Below, one piece after another: positions 1-64,000 of a DNA stretch of 64,000 bases (position 1 is its first letter; each line of letters opens with the position of its first letter). Source of the DNA: Lachnospiraceae bacterium (GTDB lineage Bacteria > Bacillota > Clostridia > Lachnospirales > Lachnospiraceae); contig JAFLTH010000003.1 of NCBI GenBank assembly GCA_022510525.1, positions 16,217 through 80,216 on the forward strand. Reading direction: 5' to 3'. A program made the translations under genes and the position numbers. The notes under the pieces are model-generated. The model searched no databases. It was not told the DNA's origin and saw only the letters and a program-made list of their open reading frames with translations.

Positions 1-1
1 T

Positions 2-457
2 GAGCTGAATAAACTTAAAAATGAACTGAATAATTATAAAAAAACCCTTGATGACATAAATAAGAAGGTTGAAATTTTGGAAAAAGAAATCCCAAACGCA
101 ATCACAGGCGATTATCCACTTACATTAGATGATTTGGCTATACAAATAAAGAAGTGGAAAGAAGAAGCTCTAACGCAGCTAGAAGTTATTAAACATAAGG
201 AGCAGGAATTGGAAGGTGCAACAGTAACACAAAAAGACTGGGAAAGCCTCAGAAAGAACATTCCGACATGGCAGGAAGTATTTCTACATGCAGATAGCGC
301 AACCAAGAGGGTACTGGTAAATCGACTGGTAGAACGGATAGATGTTAAACAAAATGAGGTTAAAATAGATTTTAAGATTAACCTCAATGATTTTTTAACT
401 CAACCACGAATTAGTAGTGATTCCGATACCACTCAGTATAGACCCTATTTAAAGTAA
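2..457 (+). CDS. C-terminal part of a large serine recombinase / site-specific integrase (5' truncated by the window edge)
   Basis: The frame is open from base 2 (ELNKLKNELNNYKKTLDDINKKVEILEKE...). The coiled-coil followed by 'VFLHADSATKRVLVNRLVERIDVKQNEVKIDFKINLNDFL' resembles large serine recombinase C-termini. The catalytic domain is outside the window. Confidence 0.7.
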   Translation, partial: ELNKLKNELNNYKKTLDDINKKVEILEKEIPNAITGDYPLTLDDLAIQIKKWKEEALTQLEVIKHKEQELEGATVTQKDWESLRKNIPTWQEVFLHADSATKRVLVNRLVERIDVKQNEVKIDFKINLNDFLTQPRISSDSDTTQYRPYLK

Positions 458-1112
458 ACGACATAATTGCCAGAACGTTGGCATATATTGAGCTGGCAGG
501 CCATGTAGCATAAATTTCAGAGGATGCTACATTTTTTATATACTCCTTGTAGTTTACATAATAATTCGGGGCACTGCTGTCAGATGGCACTCCGTCATGT
601 ACAACAACATATTCAGGGATCACGACACGGCTTAAGACAATCTCTCCGGTTTCATCCATCGGCTTGATTTCATCCTCGGGAATCTTCGGAGGATAATCTC
701 CATAAAGTGTATGATCCGGAATAAATATGAATTCTTCCTCATTCTGCGCGGTTTCCGTAGGAGTCATCTGAATGTTCTGCACTGCAGTTACATCCGGAAG
801 TACTTCCACGCCTGAAACCATTACAGGTTCATATCCCGGTGCTTCCACAGTTACATTATATTCCGAATAAGGCATCGGAGACTCCGGAGTCAGACTATAG
901 GAGATGGGCGGCGCTGAAAGCTGTACTTCTTCAGCCTGCCCGGAACTGTCCGTTTCAAGTCTCTCCAAAACGGTTTCCGGCGTTCCAGTATAGGAGATAG
1001 TGATAGTGGCGTTCTGGATCGGTATAAATCCTATATCCGAGGTCACATTAATCTGAAGTCCGCCGGTCAATTCCCCTTCGGTCTGCGCGCTTTTGATCGC
1101 TTTTTGGTCCAT
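411..1112 (-). pseudogene. 5' fragment of a carboxypeptidase-regulatory-like / SpoIID-like peptidoglycan protein, truncated at the recombinase junction
   Basis: 233-aa ORF with an Ig/CarboxypepD_reg-like N-terminus, then 'EYIKNVASSEIYATWPASSIYANVLAIMSFTLNRVYTEWYRN' and an abrupt stop (HY*). It ends inside what looks like a conserved domain and overlaps the opposing recombinase 3' end by 47 bp. Confidence 0.6.
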
Positions 1113-1175
1113 ATAATTACCTGCTTAAACCTTATTATCTTTCTATTTATAGTATGCAGGTACTTGGAAACAGTG

Positions 1176-1219
1176 AAAAAGGGTGTAAAGCCTTAACAAT
1201 TTAATAAGACTTTACACCC
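1176..1219 (-). terminator. Rho-independent terminator of small-ORF cassette A
   Basis: Minus strand: GGGTGTAAAGTCTTATTAAATTGTTAAGGCTTTACACCC followed by TTTTT. Confidence 0.75.
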
Positions 1220-1247
1220 GTTGTGGTTCTGATGTTTTTATTTGGTT

Positions 1248-1508
1248 TTATCCTATTTTTTGTAACTTTTCGCTGTGATCCTGCAGTACTTTTTTCATAA
1301 TATCTATATCAGACTGTATTGCATCAAGCTGTTCCATACCATTTGAGTATCTGCGATATGTAGAAGTATAACAACTTTCTATATTTTGCAGTCGTGGCAA
1401 GATATCATTTTCATTTTGCAGTTTCAAAGTTTTGATATCATCTTTCACTGGTCTTAATTTATTATCTAACAAATCGGATATTGAAAGTAATAACTCGTTA
1501 TCTGTCAT
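1248..1508 (-). CDS. Small coiled-coil protein (86 aa), cassette A
   Basis: MTDNELLLSISDLLDNKLRPVKDDIKTLK...; RBS AGGTGG 7 nt before the ATG; own promoter and terminator resembling those of the 36.5-37.1 kb cassettes. Confidence 0.7.
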   Translation of the reverse strand: MTDNELLLSISDLLDNKLRPVKDDIKTLKLQNENDILPRLQNIESCYTSTYRRYSNGMEQLDAIQSDIDIMKKVLQDHSEKLQKIG

Positions 1509-1529
1509 ATTATCACCACCTATAAATTA

Positions 1530-1575
1530 TATTATCATGCTTAAAATTAGGTGTAAAGCCTTATTAAGTTGTCAA
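1530..1575 (-). promoter_or_regulatory. Promoter of cassette A
   Basis: Minus strand: TTAATAAGGC-TTTACA-(17 nt)-TAATAT; same TAAGGCTTTACAC context as the promoters at 36465 and 36813. Confidence 0.6.
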
Positions 1576-1943
1576 GGTATTCGTAATGATTTCTTAATTG
1601 TATTCGTTTGATATAGTTAAGCATGGATTTTCTGAAACTTTAAATTTAGATATTAAGAATAGCTGATTTGCCTTAAAGAAAATATGCTTTTGGCTATAGT
1701 AACATAACATGAAGAAAAATGCAAATATTCGTTTTGCTTCAAATGGTTGCAAAACAACCAAAACTCATCCGCTTCTTTGTGCAAACCTCACAAGAATTAA
1801 CATAATGTACCACCGAAAACCTCACATATTTGTGATAAAATATTCGCTTTCCACTTCCTTTTCATATAAAAAGTGCTATAATAATATTATCTATTAAACT
1901 GGCACCATTATGTCAGTCACAATTTAAGATTGGAGGGGTTATT

Positions 1944-1982
1944 ATGAACTTAAATAAAACCAAAAGGGAGGTTACAAAATGA
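1944..1982 (+). CDS. Possible 12-aa leader peptide (MNLNKTKREVTK) overlapping the pectate lyase start codon
   Basis: Own SD (TTGGAGGGG) and ATG; its stop overlaps the next start as ATGA (1979-1982). Confidence 0.4.
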   Translation: MNLNKTKREVTK

Positions 1983-4900
1983 GAAAGAAATCAAAAATCG
2001 TCATAGCTCGAATATTGGCGATACTGATGGTTCTCAGCATCTTACCGGCTGACTATTTAGGTGCGGCAAGTGTGGTAATGGCTGAAGAACTTGAAGAAAA
2101 TGCTGAAGTAAATTATGAAAAGACAGCTGAAGCAGATTATGAAGAAACAGCTGAAGCAGATTATGAAGAAACAGTTGAAGCAGATTATGAAGAGACAGCT
2201 GAAACAGATTATACAGAGACTGATTCCGGGATAAAGGTACATAATTTTACCGGTGCTGACGGAAGTTACAATGCTAGTTCCGACTTTTTTACATTTAAAG
2301 GAAAAGAGCTTAGTACTAAAGTTGAAGTTGACTATACTGATGTGTATGGAAATGCATTGAAATTAACTAAAGCATTTGATATTGGCGGCAGTAGTGATGG
2401 ATACACTATTACTTTTACAACTGAAACCACGGGTAAATTAATAATAGTTACTAATTCTGATTTTAAAGCAAAAAAATTGAAACTTGATAATAAGTCAGAT
2501 ATATCAGCAAATGCTGATGCTGTTTATGTAGTGCCAAATCTTAGTGTAGCTTCACATACGATTGCCAAGAGTAATCCCAATATACCTATATACTACATTG
2601 CTTTTATTCCTGATGGAAGTTCGGTTGAAGAAGGTGCCGGAGAAGGCGGTGGAAATACCGGCGGCAACGAGACAGTTGTTCCCAAACCAACCGCAGATCC
2701 TGAAGCCGGCGAAATAGAAGGTGAAACAAAGGTAAAACTTTCTGCAACTGCAGGTGATGCAATTTATTATACCTTGGATACTTCCGTTGAATTGTCAGCA
2801 ACTACGGGAACAGAATATCAACCTGGCTCAGATGGTATTTCTATTACCCCGCCCGCAACACTCAGGGCGATTGCGGTAAGAACTAAAGACGGCGAAGTTA
2901 AAACCAGTGAGATTGCAACCTTCATATACACAGTTAAGCTTGGCGATGCACCTGTAGCAACCCCTGTATCAGGCACAGCCGTTGAAAAAGGAACTGAGGT
3001 TACTATAAGCGCTACAGGAGCTGAGGCAATTAAATATACATTGGATGGCTCAGATCCGACAGGAAGTGGTGCAACTAATGTTGATGCGGACTCGGTTAAA
3101 GTTACCATCAATGAAGATGTTACAATCAAAGCGGTTGCCATAAGAGACGGCGTTGCAGGCAAGATTTTGGAAGCAAGATATACTATTATAGCTGCGGCAA
3201 AACCTGTTGCAAGCAAGACAGGCAGAGTGGAAGCCGGTACGGAGATTACAATCTCTACATCTACAGCAGGCGCTGAAATTTACTATACGATGGGAGCAGA
3301 CCCGGCTGATCCGACAACAAGCAGTGAGCTTCATGGCACGGGTTCTGTTAATGTTACAATTACTGAGGCTACAACAATCAAAGCTATTGCGGTAAAAGAT
3401 AAGTATAAAAATAGCGAAGTTGCTGTTTTTAACTATACTATTCTGGATGGCAGCTTGATGAAAACATATGTTTTGGATGCGGATGCTATTTATGCACAAA
3501 CAGGTAAAACATATTCATATAAAGTGCCTACAGTGATTGATGGAACAGATGGCTATTTTACGGCAATGGCCAATAATAATAAAGGTGCATCGCTCAATAA
3601 AATAGAGGATATGAAAAACAGCAAAGGCGCTTATTACTTTTCCAATCTGAGCTGGAATGGTGTTGACATAGGTGAAAAAACGTATGCAGTTGCCATAACA
3701 GGCGGTGCTATGGAGGTAAATAACGGTACACCTAAAGTTGTTGTAAGCGCAATCAAATTTACAACAGAAGCGTATGCAACAGGAGTTGTATATTATAGCC
3801 TGAAAGAATCAACAGCAAGGACATTCAAGATTCAAGGCGGTACGGACACTTCACTTGGAAGTACAGCTCATACCGCAGATGGCGGAAGTAATACCAAAGT
3901 TCTTAAAACAGAATTTACATTGCCTACTCCCGGAACCTATTATGTAGGTTTTAGTGGTTCCGGTGGAATCATACCTTATATGGAAGTCACAGAGGACTAC
4001 ACTATAGAGCCGGAGAAGGGTCCTGAGACCATTCCGACCAAGACGATTACGGTTAATGATTTAACACAGACTGTAATAGATGCAGACTTTAACGGTGATG
4101 TTAGTTTTGTAAATGCATCTGATTCCGAAGCGTCAGATGCTGTAAATATACTGCTTAATGTACAGTCAATTGGAGCAGACAATGAAGCTCTTTCAACAGG
4201 AATTAAGAAAAAAGTTGCAGAAGAGACTGAAGCACTTAGACTTGAATCCGGTGTAATGCCTCAGACTTACTATTATGATTTATCACTCGCAGACAAGGAT
4301 ACGAATAGCGGACTTCTGCTTGACAGCGGTTCGATCATGTTCCGGGTATCATATGAAAAACTGGGTATGACTCATAACGATACTCTTGTAGTTCTTCAGG
4401 ATAAATATGTAATTGAGGAGTCTAAAATTACAAGGGATAAGAAGTCCGGCAGTTTCCTGGTTGAAGCTGATGACTTTAGGAGTCCGTTTACATTTATAGT
4501 AAATAAAGCCGGTGGGGTAGAACCCGGTGAAATTGAGATTTCAGACAGCTATGGATACGAAGAAGGCGCGGCTGCGGAGTGGAAAGACTATACGGAAGCT
4601 GAATTTGACGGTTATGCGGCATATGTGTCCACAACCCCGACTTTCCCTAATAACTCTAAAACACAGCGCATTGATAATGAATTAATCCGTAAATACAATG
4701 GCTATTGGAGAGTAGATACAGTTGGTCTTAAAAAAGGCACTTATTATATCAAGATTGATGCTGTAAAGGTTGATTCTTCAAATGAGCCTGCAGAAGTTGT
4801 TGCATCTAACATAACAGGACCTCTTACGGTAACTAACTATGACCGTTCGGGTTTTGCATTCTCGCAGGATTCAAAATGGAAGACCGCTTCCGGTGCGTAT

Positions 4901-7900
4901 AATGATGATGGTACATTACGCGAAGGCGCACAGGTAATCTATGTTACAGCGGCTACTGCAAAAACCTGTACAGCTATGATGCATGTTAATGGTGAAAATA
5001 ATGCTGCCGTAGAAGTCACGGGTATTCAGAATATTTTGAAGGAGAAAGAGAGTACCAAAACATCAAATGATATTTTAGATATTCGTATAATCGGACTTGT
5101 AACTAAGAACGATATGGACGCATTGTTATCTAATGAAGGACTTCAGGTTAAGGGCAAAAATGCCGGTGCCAGTGGTAAAGCAATGAATGTTACCATTGAG
5201 GGTATTGGTGAAGATGCGACTGTCAAAGGTTTTGGCTTCCTTATTCGTAACTGCGGTAATGTGGAATTTAGAAACTTTGCAATAATGGCATTTATGGATG
5301 ACGGCGTTTCAATGGATACCGACAACGAAAATATATGGATTCATGATTTGGATATTTTCTATGGCTCAACCGGCGGCGACTCTGATCAGGCAAAAGGTGA
5401 CGGTTCGGTGGATATTAAAGGAACAACATATGTCACCGTAGCATATAACCATTTCTGGGATTCCGGAAAATGTTCGCTTTGCGGAATGGAAAAGGTTACG
5501 GCTCCGGAGTTCAAGGTGACATATCATCACAACTGGTTTGACCATTCGGATTCCAGACATCCACGTATCAGGCGAGGTTCGGTGCATATATATAATAACT
5601 ACTTTGACGGCAATTCCAAGTATGGTGTAGGAACGACTAATAACAGCAATGCTTTTGTTGAAGCGAATTACTTTAGAAACGTTAAATATCCGATGATGAT
5701 TTCCCTGCAGGGTACTGATGCTACAGGTGACGGTACATTCTCCGGTGAAGTCGGCGGTATGATCAAGGCATACAATAACAAGATAGAGACTCCTAAGAGT
5801 CTGATATATGCTAATTCGACAGAAGGAGGAGCCACTGCTCCGGCCAACGCTAAACAGTTTGATGCATATCTTGCAAGCGAGAGGGATGATCCGGTTCCTG
5901 CTGAATATGTGACAGCTTCAAGTGGTATAAAATATAACAATTTTGATACCAGTTATGATTTAGGAGTAAAACCGGAAAATATTGATAATCCCGGCAATGT
6001 TAAGGCAATTGTAACAGCTAAAGCAGGACGCTTAAACAACGGTGATTTTGAACGTAATGGGGGCTATCCTTCACTTACGGGAGAGAATGCTGATACTGAT
6101 GATACTGTTGATATTAAATTAAAGACTGCTGTAGTAAACTATGAAACAAGCGTAGTTTCCATAGGCGGTATCAATGGTGTTGCTACAAGCGCATCCGGCA
6201 GTTCATCAGGCACGGTAATAGCTTCCAGCAGTGTAAGCGCACCGGTTCCAAGCCAGCCTGAAGGAAACTATACAAGTGCGGTTGATATTACGCTGAGCTG
6301 TGAGCCTGCTAATGCAGAAATTTATTATACGACTGATGGCTCAAGCCCGCTTAAGGCAGCAAACGGTACACCTTATAACGGCGATCCTATTCATATTGAT
6401 ACAAGTACAGTAATTAAGGCTATTGCTATATTAAAAGAAGGCGGAGTGCCGGTTGACTCAAGCGGTATTGTCAAATACGTTTATACCGTTACTTCAGGCA
6501 GTACAGTTACTTATACAATAACTGTTGATAAGGCAGACAATACAGCCGAATCTTCATTTACCGTACGTCAAGGCGAAGATATTACTAAAGAGATTCTGCC
6601 GAACCCTGTCAGAGAAGGCTATATATTTAAACATTGGGTAGATGCTGATGGCAACGTAATCAAATTACCGTATGAGCCCAAAGGCAACATGAAGCTTACA
6701 GCCGTATGGATTAAGGATGACTCCGACAATGCAGAAGCATATGACGCTGAAATCAAGGCTAGTCCTGAACCTACCACTGAAGTTTTCCCAAATCCTACTG
6801 AAGTTACTCTGACTTGGAAAGAGCCAACTGATAAGGTTTACTACACCGTGAACAATGCAGATCCAAAGATTGTGGGAGAAGAATATACAAAACCAATTAC
6901 AATTACCCAAAACACTACCATAAGAGCTGTTGCTAAAAATACTGAAGGTGATTATAGCAAAGTCGAAATATTTAAGTACAAAGTCCAAGGTGGCAGCGGA
7001 GATGAAGGCGATGGTGATCCAAACGCGAGCTGGCGAGTTGATGTTGAGCAAAAGGTATACACATACACCGGCAGTGCAATCCAGCCCAAGGTAACCGTAT
7101 ACGGATATGACAATGAGACGCCATTGGTTGAAGGTGTTGACTATACGGTTAAGTACAGCAACAATGTAAATGCCTCAGTAAAACCTGATAAAAATGCTGA
7201 TAGTGGCTATAGCATTATTAATGCGAAGAAAGTACCTATCATTACAATAACCGGTAAAGGATTTATTACAGGTAAGGATACCGTAGAGTTTGAAATCAGA
7301 CCGAAAGATATTTCAAATGAAGCAATAGGGGATGATGAGTCTGTAGCAGTAGCTGACATAATAATAGAATCAGGTAAGAAAGCAACAGCGCCTGTAATAT
7401 GTTACAACGGAGTGAAGCTTTCTGCCAAGGATTATGATTATGCTAATCCTGCTGATAAAAACAAGCCATATACAGAAAATGGGGAATTGGTTATCAATGG
7501 TAAGGGTAACTTTGAGGGAAAACTTCATGTTAATGTTAAGGTTGTAGCAAAAGGTAAGCTGAAAGACACTGTCAAGAAGTTCAAAGTCACCATTGATAAG
7601 GAAAAAGTTAAAAATCTGGTTTATACCGGTAAGAATCTGAGAGGGGATATCATTGACTGTATCTCAGTTGAACCTGCCAATGCTGATTGCGTAATAACCC
7701 TTCCCGATGAGGTTATCAATGCCGGAACGGTGAAGTTCATGGTAGTCGGTTTTGGTGACTACAGCGGATGCAGTGTCAGCAAGTCCGTCAAGATCCAGCC
7801 AAAGAATATTACAGGTTCAGCTGCTGTAGCAGGTCCTGATAAAGTAGTAGTTGGTGGAGTTAGAAAAACTGACTATGTAAGCACCGGAGCTGTTTTAAAT

Positions 7901-8707
7901 GACCTGACAGTTACATGGACAGAAGAAGAACCGCTTGAAAACGGTAAGGATTACAAGTTATCCTACAGCGGTAACAAGAAAGCGGACAGCAAGGCTAAGT
8001 ATACCATAACCTTTAAGGGTAACTTTAAGGGCAAAGTAACCGGAGAATTCGATGTTGGCAAGGCAGCTCTTGAAAACGACACTGAAGGAATTAAAGTTGA
8101 AATTCCCGACAAGGTCCTCAAGGACAATGCAAGCTGCAAATCTGCACCATATGTGACTATAAACGATGTATTGGTGAAATCATCTGAATACGAAGTTACA
8201 TATAGTGTTGGAGATAATAATGGAACTTACGGTGCAAATCCCAAGGTTAATTTCAAAGGTGCTGATTCCGAGACCGTATATGTGAAGATCAAGGCTAAGG
8301 GCAAGAATTACACAACTACTGCAGGCAACGAAGTGACCGGTGAGTATACCGTTTGGAATAAGGCGAATACTAAGGCAATTGATCTTTCCAAAGCCAAAGT
8401 GACGTTCTACAGTGATGCAGGGAAGAAGACTAAAGCCACTAAGTTTGAGTATGACGGTGGCGAAATCAAACCCGGATCTGTGATGGTTGCCATCGGAAAA
8501 GGAAATGATGTAAAAGACTATGCAGATAAATGTGAGATAATATACGTAAACAATGTAAATAAGGGCAAGGCAACCGTAATCATTAAACCTAAGGAAGATA
8601 GCGGTTTGATAGGCGGTAAGACTGCAACATTCAGCATTGTTGCACGTAACATTAAGACCAGCCAGTTTAAGGAAGTATTTAATTCAGTATTAAGTTTCTT
8701 CAAGTAA
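1979..8707 (+). CDS. Secreted multidomain pectate lyase (PL1-like right-handed beta-helix) with chitobiase/FN3-type repeats and InlB-like/Ig-like C-terminal modules
   Basis: Signal peptide MRKKSKIVIARILAILMVLSILPADYLGAASVVMA; core 'VTYHHNWFDHSDSRHPRIRRGSVHIYNNYFDG'; repeated 'A.IYYTLDGSDP...TTIKAIAV' modules; 'EGYIFKHWVDADGNVI...LTAVW' InlB-type repeat; RBS GGGAGG. Confidence 0.9.
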   Translation: MRKKSKIVIARILAILMVLSILPADYLGAASVVMAEELEENAEVNYEKTAEADYEETAEADYEETVEADYEETAETDYTETDSGIKVHNFTGADGSYNASSDFFTFKGKELSTKVEVDYTDVYGNALKLTKAFDIGGSSDGYTITFTTETTGKLIIVTNSDFKAKKLKLDNKSDISANADAVYVVPNLSVASHTIAKSNPNIPIYYIAFIPDGSSVEEGAGEGGGNTGGNETVVPKPTADPEAGEIEGETKVKLSATAGDAIYYTLDTSVELSATTGTEYQPGSDGISITPPATLRAIAVRTKDGEVKTSEIATFIYTVKLGDAPVATPVSGTAVEKGTEVTISATGAEAIKYTLDGSDPTGSGATNVDADSVKVTINEDVTIKAVAIRDGVAGKILEARYTIIAAAKPVASKTGRVEAGTEITISTSTAGAEIYYTMGADPADPTTSSELHGTGSVNVTITEATTIKAIAVKDKYKNSEVAVFNYTILDGSLMKTYVLDADAIYAQTGKTYSYKVPTVIDGTDGYFTAMANNNKGASLNKIEDMKNSKGAYYFSNLSWNGVDIGEKTYAVAITGGAMEVNNGTPKVVVSAIKFTTEAYATGVVYYSLKESTARTFKIQGGTDTSLGSTAHTADGGSNTKVLKTEFTLPTPGTYYVGFSGSGGIIPYMEVTEDYTIEPEKGPETIPTKTITVNDLTQTVIDADFNGDVSFVNASDSEASDAVNILLNVQSIGADNEALSTGIKKKVAEETEALRLESGVMPQTYYYDLSLADKDTNSGLLLDSGSIMFRVSYEKLGMTHNDTLVVLQDKYVIEESKITRDKKSGSFLVEADDFRSPFTFIVNKAGGVEPGEIEISDSYGYEEGAAAEWKDYTEAEFDGYAAYVSTTPTFPNNSKTQRIDNELIRKYNGYWRVDTVGLKKGTYYIKIDAVKVDSSNEPAEVVASNITGPLTVTNYDRSGFAFSQDSKWKTASGAYNDDGTLREGAQVIYVTAATAKTCTAMMHVNGENNAAVEVTGIQNILKEKESTKTSNDILDIRIIGLVTKNDMDALLSNEGLQVKGKNAGASGKAMNVTIEGIGEDATVKGFGFLIRNCGNVEFRNFAIMAFMDDGVSMDTDNENIWIHDLDIFYGSTGGDSDQAKGDGSVDIKGTTYVTVAYNHFWDSGKCSLCGMEKVTAPEFKVTYHHNWFDHSDSRHPRIRRGSVHIYNNYFDGNSKYGVGTTNNSNAFVEANYFRNVKYPMMISLQGTDATGDGTFSGEVGGMIKAYNNKIETPKSLIYANSTEGGATAPANAKQFDAYLASERDDPVPAEYVTASSGIKYNNFDTSYDLGVKPENIDNPGNVKAIVTAKAGRLNNGDFERNGGYPSLTGENADTDDTVDIKLKTAVVNYETSVVSIGGINGVATSASGSSSGTVIASSSVSAPVPSQPEGNYTSAVDITLSCEPANAEIYYTTDGSSPLKAANGTPYNGDPIHIDTSTVIKAIAILKEGGVPVDSSGIVKYVYTVTSGSTVTYTITVDKADNTAESSFTVRQGEDITKEILPNPVREGYIFKHWVDADGNVIKLPYEPKGNMKLTAVWIKDDSDNAEAYDAEIKASPEPTTEVFPNPTEVTLTWKEPTDKVYYTVNNADPKIVGEEYTKPITITQNTTIRAVAKNTEGDYSKVEIFKYKVQGGSGDEGDGDPNASWRVDVEQKVYTYTGSAIQPKVTVYGYDNETPLVEGVDYTVKYSNNVNASVKPDKNADSGYSIINAKKVPIITITGKGFITGKDTVEFEIRPKDISNEAIGDDESVAVADIIIESGKKATAPVICYNGVKLSAKDYDYANPADKNKPYTENGELVINGKGNFEGKLHVNVKVVAKGKLKDTVKKFKVTIDKEKVKNLVYTGKNLRGDIIDCISVEPANADCVITLPDEVINAGTVKFMVVGFGDYSGCSVSKSVKIQPKNITGSAAVAGPDKVVVGGVRKTDYVSTGAVLNDLTVTWTEEEPLENGKDYKLSYSGNKKADSKAKYTITFKGNFKGKVTGEFDVGKAALENDTEGIKVEIPDKVLKDNASCKSAPYVTINDVLVKSSEYEVTYSVGDNNGTYGANPKVNFKGADSETVYVKIKAKGKNYTTTAGNEVTGEYTVWNKANTKAIDLSKAKVTFYSDAGKKTKATKFEYDGGEIKPGSVMVAIGKGNDVKDYADKCEIIYVNNVNKGKATVIIKPKEDSGLIGGKTATFSIVARNIKTSQFKEVFNSVLSFFK
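2101..2220 (+). repeat. In-frame degenerate 24-bp tandem repeat encoding (A/V)E(A/T)DYEET
   Basis: NYEKTAEADYEETAEADYEETVEADYEETAETDYTET directly after the signal peptide. Confidence 0.8.
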
Positions 8708-8752
8708 GTTCGGATGTAAAACAGTTAATATTTATACGTAATAACAAATATA

Positions 8753-8818
8753 AAGAGGGCTATCCGAAAGTCACGCATGACTTAGTCATAAATGACTGGG
8801 GGATAGCCCTCTTTTGAT
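8753..8818 (+). terminator. Rho-independent terminator after the pectate lyase
   Basis: AAAGAGGGCTATCC...GGATAGCCCTCTTTTG long inverted repeat with T tract. Confidence 0.85.
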
Positions 8819-8902
8819 AATATAATTTCACAATTGCCTAACCCCCCATTGAATGTTATAATTATAATATAGCAATCTAAAGCAAAGCGTGGTGTTCCTT
8901 AA

Positions 8903-11900
8903 TTGAGACAGATCATTCAGGAAATACTGGAAGGCAATTTCAGGGCGGATAATACCTCCCTTAATTTTTCATACCCGCGAATCGATATATCTATCGCTCC
9001 TGACAGTGTGCAGGAGGGTTCTTTTACCATATACGGACCTGAAGGCTTTGTAACTGAGGGCAGGGTCATATCCTCCGATTTGCGTATGGAATGTCTTACA
9101 CCGGAATTTGCGGGTATCCAGGATGAGATATATTATCGTATCGATACCACGGATATGCAAGTCCAGGATAGCATAAAAGGTGCTTTTTATATTGAATCAA
9201 ATCAGGGAGAATACTATCTCCCTTTTTCTGTTACCATCGTGCAGGATGTGATAGATTCAAGTCTTGGAGAAATACGTAATCTTTTTCATTTTATCAATCT
9301 GGCCAAGACTAACTGGGATGAGGCGGTCAGACTTTTTTACAGTATGGACTTTGTTAAACTCTTAGCAGGTAATGATGCTCAGTACTATACGATATATAAG
9401 GGACTTTCGGCGGTCTACGGCAATGAGCATAACATGGAAGAGTTCCTTCTGGAAACAGGAAAGAAGAAAGCAATTGAGTATATTCCGGAGAAGAACCGGA
9501 TTGAGATAGATGACCCCGAAGAAGAGCAGCGTTATACCCTTACTATCAACAGGAACGGCTGGGGCTGCACCCGGCTTGATATCGAGACAGAGGGTGATTT
9601 CATATATGTGGAGGAAGAAACCGTAAGGGATGAAGACTTCCTTGGGAACGTATACCGTCTCTACTATTATATACAAAAAGACAAGCTTCATAGAGGAAAC
9701 AACTACGGCTGCATAAGGCTTTGCAGCTTTGAAAAAGTTATCGAAATTCCGGTAACGGTTATCAATTTTCCGCCCGCGGCATTGGGTAAGCATAAGTATT
9801 ATATTGAGAAAAAGCAGATTACCGTAAAACTTATGAAATACTATCAGGCATACAGGCTGAAAAAGCTTGGCGGTAAGGCATGGATGGAGGAGACTGAGAA
9901 ACTGGTAGACCGTCTTAAGGAGCTGGATGTAAATGACCCGGCAACGGATTTGTTTTATGCACAGCTGCTTATGGCTCAGGAACGTAATAATGAAGCAAAG
10001 TGGGTACTTGAGCAGATCAGGGATGATATAGAAGTGATGGGTGAGGACAAGCCTGAGTACAGGTGTTTTTATCTTTATTTATCTACACTTTACAGTGATG
10101 ATGATGAATACATAGACGGAGCAACCGATGAAATCATATACTGGTATGAAAGAAACCGCGGAAACTGGCGGATTGCCTGGCTGCTTTTGTTTTTATCGGA
10201 TGAGCGTGTGAGGACTCCCGCCAAAAAATGGGCATTACTTGAAGAACTTTTTGAATATAAGTGCAACAGTCCGATGCTCTATATGGAAGCATGGAATCTA
10301 TTATGCATGAATCCGGCGACATTACTTAAATTAAATGACTTTGAGTTACAGATATTGACTTATGCGGTCAAAAATGATGTTATGAAGGATGAGGTACTGT
10401 TGCAGCTTTTATATCTGACACAGAAGACTAAAGGTTATTCCGGGGCTTTGCTGCGGATTTTAACTACCTGCTATGAGAAAAGACCTCAGAGTGATATCCT
10501 TCATGCAATCTGTACTCTTTTGATAAAGGGAAATAAATACGGTAAGCCTTACCTTAGATGGTACCGCATGGGAGTCAATCAGAATCTGCGTATTACAAGA
10601 CTGTATGAGTATTATATGATGTCGGTTCCGCTAAACGGTAAGGAGACTATTCCCCAGGCCGTTCTGATGTATTTTGCATACCAGAGTGATTTAAGCTATG
10701 AGATTATAGCACATTTATATGCATATGTGCATAAAAGGCAGGAAGAATATCCGGATATTTATCTAAACTACATGCCGGAAATTGAGACATTTGTACAAAG
10801 GCAGGCAAAGGCAGGCAGGCTCAATAAGGACCTTGCTTATCTTTACCGTCAAGTGATAACGCAGGATATGATGGATGAGGAAACGGCTGCCGGTCTGAAA
10901 GATATATTATTTTTAAATCAGATTATAATAGATAATGATAAAGAAGACCGTGTAAATGAAATAAGAAATATTATTGTGGTCTATCCCTATGCCGAAAATG
11001 AATTGACTTATACGGTCAACGGAGCCGGGATTCAGGTACCGCTTTTTGATAAAGAATGCAGGATTATTCTTGAGGATAATCAGCGTAACCGCTATTCGTG
11101 CAGTATTCCTTTCCGTATGGAAAAACTGATTACAGCGGACAGGCTTGAGAAGCTTGCGGCTCCTTTTGCCGTAAACCATCCGGGTTATGCTGTCCATGCC
11201 TGTTATGGTACCGGGAATGAGATTGTTGTAAATGAGCATAATTTAAAACAATTTAAATTTCTGGCGGATTCGGACTTTTTGGATGAAAGCAGTCGACGGG
11301 ATTTAAGGCTCAAGCTGCTGCACTTTTATTATGAAAAAGACCGTATGTGGGAGCTGGACGAATACCTGCAGGGTATAGGACCTGAGGATATTGCGCCGCA
11401 GGACAGAAAAGAAGCGGTGCGGATTCTGGTACTGCGCGGACTGTATAATGAAGCCCGTAATTGGGTGCGTTTCGGGACGCCATATGGTATAGATGCCAAA
11501 ACTCTTGCCAAGCTTTGCAGCAGGCTGCTTGAACAGGATGAATTTGAAGAAGACGCACTTATGACTGCCATACTGAGTTATGTTGTTAAAAAAGGAAAAT
11601 ACAACGAATACATTTTAAAATATCTGGTTCGCTTCTTTAACGGCAATATTAAAGATATGAGGGATATATGGAAGATTGCGGTTGAATTTGGAGTGGATAC
11701 TTTTGAGCTTAGTGAGCGCATACTTATACAGATGCTTTATACCGGCGCCTACATAGGGGAAGGGATGGATATCTTCAAGTCTTATATGAAGAGCGGCGGT
11801 AGTGATGAAGTAATTGTGGCTTTCCTTTCCCAGAACAGTTATGATTATGTTATTAAAGAAAAAATCACAGATTCCTCCTTACCCGGAGCGATTTTCAGAA

Positions 11901-12505
11901 TGTATCATGAAGGAGCGGAATTGCTGCCTGTATGTAAGCTGGCTTATCTCAAATATTATTCCGAAAACCGTAGTGAGATAGACGAAGAAATTCAAACGAC
12001 AGTTCGTGAATTTTTGCGCGAAATGCTGGAAAGGCAAATAATATTGCCTCTCTTTAAAGAATATCAGGGCTATCTCCCTGCGCTTGATATAATGCAGGAC
12101 AAGTCGATTCTGGAGTATCGCGCCAAGCCCGGAAACCGCGTTGCGGTCAATTATATGATAACGAAGGATGAAAATCCCGGAAACACATATATAAAGGAAC
12201 CTATGAGGGATGTTTTTGCGGGAATCTGCATAAAGGAGTTTGTGCTTTTCTTCGGGGAGAACCTGCAGTATTATATAACGGAGGAAGAAGACGGAGAAGA
12301 GAAGGTAACGCTTAGCGGAAGCATCAGAAAAAGTGACCTTGGCAATGACACTCCCGTATCCCCTTCATATGAGGGCAGCCGTTTCAATATGCTGAATGAT
12401 ATAATGATAGGTAAGACCCTCCATGACTATGATACGGTTGATAAATTGTTGGAGGAATATTATAAAAAGGATTTTATTGCACAGAAAGTATTTAAGTTAC
12501 AATAG
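8903..12505 (+). CDS. DUF5717-like large protein (1200 aa)
   Basis: N-terminal beta-rich domains then a long helical, repeat-like region; TTG start; first gene of a tightly spaced four-gene operon. The family name is from memory of Lachnospiraceae annotations. Confidence 0.65.
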   Translation: MRQIIQEILEGNFRADNTSLNFSYPRIDISIAPDSVQEGSFTIYGPEGFVTEGRVISSDLRMECLTPEFAGIQDEIYYRIDTTDMQVQDSIKGAFYIESNQGEYYLPFSVTIVQDVIDSSLGEIRNLFHFINLAKTNWDEAVRLFYSMDFVKLLAGNDAQYYTIYKGLSAVYGNEHNMEEFLLETGKKKAIEYIPEKNRIEIDDPEEEQRYTLTINRNGWGCTRLDIETEGDFIYVEEETVRDEDFLGNVYRLYYYIQKDKLHRGNNYGCIRLCSFEKVIEIPVTVINFPPAALGKHKYYIEKKQITVKLMKYYQAYRLKKLGGKAWMEETEKLVDRLKELDVNDPATDLFYAQLLMAQERNNEAKWVLEQIRDDIEVMGEDKPEYRCFYLYLSTLYSDDDEYIDGATDEIIYWYERNRGNWRIAWLLLFLSDERVRTPAKKWALLEELFEYKCNSPMLYMEAWNLLCMNPATLLKLNDFELQILTYAVKNDVMKDEVLLQLLYLTQKTKGYSGALLRILTTCYEKRPQSDILHAICTLLIKGNKYGKPYLRWYRMGVNQNLRITRLYEYYMMSVPLNGKETIPQAVLMYFAYQSDLSYEIIAHLYAYVHKRQEEYPDIYLNYMPEIETFVQRQAKAGRLNKDLAYLYRQVITQDMMDEETAAGLKDILFLNQIIIDNDKEDRVNEIRNIIVVYPYAENELTYTVNGAGIQVPLFDKECRIILEDNQRNRYSCSIPFRMEKLITADRLEKLAAPFAVNHPGYAVHACYGTGNEIVVNEHNLKQFKFLADSDFLDESSRRDLRLKLLHFYYEKDRMWELDEYLQGIGPEDIAPQDRKEAVRILVLRGLYNEARNWVRFGTPYGIDAKTLAKLCSRLLEQDEFEEDALMTAILSYVVKKGKYNEYILKYLVRFFNGNIKDMRDIWKIAVEFGVDTFELSERILIQMLYTGAYIGEGMDIFKSYMKSGGSDEVIVAFLSQNSYDYVIKEKITDSSLPGAIFRMYHEGAELLPVCKLAYLKYYSENRSEIDEEIQTTVREFLREMLERQIILPLFKEYQGYLPALDIMQDKSILEYRAKPGNRVAVNYMITKDENPGNTYIKEPMRDVFAGICIKEFVLFFGENLQYYITEEEDGEEKVTLSGSIRKSDLGNDTPVSPSYEGSRFNMLNDIMIGKTLHDYDTVDKLLEEYYKKDFIAQKVFKLQ

Positions 12506-12531
12506 ATATCGCAAAAGAGAAGGGATAATGT

Positions 12532-13851
12532 ATGTTCTTCGACAAAAAGACGGAAGATAAACTGCAAAAAGGAAGCGTCCTTGTAGGCTATGATTTGAAT
12601 AACGGCTTTTCTCAGATAAGTTGCATGGTTTATGGTGACGAAAATGCCGAGATTGAGACTGTTGCAACTGTAATGGGTACAAAGCATTATAATATCCCCA
12701 TGGCATTATGTAAACCAAAAGACAGCGGCAAGTGGCTATATGGCAAAGATGCAATAAATTCTGCCGATGAAGAAGGTTCTTTTCTTGTTACGGATTTAAT
12801 GGAACTTGCAATAAAGGGAGAAATGATCGCAATAGAAGAGGAAAACTTTGACCCGGTTGCCCTGCTTGCGCTTTTTATAAAAAGAAGTCTTTCGCTTATG
12901 AGCTTCATTGCCTCGCCGGAAAATATCGGCGCGATCATGTTCACCGTAGATAAGCTCGATGACAGGATGGTAGAGGTGCTGGCTAAAGCAACTGCCAACC
13001 TTAATCTCAAAACTACACATATATATTTTCAGAGTCATACAGAGAGCTTTTATTATTATATGCTGCACCAGCCGGAGGAGCTGTGGAATTATCAGGTGCT
13101 TGCCTGTGAACATGACGGAAAGCAGCTTAAAACCTATCGTATGGAGCGCAACAAAAAGACGACACCGATTGTGGTCCTGATTGAAGAACAGATTTTTGAT
13201 ACGGTCTCTCTTCCTGAGGAGGATGAGGAAGACGAAGTAAAAGAGAGTCTCTATAAACTCGCTGATGAGAAGTTCATGGATATACTTAAGGAACAGTGCA
13301 ATGAAAGGATAATATCCTGCGCCTATCTTCTTGGTGACGGTTTCAGAAACGACTGGGCCAAGGAGTCGCTGCGCTTTTTATGCAGAAACCGAAGGGCTTT
13401 TCAGGGTAATAATCTTTTCAGTAAAGGAGCCTGCCTTGCTATGTTGGATAGGCTGGAGCCATCTGATGTATGCAAAGGACATATTTTCCTCGGGGCGGAT
13501 AAACTTAAGTCAAATGTGGGAATGACTGTATTAAGGCGTGGTAAAGAATCCTATTATGCACTGCTTGATGCGGGAGAAAACTGGTACGAGGTACACAAGG
13601 AATGTGAGTTTCTTCTAAGAGGTGAGGAAAATTCGATTTCCTTCCTTATTACGCCGCTTACGGGCAAACGTGCCGAAATCCAGGAAATTGTTCTGGAGGG
13701 CGCTCCGGTAAGGGAAGGCGCATTCGGCAGATATGAGATGGAGATAAGTATGAGTTCGGTGGACTGCATAGAGGCAAAAATAACCGACTTAGGGTTTGGG
13801 GAACTGTTTCCCGCCGCCGGCAAGGTGTGGAGAAAACAGTTTGCATGTTAA
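12532..13851 (+). CDS. DUF5716-like protein with Hsp70/actin-like ATPase character (439 aa)
   Basis: MFFDKKTEDKLQKGSVLVGYDLNNGFSQISCMVYG...; phosphate-1-like 'VGYDLNNGFSQIS' and 'AYLLGDGF' segments; directly downstream of the DUF5717-like gene. Confidence 0.6.
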   Translation: MFFDKKTEDKLQKGSVLVGYDLNNGFSQISCMVYGDENAEIETVATVMGTKHYNIPMALCKPKDSGKWLYGKDAINSADEEGSFLVTDLMELAIKGEMIAIEEENFDPVALLALFIKRSLSLMSFIASPENIGAIMFTVDKLDDRMVEVLAKATANLNLKTTHIYFQSHTESFYYYMLHQPEELWNYQVLACEHDGKQLKTYRMERNKKTTPIVVLIEEQIFDTVSLPEEDEEDEVKESLYKLADEKFMDILKEQCNERIISCAYLLGDGFRNDWAKESLRFLCRNRRAFQGNNLFSKGACLAMLDRLEPSDVCKGHIFLGADKLKSNVGMTVLRRGKESYYALLDAGENWYEVHKECEFLLRGEENSISFLITPLTGKRAEIQEIVLEGAPVREGAFGRYEMEISMSSVDCIEAKITDLGFGELFPAAGKVWRKQFAC

Positions 13852-13860
13852 GAGAAAGGC

Positions 13861-14715
13861 ATGGTTAAAATGGGAAATATTATACTATCAACAGGAAACT
13901 ATGCAAAAATACCATATTTTTTCGAGAAGACTTATGTAAACCTATTTTCGCTGGAGGAACTATGCTATTGTCTGGTGGAAAATGCTCAGATGCTGGACGG
14001 GGATATTGTAAGTGACAAACTGGCAAGATGGCTTTCGGAGCAATGTTCACTAAGTGAGCTTGCGGACAGGCTGCATACGCAGGTAAAAGAAAAGGCGGCG
14101 CCGGCAGCTTATGTTGAAACTATCCTTGAATATGCCGGACTTTATTCCGGAGAAGAGATAGCACATACGGTATCTCTTGTCAGCGAAAATGCAGGTTTGA
14201 GTCCCTATGAGAAGCAAAAAGCCAGGGCCGACCATATGCTTAGGAATAAGCGTTATATTCTTGCACTGGAGCAGTATTCGTCATTACTTGCAAGGCTTCC
14301 CGAACATGAGAAAGAGCTTCAGGCAAAGATACATCATAATATGGGTGTTGTTTATGCCGTACTTTTTATGTTTGAGAATGCTCAGGAAGAATTTATGGAA
14401 GCATATAAGATGAACAAAAATACAGATAGTTTAATGCAGTTTCTGGCGGCAAAAAGACTGCATGATAGTGACAGGGAGTATGTGGATTATATTGCAAAAC
14501 ATCCATTCTATCATGATGACTCACTTGAAGTGGAGCGCAGGATAGAGGAAGCGACGGCACAGTTTGATGCAACACAGGAGAACAGGATGCTTTTTACACT
14601 GCACGTCTGCAAGGAGGAGGGCGCTGCCTCAGCCGGGGATGTTCAGTATTATGATGAGATAGAGAGACTTACAAATGTGCTTAAAGATGATTATAGGGAG
14701 AGTGTGGCAAGGTAA
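13861..14715 (+). CDS. TPR-like helical protein (284 aa), third gene of the operon
   Basis: TPR-like 'IHHNMGVVYAVLFMFENAQEEFMEAYKMN'; 9-bp spacing from the previous gene and abutting the next. Confidence 0.6.
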   Translation: MVKMGNIILSTGNYAKIPYFFEKTYVNLFSLEELCYCLVENAQMLDGDIVSDKLARWLSEQCSLSELADRLHTQVKEKAAPAAYVETILEYAGLYSGEEIAHTVSLVSENAGLSPYEKQKARADHMLRNKRYILALEQYSSLLARLPEHEKELQAKIHHNMGVVYAVLFMFENAQEEFMEAYKMNKNTDSLMQFLAAKRLHDSDREYVDYIAKHPFYHDDSLEVERRIEEATAQFDATQENRMLFTLHVCKEEGAASAGDVQYYDEIERLTNVLKDDYRESVAR

Positions 14716-15897
14716 ATGAACTGGTTAAAGAAATTATTCGGAAAATGGAAAAGTGCAATTGAAGAACCCGATTTTGAGAATGAAGAATGGGATGAAAATG
14801 AGGAAGAGAGAGAGCGGGACTTTAATAACAAAGAGTATAGGTATGACTATGTAAAGGGTCGTCTGGACAGGATCGCACAGGCTTCCAAAGAGATGGAAAA
14901 TCTTAACTTTGAGTATGAAAATGTGACCTCGCACTTAAAAGATATGGAAGAGATAGAGGCGATTCCTGATGATGAAGCACAGGAACTTAAGGACTTTGCC
15001 AAAAAAGTGGAGCTTTTACAGAACAGTTGTAATGATTATATGGGCAGAAAACGCCTTATGAGCGACGAGCGATTCTATCAGATAGAGAGTATGCTTGATG
15101 AGATAGAAGAAGGCTGTGCCAAGCTCAAGGAGGCGGAACAGTATCAGGACCTCATTAAAAAGGACTTAAACCGTCTTGACGGTGAAAAGCATGCCTATAT
15201 GTTCCGTAAAAATGAATTGCTTGGGGCAATAGTGGATACCAAAGGTATGGCGGTCATCTGTGTAACGGCGCTGGCTCTGTGCTTTTCCATGCTGCTCATG
15301 CTGCAGTTTTTGCTGGATATGGATACCAAGGTCGGTTATATGATTACCGCAGCGGTTGCAGCAGTTGCAATTACGGCGATTTACGTCAAGCATAGCGATG
15401 CCAAGCGTGAGTTAAAAAGGGTGGAATCTGCCATAAATAAGCTGATTGTTTTACAAAATAAGGTGAAGATAAGATATGTCAATAATACCAATCTGCTTGA
15501 TTATCTTTACCTGAAGTATGATGTTAAAAGTGCCGAAGAACTTGAGAAACTGTGGAATAATTATTATAAGGAAAAAGAAGATCGGGAGAAATGCAGGCGT
15601 GCGGAACTGGATCTGGACTACAACCAGCAGGAGCTGCTCAATATTCTCAAGCAATACGATATAAAAGACCCGGCAATCTGGCTGCATCAGACAGAGGCTA
15701 TCCTTGAACACAAGGAAATGGTGGAAATCCGTCATAATCTTATAATCAGGAGACAGTCCTTAAGACGCAGGATGGACTATAATAAGGAAGTGGCCGCAGG
15801 CGGCGCCCAGAAGGAAATAAAGGAGCTTGTAAACCATTATCCCCAGTATGCGGGTGAAATTATAGAAATGGTTGAAAAGTATGAGAAAAGTATGTAG
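14716..15897 (+). CDS. Coiled-coil membrane protein (393 aa), fourth gene of the operon
   Basis: Long coiled coils flank two hydrophobic segments ('MAVICVTALALCFSMLLMLQFLL', 'VGYMITAAVAAVAITAIYV'). Confidence 0.65.
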   Translation: MNWLKKLFGKWKSAIEEPDFENEEWDENEEERERDFNNKEYRYDYVKGRLDRIAQASKEMENLNFEYENVTSHLKDMEEIEAIPDDEAQELKDFAKKVELLQNSCNDYMGRKRLMSDERFYQIESMLDEIEEGCAKLKEAEQYQDLIKKDLNRLDGEKHAYMFRKNELLGAIVDTKGMAVICVTALALCFSMLLMLQFLLDMDTKVGYMITAAVAAVAITAIYVKHSDAKRELKRVESAINKLIVLQNKVKIRYVNNTNLLDYLYLKYDVKSAEELEKLWNNYYKEKEDREKCRRAELDLDYNQQELLNILKQYDIKDPAIWLHQTEAILEHKEMVEIRHNLIIRRQSLRRRMDYNKEVAAGGAQKEIKELVNHYPQYAGEIIEMVEKYEKSM

Positions 15898-15916
15898 AAT
15901 ATAATATGTACGAACG

Positions 15917-15994
15917 AACTCAGAAAAAATTAATAAAAGCGGGGTTCCGATGCGGTGGCAAGTCACCCCTTATTTTATTAATTTTCTCTGAGTT
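15917..15994 (+). promoter_or_regulatory. Long inverted repeat in the purC 5' leader (candidate structured RNA)
   Basis: AACTCAGAAAAAATTAATAAAA (15917-15938) versus TTTTATTAATTTTCTCTGAGTT (15973-15994), 21 of 22 positions complementary; GGGG/CCCC inner stem. Confidence 0.6.
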
Positions 15995-16042
15995 CTGGGT
16001 ATCGATAATTCTTATATATTAAATTAGGAAAGGAATATCATA

Positions 16043-16747
16043 ATGAAAAAGTTAGAACAATTATATGAGGGTAAAGCAAAGAAAGTATTTAAGACTGAGG
16101 ACCCCGATGTTTTAATAGTTGATTATAAGGATGATGCAACTGCATTTAACGGTGAGAAGAAAGGAACTATAGTCGGTAAGGGTGTTATTAATAACAGAAT
16201 GACCAACCATGTGTTTAAGCTCCTTGAAAAAGAGGGAGTTCCCACACATTTCATTGAGGAATTAAGCGACAGGGAGACCGCCGTTAAGAAGGTTGAGATT
16301 GTGCCGCTTGAGGTTATTATCCGTAATGTTGCGGCGGGCAGCTTTTCCAAGAGACTTGGAGTTGAAGAGGGAACACCCTTTGATGAGCCGACCATTGAAT
16401 TTAGTTATAAGAATGATGAATTAGGCGACCCGCTTATCAACAGTTATTTCGCGGTGGCTATGAAGCTGGCTACATGGGAAGAAATAGAGACTATTAAGAA
16501 ATATGCTTTCAAGGTAAACGAAGTACTGAAAAATTACTTTTTACAGGCAGATATAAAACTTATCGATTTTAAGATAGAATTTGGACGTTATCACGGACAG
16601 ATTATTCTGGCTGACGAAACCAGCCCCGACACCTGCAGACTGTGGGATGTACATACCAACGAAAAACTGGATAAAGACCGTTTCCGCAGGGATTTGGGTA
16701 ATGTGGAAGAAGCTTATAATGAGGTGTTTAAGCGTTTAGGATTATAG
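16043..16747 (+). CDS. purC: Phosphoribosylaminoimidazole-succinocarboxamide synthase
   Basis: [40 protein letters not shown]...; full-length SAICAR synthetase; first gene of the pur cluster. Confidence 0.97.
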
Positions 16748-16763
16748 GCTGCGGAGGAATTGC

Positions 16764-18188
16764 ATGACTGGAAATGATAAACTCGGCGAGGAATGCGGTG
16801 TCTTTGGCATATATGATTTTGACGGTGCTGATGTGGCATCTACGATTTACTATGGCCTTTTTGCACTTCAGCACAGAGGGCAGGAGAGCTGTGGTATTGC
16901 AGTAAGCGACACCAACGGACCCAAGGGCAAAGTCATAAGTGTCAAGGATATGGGACTTATACATGAAAACTTTACGCCGGATACCCTTGATAGGTTAAAA
17001 GGTGATATCGGTGTAGGGCATGTCAGATATTCGACGGCCGGCAGCAGCACCAGGGAAAATGCACAGCCCTTAGTGCTTAATTATGTAAAAGGCACACTTG
17101 CAATGGCCCATAACGGTAATCTGATCAATGCGCCGGAGCTTCGTCATGAACTGGAATATTCGGGAGCCATCTTTCAGACTACCATAGATTCAGAGGTCAT
17201 TGCATATCATATAGCCAGAGAGCGCTTGAACAGTGCTACCGTTGAAGAGGCGGTAGGCCGCGCTATGGAGAAATTAAAAGGCGCTTATTCATTAATTATA
17301 ATGTCACCGCGTAAACTTATAGGAGCGAGAGACCCATTCGGATTCAGACCGCTTTGTATCGGAAAAAGAGATAATGCCTATATTCTTGCTTCCGAAACCT
17401 GCGCACTCGATACGATAGGTGCGGAGTATGTCAGGGACGTTGAACCGGGAGAAATAGTTACAATTTCTCCGGGTAAAGGAATAGAGTCCAATAAAAATCT
17501 TTGTATAGATAAAGACAAACATGCAAGATGTGTATTTGAATATATTTATTTTGCAAGACCGGACAGTCATATAGATGGTGTAAGCGTATATGACTCCCGT
17601 ATTTTGGCGGGAAAATATCTTGCAATTGACTCTCCTGTGGAGGCAGATCTGGTAGTGGGGGTACCTGAGTCCGGCAACTGCGCTGCACTTGGCTATTCCA
17701 TGGAATCACACATACCCTACGGTCAAGCCTTTGTAAAGAACGCTTATGTGGGACGTACTTTTATCAGCCCTCAGCAGAAGAACCGTGAGAGCGGTGTACA
17801 GGTGAAATTGAATGCAATCAGGGAAGCGGTCCGCGGCAAAAGAATCATAATGATTGACGATTCCATAGTGCGTGGAACAACTTCTGACAGGATAGTCAGA
17901 ATGCTGCGTGAGGCAGGTGCCAGGGAAGTACATATGCGTGTAAGCTCGCCGCCGTTTATAGCTCCCTGCTATTTTGGAACCGACGTTCCCGCGAAAGAGC
18001 AGCTCATTGCAAATAACCGCAGTGTGGAAGAAATAAGACAGATAATCGGTGCGGATTCACTGGCCTATCTTAAGCTTGAGCGGCTTGACGAGATTGCCGG
18101 TCATCTTGGAGTTTGTAAGGGCTGCTTTACTGAGACCTATCCTATGGAGCCGCCGAAAGAAGATATTCGCGGAGAATATGATAAGTAA
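16764..18188 (+). CDS. purF: Amidophosphoribosyltransferase
   Basis: Propeptide then CGVFGIYDF (catalytic Cys), HRGQESCGI, GHVRYSTAG, AHNGNL, IIMIDDSIVRGTT, CKGC. Confidence 0.97.
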   Translation: MTGNDKLGEECGVFGIYDFDGADVASTIYYGLFALQHRGQESCGIAVSDTNGPKGKVISVKDMGLIHENFTPDTLDRLKGDIGVGHVRYSTAGSSTRENAQPLVLNYVKGTLAMAHNGNLINAPELRHELEYSGAIFQTTIDSEVIAYHIARERLNSATVEEAVGRAMEKLKGAYSLIIMSPRKLIGARDPFGFRPLCIGKRDNAYILASETCALDTIGAEYVRDVEPGEIVTISPGKGIESNKNLCIDKDKHARCVFEYIYFARPDSHIDGVSVYDSRILAGKYLAIDSPVEADLVVGVPESGNCAALGYSMESHIPYGQAFVKNAYVGRTFISPQQKNRESGVQVKLNAIREAVRGKRIIMIDDSIVRGTTSDRIVRMLREAGAREVHMRVSSPPFIAPCYFGTDVPAKEQLIANNRSVEEIRQIIGADSLAYLKLERLDEIAGHLGVCKGCFTETYPMEPPKEDIRGEYDK

Positions 18189-18251
18189 GTGCCGGAGTAC
18201 CGGACATTGGAATAGTTAAATCTAGATTTAATTTTAAGGAGATATTTATAA

Positions 18252-19703
18252 ATGAGTACAGACAGATATGTAAGCCCGTTATCGGAAAGATATGCAAGCA
18301 GGGAGATGCAGTATATATTCTCACCTGATATGAAATTCAAAACCTGGCGTAAGCTTTGGATTGCCCTTGCCGAAACAGAGATGGAGCTTGGACTCAGCCA
18401 GAACGGGCAGCCTGTAATTACTAAAGAACAGATTGATGAATTAAAAGCTAATGCCGAGAATATAAATTATGATGTAGCTAAGGCCAGAGAGAAAGAGGTG
18501 CGTCATGATGTTATGAGTCATGTGTATGCTTACGGGCAGCAGTGTCCGAAAGCGGCAGGTATCATTCATCTGGGAGCTACATCCTGTTATGTCGGGGATA
18601 ATACGGATATTATTGTGATGACCAATGCGCTTAAACTGGTGAAGAAGAAGCTGGTGAATGTGATTGCAAGACTGGCACAGTTTGCGGATGAGTATAAGGA
18701 ACTTCCGACGCTGGCATTTACGCATTTTCAGCCTGCACAGCCGACTACAGTCGGAAAAAGGGCGACTTTGTGGGCACAGGAGTTCTGTCTGGATTTAGAG
18801 GATCTTAATTATGTATTGTCTACAATGAAGCTCCTTGGCTCCAAAGGAACCACAGGAACCCAGGCGTCTTTTCTTGAGTTGTTTGACGGTGATCAGGCTA
18901 CCGTAGATAAAATCGATCCTATGATAGCCACCAAGATGGGCTTTGATAAATGTTATCCGGTATCGGGCCAGACCTATTCACGTAAGGTGGATACAAGGGT
19001 CTGCAATATTCTTGCGGGAATTGCGGCATCGGCACATAAGATGTCCAATGACATAAGACTGCTTCAGCACCTTAAGGAAGTTGAGGAGCCTTTTGAAAAG
19101 AGCCAGATTGGTTCTTCGGCTATGGCATATAAGAGAAATCCGATGAGGAGTGAAAGGATTGCATCTTTGTCCAGATTTGTTATGGTGGATGCACTCAATC
19201 CGGCGATTACATCTGCAACTCAGTGGTTTGAGAGGACGCTGGATGATTCTGCCAACAAGAGACTCTCAATTCCGGAGGCCTTTCTTGCGATTGACGGTAT
19301 TCTTGATTTATGCCTGAATGTGGTAGACGGGCTGGTGGTGTACGATAAGGTTATCACTAAGCATCTTATGAGTGAGCTGCCTTTTATGGCGACCGAGAAT
19401 ATTATGATGGATGCCGTAAAAATGGGCGGAGACCGCCAGCAGCTTCATGAGAAGATACGTGAGCTTTCGATGATAGCGGGAGCAAATGTGAAGAAAGAAG
19501 GAAAAGATAATAATCTGCTTGAGCTGATTGCAGCCGAGCCGGACTTCAATATGAGCCTTGATGAGCTGAATAAAACAATGGATCCGGCCAAGTATGTGGG
19601 CTGTGCACCGGTACAGGTGGAGAATTTCATCAGAGAAATCATACAGCCGGTTCTTGATGAGAACAAAGACATACTTGGTATGAAGGCTGATATAAATGTA
19701 TAA
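18252..19703 (+). CDS. purB: Adenylosuccinate lyase
   Basis: Signature 'GSSAMAYKRNPMRSE'; 483 aa. Confidence 0.96.
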   Translation: MSTDRYVSPLSERYASREMQYIFSPDMKFKTWRKLWIALAETEMELGLSQNGQPVITKEQIDELKANAENINYDVAKAREKEVRHDVMSHVYAYGQQCPKAAGIIHLGATSCYVGDNTDIIVMTNALKLVKKKLVNVIARLAQFADEYKELPTLAFTHFQPAQPTTVGKRATLWAQEFCLDLEDLNYVLSTMKLLGSKGTTGTQASFLELFDGDQATVDKIDPMIATKMGFDKCYPVSGQTYSRKVDTRVCNILAGIAASAHKMSNDIRLLQHLKEVEEPFEKSQIGSSAMAYKRNPMRSERIASLSRFVMVDALNPAITSATQWFERTLDDSANKRLSIPEAFLAIDGILDLCLNVVDGLVVYDKVITKHLMSELPFMATENIMMDAVKMGGDRQQLHEKIRELSMIAGANVKKEGKDNNLLELIAAEPDFNMSLDELNKTMDPAKYVGCAPVQVENFIREIIQPVLDENKDILGMKADINV

Positions 19704-19747
19704 TCTGCGACGTTTTTCTAAAATATAAAGTTCCGGGAGGTATAGAT

Positions 19748-21022
19748 ATGGTAAAAGCTATAGTAGGCGCCAATTGGGGTGACGAAGGAAAAGGAAAGAT
19801 AACTGATATGCTGGCAAAGGAAGCCGACATAATCATTCGTTTCCAGGGCGGTGCTAATGCAGGACATACAATAGTAAATAACTATGGAAAGTTTGCACTT
19901 CATACATTACCGTCAGGAGTGTTTTATGACCATACTACAAGTATAATCGGCAACGGTGTTGCACTGAATATTCCGTTACTTTTTAACGAAATAAAGTCAA
20001 TTACGGATAGAAATGTGCCTGAACCGAAGATTCTGGTTTCTGACAGGTGTCAGATTGTAATGCCGTACCATATACTTTTTGACCAGTATGAAGAGGAAAG
20101 ACTCGGCGGCAAATCCTTTGGCTCAACGAAGTCGGGAATTGCACCGTTTTATTCCGATAAATATGCCAAAATAGGTTTTCAGGTTAGTGAACTTTTTGAC
20201 GAAGAACTGTTAAAAGAAAAGGTTGAAAGAGTTTGTGTGGCTAAAAATGTGCTCTTAGAGCATCTTTATCATAAACCTCTTATAAATCCGTCTGAATTGC
20301 TTGAGACTCTGCATCAGTACAGGGAAATGGTAGAGCCTTATGTTTGCGATGTGGCTTCCTATCTGGATAAGGCAATTAAGGATAATAAGACCATACTTTT
20401 GGAAGGACAGCTCGGCACATTGAAAGACCCCGACCACGGCATATATCCGATGGTTACGTCTTCCCATACGCTGGCGGCATACGGGGCAATCGGAGCAGGT
20501 ATTCCACCGTATGAGATAAAACAGATAATTACGGTATGTAAAGCCTATTCTTCGGCTGTCGGAGCAGGTGCCTTTGTATCGGAGATATTCGGTGATGAGG
20601 CGGAAGAACTCAGACGCCGCGGCGGTGACGGCGGCGAATACGGTGCTACTACAGGCCGTCCGAGACGTGTAGGCTGGTTTGACTGCGTGGCTTCCAAATA
20701 CGGCTGCAGACTGCAGGGTACTACCGATGTAGCCTTTACGGTGCTTGATGTACTCGGATACCTCGATGAGATTCCAATCTGCGTAGGCTATGAAATCGAT
20801 GGCGAAGTAACAACGGAATTCCCTGTAACAGCCAAGCTTGAAAAAGCTAAACCTGTTATTAAGAAGCTCCCCGGCTGGAAATGCGAGATAAGAGGAATCA
20901 AAAACTATGAAGAACTTCCGGAAAAATGCCGCGATTACATAGAATTCATTGAAAAACAGATTGGATACCCGATTACAATGATTTCAAACGGACCGGGACG
21001 TGATGATATTATTTACCGTTAA
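19748..21022 (+). CDS. purA: Adenylosuccinate synthetase
   Basis: 'VGANWGDEGKGKITD', 'GGANAGHTIV', 'TGRPRRVGWFD'. Confidence 0.97.
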   Translation: MVKAIVGANWGDEGKGKITDMLAKEADIIIRFQGGANAGHTIVNNYGKFALHTLPSGVFYDHTTSIIGNGVALNIPLLFNEIKSITDRNVPEPKILVSDRCQIVMPYHILFDQYEEERLGGKSFGSTKSGIAPFYSDKYAKIGFQVSELFDEELLKEKVERVCVAKNVLLEHLYHKPLINPSELLETLHQYREMVEPYVCDVASYLDKAIKDNKTILLEGQLGTLKDPDHGIYPMVTSSHTLAAYGAIGAGIPPYEIKQIITVCKAYSSAVGAGAFVSEIFGDEAEELRRRGGDGGEYGATTGRPRRVGWFDCVASKYGCRLQGTTDVAFTVLDVLGYLDEIPICVGYEIDGEVTTEFPVTAKLEKAKPVIKKLPGWKCEIRGIKNYEELPEKCRDYIEFIEKQIGYPITMISNGPGRDDIIYR

Positions 21023-21025
21023 AAA

Positions 21026-21058
21026 CAGCGCATCCGAATGGATGCGCTTTGTTTTTTA
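21026..21058. terminator. Terminator between convergent purA and the purF-like gene
   Basis: GCGCATCC-GAAT-GGATGCGC followed by TTTGTTTTTT. Confidence 0.85.
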
Positions 21059-22510
21059 TTCTCTGCCATCCCAGCAGTACGTGCATAGCTTGGATTTGTC
21101 GATGCCGACGGCATTCATCATATCATCTAAACGATTGTAACGGAGAGAAGTGAAATTAAGCTTCTCTCTTATTTTTTCCAGCATATCATTGTATTCGATA
21201 GATTCAGGGTTGGCATAAACAGAGAGATTAGGATATTTGTTTTCTGTTTCCATCTCCTTGATTACCTGACGCGTGATAAGTTCCATCTCGGATGTGGAAC
21301 GTGAGAAATTCAAATACTTACAGCCGAAGAGAAGCGGAGGACAGGCGGGTCTGATATGAACCTCCTTGGCGCCGCTCTGATACAGAAACTCAGTTGTTTC
21401 CCTAAGCTGTGTTCCGCGCACAATGGAATCATCAATTAATAGCAGGCTTCTGTCCTTGATAAGGTCATGTACCGGAAGCAGCTTCATCTTGGCAATAAGA
21501 TTTCGCTGACTCTGTATCGTAGGCATAAAAGAACGCGGCCATGTAGGTGTGTATTTGATAAAAGGTCTTGAAAAAGGAATGCCTGATTCATTGGCATAGC
21601 CGATTGCATGGGCAGTTCCCGAATCCGGTACGCCTGCAACTATATCGGGTTTGATATCATCACGTTTTGCCATCATTGAGCCGCAGTTATAGCGCATCTG
21701 CTCTACACTCATGCCCTCATAGGATGAGGAAGGGTAACCGTAGTAAACCCATAGGAATGTACAGATTTTCATATCTTTACCGGGGGCGGCAAGCGGCTGC
21801 ACGCCTTCCGGTGTGACTATTACAATTTCTCCGGGACCAAGCTCCCGCTCATGCGAATATCCCAGATTCAGATAGGCGAAACTTTCAAAAGAAATGCAGT
21901 AAGCATCTTCTTTTTTACCTATTACCACAGGAGTACGTCCGAGGCGGTCCCTTGCGGCATAAATGCCCTTGGGTGTCAGAATGAGCATAGTCATGGAGCC
22001 GTCAATCAGCTCCTGTGCATATTGTATACCTTCAATAATATTTTCTTTCTGATTGATTATCGCAGACACCAGTTCCGTTGCATTGATTTCACCGCCGCTC
22101 ATTTCCTGAAAATGGGCATGTCCGCTTTTAAAAAGCTGTTTTTCTATGTCTTCCTTGTTATTGATCTTGCCGACCGTTGTAATTGCATATGTACCATGAT
22201 GTGAACGGATTATAAGAGGCTGTGGCTCATAATCGGAGATTGAACCTATTCCCATATGTCCGCGCATTGTATTGGCATCCTTGTCAAATTTGGTTCTAAA
22301 CGGAGCGTTTTCAATATTGTGAATAGCCCTGTCAAAACCGTCTTCATTGTTGTAAGCAGCCATTCCGGCGCGTCTGGTACCCAGGTGTGAATGATAGTCT
22401 GTGCCGAAAAATAAGTCAAATATACAATCTTCCTTTGATGCAACGCCAAAAAATCCGCCCATAAATCCATAGCTCCTTTTCTTATTCAAAAGTTTTAAAA
22501 CTGTATCCAA
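21056..22510 (-). CDS. PurF-like phosphoribosyltransferase paralog with a degenerate glutaminase domain (484 aa)
   Basis: PRPP loop 'LLLIDDSIVRGTQ' intact; Fe-S-type Cys including terminal CTYC; N-terminus 'GGFFGVASKED' in place of 'CGVFG'. Confidence 0.85.
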   Translation of the reverse strand: MDTVLKLLNKKRSYGFMGGFFGVASKEDCIFDLFFGTDYHSHLGTRRAGMAAYNNEDGFDRAIHNIENAPFRTKFDKDANTMRGHMGIGSISDYEPQPLIIRSHHGTYAITTVGKINNKEDIEKQLFKSGHAHFQEMSGGEINATELVSAIINQKENIIEGIQYAQELIDGSMTMLILTPKGIYAARDRLGRTPVVIGKKEDAYCISFESFAYLNLGYSHERELGPGEIVIVTPEGVQPLAAPGKDMKICTFLWVYYGYPSSSYEGMSVEQMRYNCGSMMAKRDDIKPDIVAGVPDSGTAHAIGYANESGIPFSRPFIKYTPTWPRSFMPTIQSQRNLIAKMKLLPVHDLIKDRSLLLIDDSIVRGTQLRETTEFLYQSGAKEVHIRPACPPLLFGCKYLNFSRSTSEMELITRQVIKEMETENKYPNLSVYANPESIEYNDMLEKIREKLNFTSLRYNRLDDMMNAVGIDKSKLCTYCWDGRE

Positions 22511-22593
22511 TATTAATTGTATTATGTTTTAATGTAAAGCACAAGTCATAAATATCCGGATTGGGTAGATAGTCAGGACTAACTTGTTTGTGT

Positions 22594-23301
22594 TTAGGAG
22601 TGATGCCTGAAATTTTTTACAAATGTGATAAGACATATCAGTGCAAAAACAACTGTTATTATAAGATAGCCTGCTATAGCCTGAGTTCCCGCACCAAAAA
22701 TCAACAGCATTGCCTCACGTATATTTACTACTCCAAATATTGAAAAAATGGCAAAAGAAAGAGTGTTCAGAATACCCGTCGGCATCTTGCTTTTTAATAT
22801 TACACCCACAATCAGCCCGATCAGGTCCGCAAGAATCAAGCCGAGAGTGCAGCCCAGAAATACGGATAAGGCATTTGCAAAACTGTGCTGTGTATAGTTT
22901 GCGGCAAGTGTGATGGCCGATAATTGCGTCTTATCGCCAAGTTCTCCGACAAAGAATGAAATAAAAATTGCCACTACCGGTCCAAAGTTGTGTTTTGCGA
23001 CGTTTTCTTCATCTTCTTCGGCTTCGCCTTTAAGTGTAGCGTATGCAAACCAGAAGAAAGCAAGGGCCGCAATAAACTTTATTATCCTCATATCAAGATA
23101 ATTACTGAGTGCCGCGCCTACACCGACAGCCATAATATTAAGAAGTATTGTGGCAAGCCAGGTTCCGCTGAGAATATGGACTACCTTATACTTACCTGCC
23201 ATAGCTACGAGCAGCAACTGGGTCTTGTCTCCCATCTCGGCGATGAAGATTGTTAATAAAACTGTCAGGAAGATGGTCATTTTAGCGTTCTCCTCTATCA
23301 A
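22594..23301 (-). CDS. UPF0016/GDT1-family cation transporter (Mn2+/Ca2+ exporter type)
   Basis: Two E-x-G-D-K-T(Q) motifs: 'AEMGDKTQLLLVAMAGKY' and 'GELGDKTQLSAITLAA'; hydrophobic. Confidence 0.85.
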   Translation of the reverse strand: MIEENAKMTIFLTVLLTIFIAEMGDKTQLLLVAMAGKYKVVHILSGTWLATILLNIMAVGVGAALSNYLDMRIIKFIAALAFFWFAYATLKGEAEEDEENVAKHNFGPVVAIFISFFVGELGDKTQLSAITLAANYTQHSFANALSVFLGCTLGLILADLIGLIVGVILKSKMPTGILNTLSFAIFSIFGVVNIREAMLLIFGAGTQAIAGYLIITVVFALICLITFVKNFRHHS

Positions 23302-23372
23302 TTTTCTTTATCTTTTGATACAATAAATAATATATTACTAACTAATTTGTGTCAATAAAGGAGAAAACCGGA

Positions 23373-24356
23373 ATGATTTTCAAGTGTAAAAACTGTGGCG
23401 GCAATGCTGTCTATGAGCCGGGAAGGAAAAAAATGTACTGTCCGCATTGTGAAGGAATAGATGCACAGTACATTGTAAATGAGGGCTCCCTGACTCAGTG
23501 CGGAAACTGCGGTGCCCCTATTGAGACAGGACCGTACACTTCCGCGGACAGATGTGTGCATTGCGGCAGCTACATAGTGTTTGATGAAAGGGTTGAAGAG
23601 AGATATAAACCCAACATGATTCTTCCGTTTAAGATAAATAAGGATATGGCGGTTGAAGCTCTTAATACCGAATTTAAGAAAAGGACTTTTACTCCGGCAA
23701 CCTTTCTTTCAGAGAAAAGCCTTAATAATATGCAGGGGATCTATGTTCCTTTCTGGATGTATGATTATCAGGCACATTATGATTTCAGGGGACAGGGCAC
23801 GAAAGTTCGTACATGGATAAGTGGAAATACGGAATATGTTGAAACTTCTTACTTTGATGTGATAAGGAAGATGGATGCTGATTTTGACAAGGTTCCGGTA
23901 GACGCCTCAATAGCTATGAACGACGGTGAGATGGATTTGATGGAGCCGTATACATATCAGGAGTTGGAGGGCTTTGATCCAAAATACATGTCAGGATTTT
24001 TCGGGGAGGTTTTCAATCAGGGTGCGGATGAGCTGGAAGAGCGCGCCAAAATGAAGGCAAAAAGCGCCACTGAGGAATTGATGCAGCAGTCGCTTTCAGG
24101 CTATAGCTCTATGAAAACCGAAGTGAAAAACCTGAATCTGAACAGAAGCGGCCTCTATTATGCCCTTATGCCCGTGTGGTTGTATCAGTACGACTATCGC
24201 GGGGAAACCTACCGCTTCCATGTAAACGGGCAGACCGGCAAAGTAGTCGGAAAGACTCCCGTTTCCAAAGCAAAAGTATTACTGTATGGACTTACTACAA
24301 TGGTATCCGTCAGCGCAATTATGTATCTGGCTATTGCAATATTGGAGCTGCTGTAA
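23373..24356 (+). CDS. TFIIB-type zinc-ribbon-containing protein
   Basis: MIFKCKNCGGNAVYEPGRKKMYCPHC... CGNCGAPIE... CVHCGSY; C-terminal TM segment; ATG at 23373 preceded by AAAGGAGA. Confidence 0.75.
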   Translation: MIFKCKNCGGNAVYEPGRKKMYCPHCEGIDAQYIVNEGSLTQCGNCGAPIETGPYTSADRCVHCGSYIVFDERVEERYKPNMILPFKINKDMAVEALNTEFKKRTFTPATFLSEKSLNNMQGIYVPFWMYDYQAHYDFRGQGTKVRTWISGNTEYVETSYFDVIRKMDADFDKVPVDASIAMNDGEMDLMEPYTYQELEGFDPKYMSGFFGEVFNQGADELEERAKMKAKSATEELMQQSLSGYSSMKTEVKNLNLNRSGLYYALMPVWLYQYDYRGETYRFHVNGQTGKVVGKTPVSKAKVLLYGLTTMVSVSAIMYLAIAILELL

Positions 24357-24404
24357 TGCCAAGAGTTGTATTTATAGTGAATTTCGGATGAAAGGATAAT
24401 ACAG

Positions 24405-25283
24405 ATGAAAGAGTATTTTAAATATTTTAATTGGTTATACATAGTGCTTGGAGCTCTGCTTTTATTTTTTATATGTGTAAAAGGCACACAGTCTGTTGTG
24501 TCTAAGGCTTCGCATTATGAGAGGACAAACACAGAGTGCCTTACAACGCAGAGGGTGTTTGACAATGCCGATGTGCTAAGCGATAAAGAGGAAAAGAAAC
24601 TTGAGGAGCTGATTGCCAAAAGAGAAAAACAGACGAATTGCGACATAGTTCTGGTGACTTTAAAGCAGTCCCTTAAAGAATATGCAAGGGAAATAGAACC
24701 TTCAGTCGGTTACAGTGAGTTTGTAAGGGTTTATGCAGAGCAGTTTTATGAAAACAATAACTTTGGATATAATAAACCGAACGGAGACGGAGTAATCCTG
24801 GTAGATAACTGGTTTCGAGAGTCTGACGGCAAGATATATACCTGGTTTTGTACTACGGGGATTGTAAAGGACAAATATTCGGATGCCGATATAGACCATA
24901 TTCTGGACAGAGTATACCGTTATGTGGAAACCAATCCCTATCTGGCATACAAAACTTATGTCAATGATTTTTATAATGACATGATGGGAAAACGGATTTT
25001 TCATGCCGACGTACCCGGAGGTATGCCAATAATAGCAGGTGTTATTGCTGCGGTTATATTTATTGCAGTAAACTGGAATTCCAAGAGTGGTAAGAAGACA
25101 ACCACGGCAGTTACATATGTTAAGGGTAGAAATGCGAATTTTACCAACAGTCAGGATATTTTCCTGCGTAAGACCGTAACACATCACAAGATACAGACCA
25201 GCAGCGGCTCCGGAGGACATGGCGGAGGCGGCGGAGGTCATAGCGGCGGCGGAAGCCATGGCGGCGGGGGTCACAGCCGGTAA
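24405..25283 (+). CDS. TPM-domain (YgcG-like) membrane protein with a Gly/His/Ser-rich tail
   Basis: 'VFDNADVLSDKEEKKLEELIAKREKQTNCDIVLVTL' TPM start; C-terminal GGHGGGGGGHSGGGSHGGGGHSR. Confidence 0.8.
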   Translation: MKEYFKYFNWLYIVLGALLLFFICVKGTQSVVSKASHYERTNTECLTTQRVFDNADVLSDKEEKKLEELIAKREKQTNCDIVLVTLKQSLKEYAREIEPSVGYSEFVRVYAEQFYENNNFGYNKPNGDGVILVDNWFRESDGKIYTWFCTTGIVKDKYSDADIDHILDRVYRYVETNPYLAYKTYVNDFYNDMMGKRIFHADVPGGMPIIAGVIAAVIFIAVNWNSKSGKKTTTAVTYVKGRNANFTNSQDIFLRKTVTHHKIQTSSGSGGHGGGGGGHSGGGSHGGGGHSR

Positions 25284-26419
25284 CGAAATCCCATCATCTT
25301 TGTTAATCTTGTGATTATAATACCGCACAGAGCGGAAACGATAACCGTAAATACCGCGCTTATTGCAAATTTAGCCATAAGTGCGGTATTTACATCAGGT
25401 GAAATATCTGCAAATACCCGGCTGTTTACAACTCTCATAAATATATATGTGTGAGTAAGATAAAGGTAGAGCGAATATTTCCCAAGAAATGAAAACAACT
25501 GTTCTTTAATCCGCCACTTTATAGTAAGCAGCAGTACAAGCAGAGTCCATATGATAGTAGCGCCGATTTTGAGCCATATCTGCTGTTCTTTAGTAAAACG
25601 GCTGATTGCCTCATAACCGTAAAGCCCTGATTTTACCACAAAAAACATAGCAATACCCAAAGCTATAATCATGATTAAATAAATTACATGCGTTATTATT
25701 GTAACTGAACTATTAGTCACTGAAATCATTTCGTATTCGTTAAACTTCTTATGCTCATCAGTTCTATTATTGTTAAAAATTCTCTCACATTCCGCAGTTA
25801 TAATTCCGATAACAAATGTTATGTTTGATACATACCAGAATTCATACATACCGTTTTTATACATGGTATAAGAATATGCATAAGTGAATATACCAAAAGC
25901 TGCAATGCGCAGCGGTGTTTTTTTGAACAGTGCATAGATTACAATAAATCCTATATAAAATACAAACAGCACATTCATGAACCAGTAATCATAACCGCTT
26001 GCAAACAGCCAGAAGTCATGAAATGAGGTAAAACCTCCGGAAATCAGCTCTATAACACCTGTTATGATAAGGTACGGGATATAGATATTCCTAATTTTTT
26101 TAAAAATAAAATCACGATTTATCTTTTTGTCGCCAAGAGATTTCACCATAGCATAGCCGGATAGAAGAAAAAACACATCCACTCCATATACGCCAAGTTT
26201 GGTTAGTGCCACCCGGAAGATTTCCCTGTTTCCTTCAGTCTGCACAAACCAGGAATACCATTCTGCGTAGTGGGACAGAATTACCATAACAGCTGCTATT
26301 CCACGAAATGTCAGAGCTGTATCCCTGGTGATGAATTGTTTGCAATCGCTTTTCTGCCTGTCGTTTTTAACATTTTCGATGACATTCTCGTAAGTAGTCG
26401 GTTTCATAAAGCCTCCCAA
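25271..26419 (-). CDS. Acyltransferase 3 family membrane protein
   Basis: 'LTFRGIAAVMVILSHYAEW', 'LGVYGVDVFFLLSGYAMVKS'; about 10 TM segments. Confidence 0.85.
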   Translation of the reverse strand: MGGFMKPTTYENVIENVKNDRQKSDCKQFITRDTALTFRGIAAVMVILSHYAEWYSWFVQTEGNREIFRVALTKLGVYGVDVFFLLSGYAMVKSLGDKKINRDFIFKKIRNIYIPYLIITGVIELISGGFTSFHDFWLFASGYDYWFMNVLFVFYIGFIVIYALFKKTPLRIAAFGIFTYAYSYTMYKNGMYEFWYVSNITFVIGIITAECERIFNNNRTDEHKKFNEYEMISVTNSSVTIITHVIYLIMIIALGIAMFFVVKSGLYGYEAISRFTKEQQIWLKIGATIIWTLLVLLLTIKWRIKEQLFSFLGKYSLYLYLTHTYIFMRVVNSRVFADISPDVNTALMAKFAISAVFTVIVSALCGIIITRLTKMMGFRYRL

Positions 26420-26565
26420 ATAAATAGCATACGTTATAAAAATGCTGCAAATACATTATAAATCATTTGCTTAATATTGTTAAATACAAACTTAATAAAA
26501 AAACAACCCACATGACGGTATGGATTGTTTTAAAAAGTCTCATTATATATAAATATTAATCGATA

Positions 26566-26829
26566 TTAAGCCATCTTATTAACTGCCTGCGCCAGACGGG
26601 AAACTTTTCTGGAAGCTGTATTCTTATGGAATACACCTTTAGAAGCGGCTTTATCAATAGTAGCTGTGGCAGCAAGCAATGCAGCCTTTGCAGCTTCTTT
26701 GTCGTTAGCAGCAATAGCAGCTGTTACTTTTTTAACAGAAGTCTTAACACCGGACTTGATAGCTTTATTTCTCTCCGCCTTGGTTCTGTTAACTAAAATT
26801 CTTTTCTTTGCAGATTTGATATTAGCCAA
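26566..26829 (-). CDS. rpsT: 30S ribosomal protein S20
   Basis: (M)ANIKSAKKRILVNRTKAERNKAIKSGVKTSVKKV...; TTG start at 26829 with AGGAGG 8 nt upstream. Confidence 0.93.
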   Translation of the reverse strand: MANIKSAKKRILVNRTKAERNKAIKSGVKTSVKKVTAAIAANDKEAAKAALLAATATIDKAASKGVFHKNTASRKVSRLAQAVNKMA

Positions 26830-27073
26830 GATGCACACCTCCTATTATCATTAATTTTTATGGAAATGTCTCATTAAATCCGGACACGGTCGTTTTAATG
26901 GAAACACACGTATATTATTGTAGAATAAGCATTAATTTCTGTCAATACATATTTTTAAAATTATTGTAAAAACTAGCACTAAATGCAAGGCTTAAGTTAT
27001 GACTTCATGACAAAATAAGTATAATCTGCATATAGTATTACGAGAAACATTGGAAGAAACGAGGAATAAGGAT

Positions 27074-27946
27074 ATGAGTTGGTTTCAGGTCAGAACTGAC
27101 CTGGCATTGGAAGCCAGAGAAAGTATTGACGGAAAAGAAAATGAAATTCACGGAATAAAGGTTGAAGAGGAATTCGACGAAAAAAATGACATTCATATTA
27201 CCACAGTAATAATTGAGACAAAAAACGGCGCCAAGGCAATGGGAAAACCGATGGGTACCTATGTGACGCTTGAAGCTCCGGCAATGATTGAACCTGAAGA
27301 TGATTATCATCAGGAAATTTCCGATATTCTGGCCAAAGAAATAAGAAAGCTCTTATCTGATCCTGACAGGGAACAGTCAATTCTGGTCGTGGGTCTCGGG
27401 AACCGTGATGTTACGGCAGATGCGCTGGGGCCTAATGTAGTGGATAATCTTTTTATAAACAGACATATTGTAATGGAATACGGAAAAGTGGCATACAACT
27501 GCTCCAAAATGCATATGGTAAGCAGTCTGGTACCCGGAGTTATGGCCAAAACCGGAATGGAATCCGCAGAAATCATAAGGGGTGTTATTGAACAGACCTC
27601 CCCTGATCAGGTCATAGTGATTGATGCGCTTGCAGCAAGATCCACCAAGCGCCTTAACCGCACTATCCAGATTACTAATACGGGCATACATCCGGGCTCA
27701 GGTGTCGGTAATCACAGGAATGCACTTACCAGGGAGAGCCTGAATGTACCGGTTCTGGCAATCGGGGTGCCTACTGTTGTAGATGCCGCAACCATAGTGG
27801 GAGATGCCGTCGGAGAATATCCCAATTCACTTTCGGAGCTTAACAATATGTATGTGACAAGCAAGGATGTGGACTTTCAGGTACAGCAGATAAGTCATAT
27901 CCTGTGTGATGCTCTGAATAAGGCTTTGGATTTAACTATGGCATAA
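27074..27946 (+). CDS. gpr: GPR endopeptidase (germination protease)
   Basis: 'FQVRTDLALEARESI', 'VVGLGNRDVTADALGP', 'VIDALAARS'; ATG at 27074 preceded by GAGGAATAAGG. Confidence 0.93.
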   Translation: MSWFQVRTDLALEARESIDGKENEIHGIKVEEEFDEKNDIHITTVIIETKNGAKAMGKPMGTYVTLEAPAMIEPEDDYHQEISDILAKEIRKLLSDPDREQSILVVGLGNRDVTADALGPNVVDNLFINRHIVMEYGKVAYNCSKMHMVSSLVPGVMAKTGMESAEIIRGVIEQTSPDQVIVIDALAARSTKRLNRTIQITNTGIHPGSGVGNHRNALTRESLNVPVLAIGVPTVVDAATIVGDAVGEYPNSLSELNNMYVTSKDVDFQVQQISHILCDALNKALDLTMA

Positions 27947-27986
27947 AAAGTCATATCATTATCACCTGCGCCTGATGCATATAATA

Positions 27987-28031
27987 GGGTGAAAGTAAAC
28001 TTTCACCCGCGAGTTTGAGCTATGCTCAAAC
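27987..28031. repeat. Two adjacent short inverted repeats upstream of spoIIP
   Basis: GGGTGAAAG-TAAA-CTTTCACCC (27987-28008) and GTTTGAGC-TAT-GCTCAAAC (28013-28031). Confidence 0.7.
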
Positions 28032-28066
28032 ATCGCAGATTTTGGCAAGGCATGGGGGAAGTATTA

Positions 28067-29380
28067 ATGAAAAATAAGCTGCGGATTCTGCTTATTTTCA
28101 TATGTATTATGACAGTGGTGTCATTTTTGTGGGAAGTTTTTCAAAGTAAAGAAACTGAGGAAAACATTGTCGTAAATGATATGCATAACTGGCTGGAGCA
28201 GTCGTTTATGGATATCTGGATGCCCGGGGCGTCCGTGTTACAGAGCGGACAGGGCAGCTATGAGTACAATCTGACTGACCGCATTGTTATTGAAAACTTT
28301 CCGGTGCTTCTTTTTTCTATGGAACAGCCTGCGCGGCAGTATGACATAGCATTAAAAGAAAGCGACTACAATGAGCTTGTTTTACTGGAAGGTATGGATG
28401 AAGATAAAAAGGGAATAGATGAAGGCTCCCTTGAATATGGAGCCGATGCCATACATTTGGATAAGGGGTTGGAGGAAGCCCTGCTTGCCGAAAATGGGCT
28501 TATTGCGGAAAATCAGTCGGCGGCAGGTGAGGGAGATGATATTTCCGGCCAGGGTGGAGAGCGTAAAGATATGCCTTTTCGTGAGGTGGAGGAGGCATTG
28601 TACCGCTATCAGTGGGATACTCTGACCGATTATACCGATCTGGTAAAAGCTTTTTATGCAATTGATTCGACTACAACTGCGGGAAAGGAGCTTTTAAGTC
28701 TGGATAAACTTCTGTATAAAGATATGCGGATGAAAGGAGGTAACGATGCTCCTCAGATTCTGATATATCATACCCATTCCCAGGAGGCCTTTGCAGACTC
28801 CGTACCGGGAGACAGCTCCACTACAATTATAGGTGCCGGTGAAAAGCTGGCACAGACTCTTCGCGATAAATATGGTTATAATGTCATACATAATACGGAC
28901 AGTTATGATGTTCCGGCAAGGGACTATGCTTATAGCAATTCGCTTCCGGAGCTGGAAAAGCTGCTTGCAAATAATCCGACTATTGAGGTTGTAATAGATT
29001 TGCACAGGGATGAAATGCCGGCGGACAGAAGACTTGTTATGGAGCTGCAGGGCAGGCCTACGGCTCAGTTTATGTTTTTTAACGGACTCAGCAGAAATTC
29101 AAAAGGGGGAGCATTAGAATCTCTGGAAAATCCGTACATTGAAGATAATCTGGCTTTTTCATTTCAGATGCAGACTGCAAGCAATGAATATTATCCGGGG
29201 ATTGCAAGACGTATATACCTGAAAGCATATCGCTATAATATGCATCTTTGTCCCAAATCTCTGCTGATAGAGCTGGGTGCGCAGAATAATACGGTGGAGG
29301 AAATAATGAATGCCATAGATCCGCTGGCACATGTACTGCATCTGGTCCTTACAGGGGATGAGCCGGATGTGGATTATTAA
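28067..29380 (+). CDS. spoIIP: Stage II sporulation protein P
   Basis: 'ILIYHTHSQEAF', 'IDLHRDEM', 'LLIELGAQNNT'; N-terminal membrane anchor; ATG 28067 has an SD (GGGGGAAG). Confidence 0.92.
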   Translation: MKNKLRILLIFICIMTVVSFLWEVFQSKETEENIVVNDMHNWLEQSFMDIWMPGASVLQSGQGSYEYNLTDRIVIENFPVLLFSMEQPARQYDIALKESDYNELVLLEGMDEDKKGIDEGSLEYGADAIHLDKGLEEALLAENGLIAENQSAAGEGDDISGQGGERKDMPFREVEEALYRYQWDTLTDYTDLVKAFYAIDSTTTAGKELLSLDKLLYKDMRMKGGNDAPQILIYHTHSQEAFADSVPGDSSTTIIGAGEKLAQTLRDKYGYNVIHNTDSYDVPARDYAYSNSLPELEKLLANNPTIEVVIDLHRDEMPADRRLVMELQGRPTAQFMFFNGLSRNSKGGALESLENPYIEDNLAFSFQMQTASNEYYPGIARRIYLKAYRYNMHLCPKSLLIELGAQNNTVEEIMNAIDPLAHVLHLVLTGDEPDVDY

Positions 29381-29447
29381 TAATAGACATTGCCTTATGA
29401 ATTTGATATTATATTAAAATGAATAAGTAGAAAGGCAAAATATAGAA

Positions 29448-31262
29448 ATGGAAACCATAGATAAAAGCAGAATCAGGAATTTTTGCATAGTAGCGCATAT
29501 CGACCACGGTAAATCCACTCTGGCGGACCGTATTATAGAAAAGACAGGACTTCTGACCAGCCGTGAGATGCAGGCTCAGGTTCTTGATAATATGGAACTG
29601 GAGCGGGAGAGAGGTATTACCATCAAAGCGCAGACGGTGCGCATCATATATAAGGCAAAAGACGGACAGGAATATATTTTTAATCTGATAGATACCCCGG
29701 GACATGTGGATTTTAACTACGAGGTCAGCAGGAGCCTTGCAGCCTGTGATGGGGCAATCCTTGTTGTGGATGCCGCTCAGGGCATTGAGGCGCAGACTCT
29801 TGCCAACGTCTACCTTGCGCTGGACCATGATCTTGACGTGTTTCCGGTCATCAATAAGATAGACCTTCCGAGTGCGGAGCCTGAGCGTGTAAAAAATGAA
29901 ATAGAGGATGTAATAGGAATAGAAGCGCAGGATGCCCCGCTTATTTCCGCCAAGAACGGTATAGGAATAGAGGATGTGCTTGAGGCAATAGTTGAAAAAA
30001 TCCCTGCGCCCACCGGCAGCCGGGACAACCCCCTGCAGGCACTTATCTTTGATTCTGTCTATGATTCCTACAAAGGTGTCATAGTATTTTGCCGCATCAT
30101 GGAAGGTGTTGTACGCAAAGGCACTCATATAAAGATGATGGCAACGGGAGCGGAAGCGGAAGTCGTGGAAGTCGGATATTTCGGGGCAGGACAGTTTATT
30201 CCCTGTGAAGAACTTTCTGCCGGTCTGGTAGGCTATCTGACCGCTTCCATTAAAAACGTAAAAGATACTGCGGTAGGTGATACAATAACAGATGTTATGA
30301 AACCCTGTGACTCACCACTTCCCGGATATAAAAAAGTCAATTCCATGGTTTATTGCGGAATGTATCCCGCAGACGGCGCCAAATACCCCGACCTTCGGGA
30401 TGCGCTTGAGAAACTTAAGTTAAACGATGCTTCCTTAAATTATGAGCCGGAGACCTCAATAGCCCTTGGCTTTGGTTTCCGCTGCGGTTTCCTGGGGCTT
30501 TTGCACCTGGAAATCATACAGGAACGTCTGGAAAGGGAATATAATCTGGATCTGGTAACAACCGCACCCGGAGTTATCTACAAGGTGCATAAGACAAACG
30601 GGGAAGTTATTGAACTCACCAATCCTTCCAATCTCCCCGATCTTTCGGAGATTGATTACATGGAAGAACCTGTGGTAAGTTCGGAGATAATGGTAACGAC
30701 GGAGTTTATCGGTCCTATTATGCAGCTTTGTCAGGAAAGACGCGGCCGCTATATAAGTACGGAATATATCGAGGCAACCAGAGCCTTGATAAAATATGAC
30801 CTGCCTTTAAATGAGATAATCTATGACTTTTTTGATGCGCTTAAGTCGCGTTCAAGGGGTTATGCATCTTTTGACTATGAGATGAAAGGTTATGAAGAAG
30901 CCAAACTGGTAAAACTTGATATATTGGTTAACCGTGAAGAGGTTGACGCCCTTTCGTTTATAGTACATGCCGACAGCGCATACGAAAGAGGGCGCAGGAT
31001 GTGTGAAAAGCTTAAGGAGGAGATTCCCCGTCACTTATTTGAAATCCCGATTCAGGCAGCGGTAGGCGGCAAGATAATAGCAAGAGAGACTGTTAAGGCA
31101 ATGCGTAAGGATGTGCTTGCAAAATGCTACGGCGGCGATATTACCCGTAAGAAGAAGCTGCTTGAGAAGCAGAAAGAGGGTAAGAAGAGAATGCGGCAGA
31201 TTGGAAATGTGGAGATACCCCAGAGTGCGTTTATGAGTGTGCTTAAGCTGGATAATGATTGA
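29448..31262 (+). CDS. lepA: Elongation factor 4
   Basis: '[19 protein letters not shown]', '[12 protein letters not shown]', 'DTPGHVDF'; 604 aa. Confidence 0.98.
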
Positions 31263-31300
31263 TTATAGGCATATACAGATTCTAAGAAAGGATTGCTTTA

Positions 31301-31903
31301 ATGTTAAAGAATAAGTTTGGAATCACCGATTCCGTAGAACTTGCGAAAACAGAGGAAAAATTGAGTAAAAAAAGAGCTGCACAATTATTCGAAAACGGAT
31401 ATTTGGCCGCTATGGAGGCAGGAACATTCAATACTCTTGCTAAAATACATGACTATCTTTTTAACGAAATATATGAGTTTGCAGGTAAGCTTCGTGATGT
31501 TAATCTTGCAAAAGGCAATTTCCGGTTTGTTCCGGTTATGTACCTTGGAGCGGCTCTTGAAAATATAGATAAAATGCCTCAATCGACTTTTGATGAAATT
31601 ATTGAAAAGTATGTAGAAATGAACGTGGCACATCCTTTCCGTGAGGGCAATGGACGCAGTATGCGTATTTGGCTTGATCTTATGCTGAAAAAAGAGCTGA
31701 ATCTTGTAATTGACTGGAGCATTGTAGATAAAGATGAATATCTGTCGGCGATGGAAAGGAGCCCAGTCAATGATATTGAGATTAAACATCTTCTGAAAAA
31801 GGCTTTGACAGATAAAACAACGGACCGTGATGTGTATATGAAGGGCATTGACCACAGTTATTATTATGAGGGCTACTCTCTTTATAAAGCTGAGGAACTA
31901 TAA
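31301..31903 (+). CDS. Fic family protein, class III-like
   Basis: Fic motif 'HPFREGNGRSMR'; C-terminal 'HSYYYEGY' fits the (S/T)xxxE(G/N) inhibitory motif. Confidence 0.92.
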   Translation: MLKNKFGITDSVELAKTEEKLSKKRAAQLFENGYLAAMEAGTFNTLAKIHDYLFNEIYEFAGKLRDVNLAKGNFRFVPVMYLGAALENIDKMPQSTFDEIIEKYVEMNVAHPFREGNGRSMRIWLDLMLKKELNLVIDWSIVDKDEYLSAMERSPVNDIEIKHLLKKALTDKTTDRDVYMKGIDHSYYYEGYSLYKAEEL

Positions 31904-31904
31904 C

Positions 31905-33086
31905 ATGAGCAATCTTATTCCGTTAAGCGTATACATTCACATCCCGTTTTGCATAAGAAAATGCCTCTACTGTGATTTTCTGTCGTATCCGGCGTCTGAT
32001 AATGAGAAACATTCTTATATTAGTGCGCTGGTATCTGAAATAGAACAACAATCCCGATTTTATGATTCTCATAGCATAATTTCAGTTTTTATAGGTGGAG
32101 GAACTCCGTCCGTTCTGGATGCGAGCGCCATAGAAACTATATTATGTAAACTTAAAACCTGTTTTCACATTGAGAATAAACCTGAAATTACGATTGAGGT
32201 TAATCCCGGCACGGTAACAGAAGAAAAACTGGCTTCATATTTACGTTCAGGCATCAACCGCCTCAGCATTGGTCTGCAGAGCGCGGATGATGAAGAACTT
32301 AAGATTCTTGGAAGAATCCATAATTATGCGGCATTTTGCGATACTTACGAACTTGCAAGAAAAGCGGGTTTTAAGAATATCAATGTTGATCTTATGTCGG
32401 CGATTCCGGGACAGACTGCGGATTCATACCGTGCAACCCTTGAGAAAATACTTGAATATGGACCGGAGCATATTTCGGCATACAGTCTGATTCTGGAAGA
32501 GGGTACGTGGTTTTATGAAAATCGGGATAAACTTGAACTTCTGACGGAAGATGAAGACAGACTTCTTTATGAAATGACCGAGAAGATGCTCTCTGCGCAG
32601 GGCTATCATCGCTATGAGATTTCCAATTATGCTAAGAATGGATATGAATGTATACACAATAAGGTATACTGGCAAAGAGGAGATTATGTGGGCTTTGGAC
32701 TGGGAGCTGCATCAATGATTGGGGATGTGCGTTGGAATAATACACATGAAATAAATAAATATCAGATGTTATTAAATGAAGACGATATATTACCATATGA
32801 GAATAATATGCTGTCAAATAAATGCAATACGTTATTACATGAAAATAAGCACTGCCTATCAAAAGAGGAACAGATGGAAGAATTTATGTTCCTTGGTCTG
32901 CGTCTGATAAAAGGTGTAAAGAAAGATGATTTTATGGAAAAATTTGGAGTACCTATTGAAGATGTTTATGGAGAAGTGATAGAAAAGCTGCAAAAAGACG
33001 GACTTGTCACGGTTGACGACTCAATACGCCTTACGCCTTACGGCATAGATATCAGTAATTATGTTATGGCGCAATTTTTGTTTTAA
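31905..33086 (+). CDS. hemW: Radical SAM heme chaperone HemW (oxygen-independent coproporphyrinogen oxidase-like)
   Basis: 'VYIHIPFCIRKCLYCDF' radical SAM CxxxCxxC; 'FIGGGTPS'; follows lepA (with the fic gene between). Confidence 0.92.
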   Translation: MSNLIPLSVYIHIPFCIRKCLYCDFLSYPASDNEKHSYISALVSEIEQQSRFYDSHSIISVFIGGGTPSVLDASAIETILCKLKTCFHIENKPEITIEVNPGTVTEEKLASYLRSGINRLSIGLQSADDEELKILGRIHNYAAFCDTYELARKAGFKNINVDLMSAIPGQTADSYRATLEKILEYGPEHISAYSLILEEGTWFYENRDKLELLTEDEDRLLYEMTEKMLSAQGYHRYEISNYAKNGYECIHNKVYWQRGDYVGFGLGAASMIGDVRWNNTHEINKYQMLLNEDDILPYENNMLSNKCNTLLHENKHCLSKEEQMEEFMFLGLRLIKGVKKDDFMEKFGVPIEDVYGEVIEKLQKDGLVTVDDSIRLTPYGIDISNYVMAQFLF

Positions 33087-33235
33087 GTTATATACAAGAT
33101 TGTATTGAATTTTATACAATAAATTAGTATAATAATCTTATCAATGTAAAATAGCCATGCTTTATTTTTGTGTGGAAAGGCACTTGAACTGTCCCGAAGT
33201 CATAGAATAGAGTAAATGAACTTTGGGGGCTTCTT

Positions 33236-33865
33236 TTGAAAACATTTAAGCAGCCGCTTACAGCTAAAGAAGAAGCCGAATACCTTCAACAGCTTAAGGC
33301 GGGAGACTTAAGGCAAAGGCAGAGAGCCAAAGATATATTGGTTGAGCATAACCTTCGTCTGGTTGCGCATATTGCGAAAAAGTATCAGAATGTTGATGAG
33401 GATATGGAAGATTTGATTTCAACCGGCACGATCGGACTCATTAAGGCTATAGATTCTTTTGATGCAGGAAAAGGCAAGCTTAGCACATATGCTTCAAGAT
33501 GTATTGATAATGAACTCTTGATGCTGCTTAGAGCCAAAAAGAAAAAATCCAGAGAGGTATCGCTTTACGAACCGATAGGAACGGATAGAGAAGGTAATGA
33601 AATAAATCTGCTGGATATCATTGAACAGGAACAGACTGATGTTATAGAGCAGATGGAAGTAAAAGAACATTTAAAACGTTTGTCGGGTCTTATAAACGAA
33701 AAGCTGGATGAACGGGAAAAAGAAATACTTACCTTGCGTTACGGACTGAGTGACGATAAAGAAGTTACGCAGCGTGAAATAGGTAAAAATCTGGGTATTT
33801 CAAGAAGCTATGTCTCGAGAATTGAAAAAAAGGCTTTGGAGAAACTACGGGAAGGCTTTGAATAG
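33236..33865 (+). CDS. sigK: Sporulation sigma factor SigK, uninterrupted and without an evident pro-sequence
   Basis: 'QPLTAKEEAEYLQQLKAGD', 'EHNLRLVAHIAKKYQN', 'EDLISTGTIGLIKAIDSF', 'LGISRSYVSRIEKKAL'; TTG start after GGGGG. Confidence 0.88.
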   Translation: MKTFKQPLTAKEEAEYLQQLKAGDLRQRQRAKDILVEHNLRLVAHIAKKYQNVDEDMEDLISTGTIGLIKAIDSFDAGKGKLSTYASRCIDNELLMLLRAKKKKSREVSLYEPIGTDREGNEINLLDIIEQEQTDVIEQMEVKEHLKRLSGLINEKLDEREKEILTLRYGLSDDKEVTQREIGKNLGISRSYVSRIEKKALEKLREGFE

Positions 33866-33891
33866 ACAGATATACAAGGAGATGAATTAAT

Positions 33892-35097
33892 ATGATCTTT
33901 GTAAAAACAGATGACTTAAAGACGGGAATGAGGCTGGCACGGCCTGTCTATAACAAAAACGGAGTTTTGCTGTATGAGAGGGATTCCAAACTTACATATC
34001 AGGGCATTACCAGTATTAAAAATTTTGGTCTGATTGGTATTTTTGTGCTTGAACCGGCAGAACCCGTCCCGCCTATGACAGAGGATGATATATATTTTGA
34101 GCGGTTTCAGACGATATATGTATTTGCCATAAAAGAAGAGCTGGATAATATTTTACAGACCAAGAGGCAGGCCAAGATGCAGTCGATTACCGCCAATATA
34201 ATCAAGAATTACGGTCATCTGGACAGAAAAATATACTTTATGCAGAATCTGCGCAGTAAGGAAGACTATACTTATAAACACTCTTTGAATGTCGCTATGC
34301 TGTGCGCAATGATAGCACATACCATGAACATAACGGTCGGGGAACAACTTGATACCGTTACGGCAGCCATAGTACACGATATCGGTAAGCTTGCGGCTCC
34401 CAAAGAGGTAATGATGAGTGACAACTGGACTGAGCTGGAAAAAGGACAGATCAAAGCTGCGGAAATTGCGGGATTTGGCATAATAGAACAGACCTTCGCC
34501 GTAACACCCAATATTAAGCGCATATGCATGCAGGCGCAGAAGAATATTGAAAGTCTGGAAAAAGGCGAAGATGTAGATAATTCCAAGATGATTATGGGAG
34601 CCAGGATATTATCTGTTGCGGAGACTTTTGACACCATGACCGCAATGCAGATTGACAAACCACCGGCATCCGAGGTTGCCGCACTGAAGTATTTGATGCA
34701 GCATCCGGACTACTTTGATGAAAAGGTGGTAAAAGCTTTAATAGATTCCGTCAAGATTCTGTTTGCCGGAGTCAGCATTGAGCTTAATACCGGAGAGAAA
34801 GGACTGGTACTTTCGGAAAATCCGGTAAATGTTTTAAAACCTATGATACTTACATATACGGATAACAAGCTGATAGACCTTTACAGTAAAGAATATGACG
34901 GAAAACTTGAAATTGTCGATATAATGAAGACAATGGATAACCGCCATATTGTGAATAGGGCACTTATGGAGAAGTTCGGTATTAAACCTCAGGAAAAAAC
35001 ATATACCGGCGCATCTCCAAGTATGGAGGAGCAGCCATCCGGTGAAGATAATACACAGGATGGCGAAACTGAGGAATATGTTCCCGGTGCTGTTTAA
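33892..35097 (+). CDS. HD-GYP-like domain protein
   Basis: 'YTYKHSLNVAMLCAMIAHTM', 'AAIVHDIGKLAAPKEVM'; the GYP segment is not a perfect match. Confidence 0.8.
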   Translation: MIFVKTDDLKTGMRLARPVYNKNGVLLYERDSKLTYQGITSIKNFGLIGIFVLEPAEPVPPMTEDDIYFERFQTIYVFAIKEELDNILQTKRQAKMQSITANIIKNYGHLDRKIYFMQNLRSKEDYTYKHSLNVAMLCAMIAHTMNITVGEQLDTVTAAIVHDIGKLAAPKEVMMSDNWTELEKGQIKAAEIAGFGIIEQTFAVTPNIKRICMQAQKNIESLEKGEDVDNSKMIMGARILSVAETFDTMTAMQIDKPPASEVAALKYLMQHPDYFDEKVVKALIDSVKILFAGVSIELNTGEKGLVLSENPVNVLKPMILTYTDNKLIDLYSKEYDGKLEIVDIMKTMDNRHIVNRALMEKFGIKPQEKTYTGASPSMEEQPSGEDNTQDGETEEYVPGAV

Positions 35098-35126
35098 AAA
35101 ATACAGGAAGAAAGAGGATATAAGCT

Positions 35127-36182
35127 ATGCCAAATATAGATGAAATTCTTAGGGTTGCAAATGCTGCGAAAGCATCGGACGTACATATTACGGTAGGCAT
35201 ACCGCCCAAAATGCGCGTATTCGGCAAACTTCTTACAATGGACTATCCGCCGTTAGGACCGCCGGATACGGAGGCACTGGTTCGTCAGATTATGACTGAG
35301 GAGCAATATACATCCTTTAAAAAACGTGGAGAGTTGGATATGTCTTTCTCTATAAGCGATGTTGGACGTTATCGTGTGAATGTCTATCAACAGAGAGGCT
35401 CTTCGGCTATGGCGTTTCGTCTTGTGGGTACAGAGATACCGTCACCGGAAGTTCTTGGAGTTCCCACATCTGTCGTAGATTTATATGAGAGAAAAAGAGG
35501 ACTTATCCTTGTCACGGGACCTACCGGAAGCGGTAAATCCACCACACTTGCAGCGATTATTAATAAAGTCAATGAAAACAGGGCTGCTCACGTAATAACG
35601 CTTGAAGACCCGATTGAGTATCTGCATCAGCATAGAAAAGCAATGGTCAACCAGCGTGAAATAGGAATGGATACAGAGAGTTATGCCAATGCGCTCAGAG
35701 CTGCGCTTCGTGAGGATCCTGATGTTATTCTGGTCGGTGAGATGCGTGATTATGAGACTATCAGTATTGCAATAACGGCTGCGGAAACCGGACATCTTGT
35801 CCTTTCCACCTTACATACCATTGGTGCGGCAAGTACCGTAGACCGTGTTATCGACGTTTTCCCGCCCCACCAGCAGCAGCAGATTCGTGTGCAGTTTGCA
35901 AATGTTCTTGAAGCGGTTATTTCGCAGCAGCTTATTCCTATCAGGGATGGTGCAGGCCGTGTGGCAGCTTTTGAGGTTATGCATGCAAACCACGCCGTAA
36001 GAAACCTCATCCGCGAGGGTAAATCCCACCAGCTTGTTTCCGTTATGCAGACTAACCGCAAGATGGGAATGATAACAATGGACGATAGCATTGCACAGCT
36101 TTACTATGAAGGGAAGATTAGCAGGGATATGGCAATCCAGTTTGCTGTTGACCCGGAAAATATGCTTAATAAGGTAAACTAA
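35127..36182 (+). CDS. pilT: Type IV pilus retraction ATPase PilT
   Basis: Walker A 'LVTGPTGSGKSTTLAAIINKVN', 'EDPIEYLHQH', 'ALREDPDVILVGEMRDYETISIAITAAETGHLVLSTLHT'. Confidence 0.95.
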   Translation: MPNIDEILRVANAAKASDVHITVGIPPKMRVFGKLLTMDYPPLGPPDTEALVRQIMTEEQYTSFKKRGELDMSFSISDVGRYRVNVYQQRGSSAMAFRLVGTEIPSPEVLGVPTSVVDLYERKRGLILVTGPTGSGKSTTLAAIINKVNENRAAHVITLEDPIEYLHQHRKAMVNQREIGMDTESYANALRAALREDPDVILVGEMRDYETISIAITAAETGHLVLSTLHTIGAASTVDRVIDVFPPHQQQQIRVQFANVLEAVISQQLIPIRDGAGRVAAFEVMHANHAVRNLIREGKSHQLVSVMQTNRKMGMITMDDSIAQLYYEGKISRDMAIQFAVDPENMLNKVN

Positions 36183-36205
36183 TTGAGTGAACCGATCAAT
36201 ATGGC

Positions 36206-36268
36206 GCACTTGCATTTTAAATTGAATAGTGTTATATTATTTACACTTTGAAGTTAAAGTGCAAGTGC
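36206..36268. repeat. 63-nt inverted repeat downstream of pilT
   Basis: GCACTTGCATTTTAA (36206-36220) versus TTAAAGTGCAAGTGC (36254-36268), 14/15; inner AGTGT/ACACT. Confidence 0.65.
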
Positions 36269-36464
36269 TGCAATTTTAAATATAATATTCTGTAGCTAAA
36301 TCATATTATTCTAATGCTGACTATAGTAACATTAGAATTTCAAAATTCTTTTTATTTCCGGCATATCGCCGATGAATTCAAAACAATTAATATATTAATG
36401 ATTTGATATCACTTGTTATTGAATCGCTTGGTTTAATTTTAGCACCTTGATAATTGAATAAGGC

Positions 36465-36494
36465 TTTACACTTGCAATAAAAACCCTTTATAAT
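36465..36494 (+). promoter_or_regulatory. Promoter of cassette B
   Basis: TTTACA (36465-36470), 18-nt spacer, TATAAT (36489-36494). Confidence 0.7.
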
Positions 36495-36544
36495 TAAGTT
36501 AAACATCAAACTTAGGGGAAAAGGGGTGTGAAAGGATGAATGAA

Positions 36545-36712
36545 ATGACAGATAAAGAGTTAATCACAATAACGATTGACAGATATACGGATTTGCAACG
36601 TATTAAAAAATCAAATGGTAATCAGGAGAATGCAGAACTTGATTATCAAATAAAAATAACAACCGCTAAATTATCATCATTGGGAGTAAATGTTGAGGAA
36701 ATAACTCTTTGA
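36545..36712 (+). CDS. Small protein, cassette B (55 aa; upstream in-frame ATG at 36536 possible)
   Basis: MTDKELITITIDRYTDLQRIKKSNGNQENAELDYQIKITTAKLSSLGVNVEEITL; similar to cassette C; not in the supplied ORF track. Confidence 0.65.
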   Translation: MTDKELITITIDRYTDLQRIKKSNGNQENAELDYQIKITTAKLSSLGVNVEEITL

Positions 36713-36756
36713 CATACAACTCTTAAACATGCAACTAAACCGATACACGTAAACAA

Positions 36757-36800
36757 GGGTGTGAAGTCTTATTAAATTACAAAGGCTTTGCACCTTTTTT
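36757..36800 (+). terminator. Rho-independent terminator of cassette B
   Basis: GGGTGTGAAGTCTTATTAAATTACAAAGGCTTTGCACCTTTTTT. Confidence 0.8.
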
Positions 36801-36812
36801 GATTGATAAGGC

Positions 36813-36842
36813 TTTACACCTGTAACAAAAACCCTTTATAAT
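36813..36842 (+). promoter_or_regulatory. Promoter of cassette C
   Basis: TTTACA (36813-36818), 18-nt spacer, TATAAT (36837-36842), nearly identical to the cassette B promoter. Confidence 0.7.
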
Positions 36843-36899
36843 TGGTATAGACTTGAAATACTAAAAAATGAAGGTGGTGAAAAGAGGGTGAGTGATAAT

Positions 36900-37064
36900 A
36901 TGACATTAGAAGAACAAAAAGAAGTAGCCATAGACAGATATGTAGACTTGATGAGGATTAAGGCACATGAAACAGGCGAAAACAAAGAACTTGACTATCA
37001 AATTAAAGTTGCAAAGGTAAAATTAACAAGTTTTGGCATTGATTTTTCAGAACTTGAGTTTTAA
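36900..37064 (+). CDS. Small protein, cassette C (54 aa; GTG at 36888 possible)
   Basis: MTLEEQKEVAIDRYVDLMRIKAHETGENKELDYQIKVAKVKLTSFGIDFSELEF; paralog of cassette B; not in the supplied ORF track. Confidence 0.65.
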   Translation: MTLEEQKEVAIDRYVDLMRIKAHETGENKELDYQIKVAKVKLTSFGIDFSELEF

Positions 37065-37091
37065 TAACAACTAAACAGGCGCACATAAATC

Positions 37092-37134
37092 AAGGTGTAA
37101 AGTCTTATTAACCATCAAGGCTTTACGCCTTTTT
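37092..37134 (+). terminator. Rho-independent terminator of cassette C
   Basis: AAGGTGTAAAGTCTTATTAACCATCAAGGCTTTACGCCTTTTT. Confidence 0.8.
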
Positions 37135-37170
37135 AGTTCTTGACAATAAAATATTAAAGGAGGATTTAAT

Positions 37171-38718
37171 TTGTTCAAATCTATTACATCAGCAACTATC
37201 CACGGCATTGAAGCCCGTCTTATTCGCGTGGAAGTGGATGTCTCGCAGGGGCTTCCGTCCTTTCAGATGGTAGGTCTGTTGGGCTGTGAAATAAAGGAAG
37301 CCAGGGAGCGGGTAAAAGTAGCCCTTAAAAATGCCGGAATGCCGCTTCCGCCTATGTGCATAAACGTCAGCCTTTCACCGGCGGATATGCGCAAGGAAGG
37401 CGCATTGTTTGATCTTCCGGTGGCAATTGGAATCCTCGGTGCAATGGGACATTTTCCTGAAGAAAGTACCGAGGATATGATAATCATCGGAGAACTGGGA
37501 CTGAATGGAGAAGTGAAGCCGGTAAAAGGAGTTCTTCCGATAGTCAGGGAAGCAAAACGGCGGGGGATTAAATACTGCATCCTGCCAAAAGAAAACGCTA
37601 AGGAGGGCGCACTGGTACAGGATATTTCAATAACGGGTGTTACTGATATAAATGAAGCCTTATCTTTCCTGTCCGAGGAAAAAGAGAGGCGAAACAGTTT
37701 GATACCGCCGCTTAGTATAGATGTCCGGACTTTACTTGATAAAAGGCAAAATTCCATAGAAGCGGATTTTGCCGATGTAAACGGGCAGGCAGCAGTCAAA
37801 AGGGCGGCTGAAATAGCGGCGGCAGGTTTTCATCATCTACTCATAATAGGTCCGCCCGGTTCCGGTAAAACTATGATTGCCAAAAGAATTCCGGGTATTC
37901 TACCGCCCTTGTCTCTCGAAGAGAGCATGGAAGTCTCATCAATCTACAGCGTATCCGGCGCATCACCTTCAGGAGAAGTTCTTATGCGGGCCCGCCCGTT
38001 CGTAGCACCCCATCATACAATAACCAAACAGGCACTGGCAGGAGGCGGCAAGGTTCCGGCCCCGGGAATGATTACACTTGCACACAGGGGAGTACTCTTT
38101 TTGGACGAGCTTCCCGAATTTAAACGGGAAACCATTGATATCCTCAGACAGCCGCTGGAGGATAAACGGGTGCAGATTGCCAGAAGCAGCGGAAATTACA
38201 TATATCCGGCTGATTTTATGCTGGTTGGAGCTATGAACCCTTGCCCATGCGGCTATTATCCAGACGTTCAGAAATGCAGATGCAGTCCAAATGAAGTTCA
38301 CCGTTATCTTTCACGGATATCCGGACCGATTATGGATCGCATCGACATCTGCATTGAAGCGGCCTCCATTCAGGTATCCGAGCTTGCCGCGGGAGTCAAA
38401 GAGGAGAGCAGCGAAGAAATCCGCGCCCGCGTTATGAAAGCAAGGAAGATTCAGCAGGAACGCTTTGCCGAAACAGGGTTCCGCTTTAATACAGATATGA
38501 AGGCAAAGGATATCAGAAAATACTGTCGCATGGGACATAAGGAGGAACGCCTGTTGGAAAGCCTCTTTGTAAAGCTGAAACTGACCGCAAGGAGCTATCA
38601 CCGCATTCTCAAGGTGGCACGTACCATTGCAGATTTGGCCGGTTCGGAGAATATTGAGGAACAGCACTTGACTGAAGCCATCTGCTATAGAATGGCGGAT
38701 GACAAGTATTGGAAGTAG
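37171..38718 (+). CDS. comM: YifB/ComM family Mg-chelatase-like AAA ATPase
   Basis: 'LPSFQMVGLLGCEIKEARERV', 'IGPPGSGKTMIAKRIPGILPPLS', 'GVLFLDELPEF'; TTG start after AAAGGAGG. Confidence 0.93.
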   Translation: MFKSITSATIHGIEARLIRVEVDVSQGLPSFQMVGLLGCEIKEARERVKVALKNAGMPLPPMCINVSLSPADMRKEGALFDLPVAIGILGAMGHFPEESTEDMIIIGELGLNGEVKPVKGVLPIVREAKRRGIKYCILPKENAKEGALVQDISITGVTDINEALSFLSEEKERRNSLIPPLSIDVRTLLDKRQNSIEADFADVNGQAAVKRAAEIAAAGFHHLLIIGPPGSGKTMIAKRIPGILPPLSLEESMEVSSIYSVSGASPSGEVLMRARPFVAPHHTITKQALAGGGKVPAPGMITLAHRGVLFLDELPEFKRETIDILRQPLEDKRVQIARSSGNYIYPADFMLVGAMNPCPCGYYPDVQKCRCSPNEVHRYLSRISGPIMDRIDICIEAASIQVSELAAGVKEESSEEIRARVMKARKIQQERFAETGFRFNTDMKAKDIRKYCRMGHKEERLLESLFVKLKLTARSYHRILKVARTIADLAGSENIEEQHLTEAICYRMADDKYWK

Positions 38719-39916
38719 TGAAAAATATAAACTAAAAAATCGTCAAAAAACTACTAAAGGAGCAAAAAAAGATTTGAAAAACCAAATACCACAGATAGAT
38801 GACGCCGCTCTTCCGTATGCATACTGGCTGTACAATATAACAGGAGTGGGTCACAAAACAATCAATCATCTGATTACGCATATAGGTTCCCCGAAAACCA
38901 TTTACAATCTATCAGAGTCGGAACTTCTACCGTATCTGACAGAGCAGCAAAAGAGTAGAGGACTTGCAGAACGGATAATGAAGTTTAAGCAGAACCGGGA
39001 TATATGCAAAGAATATCAGGCGTTATTGAAAAAGAATATACATTTTACCTGCATAGGACATACCGATTATCCCCATAGGCTTGAAAATATCCCGGATGCA
39101 CCATATGGTCTCTATTACCGCGGAAGACTTCCAAAACAGGATAAACCCTCGGTCGCAATAATAGGAGCCAGAAGCTGTTCGGAGTACGGACGACATATGG
39201 CTGAGTACTTTGGAAGGGAGCTGGCACTGGCAGGAGTACAGATTATCAGCGGAATGGCGCGTGGAATAGACGGTATAGGTCAGAAAGAAGCACTGTTGGC
39301 CGGCGGGTATTCATTGGGCGTGATGGGTTGCGGAGTGGATATATGTTATCCCGATGAAAATAAAGAATTGTACGATACCTTATGCAGTCAAGGTGGCATC
39401 TGCTCCGAGTATCCTCCCGGGACGCTCCCGAAAAACACGCTTTTCCCGCCAAGGAACCGCATTATCAGTGCGCTGTCCGATATTGTGCTGGTAATTGAGG
39501 CCAAACATAGGAGCGGAACCCTGATTACGGTGGATATGGCCTTGGAACAGGGCAAAGAAGTCTATGCTCTTCCGGGTAGGATAACTGATGCCTTAAGCGA
39601 GGGCTGCAACCGCCTTATTCAGCAAGGCGCCGGAATTGCCGTTTCACCGCAGGATATGATACAAAGCCTTACGGAAAACATACCAAGTGTTATTTTATCA
39701 AAATCTACCAAACCATCTAATATATTCAATAAAACTCAATCGGAAATTATGAGCATTCTCGATTATTCCCCTCAATCCGTGGAAGTGATTAAACAACATA
39801 TGTTATCCAAATATGGCAATGATATATCGCTGCCGGAATTGATGAACCAGCTTGTTAAGCTGAGCCTGTACGGTGCGGCGAAGCAGATAAGTAATAGTTA
39901 TTTTGTGAAAGGGTAA
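38699..39916 (+). CDS. dprA: DNA-processing protein DprA
   Basis: 'VAIIGARSCSEYGRHMAEYFGRELALAGVQIISGMARGIDGIGQKEAL', 'FPPRNRIISALSDIVLVIEA'. Confidence 0.95.
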   Translation: MTSIGSSEKYKLKNRQKTTKGAKKDLKNQIPQIDDAALPYAYWLYNITGVGHKTINHLITHIGSPKTIYNLSESELLPYLTEQQKSRGLAERIMKFKQNRDICKEYQALLKKNIHFTCIGHTDYPHRLENIPDAPYGLYYRGRLPKQDKPSVAIIGARSCSEYGRHMAEYFGRELALAGVQIISGMARGIDGIGQKEALLAGGYSLGVMGCGVDICYPDENKELYDTLCSQGGICSEYPPGTLPKNTLFPPRNRIISALSDIVLVIEAKHRSGTLITVDMALEQGKEVYALPGRITDALSEGCNRLIQQGAGIAVSPQDMIQSLTENIPSVILSKSTKPSNIFNKTQSEIMSILDYSPQSVEVIKQHMLSKYGNDISLPELMNQLVKLSLYGAAKQISNSYFVKG

Positions 39917-39975
39917 TCTTTTCAATCTTTATTAAAAGTTAAACATATGTTATAATAAAAAATAAGGAGCATTGG

Positions 39976-40845
39976 ATGAAAAATACAAACATACAGTGGC
40001 ATCCTGGGTTTGTGGCGGCTATGAACTTGGAATTAAAACAAAATAGAGCCGATTTGATATTTGAAAAAGAATACAATCTGAATACGAAACCCTTGGAAAT
40101 CGATCTGCTGGTGATTAAGAAAAATACGGATATACGGATAGACAATGAAATAGGTCATATTTTCAGAGAACATAATATACTGGAATATAAGTCTCCGGAA
40201 GATCATATGGATATTGATACCTTTTATAAAGTAGGAGCTTATGCAAGTCTATATAAATCCTACGGAAATACCGTAGATTCAATAAAAGTAGAGGACATAA
40301 CGATATCACTTGTCAGGGAAAACAAACCGGATGGATTGTTCAGATATTTTGAAAAGAACCGCTACCTGGTATCAAATCCATATAATGGTATATATTATAT
40401 AGATGGAAATGTATTATTTCCAACACAGATAGTAGTTACCAAAGAACTTGACAAGTCTGCGCATATCTGGCTCGGAGCTCTGTCGAATAAATTAAAAAAG
40501 CAGAATATGCTGGAACTGCTTGAGAATATAAAACGGCTTACAGGTAAGATAGACAAGGAATTAGCGGATTCGGTTTTAGAAGTAAGCGTAGGTGCGAATA
40601 AGCAGGTTATAGAAGAATTGATAGGAGATGATAATATGTATCAGTCATTGATGGAAATTATGGAACCAAAACTTCTTATCAGGGAGAAAGAAGCAATAAA
40701 AGAGGGAATAAAAGAAGGATTAAAAAAAGGCATTCGGGTGACAGTAGATATTCTCCGTGATATGGGGCGTCAGGACGATGAGATTAAAACAATATTGACC
40801 GAGAAATATGAGATTTCGGCGGAGGAAGCTACAGAATATTTATGA
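39976..40845 (+). CDS. Putative PD-(D/E)XK nuclease-like protein of unknown function
   Basis: 'PLEIDLLVIKK...HNILEYKSPEDHMDIDTFYKVGAYASLYK' gives a D...ExK pattern; C-terminal charged 'KEAIKEGIKEGLKKGI' helix. Confidence 0.55.
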   Translation: MKNTNIQWHPGFVAAMNLELKQNRADLIFEKEYNLNTKPLEIDLLVIKKNTDIRIDNEIGHIFREHNILEYKSPEDHMDIDTFYKVGAYASLYKSYGNTVDSIKVEDITISLVRENKPDGLFRYFEKNRYLVSNPYNGIYYIDGNVLFPTQIVVTKELDKSAHIWLGALSNKLKKQNMLELLENIKRLTGKIDKELADSVLEVSVGANKQVIEELIGDDNMYQSLMEIMEPKLLIREKEAIKEGIKEGLKKGIRVTVDILRDMGRQDDEIKTILTEKYEISAEEATEYL

Positions 40846-40853
40846 TTAAAAGC

Positions 40854-42959
40854 TCACTCAAGCCGCATAGAATCAAATGCCACAGACAGTATTCTTGTAT
40901 CTTCATTGCTCCTGTCAAGCTGATTGGGGGTTACGGCATTGGGAAATACCATGCGGATTATCAGTTCATTATCTATTATCTTATCTTGAGGGATTGTTAT
41001 AGTATTATCGCTCCCTATGTCTGCGCTTGTGCATGTAACTGTTCCAACCCTGCTTCCGTTTGCATAAATCCTAATATTCTGCTCATCATTATATACTTTG
41101 GAATAAGTAAAATGAAAATCCAGATCCCCTTTTGTATAATCTGAAAGCTCAAAACATATGCTTAGTTCATTGCTTGCCGTTGCAGCATTGTCCTCCTTAT
41201 ACAGGCGGTAATTTATCTGCTCGGCATAGCTGTTATCAGTGGTATAATCAATATCTTCTCCCATAGAATAGGTGATGCGGTTGATGTTATATGGATCCCA
41301 TATCTGGTATTTGTCCAAATTATACAGTTCATACGGGACTATAAGCCTACAGTCTAAGTTATCGTACCATCCGTCGTCAACAGAGACTTGGTTACGGAAC
41401 ACCATAGAAATAGTGTGAAGTCTTTCAACATCGCTCTCTTCGGTAATATCATAAAATGAAGGACCATAGAATGAATAATCATCCATTACAGTGGACGCCA
41501 TTGTTGCCGTTAAATTTCTGAAATGTACAGGAGCGGAATTATATTCGAGTTCATGCGATTCTTCAGGAAGCTTTATCAAAAATGCCGGATTGGTTTCCGG
41601 ATTATCTACTTCATGACGTCCGTGGTCGCCTGTAATGATAACGGTGCTTGAATCATATACTCCAAGTCTCTTCATTTCATCAATGTACATTGTTATTTCT
41701 TTCATGACACCTTGAAGCTGCTGCTGTTCGGTAACGGAGCCGCGTGCTGCCGGTTCAAGGTTTTCATCTGTGCGATATGGGGTGTGAACACCGTTAATAT
41801 GATATAAGCGGTAGGCTTTTTCGTAATTGACTTGAAGTTCACCTGCATCCAGCATATCATGATAAAATTTGTAATTATCAATTTCATAAGAGTTATCTGC
41901 GTTTGTAATTGCATTAGTCAGTTCATCTGTGGATAATAAGAAATATTTTTTTAAGAATTGCGGAAACAGATAAAAATCCACCAGTTTATATAGTTGTCCG
42001 GCAAACTCAGAATAATCGTCTATGTAATTGTTGACAGTAATCCCATAGTTCTTTGCAATGCCTTCCTTGATGTATGAAGCATACTTTAGATGCGAAAAAA
42101 TGCGTACATCATAACCGTTTTCATTCAGATAATCGAAAAAAGGAGTCTCCTGCCATATTTCCCTTCTGTATTCATCTATCGGCTGCAGCGGGTCGCGTTC
42201 TTTTCCGGTTAGGATCATTGGTATAGCGAGTTCGGTCTGTGCGCCGCCGGAGACTACGCGGTCGAAAAAAGTAAAATCATCTAATTGTCCGTTAGGATAT
42301 ACGTCTGATGTGATATATTCTTCAAGTACAGAACCCTGCAGGGTATCAACTACAAATATAACAATGTTTTCTTCCGAACCAATCGTAAACTCACCCTCTT
42401 TGGAGAATCCATGATTAGCCTCAAAAGGAAGTTTGAAGGTAAATATAAGCACAATAAGTGATATTATCTGTACCACACTTAAAAAGTTGGCAATATATCC
42501 TATAATGCGTTCTGCTTTTTCCTTATAACGGAAAGTCAGGCCAAGTATTGTTAGAATACATATCGCCCAGAAACATATACTTATTACTCCGGTGCCGGAA
42601 TAATACGACCAGTTAATATCTGCACCATCCAATGAATGAATCTGCGGATTCAAGAAATTTCTTTGGACATATGCACAAAGTGAAATGGCAAATATAAATG
42701 CAATATAGTAAGTAACGCTTTTGGAATCAGTAATGAATAAAGCAGCCAGATTTAAGAATAGATAAAGAAATACCGCAATACACAGTATTATAGGAACAAT
42801 CTTTATGTAGCTGAGAAGAAACTCTTTTATATTTGCTACAAATAATGAGCTTGGCGTAAAAATGGCATATGTAACTGTCAGAAGTGTTGTTGACGGCAGC
42901 AGACGCCTAAGCATCTGCTTAACTGTATTCTTATCCATATTACGCATATTAATAACCAT
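40854..42959 (-). CDS. Sulfatase / alkaline-phosphatase-superfamily membrane protein
   Basis: N-terminal TM segments, then 'NIVIFVVDTLQGSVLEEY' and 'STVIITGDHGRHE'. Confidence 0.75.
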   Translation of the reverse strand: MVINMRNMDKNTVKQMLRRLLPSTTLLTVTYAIFTPSSLFVANIKEFLLSYIKIVPIILCIAVFLYLFLNLAALFITDSKSVTYYIAFIFAISLCAYVQRNFLNPQIHSLDGADINWSYYSGTGVISICFWAICILTILGLTFRYKEKAERIIGYIANFLSVVQIISLIVLIFTFKLPFEANHGFSKEGEFTIGSEENIVIFVVDTLQGSVLEEYITSDVYPNGQLDDFTFFDRVVSGGAQTELAIPMILTGKERDPLQPIDEYRREIWQETPFFDYLNENGYDVRIFSHLKYASYIKEGIAKNYGITVNNYIDDYSEFAGQLYKLVDFYLFPQFLKKYFLLSTDELTNAITNADNSYEIDNYKFYHDMLDAGELQVNYEKAYRLYHINGVHTPYRTDENLEPAARGSVTEQQQLQGVMKEITMYIDEMKRLGVYDSSTVIITGDHGRHEVDNPETNPAFLIKLPEESHELEYNSAPVHFRNLTATMASTVMDDYSFYGPSFYDITEESDVERLHTISMVFRNQVSVDDGWYDNLDCRLIVPYELYNLDKYQIWDPYNINRITYSMGEDIDYTTDNSYAEQINYRLYKEDNAATASNELSICFELSDYTKGDLDFHFTYSKVYNDEQNIRIYANGSRVGTVTCTSADIGSDNTITIPQDKIIDNELIIRMVFPNAVTPNQLDRSNEDTRILSVAFDSMRLE

Positions 42960-43025
42960 GCCCTTCTCATTTTTAATTTCACACTATTTTAGCAAAATTT
43001 ATAATTTATTTCAATTCAAATCATT

Positions 43026-43206
43026 AGGGAGCCCACTCGTGGCTCCCTTTACTTGGTTGCAATAATTTCTTTAGCATACATCCAAAGAAAAATTGTAGTA
43101 TTATTATATGTTTTGAAAAAGATACTATGTATGGACAAAAATAAAGGGAACTCACTCGTAGTTCCCTTAATTGAAGAATTATACTGATACCCCGCTCGTG
43201 AGTATC
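43026..43206. repeat. Three short hairpins with a shared CTCGT loop core
   Basis: AGGGAGCC-CACTCGT-GGCTCCCT (43026-43048), AAGGGAAC-TCACTCGTA-GTTCCCTT (43144-43168), GATAC-CCCGCTCGTGA-GTATC (43186-43206). Confidence 0.65.
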
Positions 43207-43560
43207 TTTCTTGTATTCTTATGCTAACATAAAAAAAGTGACTTGTCCACTTTTATTTTAGTGGAAACAGCTGACACTATCAATTTTCCCCTTAACCCAC
43301 AAATTTTTATCAAAAATTACACATTTTTATTCAGAAAAGCATAAAAAATCTGCATTTTGACTATAAAAAAACTTGCAAGAACCTTAATAAAATGTTATGA
43401 TGTTATAAACAAAACTAAAATTGTCATTAAATTCCTATAAAGTATTTAGATTATAAAAATATACTTTAGCAGGTTAACGCATAACATAATATTATAGATT
43501 ACATAGTTATAGACATTATAAATATACACGAAAATACTAAACAAAACGGAGGTTCCCTGC

Positions 43561-44775
43561 ATGGCGGAATGGGGATATGTCGCTATTAATCCAAGCGGCA
43601 AGGAAGTGAAAGGCTCTAAGACGGCCGAAAGTGCGGATCAGGTAAGCAGAGATTTAAAGAATCAGGGTCTCACTGTCCTTGAAGTCAAGGAACAGAGCGT
43701 ACTTAACAAGGAAATCAATTTTGAAATCGGCGGCAAGCCTACGCCCCGTGATCTGGGTGTGTTCTGTAGGCAGTTTGCAAGTATTACACGTGCCGGCGTT
43801 ACAATTGTTCAAGCACTTCAGATGCTGGCGGAGCAGACCGAGAATAAGAGGATGCAAAGAGCCCTGCTGGCAGTCAGGGCGGACGTGGAAAAGGGTGAAA
43901 CCTTTGCGGATTCCCTTGCCCTGCATATGGATGTATTTCCCGAACTTTTGATACAGATGGCAAGAGCCGGTGAGGCTTCCGGTAGTCTGGAAATCTCAAT
44001 GGAACGTATGGCAACCCAGTTTGAGCGTTCATCCAAGACACAGGCACTTGTTAAGAAAGCGATGATTTATCCTATCGTGGTTGCTATTGTTGCCGTTGTT
44101 GTTGTTATTATCATGCTGGTTGTCGTTATTCCGGCATACACGGATATGTTTGAACAGCTCGACACCGAACTGCCCGGCATCACGCTGGCGGTTGTTGCCG
44201 TGAGTGATTTCATACAGGCATACTGGTTCATACTGGCTCCGGTTGTAGCAGGCATTATTTTTGGAATCAAGGTATTTTCCACTACATATACAGGTAAGCA
44301 TTTATTTGGTAAACTTGCGTTGAAGATTCCTGCAATTGCCAATCTGGTTACAAAGAGTGCTGCGGCAAGTATGGCGAGAACCTTAAGCACACTGCTTTCG
44401 TCCGGTGTGCCGCTTATAGAAGCGGTGGATATCGTATCCGAAACCATGACCAATATCTGGTTTAAAGAGGCGTTAAAAGACGCGGTACAGCAGATTATGG
44501 TAGGTACACCACTTTCACAGCCTGTACAGGCCTGCGGATTATTCCCGCCTATGGTTCATCATATGTTACGTATCGGTGAGGAAGCCGGTTCCACCGAGGA
44601 AATGCTCGACAGGCTGGCTGACTATTACGAAGAAGAAGTTGAGATGGCCGTGCAGTCATTGATGGCAGCGATGGAGCCTATGATCATCATCGTACTGGCA
44701 GGTATAGTCGGAGTTCTGCTTGGATCGGTTATGGCGCCGATGGTAACGATGTACTCTGCACTGGATAACCTGTAA
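43561..44775 (+). CDS. pilC: Type IV pilus inner-membrane platform protein PilC
   Basis: 'LGVFCRQFASITRAGVTIVQALQML', 'MARTLSTLLSSGVPLIEAVDIV', 'MVHHMLRIGEEAGSTEEMLDRLADYYEEEVE'. Confidence 0.95.
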   Translation: MAEWGYVAINPSGKEVKGSKTAESADQVSRDLKNQGLTVLEVKEQSVLNKEINFEIGGKPTPRDLGVFCRQFASITRAGVTIVQALQMLAEQTENKRMQRALLAVRADVEKGETFADSLALHMDVFPELLIQMARAGEASGSLEISMERMATQFERSSKTQALVKKAMIYPIVVAIVAVVVVIIMLVVVIPAYTDMFEQLDTELPGITLAVVAVSDFIQAYWFILAPVVAGIIFGIKVFSTTYTGKHLFGKLALKIPAIANLVTKSAAASMARTLSTLLSSGVPLIEAVDIVSETMTNIWFKEALKDAVQQIMVGTPLSQPVQACGLFPPMVHHMLRIGEEAGSTEEMLDRLADYYEEEVEMAVQSLMAAMEPMIIIVLAGIVGVLLGSVMAPMVTMYSALDNL

Positions 44776-44905
44776 GATTAAGAAACTACATAAAAGAACC
44801 GATATATATAATAAAGAATATTATTATATTAATGCCAACCCCAAATAGCAATATAAAACAACGCCAGTTATTTAAAGAAATGAGAAATAACCATCAAACC
44901 CCGAA

Positions 44906-44943
44906 TTAACCACGTCTGTAAGTAGGGAGGCAGCCGTGATTAA
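44906..44943 (+). promoter_or_regulatory. Hairpin in the leader between pilC and the pilin gene
   Basis: TTAACCACG / CGTGATTAA stem (8/9) with AGTAGGGAGG in the loop. Confidence 0.4.
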
Positions 44944-44990
44944 GATATAAGCAACTAAAGGCTTAAATTTATTAAAAAAGGAGAGAGAAT

Positions 44991-45488
44991 ATGAAAAAGG
45001 AAATGAATAACAAAGGTTTTTCACTTGTCGAGCTGATTATCGTTATTGCCATCATGGTAATCCTGGTAGCAGTTCTGGCACCTCAGTATCTTCGTTATGT
45101 TGAGAAGTCAAGAGTTTCAACAGACGTTCAGACTGCAGTTGAATTTATCAACGCTTGTCAGGTATTGGCATCTGATCCTGAAGCTGATTTAACAGGAACT
45201 TCTTACACAATAACAAGTGCTGCTAATAGCGGAACTATTACAGTTGATCCTACTTTATCAACCAAATTAACAGACTTAGGTATGATGGACAGCACATCTA
45301 TATCTGCTGCAAAATTCCAGTCTACAGCATATAAGAACACAGCTATTACAATTGAGTTAAAGTATGATCTTCCTGCTACTGGAGCTACTGAGAAAATTTG
45401 GTTTGTAAAATGTACTGGTATTGATGTTTCAGGTGCTATACCTAGTAGTACACCTGGCGGTGGCGGTGGCGGCGGCGGAACCACCTAA
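44991..45488 (+). CDS. Type IV pilin (probable major pilin) with a polyglycine C-terminus
   Basis: Prepilin motif 'NNKGFSLVELIIVIAIMVILVAVLAPQYLRYVEKSR'; C-terminus PGGGGGGGGTT; RBS AAGGAGAGAG. Confidence 0.92.
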   Translation: MKKEMNNKGFSLVELIIVIAIMVILVAVLAPQYLRYVEKSRVSTDVQTAVEFINACQVLASDPEADLTGTSYTITSAANSGTITVDPTLSTKLTDLGMMDSTSISAAKFQSTAYKNTAITIELKYDLPATGATEKIWFVKCTGIDVSGAIPSSTPGGGGGGGGTT

Positions 45489-45510
45489 TAGTTTCCGTCA
45501 ACCAACGTAC

Positions 45511-45667
45511 ATAGTCATCTAATCCCTAAAGAGGGCTATGTAAAAATCATAAACTAGACATCAGTCATTACCCTACTCCCGGTCAATATTGGCTGGGGGT
45601 GGGTAGAAACTGACATAAGCTTAAAGAGAGTTATCCCTAAGATTTTACGGTTTTAGGTACACTCTCT
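45511..45667 (+). promoter_or_regulatory. Cluster of three hairpins in the pilin-pilD intergenic region
   Basis: CATAG..CTATG (45511-45541); TCAGTcatTACCCtACTCCCGGTC..GGCTGGGGGTGGGTAgaaACTGA (45561-45613); AGAGAGT..ACTCTCT (45625-45667). Confidence 0.6.
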
Positions 45668-45692
45668 AATACCGTTTAAAAGGACGAACACT

Positions 45693-46445
45693 ATGCGTGA
45701 GGCAATACTTCTTTACATAACCATATTTCTGTTTGGAATTGTATTCGGCAGTTTCATGAATGTATGCATCTACCGGATTCCCAAGAAAGAAGATATTGTA
45801 AAAACAAGGTCTCACTGCATGAGCTGCGGATATGTACTGAAATGGTATGATCTCATACCTCTTTTCAGTTATATCTTCCTTGGCGGTAAATGCCGTAAAT
45901 GCAAGACTAAGCTCTCTGCTCAGTATCCACTGATTGAAGCGGCTAACGGACTTGCATGGCTTATAATCGTTCTGATTAACGGGGTAAACGTAGAATCCCT
46001 ACTCTACTGTGTTCTTACATCCGCTCTTATTACACTCAGTGTGATTGATTTCAGAACATATGAAATCCCGCTTGGGATTAATATATTTATACTGGCGATA
46101 GGGCTGGTTAGACTCATAACAGACTATTCTAACTGGCTGTCATATCTGATCGGCTTCTTTTCCGTCAGTGTATTCCTGACTATTCTTTATTATGCGACCG
46201 GTGGACGTGCAATAGGTGGCGGCGACGTCAAGCTGATGGCGGTCTGTGGTCTTGTTTTGGGATGGAAACTGACAGTGCTGTCATTTTTCTTGGGGTGCAT
46301 TTTAGGCGCCATCATTCATCTTATGAGGATGAAAATAAGCGGTGAAAGTCATGTGCTTGCTATGGGGCCCTACCTTTCTATGGGGATGGTCATAGCAATG
46401 CTATGGGGTAATCAAATGATAAATTGGTATTTCCAATTTTTATAG
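45693..46445 (+). CDS. pilD: Prepilin peptidase
   Basis: 'FGSFMNVCIYRIP', CMSC..CRKC zinc motif, 'GGGDVKLMA'. Confidence 0.94.
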   Translation: MREAILLYITIFLFGIVFGSFMNVCIYRIPKKEDIVKTRSHCMSCGYVLKWYDLIPLFSYIFLGGKCRKCKTKLSAQYPLIEAANGLAWLIIVLINGVNVESLLYCVLTSALITLSVIDFRTYEIPLGINIFILAIGLVRLITDYSNWLSYLIGFFSVSVFLTILYYATGGRAIGGGDVKLMAVCGLVLGWKLTVLSFFLGCILGAIIHLMRMKISGESHVLAMGPYLSMGMVIAMLWGNQMINWYFQFL

Positions 46446-46540
46446 ATTTAATCAGACTTGACTATACACCTGCTGGGATTATTTTCTATGCAGGTTTTTA
46501 TATTATAGATTAGATATATAGATTAAGGAGGACACAATTC

Positions 46541-48259
46541 ATGGCTGGCAAGGTGCTCAGTATAGAAGTTGGTTATTTATTTACAAGGGTCTGCGAGGTG
46601 GATTACAGATCCAAGACCCCTAAGGTATATAAGAGATTCACGGTTCCGACGCTGCAGGGCGTTATGAATGACGGTGCGGTCGATCCGGATTCACACTATT
46701 TGGAGGGTCTGCGCAGCGGTTTGCGTGAATTTGGTATTAAGTCCAAACAGGTGGTTTTTACACTTGCTTCTACCAAGATTGCTACCCGTGAGGTTGTAGT
46801 TCCTTTTGTTAAAGAGAATCGTCTCGGAAGTATGGTTAAGGCGAATGCTTCCGAGTATTTTCCGGTGGATTTGAGCCAGTATGAGATAGCCTACAGTGTT
46901 ATGGATGTTTTAGGCAACAAGGCGGAGGGACAGCAGTACAAACTGATGGTTCTTGCCATTCCGTCCAATATTCTGGAGGGTTACTATAAACTGGCGGCTT
47001 CGTTGAGACTCGAAGTTGCGGCATTTGACTATGCCGGCACCAGCTTATACAGAGTTATGAAATCGGAATGTGCCGCCGGCACACATATGGTTGCCAAGAT
47101 AGATGAGCGCTCCACTATGATCATGGTTATAAAAGAAGAACAGATTGTATTTACCAGAAATATCTCCTACGGTGTGGAGGACGCACTGCAGGCAGTTATG
47201 GAAAGTGTGGCCTGGGGTAATATCCGTACTATGCGGCAGGCCTTGCAGGTAATTGAAACGTACCAATGTATAGATCTTACAGTGCGGGAAGACGATGCAA
47301 GACCGATTTCGGCATCCCTTGAGGAAACCGCGCAGATTAATGTGACGGAAGCACTGGTTCCGCTGATATCCGGTATGTCGAGGGTTATTGACTATTATTC
47401 GGCACAGAGCGGCTCGTCTCCGATTGACAATGTGTATATTACAGGTGTTGGTTCTAACTTCTTAGGCATAGACGAACTTTTAAGCCGGGAAATAGACCAC
47501 CCGATAACAATAGTTAGAAAAGTAAGCGGTATGAACCTTGAGAGATACTTCAAAGAATCCTTCTTCGGTGAATACCTCTCCTGTATCGGAGCTTCCATTG
47601 CACCTCTTGGTCTTTTGAAAGATGAGGAAAAGAGGAAAAGGACTCAGGTGGAGCTGCTTCCCGATAAAAACAGCGTTATGGTCATTTCTATTGTAGTATG
47701 CGTCGGAGGTATTTTGATTGGTGCGGCTATGGCGGCGATTTCCATACTCAGTTACAATGAAGCGCTGACTGAACAGAAGCAGATGCAGAACAGGATAACA
47801 CAGCTTGAACCTGTGGAGAATATATATAAAGAGTATTTACAGCAGCAATACACCTATAATAAACTTACATATTTCCAGAACAGTACGGTGACTCCAAACG
47901 AGGAACTTGTGGCATTTATAGAAGAGATGGAAGAGAAGATGCCTGCATCTTTGCATGTACAGTCCTTTGATGCCAATTTGGAAGGTGTGACCATGTCGCT
48001 TACGGTTGAAAACAAAGACGATGCCGCATGGCTGATTCAGAAGTTCCGTACATTTGATACTATTGAAACGGTCGGAGTGTCCAGCATCACCGATACCGGT
48101 GCCCTGATGGACGGTCAGGTTGTACAGGAAGAACCGGTGGTAAGTCTGACTGTTGTGCTTACTTATAGAGCCAGTGAAGCACAGGCAGCTATAGATGCAG
48201 CCAATGAGGCTGCGGCACAGGCGGCGGCTGAGGCAGCTGCAGCAACCCAGACTGAATAG
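46541..48259 (+). CDS. pilM: PilM-PilN-like fusion protein (572 aa)
   Basis: N-terminal PilM-like actin fold 'LSIEVGYLFTRVCEVDY'; then a TM segment 'VMVISIVVCVGGILIGAAMAAISIL' and a coiled-coil/ferredoxin-like PilN-type C-terminus. Confidence 0.8.
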   Translation: MAGKVLSIEVGYLFTRVCEVDYRSKTPKVYKRFTVPTLQGVMNDGAVDPDSHYLEGLRSGLREFGIKSKQVVFTLASTKIATREVVVPFVKENRLGSMVKANASEYFPVDLSQYEIAYSVMDVLGNKAEGQQYKLMVLAIPSNILEGYYKLAASLRLEVAAFDYAGTSLYRVMKSECAAGTHMVAKIDERSTMIMVIKEEQIVFTRNISYGVEDALQAVMESVAWGNIRTMRQALQVIETYQCIDLTVREDDARPISASLEETAQINVTEALVPLISGMSRVIDYYSAQSGSSPIDNVYITGVGSNFLGIDELLSREIDHPITIVRKVSGMNLERYFKESFFGEYLSCIGASIAPLGLLKDEEKRKRTQVELLPDKNSVMVISIVVCVGGILIGAAMAAISILSYNEALTEQKQMQNRITQLEPVENIYKEYLQQQYTYNKLTYFQNSTVTPNEELVAFIEEMEEKMPASLHVQSFDANLEGVTMSLTVENKDDAAWLIQKFRTFDTIETVGVSSITDTGALMDGQVVQEEPVVSLTVVLTYRASEAQAAIDAANEAAAQAAAEAAAATQTE

Positions 48260-48270
48260 TATAGGAGGGC

Positions 48271-49041
48271 ATGACTTTGAAGAAGAATGAGATACAGCTT
48301 TTATTAATAGTAATAGGTATATTGTTTGCGTTCGCTTCCTGGCAGTTTGTCTATAAAAACTTTCAGGAGAAAACCGCACAGGTTGAGGCGGAGAATGTAA
48401 CGATCAGGGATAGACTTGACCAGCTTGAAATGCTGAATGCAAGACAGGCTGAATACATTGCCGAAACCGAGCAGATGAAAGTGGATTCCGATGCGATCAT
48501 AAGTACTTTCCCGCCCGGATACAGAAATGAAGATATCATTATGTACTTATATAATATGGAACTTATTGACGATAATGAAGTTGCAATCGCTACCATAGGT
48601 ATGGAAGCGGAAAACGAAATTCCATATTCCGGAATTCTGAATGTGACCGGCTATGAGCTTCAGGATGATGGATTGAAATTGTATACCAATACCAACACTC
48701 TGACTTTTACTACTACATATAATGGTCTTAAAAATGTAATTAACTATATTTACGGTATATCCACCAGAAAATCCGTGGCATCGGTTAAACTTTCGGCAAC
48801 GGATGACGGTTACCTTGCCGGTACTATAGATATGAACTTCTATGCACTGACCGGTACCGAATTCCCGTACGTGGAGACCAATATCTTCGGAGTACCTGCC
48901 GGAACCACCAACTTCTTCGGTGTAATAAACGGAACCCGCGCCGATGTCGTACCGGAAGGTGAAGAAGGTGCTGAAGGTGAGACTGCCGAAGGCGCAGAAA
49001 ATGCAGGTGGCAATGCGGGAGGCAATGCTGCAGCACAGTAA
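48271..49041 (+). CDS. PilO-like pilus assembly protein (256 aa)
   Basis: Short N-terminus, TM segment, coiled-coil, small globular domain; follows pilMN; Gly/Glu/Ala-rich tail. Confidence 0.65.
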   Translation: MTLKKNEIQLLLIVIGILFAFASWQFVYKNFQEKTAQVEAENVTIRDRLDQLEMLNARQAEYIAETEQMKVDSDAIISTFPPGYRNEDIIMYLYNMELIDDNEVAIATIGMEAENEIPYSGILNVTGYELQDDGLKLYTNTNTLTFTTTYNGLKNVINYIYGISTRKSVASVKLSATDDGYLAGTIDMNFYALTGTEFPYVETNIFGVPAGTTNFFGVINGTRADVVPEGEEGAEGETAEGAENAGGNAGGNAAAQ

Positions 49042-49087
49042 GTAATAATAAACTCAGATGCGATTCATGTCAGAAAGGAGGAAACAC

Positions 49088-50398
49088 ATGAAATCTTCAG
49101 ATAATAAGGGTTTTACTCTATTGGAGGTCCTTATAGCGGTTATCATACTTGCGATTGTTATTGTTCCGATGCTTCACAGCTTCGTTTCCTCTCATCGCAT
49201 GAATGCCAGAAGTAAGCAATATATGAGGGCAACTACCCTTGCCCAGGATGAAATGGAAATATTTGAGAAAGAGACTCTTGAAGATTTACAGGATACTTCC
49301 AAGTTCAATTACACCGTTACCACACCTCTCACTCTTGGTGACGGGCGTTATGAATTTCTCAGGGAGGGTATAAGCAATGATCATTCAGGAGCATCTGTCA
49401 GCAAGTTTGATGTTTTGGTGAAACTTGATCCGGAGCGTGCTGATGCTGCTGATAGATATTATGATACAAATTCACAGGCGTTGTTTTATATGAATACAAT
49501 AGGTAGTACGGACAGCGCGGTTTATGTTCAGAGTATCAGAAATGCTTCAACTGTTAAGGGATATGACGATAGCATATATGAATACTTCAGTGCAAACAAA
49601 TCTGCCGTCGGTATCGGAAGCAGTTGGGGAACCCAGGAATTTGACAAGGACCTTACAAGAAGGATTAAGGTTAAGATATATAATGAAAACACCGGTTTGA
49701 ATATAGCTACCGTTGTTAAAGTAACTTATGAATATGTTCTTTGTACCGATAACGTTATGCCCGCAGGTTATCAGATGTATTCCGAGGAATCAGTTATTTT
49801 TAACAATTCCGCACAAGGCATAGATGATGATGGCAATCTGCCGGAGCTTAAGAATGTGTACTTATTCTATGCTCCCAGATACAAAGGTTACTCGACTCCT
49901 AAAACGGTAACCTATCCCGTAGACGGGGAACCTACCACATTTAAGACCAACGAGGACTGGATAGTGATTGATAATGAGGCCGGGCTTCCGATTAACGTGT
50001 ATGTGATTCGTCAGGATATTTTCAAAGACGGCTCTACTACGGAAATCGAGCCTACTCCTTACAATTATCAGCCCAAGATAGAGATACATGACGCAACAGA
50101 CGCTGACCACACCGTTGGAAATTATTTTACCAACCTGAATATTGACTCAACCGCTGCTCCCGGGGTAGGAGGTCAGATTGACTTCTCCAAACTGAAGGAT
50201 ATCAACAACACCAGCAGAGTTTATTCCAATACGGAGGCATTATCCGTAATCGAGCCGAAACCGCTTGACGGTTCGGGAAGCACCCAGTCGGAGGTTAAGG
50301 ACAGGATTTATACGATGACGGTAGAGGTTTATGAAAGTGGTGCAGACCTGACTACAGCCAACCCGATTGTTAGGATGACCGGCTCCAAGCTGGAATAA
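49088..50398 (+). CDS. Minor pilin / PilV-like prepilin
   Basis: 'DNKGFTLLEVLIAVIILAIVIVPMLHSFVSS'; ATG 49088 with AAAGGAGGAA SD. Confidence 0.85.
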   Translation: MKSSDNKGFTLLEVLIAVIILAIVIVPMLHSFVSSHRMNARSKQYMRATTLAQDEMEIFEKETLEDLQDTSKFNYTVTTPLTLGDGRYEFLREGISNDHSGASVSKFDVLVKLDPERADAADRYYDTNSQALFYMNTIGSTDSAVYVQSIRNASTVKGYDDSIYEYFSANKSAVGIGSSWGTQEFDKDLTRRIKVKIYNENTGLNIATVVKVTYEYVLCTDNVMPAGYQMYSEESVIFNNSAQGIDDDGNLPELKNVYLFYAPRYKGYSTPKTVTYPVDGEPTTFKTNEDWIVIDNEAGLPINVYVIRQDIFKDGSTTEIEPTPYNYQPKIEIHDATDADHTVGNYFTNLNIDSTAAPGVGGQIDFSKLKDINNTSRVYSNTEALSVIEPKPLDGSGSTQSEVKDRIYTMTVEVYESGADLTTANPIVRMTGSKLE

Positions 50399-50436
50399 TC
50401 GGAGTTATGTAAACCGATTGCGAGAGGAAGTTGTAT

Positions 50437-52956
50437 ATGTTGAATTTTATTAAATCTAGAAAAACTGATTGCAACGACAAAAAGCAAAACAGTCTATTAA
50501 AGTTAAAAAAAGACAACAAGGGTGCCGCCATGGCTATGGTACTCGTAATCATAATGTTTATTGCTATTATAGCGGCGGTTCTTATGTTCTTATCCTACCT
50601 TGGATATCAGATGCGTCTGATGGATAAACGGGGCAAGGATACATTTTACACCGCAGAGACTGTTTTGGATGAAATAAATACCGGACTTCAGGTAGAGGCT
50701 TCCGAGGCTATGGCCAAGGCTTATAATGAAGTAATGCAGAACTATGCCGTATATGACAGTACGGTTATGCGAAGCAGTGAGTTCTACAGGCAGTATATTA
50801 ATGAACTTAAAGCAAGATTACAGCGTTCGGAGCCGGACGGACGTTATGACATAACGCTGTTCCGTTCCTGGTTATCTCCCGAGGTGGTAGGCAACAGCAA
50901 CGTCACAGACGTAGAGGACAGGGATGACGGAAACAGGGCGAGCAGGGGTGCCTTTGGAACCTATGGCGCAATCGTGGAATCCAATGTGACTCCCGAAAGC
51001 TATATGCTTGTTAAAAAGGAAAGCGAAAGCCTTTTGATAAAGGATTTGAAAGTTACATATGTTGACAAGAGCGGTTATGTTTCCATAATAAGTACCGATA
51101 TTAAACTGATACTTCCTTCAGTCAGTTTCGCCCAGTCTTCGGAACTTCCAAGGCTTGAGAAGTTTTCATTGATTGCGGATGAGACTCTGGCAATGGGTAA
51201 TCTTAATGCGGGTGGCAGCATAACGGTTCAGGGCAATGCTTATGCAGGCCGTATGACGGTTGGAAGAACCGATGAGGACCCGTATTTCATAAGCCAAAGT
51301 TATGTGAATTTTGAGTCTCCGCTTGGCACGGGGGTTGACAATATGTCGTTAGTTATAAGTCGTGAAAACGTCACTGTCAACGAGGGCTTTCTTGATACAG
51401 ATAATGTTGAATTCTGGGGAGAAAATATCCTTCTTTCCTCTTCTGATCTAAGTTTTAAAGGAATTACTAATCTGAAGGACGATTTGGTTTTGGAAGGAAA
51501 ATCAAGTAAGGCGGCTCTTGCCGGTGAATATAACGGTTTTAGCATGTTAACCAAGGATTCTACTTCAGGGGGCTCTGCTTCCGGCGGAACCGGTACGGGA
51601 GGCTCCACGGGAGATGATTCGGATGCGGATGCTGATTATGATGCTACGAATCCGGCTCTTAGCAGCGCAATCATAATAAACGGTCAGGACAGCAGTCTGG
51701 ATCTGTCTGCGCTTGAAAGTATGACTATAGCCGGACGCTCTTATGTTCAGACTAGGAATATAACTCCGGGAGGTGCCGGAGCGGGCGGAACGACCACTGC
51801 TTATCAGAATAAGAATAATATTGTAATGGCTGAGTCGGTTTCACTCAAGAGCAATCAGCTTATTTATCTGGTGCCCTCAGAGGCCCTTGGCTGTGTAATT
51901 GAAGATGACGGTTCCATAGGCGATACGGCTTATGGTGCGAACCCGCTTTCTTTGGAACAGTATGAGACTCTTATTAATAATCCGGATGATTATGTGATGA
52001 TAAACGGCAGCAGACAGATTGCCGCACTTGGCTATAAGCCTCTTAGCAATTACATCAATCAGGAAACGGTTGCGGGACAGGTGGCAAAGGCATATGTTCC
52101 GGAGGTTATTTTCAAGCATACCAGTACGGGTACGCTTGTATACTGCTATTTGCGGTTTGCGGATGAGGAAAAGGCAAATCAGTATTTCCAGGATTATTAT
52201 AATGTAAATTCAGAACAGATTGACAAATATACGAGGCTCTATGCCAGTGAAATCAAGATGCCTGACCCTTCAGCCATGCTCTATCTGAATCTGTCGGGTA
52301 ATATGCTTGCCTATGACGGTGCGGATGCCGCAACTTCGGTGATATCGGCACCTGACGGCGGTAACAGCAGTTATTATATTAAGCAGCGTCAGGCCAAGAC
52401 GATTTATAGTACGAAAACAAGCGCATTCCAGGCACTCAGCGCTAAACTTGTTTCAAACGTATCACAGCTTACCGCGCTTGAATTGACCAGAACTGCTTTT
52501 GAAAACATAATTAATCAGACCAAGCTGGAGGATATGCTTATTGCTAACGGTTCAAACACACTCAAGATTGAGACAGGGGAGGCAGGCAGTCTCAAGACCG
52601 CAATCTTGACCAGGGAGCCGAATTATGTTGTAAATGCATCTACACCGCAGTCTTCAATTATTGTAAGCACAGGCAATGTTGAGGTGGATACCAGCTTCAA
52701 AGGACTTATTATTGCAGCCGGCAACATTACGGTCAAATCAAGCGGTGCACCTGTTACCGTAACTCCGCTGGATTTAACGGACTTCTCCAAATTACTTTCT
52801 GCGGAAACCAATATCGGCGGCACTAAGTATTACGTAATGGATGTATTCCGGGACGGAGTTAATTATCATGCAGGTATGCCTTCATCAGGAGGAACTTCTA
52901 CGGAAACGGTTGCGCTTAAGGATTTGATAGTTTATGAACAGTGGATTAAGAAATAA
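50437..52956 (+). CDS. PilX-like large pilus-associated protein
   Basis: 'DNKGAAMAMVLVIIMFIAIIAAVLMFLSYLGYQMRLMDKRGKDTFYTAE' PilX-type N-terminus in the pil operon. Confidence 0.7.
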   Translation: MLNFIKSRKTDCNDKKQNSLLKLKKDNKGAAMAMVLVIIMFIAIIAAVLMFLSYLGYQMRLMDKRGKDTFYTAETVLDEINTGLQVEASEAMAKAYNEVMQNYAVYDSTVMRSSEFYRQYINELKARLQRSEPDGRYDITLFRSWLSPEVVGNSNVTDVEDRDDGNRASRGAFGTYGAIVESNVTPESYMLVKKESESLLIKDLKVTYVDKSGYVSIISTDIKLILPSVSFAQSSELPRLEKFSLIADETLAMGNLNAGGSITVQGNAYAGRMTVGRTDEDPYFISQSYVNFESPLGTGVDNMSLVISRENVTVNEGFLDTDNVEFWGENILLSSSDLSFKGITNLKDDLVLEGKSSKAALAGEYNGFSMLTKDSTSGGSASGGTGTGGSTGDDSDADADYDATNPALSSAIIINGQDSSLDLSALESMTIAGRSYVQTRNITPGGAGAGGTTTAYQNKNNIVMAESVSLKSNQLIYLVPSEALGCVIEDDGSIGDTAYGANPLSLEQYETLINNPDDYVMINGSRQIAALGYKPLSNYINQETVAGQVAKAYVPEVIFKHTSTGTLVYCYLRFADEEKANQYFQDYYNVNSEQIDKYTRLYASEIKMPDPSAMLYLNLSGNMLAYDGADAATSVISAPDGGNSSYYIKQRQAKTIYSTKTSAFQALSAKLVSNVSQLTALELTRTAFENIINQTKLEDMLIANGSNTLKIETGEAGSLKTAILTREPNYVVNASTPQSSIIVSTGNVEVDTSFKGLIIAAGNITVKSSGAPVTVTPLDLTDFSKLLSAETNIGGTKYYVMDVFRDGVNYHAGMPSSGGTSTETVALKDLIVYEQWIKK

Positions 52957-52974
52957 CAATAGGGAGCAGTGTTA

Positions 52975-53577
52975 ATGAAGAATAACAAAGGATTTAGCTT
53001 AGTTGAATTGGTTATAGTTATTGCAATAATGGCAGTTATCGGCAGTGCGATATTCTATTCATATATGCTCATAATAGGCCAGTATTCGAGGGAGTGCGCC
53101 AATGACTTAAGTACTTCTATGGATAAAGCCAAGAACTATGCACTTACCAGATCTGCCTCTGTGGATTGTTATATGGAACTCACTAAAAATAACAAGGGTT
53201 ATTTTGTGAAATATTATGTTCCTAAAAATGCGACCGCCCCGGGTCATGATGTGGTTACCGGAGCTTTTCAGCCGGATGACTGGGAACTTGCGGAGGAACT
53301 TAATATCGGCAAGAAGATGGTTCATATAAACTGTGATTTTTATAATGGCTCAACCAAGGTCAAATCGGTTGAAATTAATGACACTGACTCGGTTAAATTT
53401 GTATACAACCGTATCAGCGGAGCGCTGAAGGGTATTGGCGATGCAGCTTCGGATTACGGTCTGAATTCTATTGACGGAAATTATACTGATGTTTACATCA
53501 ATGTAGAATATGGCAGGAAGTATGAAATACATTTATACACGGCAACCGGAAAACATGTTTTATCCAGAATTGGTTAG
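52975..53577 (+). CDS. Type IV pilin-like / GspH-type pseudopilin
   Basis: 'MKNNKGFSLVELVIVIAIMAVIGSAIFYSYMLI'. Confidence 0.88.
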   Translation: MKNNKGFSLVELVIVIAIMAVIGSAIFYSYMLIIGQYSRECANDLSTSMDKAKNYALTRSASVDCYMELTKNNKGYFVKYYVPKNATAPGHDVVTGAFQPDDWELAEELNIGKKMVHINCDFYNGSTKVKSVEINDTDSVKFVYNRISGALKGIGDAASDYGLNSIDGNYTDVYINVEYGRKYEIHLYTATGKHVLSRIG

Positions 53578-53588
53578 GAGGGAGAAAA

Positions 53589-55616
53589 ATGAAAAGTAAC
53601 AAAGGTTTTACACTGGTAGAATTATTAATAACAGTCACTATTTTAGCGATTGTTATCATAAGCGCGGCGGCTTTTATGCTTACGGGAAGCAGAAGCTTTG
53701 CCAAAGGCAGCGCAGATTCCGGTGTGCAAAGTGAAGCCGAACTTGCGGTTAATCAGATTGAGGATCTGGTCATTGACGTCAACGGAGGCGTGAATTATGT
53801 AGTAGACGATTCAGCCGATACGGAATCTCTGGTTATGTACCATGTAGAGACAGATGAGACCAGTGGGCTGCCCGTTTATAAGAAAAGAGATGTTATCTGG
53901 AACAGAGGCGATAAAAAAATTTCAAGCAGCGAATGGATTGTTAAAGATGACGGCTCCGGAACTTATGTTACGGACACTACAATATACACAAACCAGCTTT
54001 TGGCAGAGAATGTAACTGCTTTTAATGTGGATCTTAGTGATGTAATAAAAGACACCGATAAGAACGGAAACGAGATAGATATTGTCAGGTCTGTGGTTAT
54101 CAGAGTGGATTGTAAGGATGCTGCCGGCAAAGCGGCATATGCCACAACCCCTCTTATAACTCTTAGAAACCGCATGATGTTAAGCGGAGATCCAGGTGCT
54201 ATCTTTACGGAAACTCCTACTCCGGATGATACTCTTGCATTGTATATATCAGGCTCCGGCATGGAAGGCGCAGTGCCCATCAGAGACCGTGTTACCACTG
54301 TAGAGAGAGGTAAGATGTATAATCTCTATGCTATGGTGAGTGCAAGCACGAATGTAAACAGTCTCTGTGACTGGGAGCTTGCGGGTGAAGACTCCGGACA
54401 TAATAGTAATTTAAATGCAAACGGAGTGTTTATTACGCTGGATGTAGGTACAACGGAACCGAATAACTATCTTATAATTACAGCAAAATACAAAGATAAT
54501 CCGGCCAAGAAAGCGGTTGGAATCGTTAAGGTTATAGGCGGTCTCAACAAGTCGTTGGACGCTTGTCATATCCTTCCTTATGACATGAAGCCATATAACC
54601 CGTATTATAAATCCTCAATAGATGAGCATGGTCTTACTGAAGAAGATAAGGCTGAACTACAGTATACCTGGAGTGTAAGCGACCCTTCCAAGGTAGAGAG
54701 TTTTACAGAACATAATACTGATTTAACTTTGAAGGTTATAGAAAATGAAGCCGATATGGGCAAGATATTCTCAATAACACTCAGAGTTTACTGCCCTGCA
54801 ACGAATCAGGAGGTATTTGATACGCTTGATTATCTCATTGGCGGAGACTCCCTGTTAGAGCGTGGTAAACGTGATGATAGCCAGCCCAATGGATATCATA
54901 GGGATAACTGGTATTATTTCGATTTGCCCGATAGAGGCCAAGGCAACAAGAATTTCTGTGAGATTGTTGATTACGGTATTTACGTATGTGATATACACGG
55001 AAACAGAATATCCTCCAAGGATTATCTGATACCTTACTTTGTACTCAATATGAATGGTGGTGTTATGTCACCGCTGAACGGCGGTCAGCGTATTACTTAT
55101 TATATGACTATTATGGAAGATATGCCGCCGGAGGAAGAATTCTATATCAAGGTATATATCAACTTCAAGTTTAGGGAAGATGAGACTCCTTGGACTTATG
55201 AGCGTATTCACTTTGTAAGCGGTGTGCATCTGTATGGTGAGAATTCAACCCGTGGTAAGGCTAACTTCTACAATGATGCGGACGTGGTTTTCTTCTATGA
55301 AGTTATAGGTTATTATTCACTTGCATGGGATAATACACCGTATGTTTTTGATTATGATGTTGTTTTTGATTATGATGCTCCTGCAGGTGTAACAATTGAG
55401 CCGAAGATGAACATACCGCATACTGTTGTAGATGGTAATAAAGAGGGAAGTAAACGAATAAAGGGTACCGTCTCGTACAATGTAATAGACCAGTTCGGCA
55501 GACAGGGCTGGGAGATTTATAACAAGATTACTATTAAAAGCGCAACCATTAAGGTTTATATGAAACAAAATCCAAGTATTTATACCTATTGTAATATAGT
55601 CTACCAGAATGATTGA
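53589..55616 (+). CDS. PilW-like minor pilin with a large Ig-like extracellular region (675 aa)
   Basis: 'MKSNKGFTLVELLITVTILAIVIISAAAFMLTGSRSF', then several beta-rich segments. Confidence 0.82.
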   Translation: MKSNKGFTLVELLITVTILAIVIISAAAFMLTGSRSFAKGSADSGVQSEAELAVNQIEDLVIDVNGGVNYVVDDSADTESLVMYHVETDETSGLPVYKKRDVIWNRGDKKISSSEWIVKDDGSGTYVTDTTIYTNQLLAENVTAFNVDLSDVIKDTDKNGNEIDIVRSVVIRVDCKDAAGKAAYATTPLITLRNRMMLSGDPGAIFTETPTPDDTLALYISGSGMEGAVPIRDRVTTVERGKMYNLYAMVSASTNVNSLCDWELAGEDSGHNSNLNANGVFITLDVGTTEPNNYLIITAKYKDNPAKKAVGIVKVIGGLNKSLDACHILPYDMKPYNPYYKSSIDEHGLTEEDKAELQYTWSVSDPSKVESFTEHNTDLTLKVIENEADMGKIFSITLRVYCPATNQEVFDTLDYLIGGDSLLERGKRDDSQPNGYHRDNWYYFDLPDRGQGNKNFCEIVDYGIYVCDIHGNRISSKDYLIPYFVLNMNGGVMSPLNGGQRITYYMTIMEDMPPEEEFYIKVYINFKFREDETPWTYERIHFVSGVHLYGENSTRGKANFYNDADVVFFYEVIGYYSLAWDNTPYVFDYDVVFDYDAPAGVTIEPKMNIPHTVVDGNKEGSKRIKGTVSYNVIDQFGRQGWEIYNKITIKSATIKVYMKQNPSIYTYCNIVYQND

Positions 55617-58600
55617 GAGAGTGGTTTTTATGAAGATGTTTAAGTCAAGCCAAACTAAACGCATAGCGGCAGCGGCAGCGGCAACGCTGCTTGCCGGTGC
55701 TGTTGTTGTAACTTCCGTATTTAACAGGACGCAGGCAGCGGAGAATGCGGATACCCTTATGGGCATAGAGAAATTAAGGAACCGGATGGCAGAAGGCGGA
55801 GAGTATACGATACTGGAAATAGTACCGGATATAAATGCTGCGGAAATCGGGTATCTTTTTGATGGCTATGAACCGATACTTTCCCAGTGGGATTCCAAGA
55901 CCATGTCATGGAAAAGCTGGAAGGATATACTGTGCGGTCTTGACACCACGGAAGCTCGTAGAGAGTTTGTCATAAAAAAGACGGAAGCTCTCAGAAAATA
56001 TTATGCTGATCAGAAGTTGCTGAATGAAGTTCCTGTTACCCTTCCTGATCTTGGTTCAATTGATATCAGGGAAGAATATGAAGCGGGATATGAAGAAGTA
56101 GAAGGCGGCGGTTATGATGATACCGGATATTTTGTGCCTGTGCGTTCTAATGACGGAGATTATTTCGTGGCCTTTGACTACGCCTACGCCAATAACATTT
56201 CAAGAGCCGGAGATGTTGTTTATTATGAGGTGGATTATGAAAGACCAATATATGCGGCTGAAGATAAAAGTTGGATTGCTGACGGCGCCTATATTTACAA
56301 ATATAACGGTTCTATATTCGAATCAGTGGGTACATGGGGGTCGATTAAAGATACTGCTTTTCCCTCAACAGGCGGCGGTGGTGATGATGACGATAGTGGA
56401 AATGGCTCCGTCGATGGCAGTGATGAAAGCGAAGACAGAGAAACCGATGGCGATAGTGAAGGAACCGGTGACGGTGACAATAGTGAAGAAACCTATGACG
56501 GTGATAGCGAAGATGGAAACAATAGTGAGGAAACCGCCGGAGAAAGTGAAGATGTAACCGGCGATGATGAAAATGACAGTGAAAGTTCAGATAATACAGT
56601 AGAAGCAAGTGCAGCGGTAGGAAATACATTTTCACAGTTTAGTTGGATAAAATTTGTCAATTTGTCAAACCTGAACACCAGTTCGGAGCCTGACTCTGAT
56701 GATAATACTGTAGTTGATCCGGGTCAAGGCGGTGGTCAAAGTGGTGATGGCAGCCAAGGCGGAGACCAGGGTAACCAGGGTGGAGACAACCAGGGTAACC
56801 AAGGCGGCGACGGCAATCAGAACGGCGACGGCAATCAGGGTGGCGAAGGTGAAAACCAGGGCGGCGACGGCAACCAAGGCGGCGAAGGCGGAGACAATCC
56901 GGGCGGCGAAGGCGGAGACAATCCGGGCGGCGAAAGCGGAGACAATCCGGGCGGCGAAAGCGGAGACAACCCGGGCGGCGAAAGCGGAGACAACCCGGGC
57001 GGCGAAGGCGGAGACAACCCGGGCGGCGAAGGCAATCAGGGTGACGATGATAATAAGGGTGGCAACACCGGTAAAGAAGATCCTGATGAAAATCCTGATG
57101 ACGAAAACCCTGACGAGAATCCCGATGAAGAAGATCCGGATGAAAATCCGGATGAGGAAGATCCCGATGATGAAAAGGACTCTGACAAGAAACCAGATCA
57201 CGGCGCAGGAGATACGCCTTCATGGGATGTAAGCAGAGATGAAACATATTATGTAGTTTATTTCAAAAGGGCGGATATAACCATCGGTGTTAACTCTGCA
57301 TACTACACGGTAAGAGAGGGTTCAATAAAACCTGCAACAATAGATAGTGCCACCGGTAATTATATGGGACAGCAGAATTTCCAGCAGGATAACGGAGATT
57401 ATACTCAGACTTATCATTTCCCGGGCAGAGTACTTTACTGTGACCCTAAAGGCATTTTCCACAGTAATGAGTGGTTTAAGCAGTATGTAATAAATATGAA
57501 TAAAGAAAACTTTGGCAAATTTAATGTTAAAGTTATTACTCTTACACCTGATGATTTGAATAAGATATATACCGAAGGCACTGAGGAATATGCACAGGGC
57601 ACTATCCCTGATTTTGATTTCCTCTACCTTAATTCAGGACTTAGAGTATCCGAGATAGATGCTGTCGAATCCCAGCCCGATTCGGGTAACGGCGGAGGTG
57701 GCAGCACCGGTGGCGGCGAAAGCGGTACCGGAGGCGGAAGTGAAGAAGAGACTCCCGGTGATGAAGGCGGAACCGGCAGTGGAAGTGAAGAAGAAACTCC
57801 CGGCGGCGAAAGCGGTACCGGAAGTGAAGAAGAGACTCCCGGCGGTGAAGGCGGAACCGGAAGTGAAGAAGAGACTCCCGGCGGTGAAGGCGGAACCGGA
57901 AATGAAGAAGAGACTCCCGGTGACGGAGGTGAAACCGGCAATGAAGAAGAGGTTCCCGGAGATGAAGGCGGAACCGGAAATGAAAACGAGGTTCCCGGTG
58001 ATGATGTTCCTTTAGCAGCTACATATATGTCTGCATGGAGAACGTATGTTTCGAATGATGCAGAACCGGACCCCAACAATACCGAAGAACCCAAAACAGC
58101 GGATGACAACGGTACTGTTGCAGAACCCGATAATACCGATAATGACAGCACTACAGATGATAACGGTACTATCGGAGATAATGAAGGCGATGAAAATAAT
58201 GCCGAAAATCCTGACAATCAGGATACTGAGAATCCGGATGATTCAAACAATAATGATGAACCGGACAATTCAGGCGAAACAGATATTCCGGACGGCAGGG
58301 TGCCATTGCCGGATTCAGAACATCCGGTCGGCGGCAGAGTCAGTATAGCGGTTTACAATACAGGTAATAATGATTTGAATACCAGCGTTGTAGATCTGCT
58401 TTATACCAAAATAGCTGCAAATGCGCTTCCCGCTCTTGTAGACGGTTCCATTTTGTATGAAAAATCTGCCGGCGGCGCTACCGAGAGTCATCCGGATGCC
58501 AATACCGAAAATACCGATGTTTTCAGACTGGCAGCTATGCTCTGTCAGCAGGATCTTAGTAAGGATTATACCGGTGTTTCCAAGACTGATTTGTTAAAAG

Positions 58601-61600
58601 GCATAGAAGATGGTGATAAGAACTTTACTACCGAGCAGGTTTACTGCAGACTTGGTGACGGCAAAGATTCTATTATCAACAGCCTGTTCTTCAATCCTAC
58701 CATGCATAGAGAAGGTAATGATGAGGTTGAAGAAGGTTTCAGGAATGTACTGGATGAAATTGAATTAGAGAATTTATATCGTAAGTCCGATACTTCTGCA
58801 CAGTACAGACCTTTGTCTACCAATGTTTCGCAGGCAGAGGCGGTAAGGCATATTATTAATTACCAGAATCGCAGGAATGTGGAAACGAAAAAGAATATAA
58901 AAGTGCTTGAAATCCAGCCTGCGCTTACAACCAAGCCTGAGCTTGACTTAAAGCAGATTAAAAAGTGGGCTCCGGGAGTCGAAAATGTAGAAACTACCAT
59001 CATGACAACCGCTGAGTTCATAGGTAAGATTGATAAGATTAATGAGATTTACGACCTTGTATATATAGGAACTTCCAAGGAACACCTTAATATCAGTAAC
59101 TGGCTTACGGATACGGGAAAGAGCAGCGATGGCAAGTATCTGGGCAGTACCGTATATAATGACTCCGATATGGACGGACTTATTTACAGTAATATCGGTG
59201 ATAAGCGTGTAGTATATCTGCCTATGTCCGGTCTGCTTGATTCCGAATACAGACAGAGTGACGGCAGGACCTATTATTACAACTTTGTTCGATATGGCGG
59301 TAATGATATTACCAAAGAAAAGAAAGATGCTCTGCTTTCTTTCCTGGACGGCTCATACCCCATTATTATCTCGGATGATTTTATTGAGCAGCCGTTGACG
59401 GTATTTGAGGATGATTCATTTGCCGGAAGACGTGTGGCTCTGGGAGTTGGTACATATCACGAAGAAGATTTGAGGGTAAATCAGATTTTCACGGGAGATA
59501 ATACGCCTGCAAAAGGCATATCCAGTTTTCAGTTGAAAGACGGTTATCAGGTTACCTTATATTCCTCTCCGGATTGTACGGGTAAGACATATGGTTTGGA
59601 TTATATAACCTATACCGGTGACGTGGATGTATTTGCCGGAGTGACTAGGGAAAACCTGCCGACATGGAACAATCGCTGCCGGTCACTGGTTGTGGAGAGG
59701 ATTCAGGATACCGGTGAAATTTCGAATGCGGATATAAACAAGGCTCTTGTCAGAAATATAGACGGCAATCACATTGATAACAGTAGTTATTTATATGAGT
59801 TCGTACAGACCGCACTTAACAAAGATTATAAGAACTTCTTTGCGTATAGTGATTTAGACGAGAACGGCTCGCAGCTTTTCAAGTTCTATTTGAACCGTGC
59901 CAAGGCAAGTCTTGTGAACTTTAAGACAAATGGATTCAAGAGTTCGGAGCTTGGCAGCGGGACCGGTGCCAACACTAATATTAATGATGTAACTTACATT
60001 TATCCTAATGTGGTAGGCAGATATACCTTGCAGTATGAATTTACTATTCAGAATGAAGGCGCAGCCAGCATGGATACAAGATATTACTGCAAGCTATATA
60101 TCGATGTCAATGCCGACGGTAAGTTCTCGGAGTATGAAGAGGTTACCGATATCGTTATGCTGAATAAGAATACGGGAAGTATTGTTTCGTCCAATGAGCT
60201 TTATGCCGGAATCCCGTATACGATTACCAGAGAGGTACCTACAGGTTATAAAGGACTTCTTCCATGGAAAGTCGAAGTATGCCAGATTAACAATGCCAAT
60301 ATTTATGCATCACAGCAGGGATACACGAAGCTTAACGGACTTGATAAAGAGATTCTTAAAATCTGCCAGATTAATAAAAACGGTAATGACGTAATAGACC
60401 TTAACTGGGAAGTAGAAACCGAGGGTACATATTTCCATATACTGATTTACGGCGGAACCTATGAAGGTGTCACCTATCCGGGTATTTTAAATGATTTTGA
60501 GCTTGATGTTACTACTATATCAATAAATGAGTATGAAGCAAATTTTGCTGAAAACAATGATTATTTGGACGGCTTTAATATGCTCATCCTTGGTTTTTCG
60601 GATATGTACGGTGACTTTACCGGAGATTCCAATACCGGAGCTATGGGAGCTATCGTAGAATTCATCAACAGCGGAAAGAGTGTGCTTTTGGCACATGATA
60701 CAACCTCTTTCTTTAACAATCCGATAGTTGACGGTACCGAGATGGGATGGACACAAAGAAACAGTACCAATGCTTCGGCTGATTTATTAGGTTATAACGG
60801 TGATGCACGTTTTGCGGCAACTCTTAATAAATATGTACGTCCACTGGTTGGTATGGACCGCTATGGTGTATTGAGTTCAGGCATAGTTAAAAGAGGTGTT
60901 GCCTTGAAAGATGGTCAGGGCGGCTGGGGTGATCTTGTTAACTCCAGAAAGGACGTAGCGTATAAACCCAAGAGCGGCAGAACGGAGTCGGTTCCGGAAG
61001 CACAGGGATACAGCTATACCGTAATCTCTGCCAAGGATAAGAGAGGCTGGGATAATAATGTTACAGATCTTAATTATAATAAGTCAAATCTGTATACAAA
61101 CAATACACCCGGCTATGGTGAGATGACAGATCCGGTATTCCGTAACGAATATGTGAATCAGCGTTTTGACGACAGTTATTACTGGGATAATACAAAAGAT
61201 AATGGTGAAATGAACGTGGTAAATAACGGTGAGGTAAACCGGGTTCATGTTACACAGGTAAATCAGGGACAGATTACGGAATATCCGTATAAGCTGAAAG
61301 ATGATTTTGAGGTAGGTATGACTCATTCACAGTATTATCAGCTTGACTATACCGCTGATGATGACCAGGATGGTCAAAGTGATTTGGTAGTCTGGTACTG
61401 CCTTGGTGGAAGAACGGCATCTGAAGATAAGTCTCAAACGATTTATTCACAGTCACCTAATGATGTACGTAATAACTACTATATCTACAATAAGGGCAAT
61501 ATTACTTATACAGGTATGGGACATTCGGCCCAATATGCCCAGAAATACACTTTTGAAGAAGCCAAACTTTTCATTAATACCATGATTGCATCCTATCAGG

Positions 61601-62121
61601 CAGGTGTTAAACCGCCTTCAATTACGATACTGGAGAGCGGGCTTCCGGAGTCGGCTCAGCTGACCACTATGTACAGGTATTATGATGAAGTAAATAATAT
61701 TTTACTTACGGATGCAACCAACACCGATACGTATGAGAAAGTTTACTTTACCGTTCGCGACCTTAACTTCGTAAAGGGAAGCAGAATGATAGAGTCTCAT
61801 GCATACTATCATATCGATGGCGAAGGCGGAAGTGAAACTATTAACGTAGATGGTGAAGAAATAGCGGTTACTCCGTTAGCAGAACTCATACACAGAGTGG
61901 ATACTGACGAGTTTATAGGTCCATACCCGCTTAACAGCGGCGATATATACTATATTCTGGTACCTAAGGATGTAATGAAACGATGCGAAGACGGACTTGA
62001 CATATACCTTGAGGCGCGTAGTACGATTACTACAAATACAACCATTGAAAATGTTTATACAACAGATAAGGTGTATGCTAAGTTACGCGTATTGCGTGCG
62101 TACTTATTCGAACTGGATTAA
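55609..62121 (+). CDS. Giant secreted/cell-surface protein of the pilus operon (2170 aa; DUF5057-like)
   Basis: Signal-peptide-like N-terminus 'MKMFKSSQTKRIAAAAAATLLAGAVVVTSVFNRTQAAENADTLMG' (alternative ATG 55630); low-complexity Gly/Asp/Pro repeats; multiple globular domains; between PilW-like and pilB genes. Confidence 0.8.
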   Translation: MIERVVFMKMFKSSQTKRIAAAAAATLLAGAVVVTSVFNRTQAAENADTLMGIEKLRNRMAEGGEYTILEIVPDINAAEIGYLFDGYEPILSQWDSKTMSWKSWKDILCGLDTTEARREFVIKKTEALRKYYADQKLLNEVPVTLPDLGSIDIREEYEAGYEEVEGGGYDDTGYFVPVRSNDGDYFVAFDYAYANNISRAGDVVYYEVDYERPIYAAEDKSWIADGAYIYKYNGSIFESVGTWGSIKDTAFPSTGGGGDDDDSGNGSVDGSDESEDRETDGDSEGTGDGDNSEETYDGDSEDGNNSEETAGESEDVTGDDENDSESSDNTVEASAAVGNTFSQFSWIKFVNLSNLNTSSEPDSDDNTVVDPGQGGGQSGDGSQGGDQGNQGGDNQGNQGGDGNQNGDGNQGGEGENQGGDGNQGGEGGDNPGGEGGDNPGGESGDNPGGESGDNPGGESGDNPGGEGGDNPGGEGNQGDDDNKGGNTGKEDPDENPDDENPDENPDEEDPDENPDEEDPDDEKDSDKKPDHGAGDTPSWDVSRDETYYVVYFKRADITIGVNSAYYTVREGSIKPATIDSATGNYMGQQNFQQDNGDYTQTYHFPGRVLYCDPKGIFHSNEWFKQYVINMNKENFGKFNVKVITLTPDDLNKIYTEGTEEYAQGTIPDFDFLYLNSGLRVSEIDAVESQPDSGNGGGGSTGGGESGTGGGSEEETPGDEGGTGSGSEEETPGGESGTGSEEETPGGEGGTGSEEETPGGEGGTGNEEETPGDGGETGNEEEVPGDEGGTGNENEVPGDDVPLAATYMSAWRTYVSNDAEPDPNNTEEPKTADDNGTVAEPDNTDNDSTTDDNGTIGDNEGDENNAENPDNQDTENPDDSNNNDEPDNSGETDIPDGRVPLPDSEHPVGGRVSIAVYNTGNNDLNTSVVDLLYTKIAANALPALVDGSILYEKSAGGATESHPDANTENTDVFRLAAMLCQQDLSKDYTGVSKTDLLKGIEDGDKNFTTEQVYCRLGDGKDSIINSLFFNPTMHREGNDEVEEGFRNVLDEIELENLYRKSDTSAQYRPLSTNVSQAEAVRHIINYQNRRNVETKKNIKVLEIQPALTTKPELDLKQIKKWAPGVENVETTIMTTAEFIGKIDKINEIYDLVYIGTSKEHLNISNWLTDTGKSSDGKYLGSTVYNDSDMDGLIYSNIGDKRVVYLPMSGLLDSEYRQSDGRTYYYNFVRYGGNDITKEKKDALLSFLDGSYPIIISDDFIEQPLTVFEDDSFAGRRVALGVGTYHEEDLRVNQIFTGDNTPAKGISSFQLKDGYQVTLYSSPDCTGKTYGLDYITYTGDVDVFAGVTRENLPTWNNRCRSLVVERIQDTGEISNADINKALVRNIDGNHIDNSSYLYEFVQTALNKDYKNFFAYSDLDENGSQLFKFYLNRAKASLVNFKTNGFKSSELGSGTGANTNINDVTYIYPNVVGRYTLQYEFTIQNEGAASMDTRYYCKLYIDVNADGKFSEYEEVTDIVMLNKNTGSIVSSNELYAGIPYTITREVPTGYKGLLPWKVEVCQINNANIYASQQGYTKLNGLDKEILKICQINKNGNDVIDLNWEVETEGTYFHILIYGGTYEGVTYPGILNDFELDVTTISINEYEANFAENNDYLDGFNMLILGFSDMYGDFTGDSNTGAMGAIVEFINSGKSVLLAHDTTSFFNNPIVDGTEMGWTQRNSTNASADLLGYNGDARFAATLNKYVRPLVGMDRYGVLSSGIVKRGVALKDGQGGWGDLVNSRKDVAYKPKSGRTESVPEAQGYSYTVISAKDKRGWDNNVTDLNYNKSNLYTNNTPGYGEMTDPVFRNEYVNQRFDDSYYWDNTKDNGEMNVVNNGEVNRVHVTQVNQGQITEYPYKLKDDFEVGMTHSQYYQLDYTADDDQDGQSDLVVWYCLGGRTASEDKSQTIYSQSPNDVRNNYYIYNKGNITYTGMGHSAQYAQKYTFEEAKLFINTMIASYQAGVKPPSITILESGLPESAQLTTMYRYYDEVNNILLTDATNTDTYEKVYFTVRDLNFVKGSRMIESHAYYHIDGEGGSETINVDGEEIAVTPLAELIHRVDTDEFIGPYPLNSGDIYYILVPKDVMKRCEDGLDIYLEARSTITTNTTIENVYTTDKVYAKLRVLRAYLFELD
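56878..57021 (+). repeat. Six 24-bp tandem units encoding GG(E)(G/S)GDNP
   Basis: GGCGGCGAAGGCGGAGACAATCCG-type units in frame; flanked by GDGNQGG-type and DENPDEEDP-type degenerate repeats. Confidence 0.9.
57740..58000 (+). repeat. 39-bp degenerate tandem repeat encoding EEETPGGEGGTGS
   Basis: Repeated GAAGAAGAGACTCCCGGCGGTGAAGGCGGAACCGGAAGT units. Confidence 0.85.
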
Positions 62122-62197
62122 CTAACTTGTAACAGGGATAAATAACGTATGTTATTTATCCCTTGACTAAAAATTATAGAAAATAGGAGTGAGTCAT

Positions 62198-63886
62198 ATG
62201 GCTTATGGTGGAAAAAAGGTACGAATGGGTGACCTGCTGGTTAACAGCGGTGTCATAACGGAAGAACAGCTCCAGAGAGCCCTGGAAGTTAAGGGCGGCC
62301 GTAAACTCGGTGAGGTGCTGGTAGAGGAAGGTATGGCATCTGAGGATGCTATAGCTCATGCACTGGGCAGCCAGCTTGGCTATGACATTGTGGATCTTCA
62401 GAATGTGTCAATACCTGAAGATATCATTGCCCTTGTTCCGACCAATATTCTTGAGAAATACAAGGTGCTGCCTTTTGAATATGCACAGGATAACATGAAC
62501 GTACTGCGTGTGGCAATGGCAAACCCGACAGACCTTGCGGCAATAGATGATATTACGTTGGTTACCAATTTACAGGTTGAACCTGTTATTGCAACTATCC
62601 GAAGCATTATGATGGCAATGGATAAATATGTCGGCAATGCCGAGGTTAATTCCGCGCTTGAAGAATATGCCAGGGAAAAAGAAAGTCTTTTTACAGAGCA
62701 GGAGGATTTGTACAGTGAGGACGTCAACAACTCCCCGATTGTACAGCTTGTAAAGAACCTGATCGAGCAGGCGGTAAGACAGCGTTCGTCCGATATCCAT
62801 ATTGAACCGATGGAGCGTCAGGTTCGTATCAGGTACCGTATCGACGGTGCTCTGTATGAAAAAGCAACCTATAGTATCAGACTTCTTCCGGCAATGTCAG
62901 CACGTATCAAGATCATAGGCGGTATGGATATTGCTGAAAAGAGAAAACCGCAGGACGGACGTATCACTCAGATAGTAGACAGACAAGAGTTCGATATCCG
63001 TGTTTCCATCCTGCCTACCGTATACGGAGAGAAGATAGTTATGCGTCTTACCTCCAAGAATGCCTTAAGCCGTTCCAAGGACCAGCTGGGATTTAAGCCC
63101 AGGGATCTCAAGAAGTTTGACCATATACTTCAGAATCCGCATGGTATCATTTTGGTTACCGGACCGACAGGTAGTGGTAAGTCTACCACACTGTATACCG
63201 CTCTTAGCGAATTAAATACTGAAGATGTTAATATTATAACGGTAGAAGACCCTGTCGAGGCTAATATCGACGGTATCAATCAGGTACAGACTAATAACAA
63301 GGCGGACCTGACCTTTGCAAGTGCACTGCGTTCTATCCTGCGTCAGGACCCTGATATCATTATGATTGGTGAGATTCGTGACCAGGAGACCGCATCAATC
63401 GCCGTACAGGCATCTATTACAGGTCACTTGGTTGTTTCCACCCTGCATACCAACTCCGCGGCCAGCACGATTACCCGTCTTACCGATATGGGACTCGAGC
63501 CATATCTTATCGCGGACGCAACAGTTGGAGTTATCGCGCAGCGTCTGGTACGCCGTCTCTGCCCTGAGTGCAAGAGAGCCAAGAAGGCAGATGCTGAAGA
63601 CCTTGAACTTCTGAATTTAAAGCCTATTGATGACGTTACTATATATGAACCCTGCGGCTGCGCCAAGTGTGACGGTACCGGTTTCAAAGGACGTATCGGT
63701 GTCTATGAGATTATGGAGATAACACAGCCCCTTAAGAACATCATAAGCAAAAACGGTGATGTTGAGGCCATCAAGAACAAAGCCCTTGAAGAAGGTATGA
63801 ATACCCTTCGTATGAGCGCGACGGAATATGTACTTGAAGGAATTACATCCATTGGCGAGATGATCAAGGTTTCATTCGACTCATAA
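62198..63886 (+). CDS. pilB: Type IV pilus assembly ATPase PilB
   Basis: 'VRMGDLLVNSGVITEEQLQRALE', 'ILVTGPTGSGKSTTLYTALSELNTEDVNIITVEDPVE', 'CPECKRAKK...CAKCDGTGFKGRIGVYEIM'; ATG 62198 with AGGAG SD. Confidence 0.96.
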   Translation: MAYGGKKVRMGDLLVNSGVITEEQLQRALEVKGGRKLGEVLVEEGMASEDAIAHALGSQLGYDIVDLQNVSIPEDIIALVPTNILEKYKVLPFEYAQDNMNVLRVAMANPTDLAAIDDITLVTNLQVEPVIATIRSIMMAMDKYVGNAEVNSALEEYAREKESLFTEQEDLYSEDVNNSPIVQLVKNLIEQAVRQRSSDIHIEPMERQVRIRYRIDGALYEKATYSIRLLPAMSARIKIIGGMDIAEKRKPQDGRITQIVDRQEFDIRVSILPTVYGEKIVMRLTSKNALSRSKDQLGFKPRDLKKFDHILQNPHGIILVTGPTGSGKSTTLYTALSELNTEDVNIITVEDPVEANIDGINQVQTNNKADLTFASALRSILRQDPDIIMIGEIRDQETASIAVQASITGHLVVSTLHTNSAASTITRLTDMGLEPYLIADATVGVIAQRLVRRLCPECKRAKKADAEDLELLNLKPIDDVTIYEPCGCAKCDGTGFKGRIGVYEIMEITQPLKNIISKNGDVEAIKNKALEEGMNTLRMSATEYVLEGITSIGEMIKVSFDS

Positions 63887-63900
63887 TAATGTTTATTAAT

Positions 63901-63944
63901 AACAGCGCAAAGTTAAATCCAAACTTAACTTTGCGCTGTTTTGA
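63901..63944. terminator. Rho-independent terminator after the pil operon
   Basis: AACAGCGCAAAGTTAA-ATCCAAAC-TTAACTTTGCGCTGTT, perfect 16-bp stem, then TT. Confidence 0.85.
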
Positions 63945-64000
63945 GTAAATTGAAATTTGTCGCTGGGCCTGGAGGACGGATTGCGCAAATAGTAAGTTGG

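Follow-up and report, generated by a model that had tools for sequence, protein, structure and literature searches.

Integron gene cassettes are small genes that carry one hairpin each and form exchangeable arrays, and mobile insertion cassettes and MITEs have short inverted ends around passenger genes without a transposase. In conjugative plasmids of the pLS20 family, many variable small operons each lie behind a near-identical regulatory sequence, EGeRS1/EGeRS2 (PMC8708921). Tn916 has an insulating terminator together with the canT anti-terminator (PMC11658703). Anti-defence genes of leading regions are another near published idea (PMC11541004). Of these nearest published ideas (establishment-gene regulons, Tn916 and leading-region genes), none was seen to describe the small-gene cassettes reported here, and literature searches gave no account of them.

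Like the pLS20 establishment operons, the cassettes show inverted repeats (in the pLS20 family some are separated by over 100 bp), mosaic content and, in a subgroup, ardC as a neighbour. EGeRS1, however, is an upstream region of 400-750 bp that lacks a strong promoter (PMC8708921), whereas a cassette has a 31-nt end and a matching terminator. Cassettes are also single small genes and most lie outside conjugative elements: judged by gene content (ArdC, DnaJ-like), a subgroup may have such a location, and those at comM, exonuclease and other chromosomal sites do not. In Tn916, and by our proposal in the cassettes, a mobile element carries a cis-acting RNA that governs the passage of a terminator. 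Heterologous terminators respond to canT, which works processively (PMC11658703), whereas the cassettes would rely on local pairing with one terminator arm. The logic would also be reversed, with outside RNA passing and inside RNA stopping.

The window (the whole stretch of DNA analysed, 64,000 nt) contains two consecutive cassettes, B and C, between pilT and comM, and cassette A, which has the same ends and encodes an unrelated protein. The original prediction saw in B and C two small-gene units with similar products. Both are indeed real units, each with a consensus promoter, an ORF of 54-58 aa and an intrinsic terminator, and the two proteins are homologous (49% identity, E 7e-10). The features are as follows.

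36443-36800, plus strand: cassette B, whole unit (promoter, RBS, small ORF, hairpin and U-tract)
36443-36473, plus strand: left end of B (region 1), conserved across cassettes; its -35 box spans 36465-36470
36465, plus strand: start of the -35 box TTTACA of B, followed by a 17-nt spacer
36488-36493, plus strand: -10 box TATAAT of B
36536-36712, plus strand: small ORF B, family F1, 58 aa from ATG 36536 or 55 aa from ATG 36545
36757-36800, plus strand: terminator of B, with 5' arm 36758-36766 (region 2), 3' arm 36786-36794 (region 3) and U-tract to 36800
36795-37134, plus strand: cassette C, whole unit (promoter, RBS, small ORF, hairpin and U-tract)
36795-36822, plus strand: left end of C (region 1), overlapping the U-tract of B, with the -35 box at 36813-36818
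36836-36841, plus strand: -10 box TATAAT of C
36888-37064, plus strand: small ORF C, family F1, 58 aa from GTG or 54 aa from ATG 36900
37093-37134, plus strand: terminator of C, with 5' arm 37094-37102, 3' arm 37121-37129 and U-tract to 37134
1577-1176, minus strand: cassette A, whole unit
1550-1577, minus strand: left end of A, containing its -35 box
1248-1508, minus strand: ORF A, family F8, 86 aa, coiled-coil-like
1176-1218, minus strand: terminator of A, with 5' arm 1218-1210, 3' arm 1190-1182 and U-tract

The boundary sequence is present three times per unit: direct in the left end, inverted in the 5' arm of the terminator and direct in its 3' arm. The inverted match of the left end extends over about 28 nt and exceeds the terminator stem, since both the 5' arm and the loop take part in it. 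This inversion of the promoter-side end in the terminator arm had been noticed by inspection and lies beyond chance: among 20,000 Markov-1 resampled left ends, none (B), one (C) and none (A) reached the observed score. The sequence AAGGCTTTACAC, allowing up to two mismatches, occurs 17 times in the window vs 5.4 expected. The window at 36458-36471 and other left ends share the core AGGCTTTACAC, which is identical to the lac promoter's -35 region in E. coli; the likeness is probably a coincidence of good -35 context.

Cassettes B and C are members of an extensive, hitherto unannotated set of small-gene cassettes that are dispersed and exchanged across Lachnospiraceae of the gut. In the source genome (G000, a 3.53 Mb draft), AAGGCTTTACAC is found exactly 11 times, clustered at six sites, and at least six sites hold cassettes. 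A sequence model built from just the left end matched 65 of the 78 genomes of the genus (it also picks up the right end, reversed, about 300 bp off), and its strong matches in a class-wide sample all fell within Lachnospiraceae. A model of the right-end hairpin, whose weaker matches include ordinary terminators, matched 58 of the 78 genus genomes and 74 of 397 family genomes, the latter representing 67 of 334 sampled genera. Five cassettes stand in a tandem array in one genome (G004). A protein search of GTDB genomes gave 52 loci encoding relatives of protein C, with titles nearly all from Lachnospiraceae or other clostridia (including Parablautia, Sporofaciens and Acetivibrio ethanolgignens); at many of them the ends have diverged. 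Homologues of ORF B lie at other sites in other species, and relatives of ORF A (L128, L141) in other genera.

The conserved stretch comprises 31 nt at the left end and, at the right end, 37 nt plus TTTTTAATT, with sharp limits. The two ends of a cassette are coupled. Spacer length varies from 3 to 6 nt between cassettes, always jointly at both ends, and the two lengths were equal in 31 of 33 genome classes vs 11.6 expected by permutation (maximum 22 in 5000). In a set pre-filtered for own-match score, with relatedness controlled only in part, the left end followed the 5' arm and loop of its own cassette (35.1 vs 29.4, sd 0.5) and did not follow the 3' arm in direct orientation (20.3 vs 20.4). 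A sliding 15-nt covariation test was discarded since it fits the very pairing that it measures. Where the paired ends differ by transitions, G.U is favoured over A.C, at 114:27 when cells are counted and 26:16 when distinct positions and changes are counted. The same left core serves two promoter registers (TTTACA-17-TATAAT or TTGAAT-17-TATAAT); TTTACA is thus retained also in cassettes whose -35 box is TTGAAT. The architecture and the coupling of the ends are shown at the DNA level. An Rfam search found no known RNA family in the window or in six cassette loci.

Comparable sites were aligned with those of a sister genome (G088), whose site flanks are about 84-94% identical to the source genome at the DNA level. 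The names exonuclease III, HEAT, Rpn, pilT and comM come from sequence inspection or from the original prediction, without a Pfam call, and some neighbouring genes were called from naive ORFs. The two genomes differ at every one of the six comparable sites, with cassettes added, missing, gutted or replaced. The pilT-comM site has two cassettes in the source genome and three in its sister, and the exonuclease III-like gene site has one vs two. At the Rpn-like gene site the flanks are the same and the cassette interior is different (219 vs 192 bp, non-homologous). The HEAT-repeat-like gene site holds a solo end vs a full cassette, and at the C102 site the ORF is deleted vs present. The A site holds a cassette vs one remaining end; we dropped the latter as a precise empty site, as the alignment shows about 260 bp upstream also missing. 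Beyond this pair, pilT-comM is free of cassettes in ten species (more distant ones in which both genes could be placed), where the gap is 184-587 bp vs 992 bp in the source genome. Common flanks with different cassettes were found at C137/L103, at L037/L200 (L200, a viral-collection contig, shares its left flank with genome G034), and in ardC and dnaJ slots. Another genome (G087) has a duplicated 681-bp unit with different ORFs. These comparisons show whole cassettes being gained, lost, duplicated and exchanged between chromosomal sites and mobile elements within Lachnospiraceae. To account for the observed swaps it would be enough that the shared ends undergo homologous recombination, with mobile elements assisting. 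The copies in genome, genus and family, the polymorphism of occupancy and content at syntenic sites and the tandem arrays support the idea of a compact cassette family that may be mobile or duplicating. Its terminal inverted repeats may act as an RNA device, instead of or in addition to serving mobility.

At pilT-comM, the cassettes of both genomes follow a conserved comM leader and precede the comM RBS. A motif of this leader (CCGGCRTRTCGCCG...ATTCA; window 36358-36390 and the pilT-comM gaps of L152-L174) is kept genus-wide, even where the remainder of the gap is not conserved, and is possibly an unrecognised regulatory RNA leader.

We favour a reading in which the exchangeable, self-contained cassettes use their matched ends as a three-part RNA switch for cis-acting anti-termination, with products that are maybe establishment or anti-defence proteins, and give it a probability of about 0.42. 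Each unit would be a self-contained expression cassette made of left end, strong promoter, gene for a small helical protein, and terminator. The predicted start site is downstream of the left end in both promoter registers; region 1 would therefore be missing from the cassette's own mRNA, in which region 2 would pair with region 3 and transcription would stop. RNA started outside would carry region 1, whose pairing with region 2 over about 28 nt would prevent 2:3 pairing, so that polymerase would continue into the neighbour. The cassette would in this way terminate itself without silencing the host operon.

In predicted folds the 1:2 and 2:3 pairings are mutually exclusive, as in an attenuator. 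For 70 detected units the median terminator probability was 0.999 in the own transcript, 0.03 in the read-through transcript and 0.999 with a shuffled left end, some left ends in this set being mis-assigned (e.g., L069 2431, L100 and L031 1694) and C being recomputed separately. For A, B and C the values were 1.00, 1.00 and 0.99 in the own transcript and 0.00, 0.00 and 0.02 from the left end. Against the switch, the equilibrium fold of an 892-nt comM-leader transcript spanning B and C re-forms terminator C. The difference between own and read-through folds would arise with any inverted repeat longer than the stem and shows a capability and not its use. Anti-termination and any benefit to the neighbour gene are inferred.

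Nine or ten cassettes stop 2-20 nt short of the RBS of a co-directional gene, which leaves little or no room for a promoter there; ArdC (PF08401) and DnaJ-like genes are among these neighbours. This subgroup has the best complementarity (44.7 vs 33.7, p 6e-5). We had predicted that complementarity would decay beside convergent genes; it is as strong there as beside co-directional ones (31.5 vs 26.4, p 0.53). This equal conservation speaks against selection for read-through and keeps transposon-like and operator-like ends as live rivals.

The stronger of these rivals holds that the ends act at the DNA level, as terminal inverted repeats of a transposon-like element that is not autonomous (MITE or mobile insertion cassette) and has its transposase supplied in trans, the terminator and -35 box being by-products. 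It would account for inverted ends that match within a cassette, for their conservation regardless of neighbour orientation, and for the gain, loss and dispersal seen. We nevertheless consider it unlikely: target-site duplication gave no signal (the mean shared word was 4.23, against 4.19 after permutation), no dedicated transposase was found and no autonomous copy bounded by such ends was noticed among the loci inspected, the right end is longer than the left and forms a terminator with a further 3' arm and U-tract of its own, and there is the G.U bias.

The ends could instead be operators bound at both positions by a host or element repressor, perhaps with looping, to give transient expression after transfer like the establishment promoters of conjugative plasmids. 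The left core overlaps either of the two promoter registers and is conserved in both, ArdC genes are neighbours in a subgroup, and repressor-controlled and inverted-repeat-controlled establishment genes have precedent (PMC8708921). A spacer length that varies (3-6 nt) between cassettes, yet jointly at both ends, would be odd for one repressor, however; an operator has no need to fall in a terminator arm, and the G.U bias is left unexplained. This makes operators an improbable account.

Site-specific recombination, integron-like or other, with the hairpin as an attC-like site and the left end as its partner, is to be given very little credence, and an integron was rejected. Although there is one hairpin per cassette, with tandem arrays and interior swaps bounded by the ends, an integron integrase above the TIGR02249 cut-off was found in 0 of 78 genomes (matches below the cut-off are also present in all 14 control genomes). 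The hairpins inspected lack the attC core RYYYAAC/GTTRRRY, spacer length is not fixed, empty alleles are not precise and, in contrast to integron cassettes, each unit has its own promoter. Least probable of all is that these are ordinary small genes whose promoter and terminator are merely typical of the lineage, with functionless end pairing and with copies that arose through duplication and homologous recombination, since the ends covary within a cassette and the 31-nt left end is conserved family-wide and only partly needed for the promoter, although the C102 and C83 variant alleles and the L111 tandem resemble plain deletions or gene conversion.

If the three-part RNA switch operates, the cassettes may constitute a family-wide class of self-insulating units in which the terminator stops only transcripts begun inside, so that small, possibly anti-defence genes could be inserted into operons without polar effects; we put this forward tentatively. 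It would explain how genes with both promoter and terminator spread into leaders and operons without silencing host genes, and would provide a compact way to make gene insertions non-polar.

The same ends are used by at least eight families of small proteins (F1-F8, about 42-116 aa). No convincing family was found for them in Pfam, NCBIfam, PHROGs or PADLOC, and PDB searches by sequence and by fold gave no significant match. F1 (protein C) is confidently predicted as a two-helix hairpin (pLDDT 92.4), for which no significant structural relative was found; F1 and F2 align weakly over the whole length. A Spo0E-like phosphatase was considered for F1 given the two-helix hairpin and an ELD motif, and rejected: PF09388 does not match B or C at E 10, or any other cassette of the source genome. 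The codon differences in ORF B between the source and sister genomes are mostly synonymous (5 vs 2), in numbers too small for a test. Because some cassettes directly precede ardC in mobile-element-like regions, their neighbourhood hints that the products may be establishment or anti-defence proteins. The cassettes expose many unannotated small proteins with fast turnover in a dominant gut bacterial family, and with some of them adjoining anti-restriction genes, the proteins are a candidate set for such functions.

A phage origin was also rejected. Homologues of C were seen in one inovirus, in one unverified 'phage' record that looks bacterial and in one IMG/VR entry, and two other cassette protein families had no homologue in the phage sequences searched. 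These few homologues mean that phages are not the main home of the cassettes. A plasmid search with protein C found none. The inovirus, from rodent faeces (L198, PQ006180.1, 1501-1674), encodes a relative with 57% identity to protein C directly upstream of its replication initiator gene.

Several cassettes are preceded by a left module of about 165 bp (L007 1500-1670, L011 1500-1670, L098, L101 and L103). It has its own promoter (TTTACA-17-TATAGT), no obvious ORF and no Rfam match, and possibly represents a non-coding RNA unit that has the same end. One genome (G007, L186 1356-1728) has beside a cassette an extra small coiled-coil gene that is absent from another (G021). It has its own promoter and terminator and different ends, and other families of small-gene units may exist. 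An ORF at 39976-40845 of the window resembles, by eye, an Rpn-type PD-(D/E)XK nuclease/transposase, and a look-alike gene also directly follows the cassette at the C137 site of the source genome (L007).
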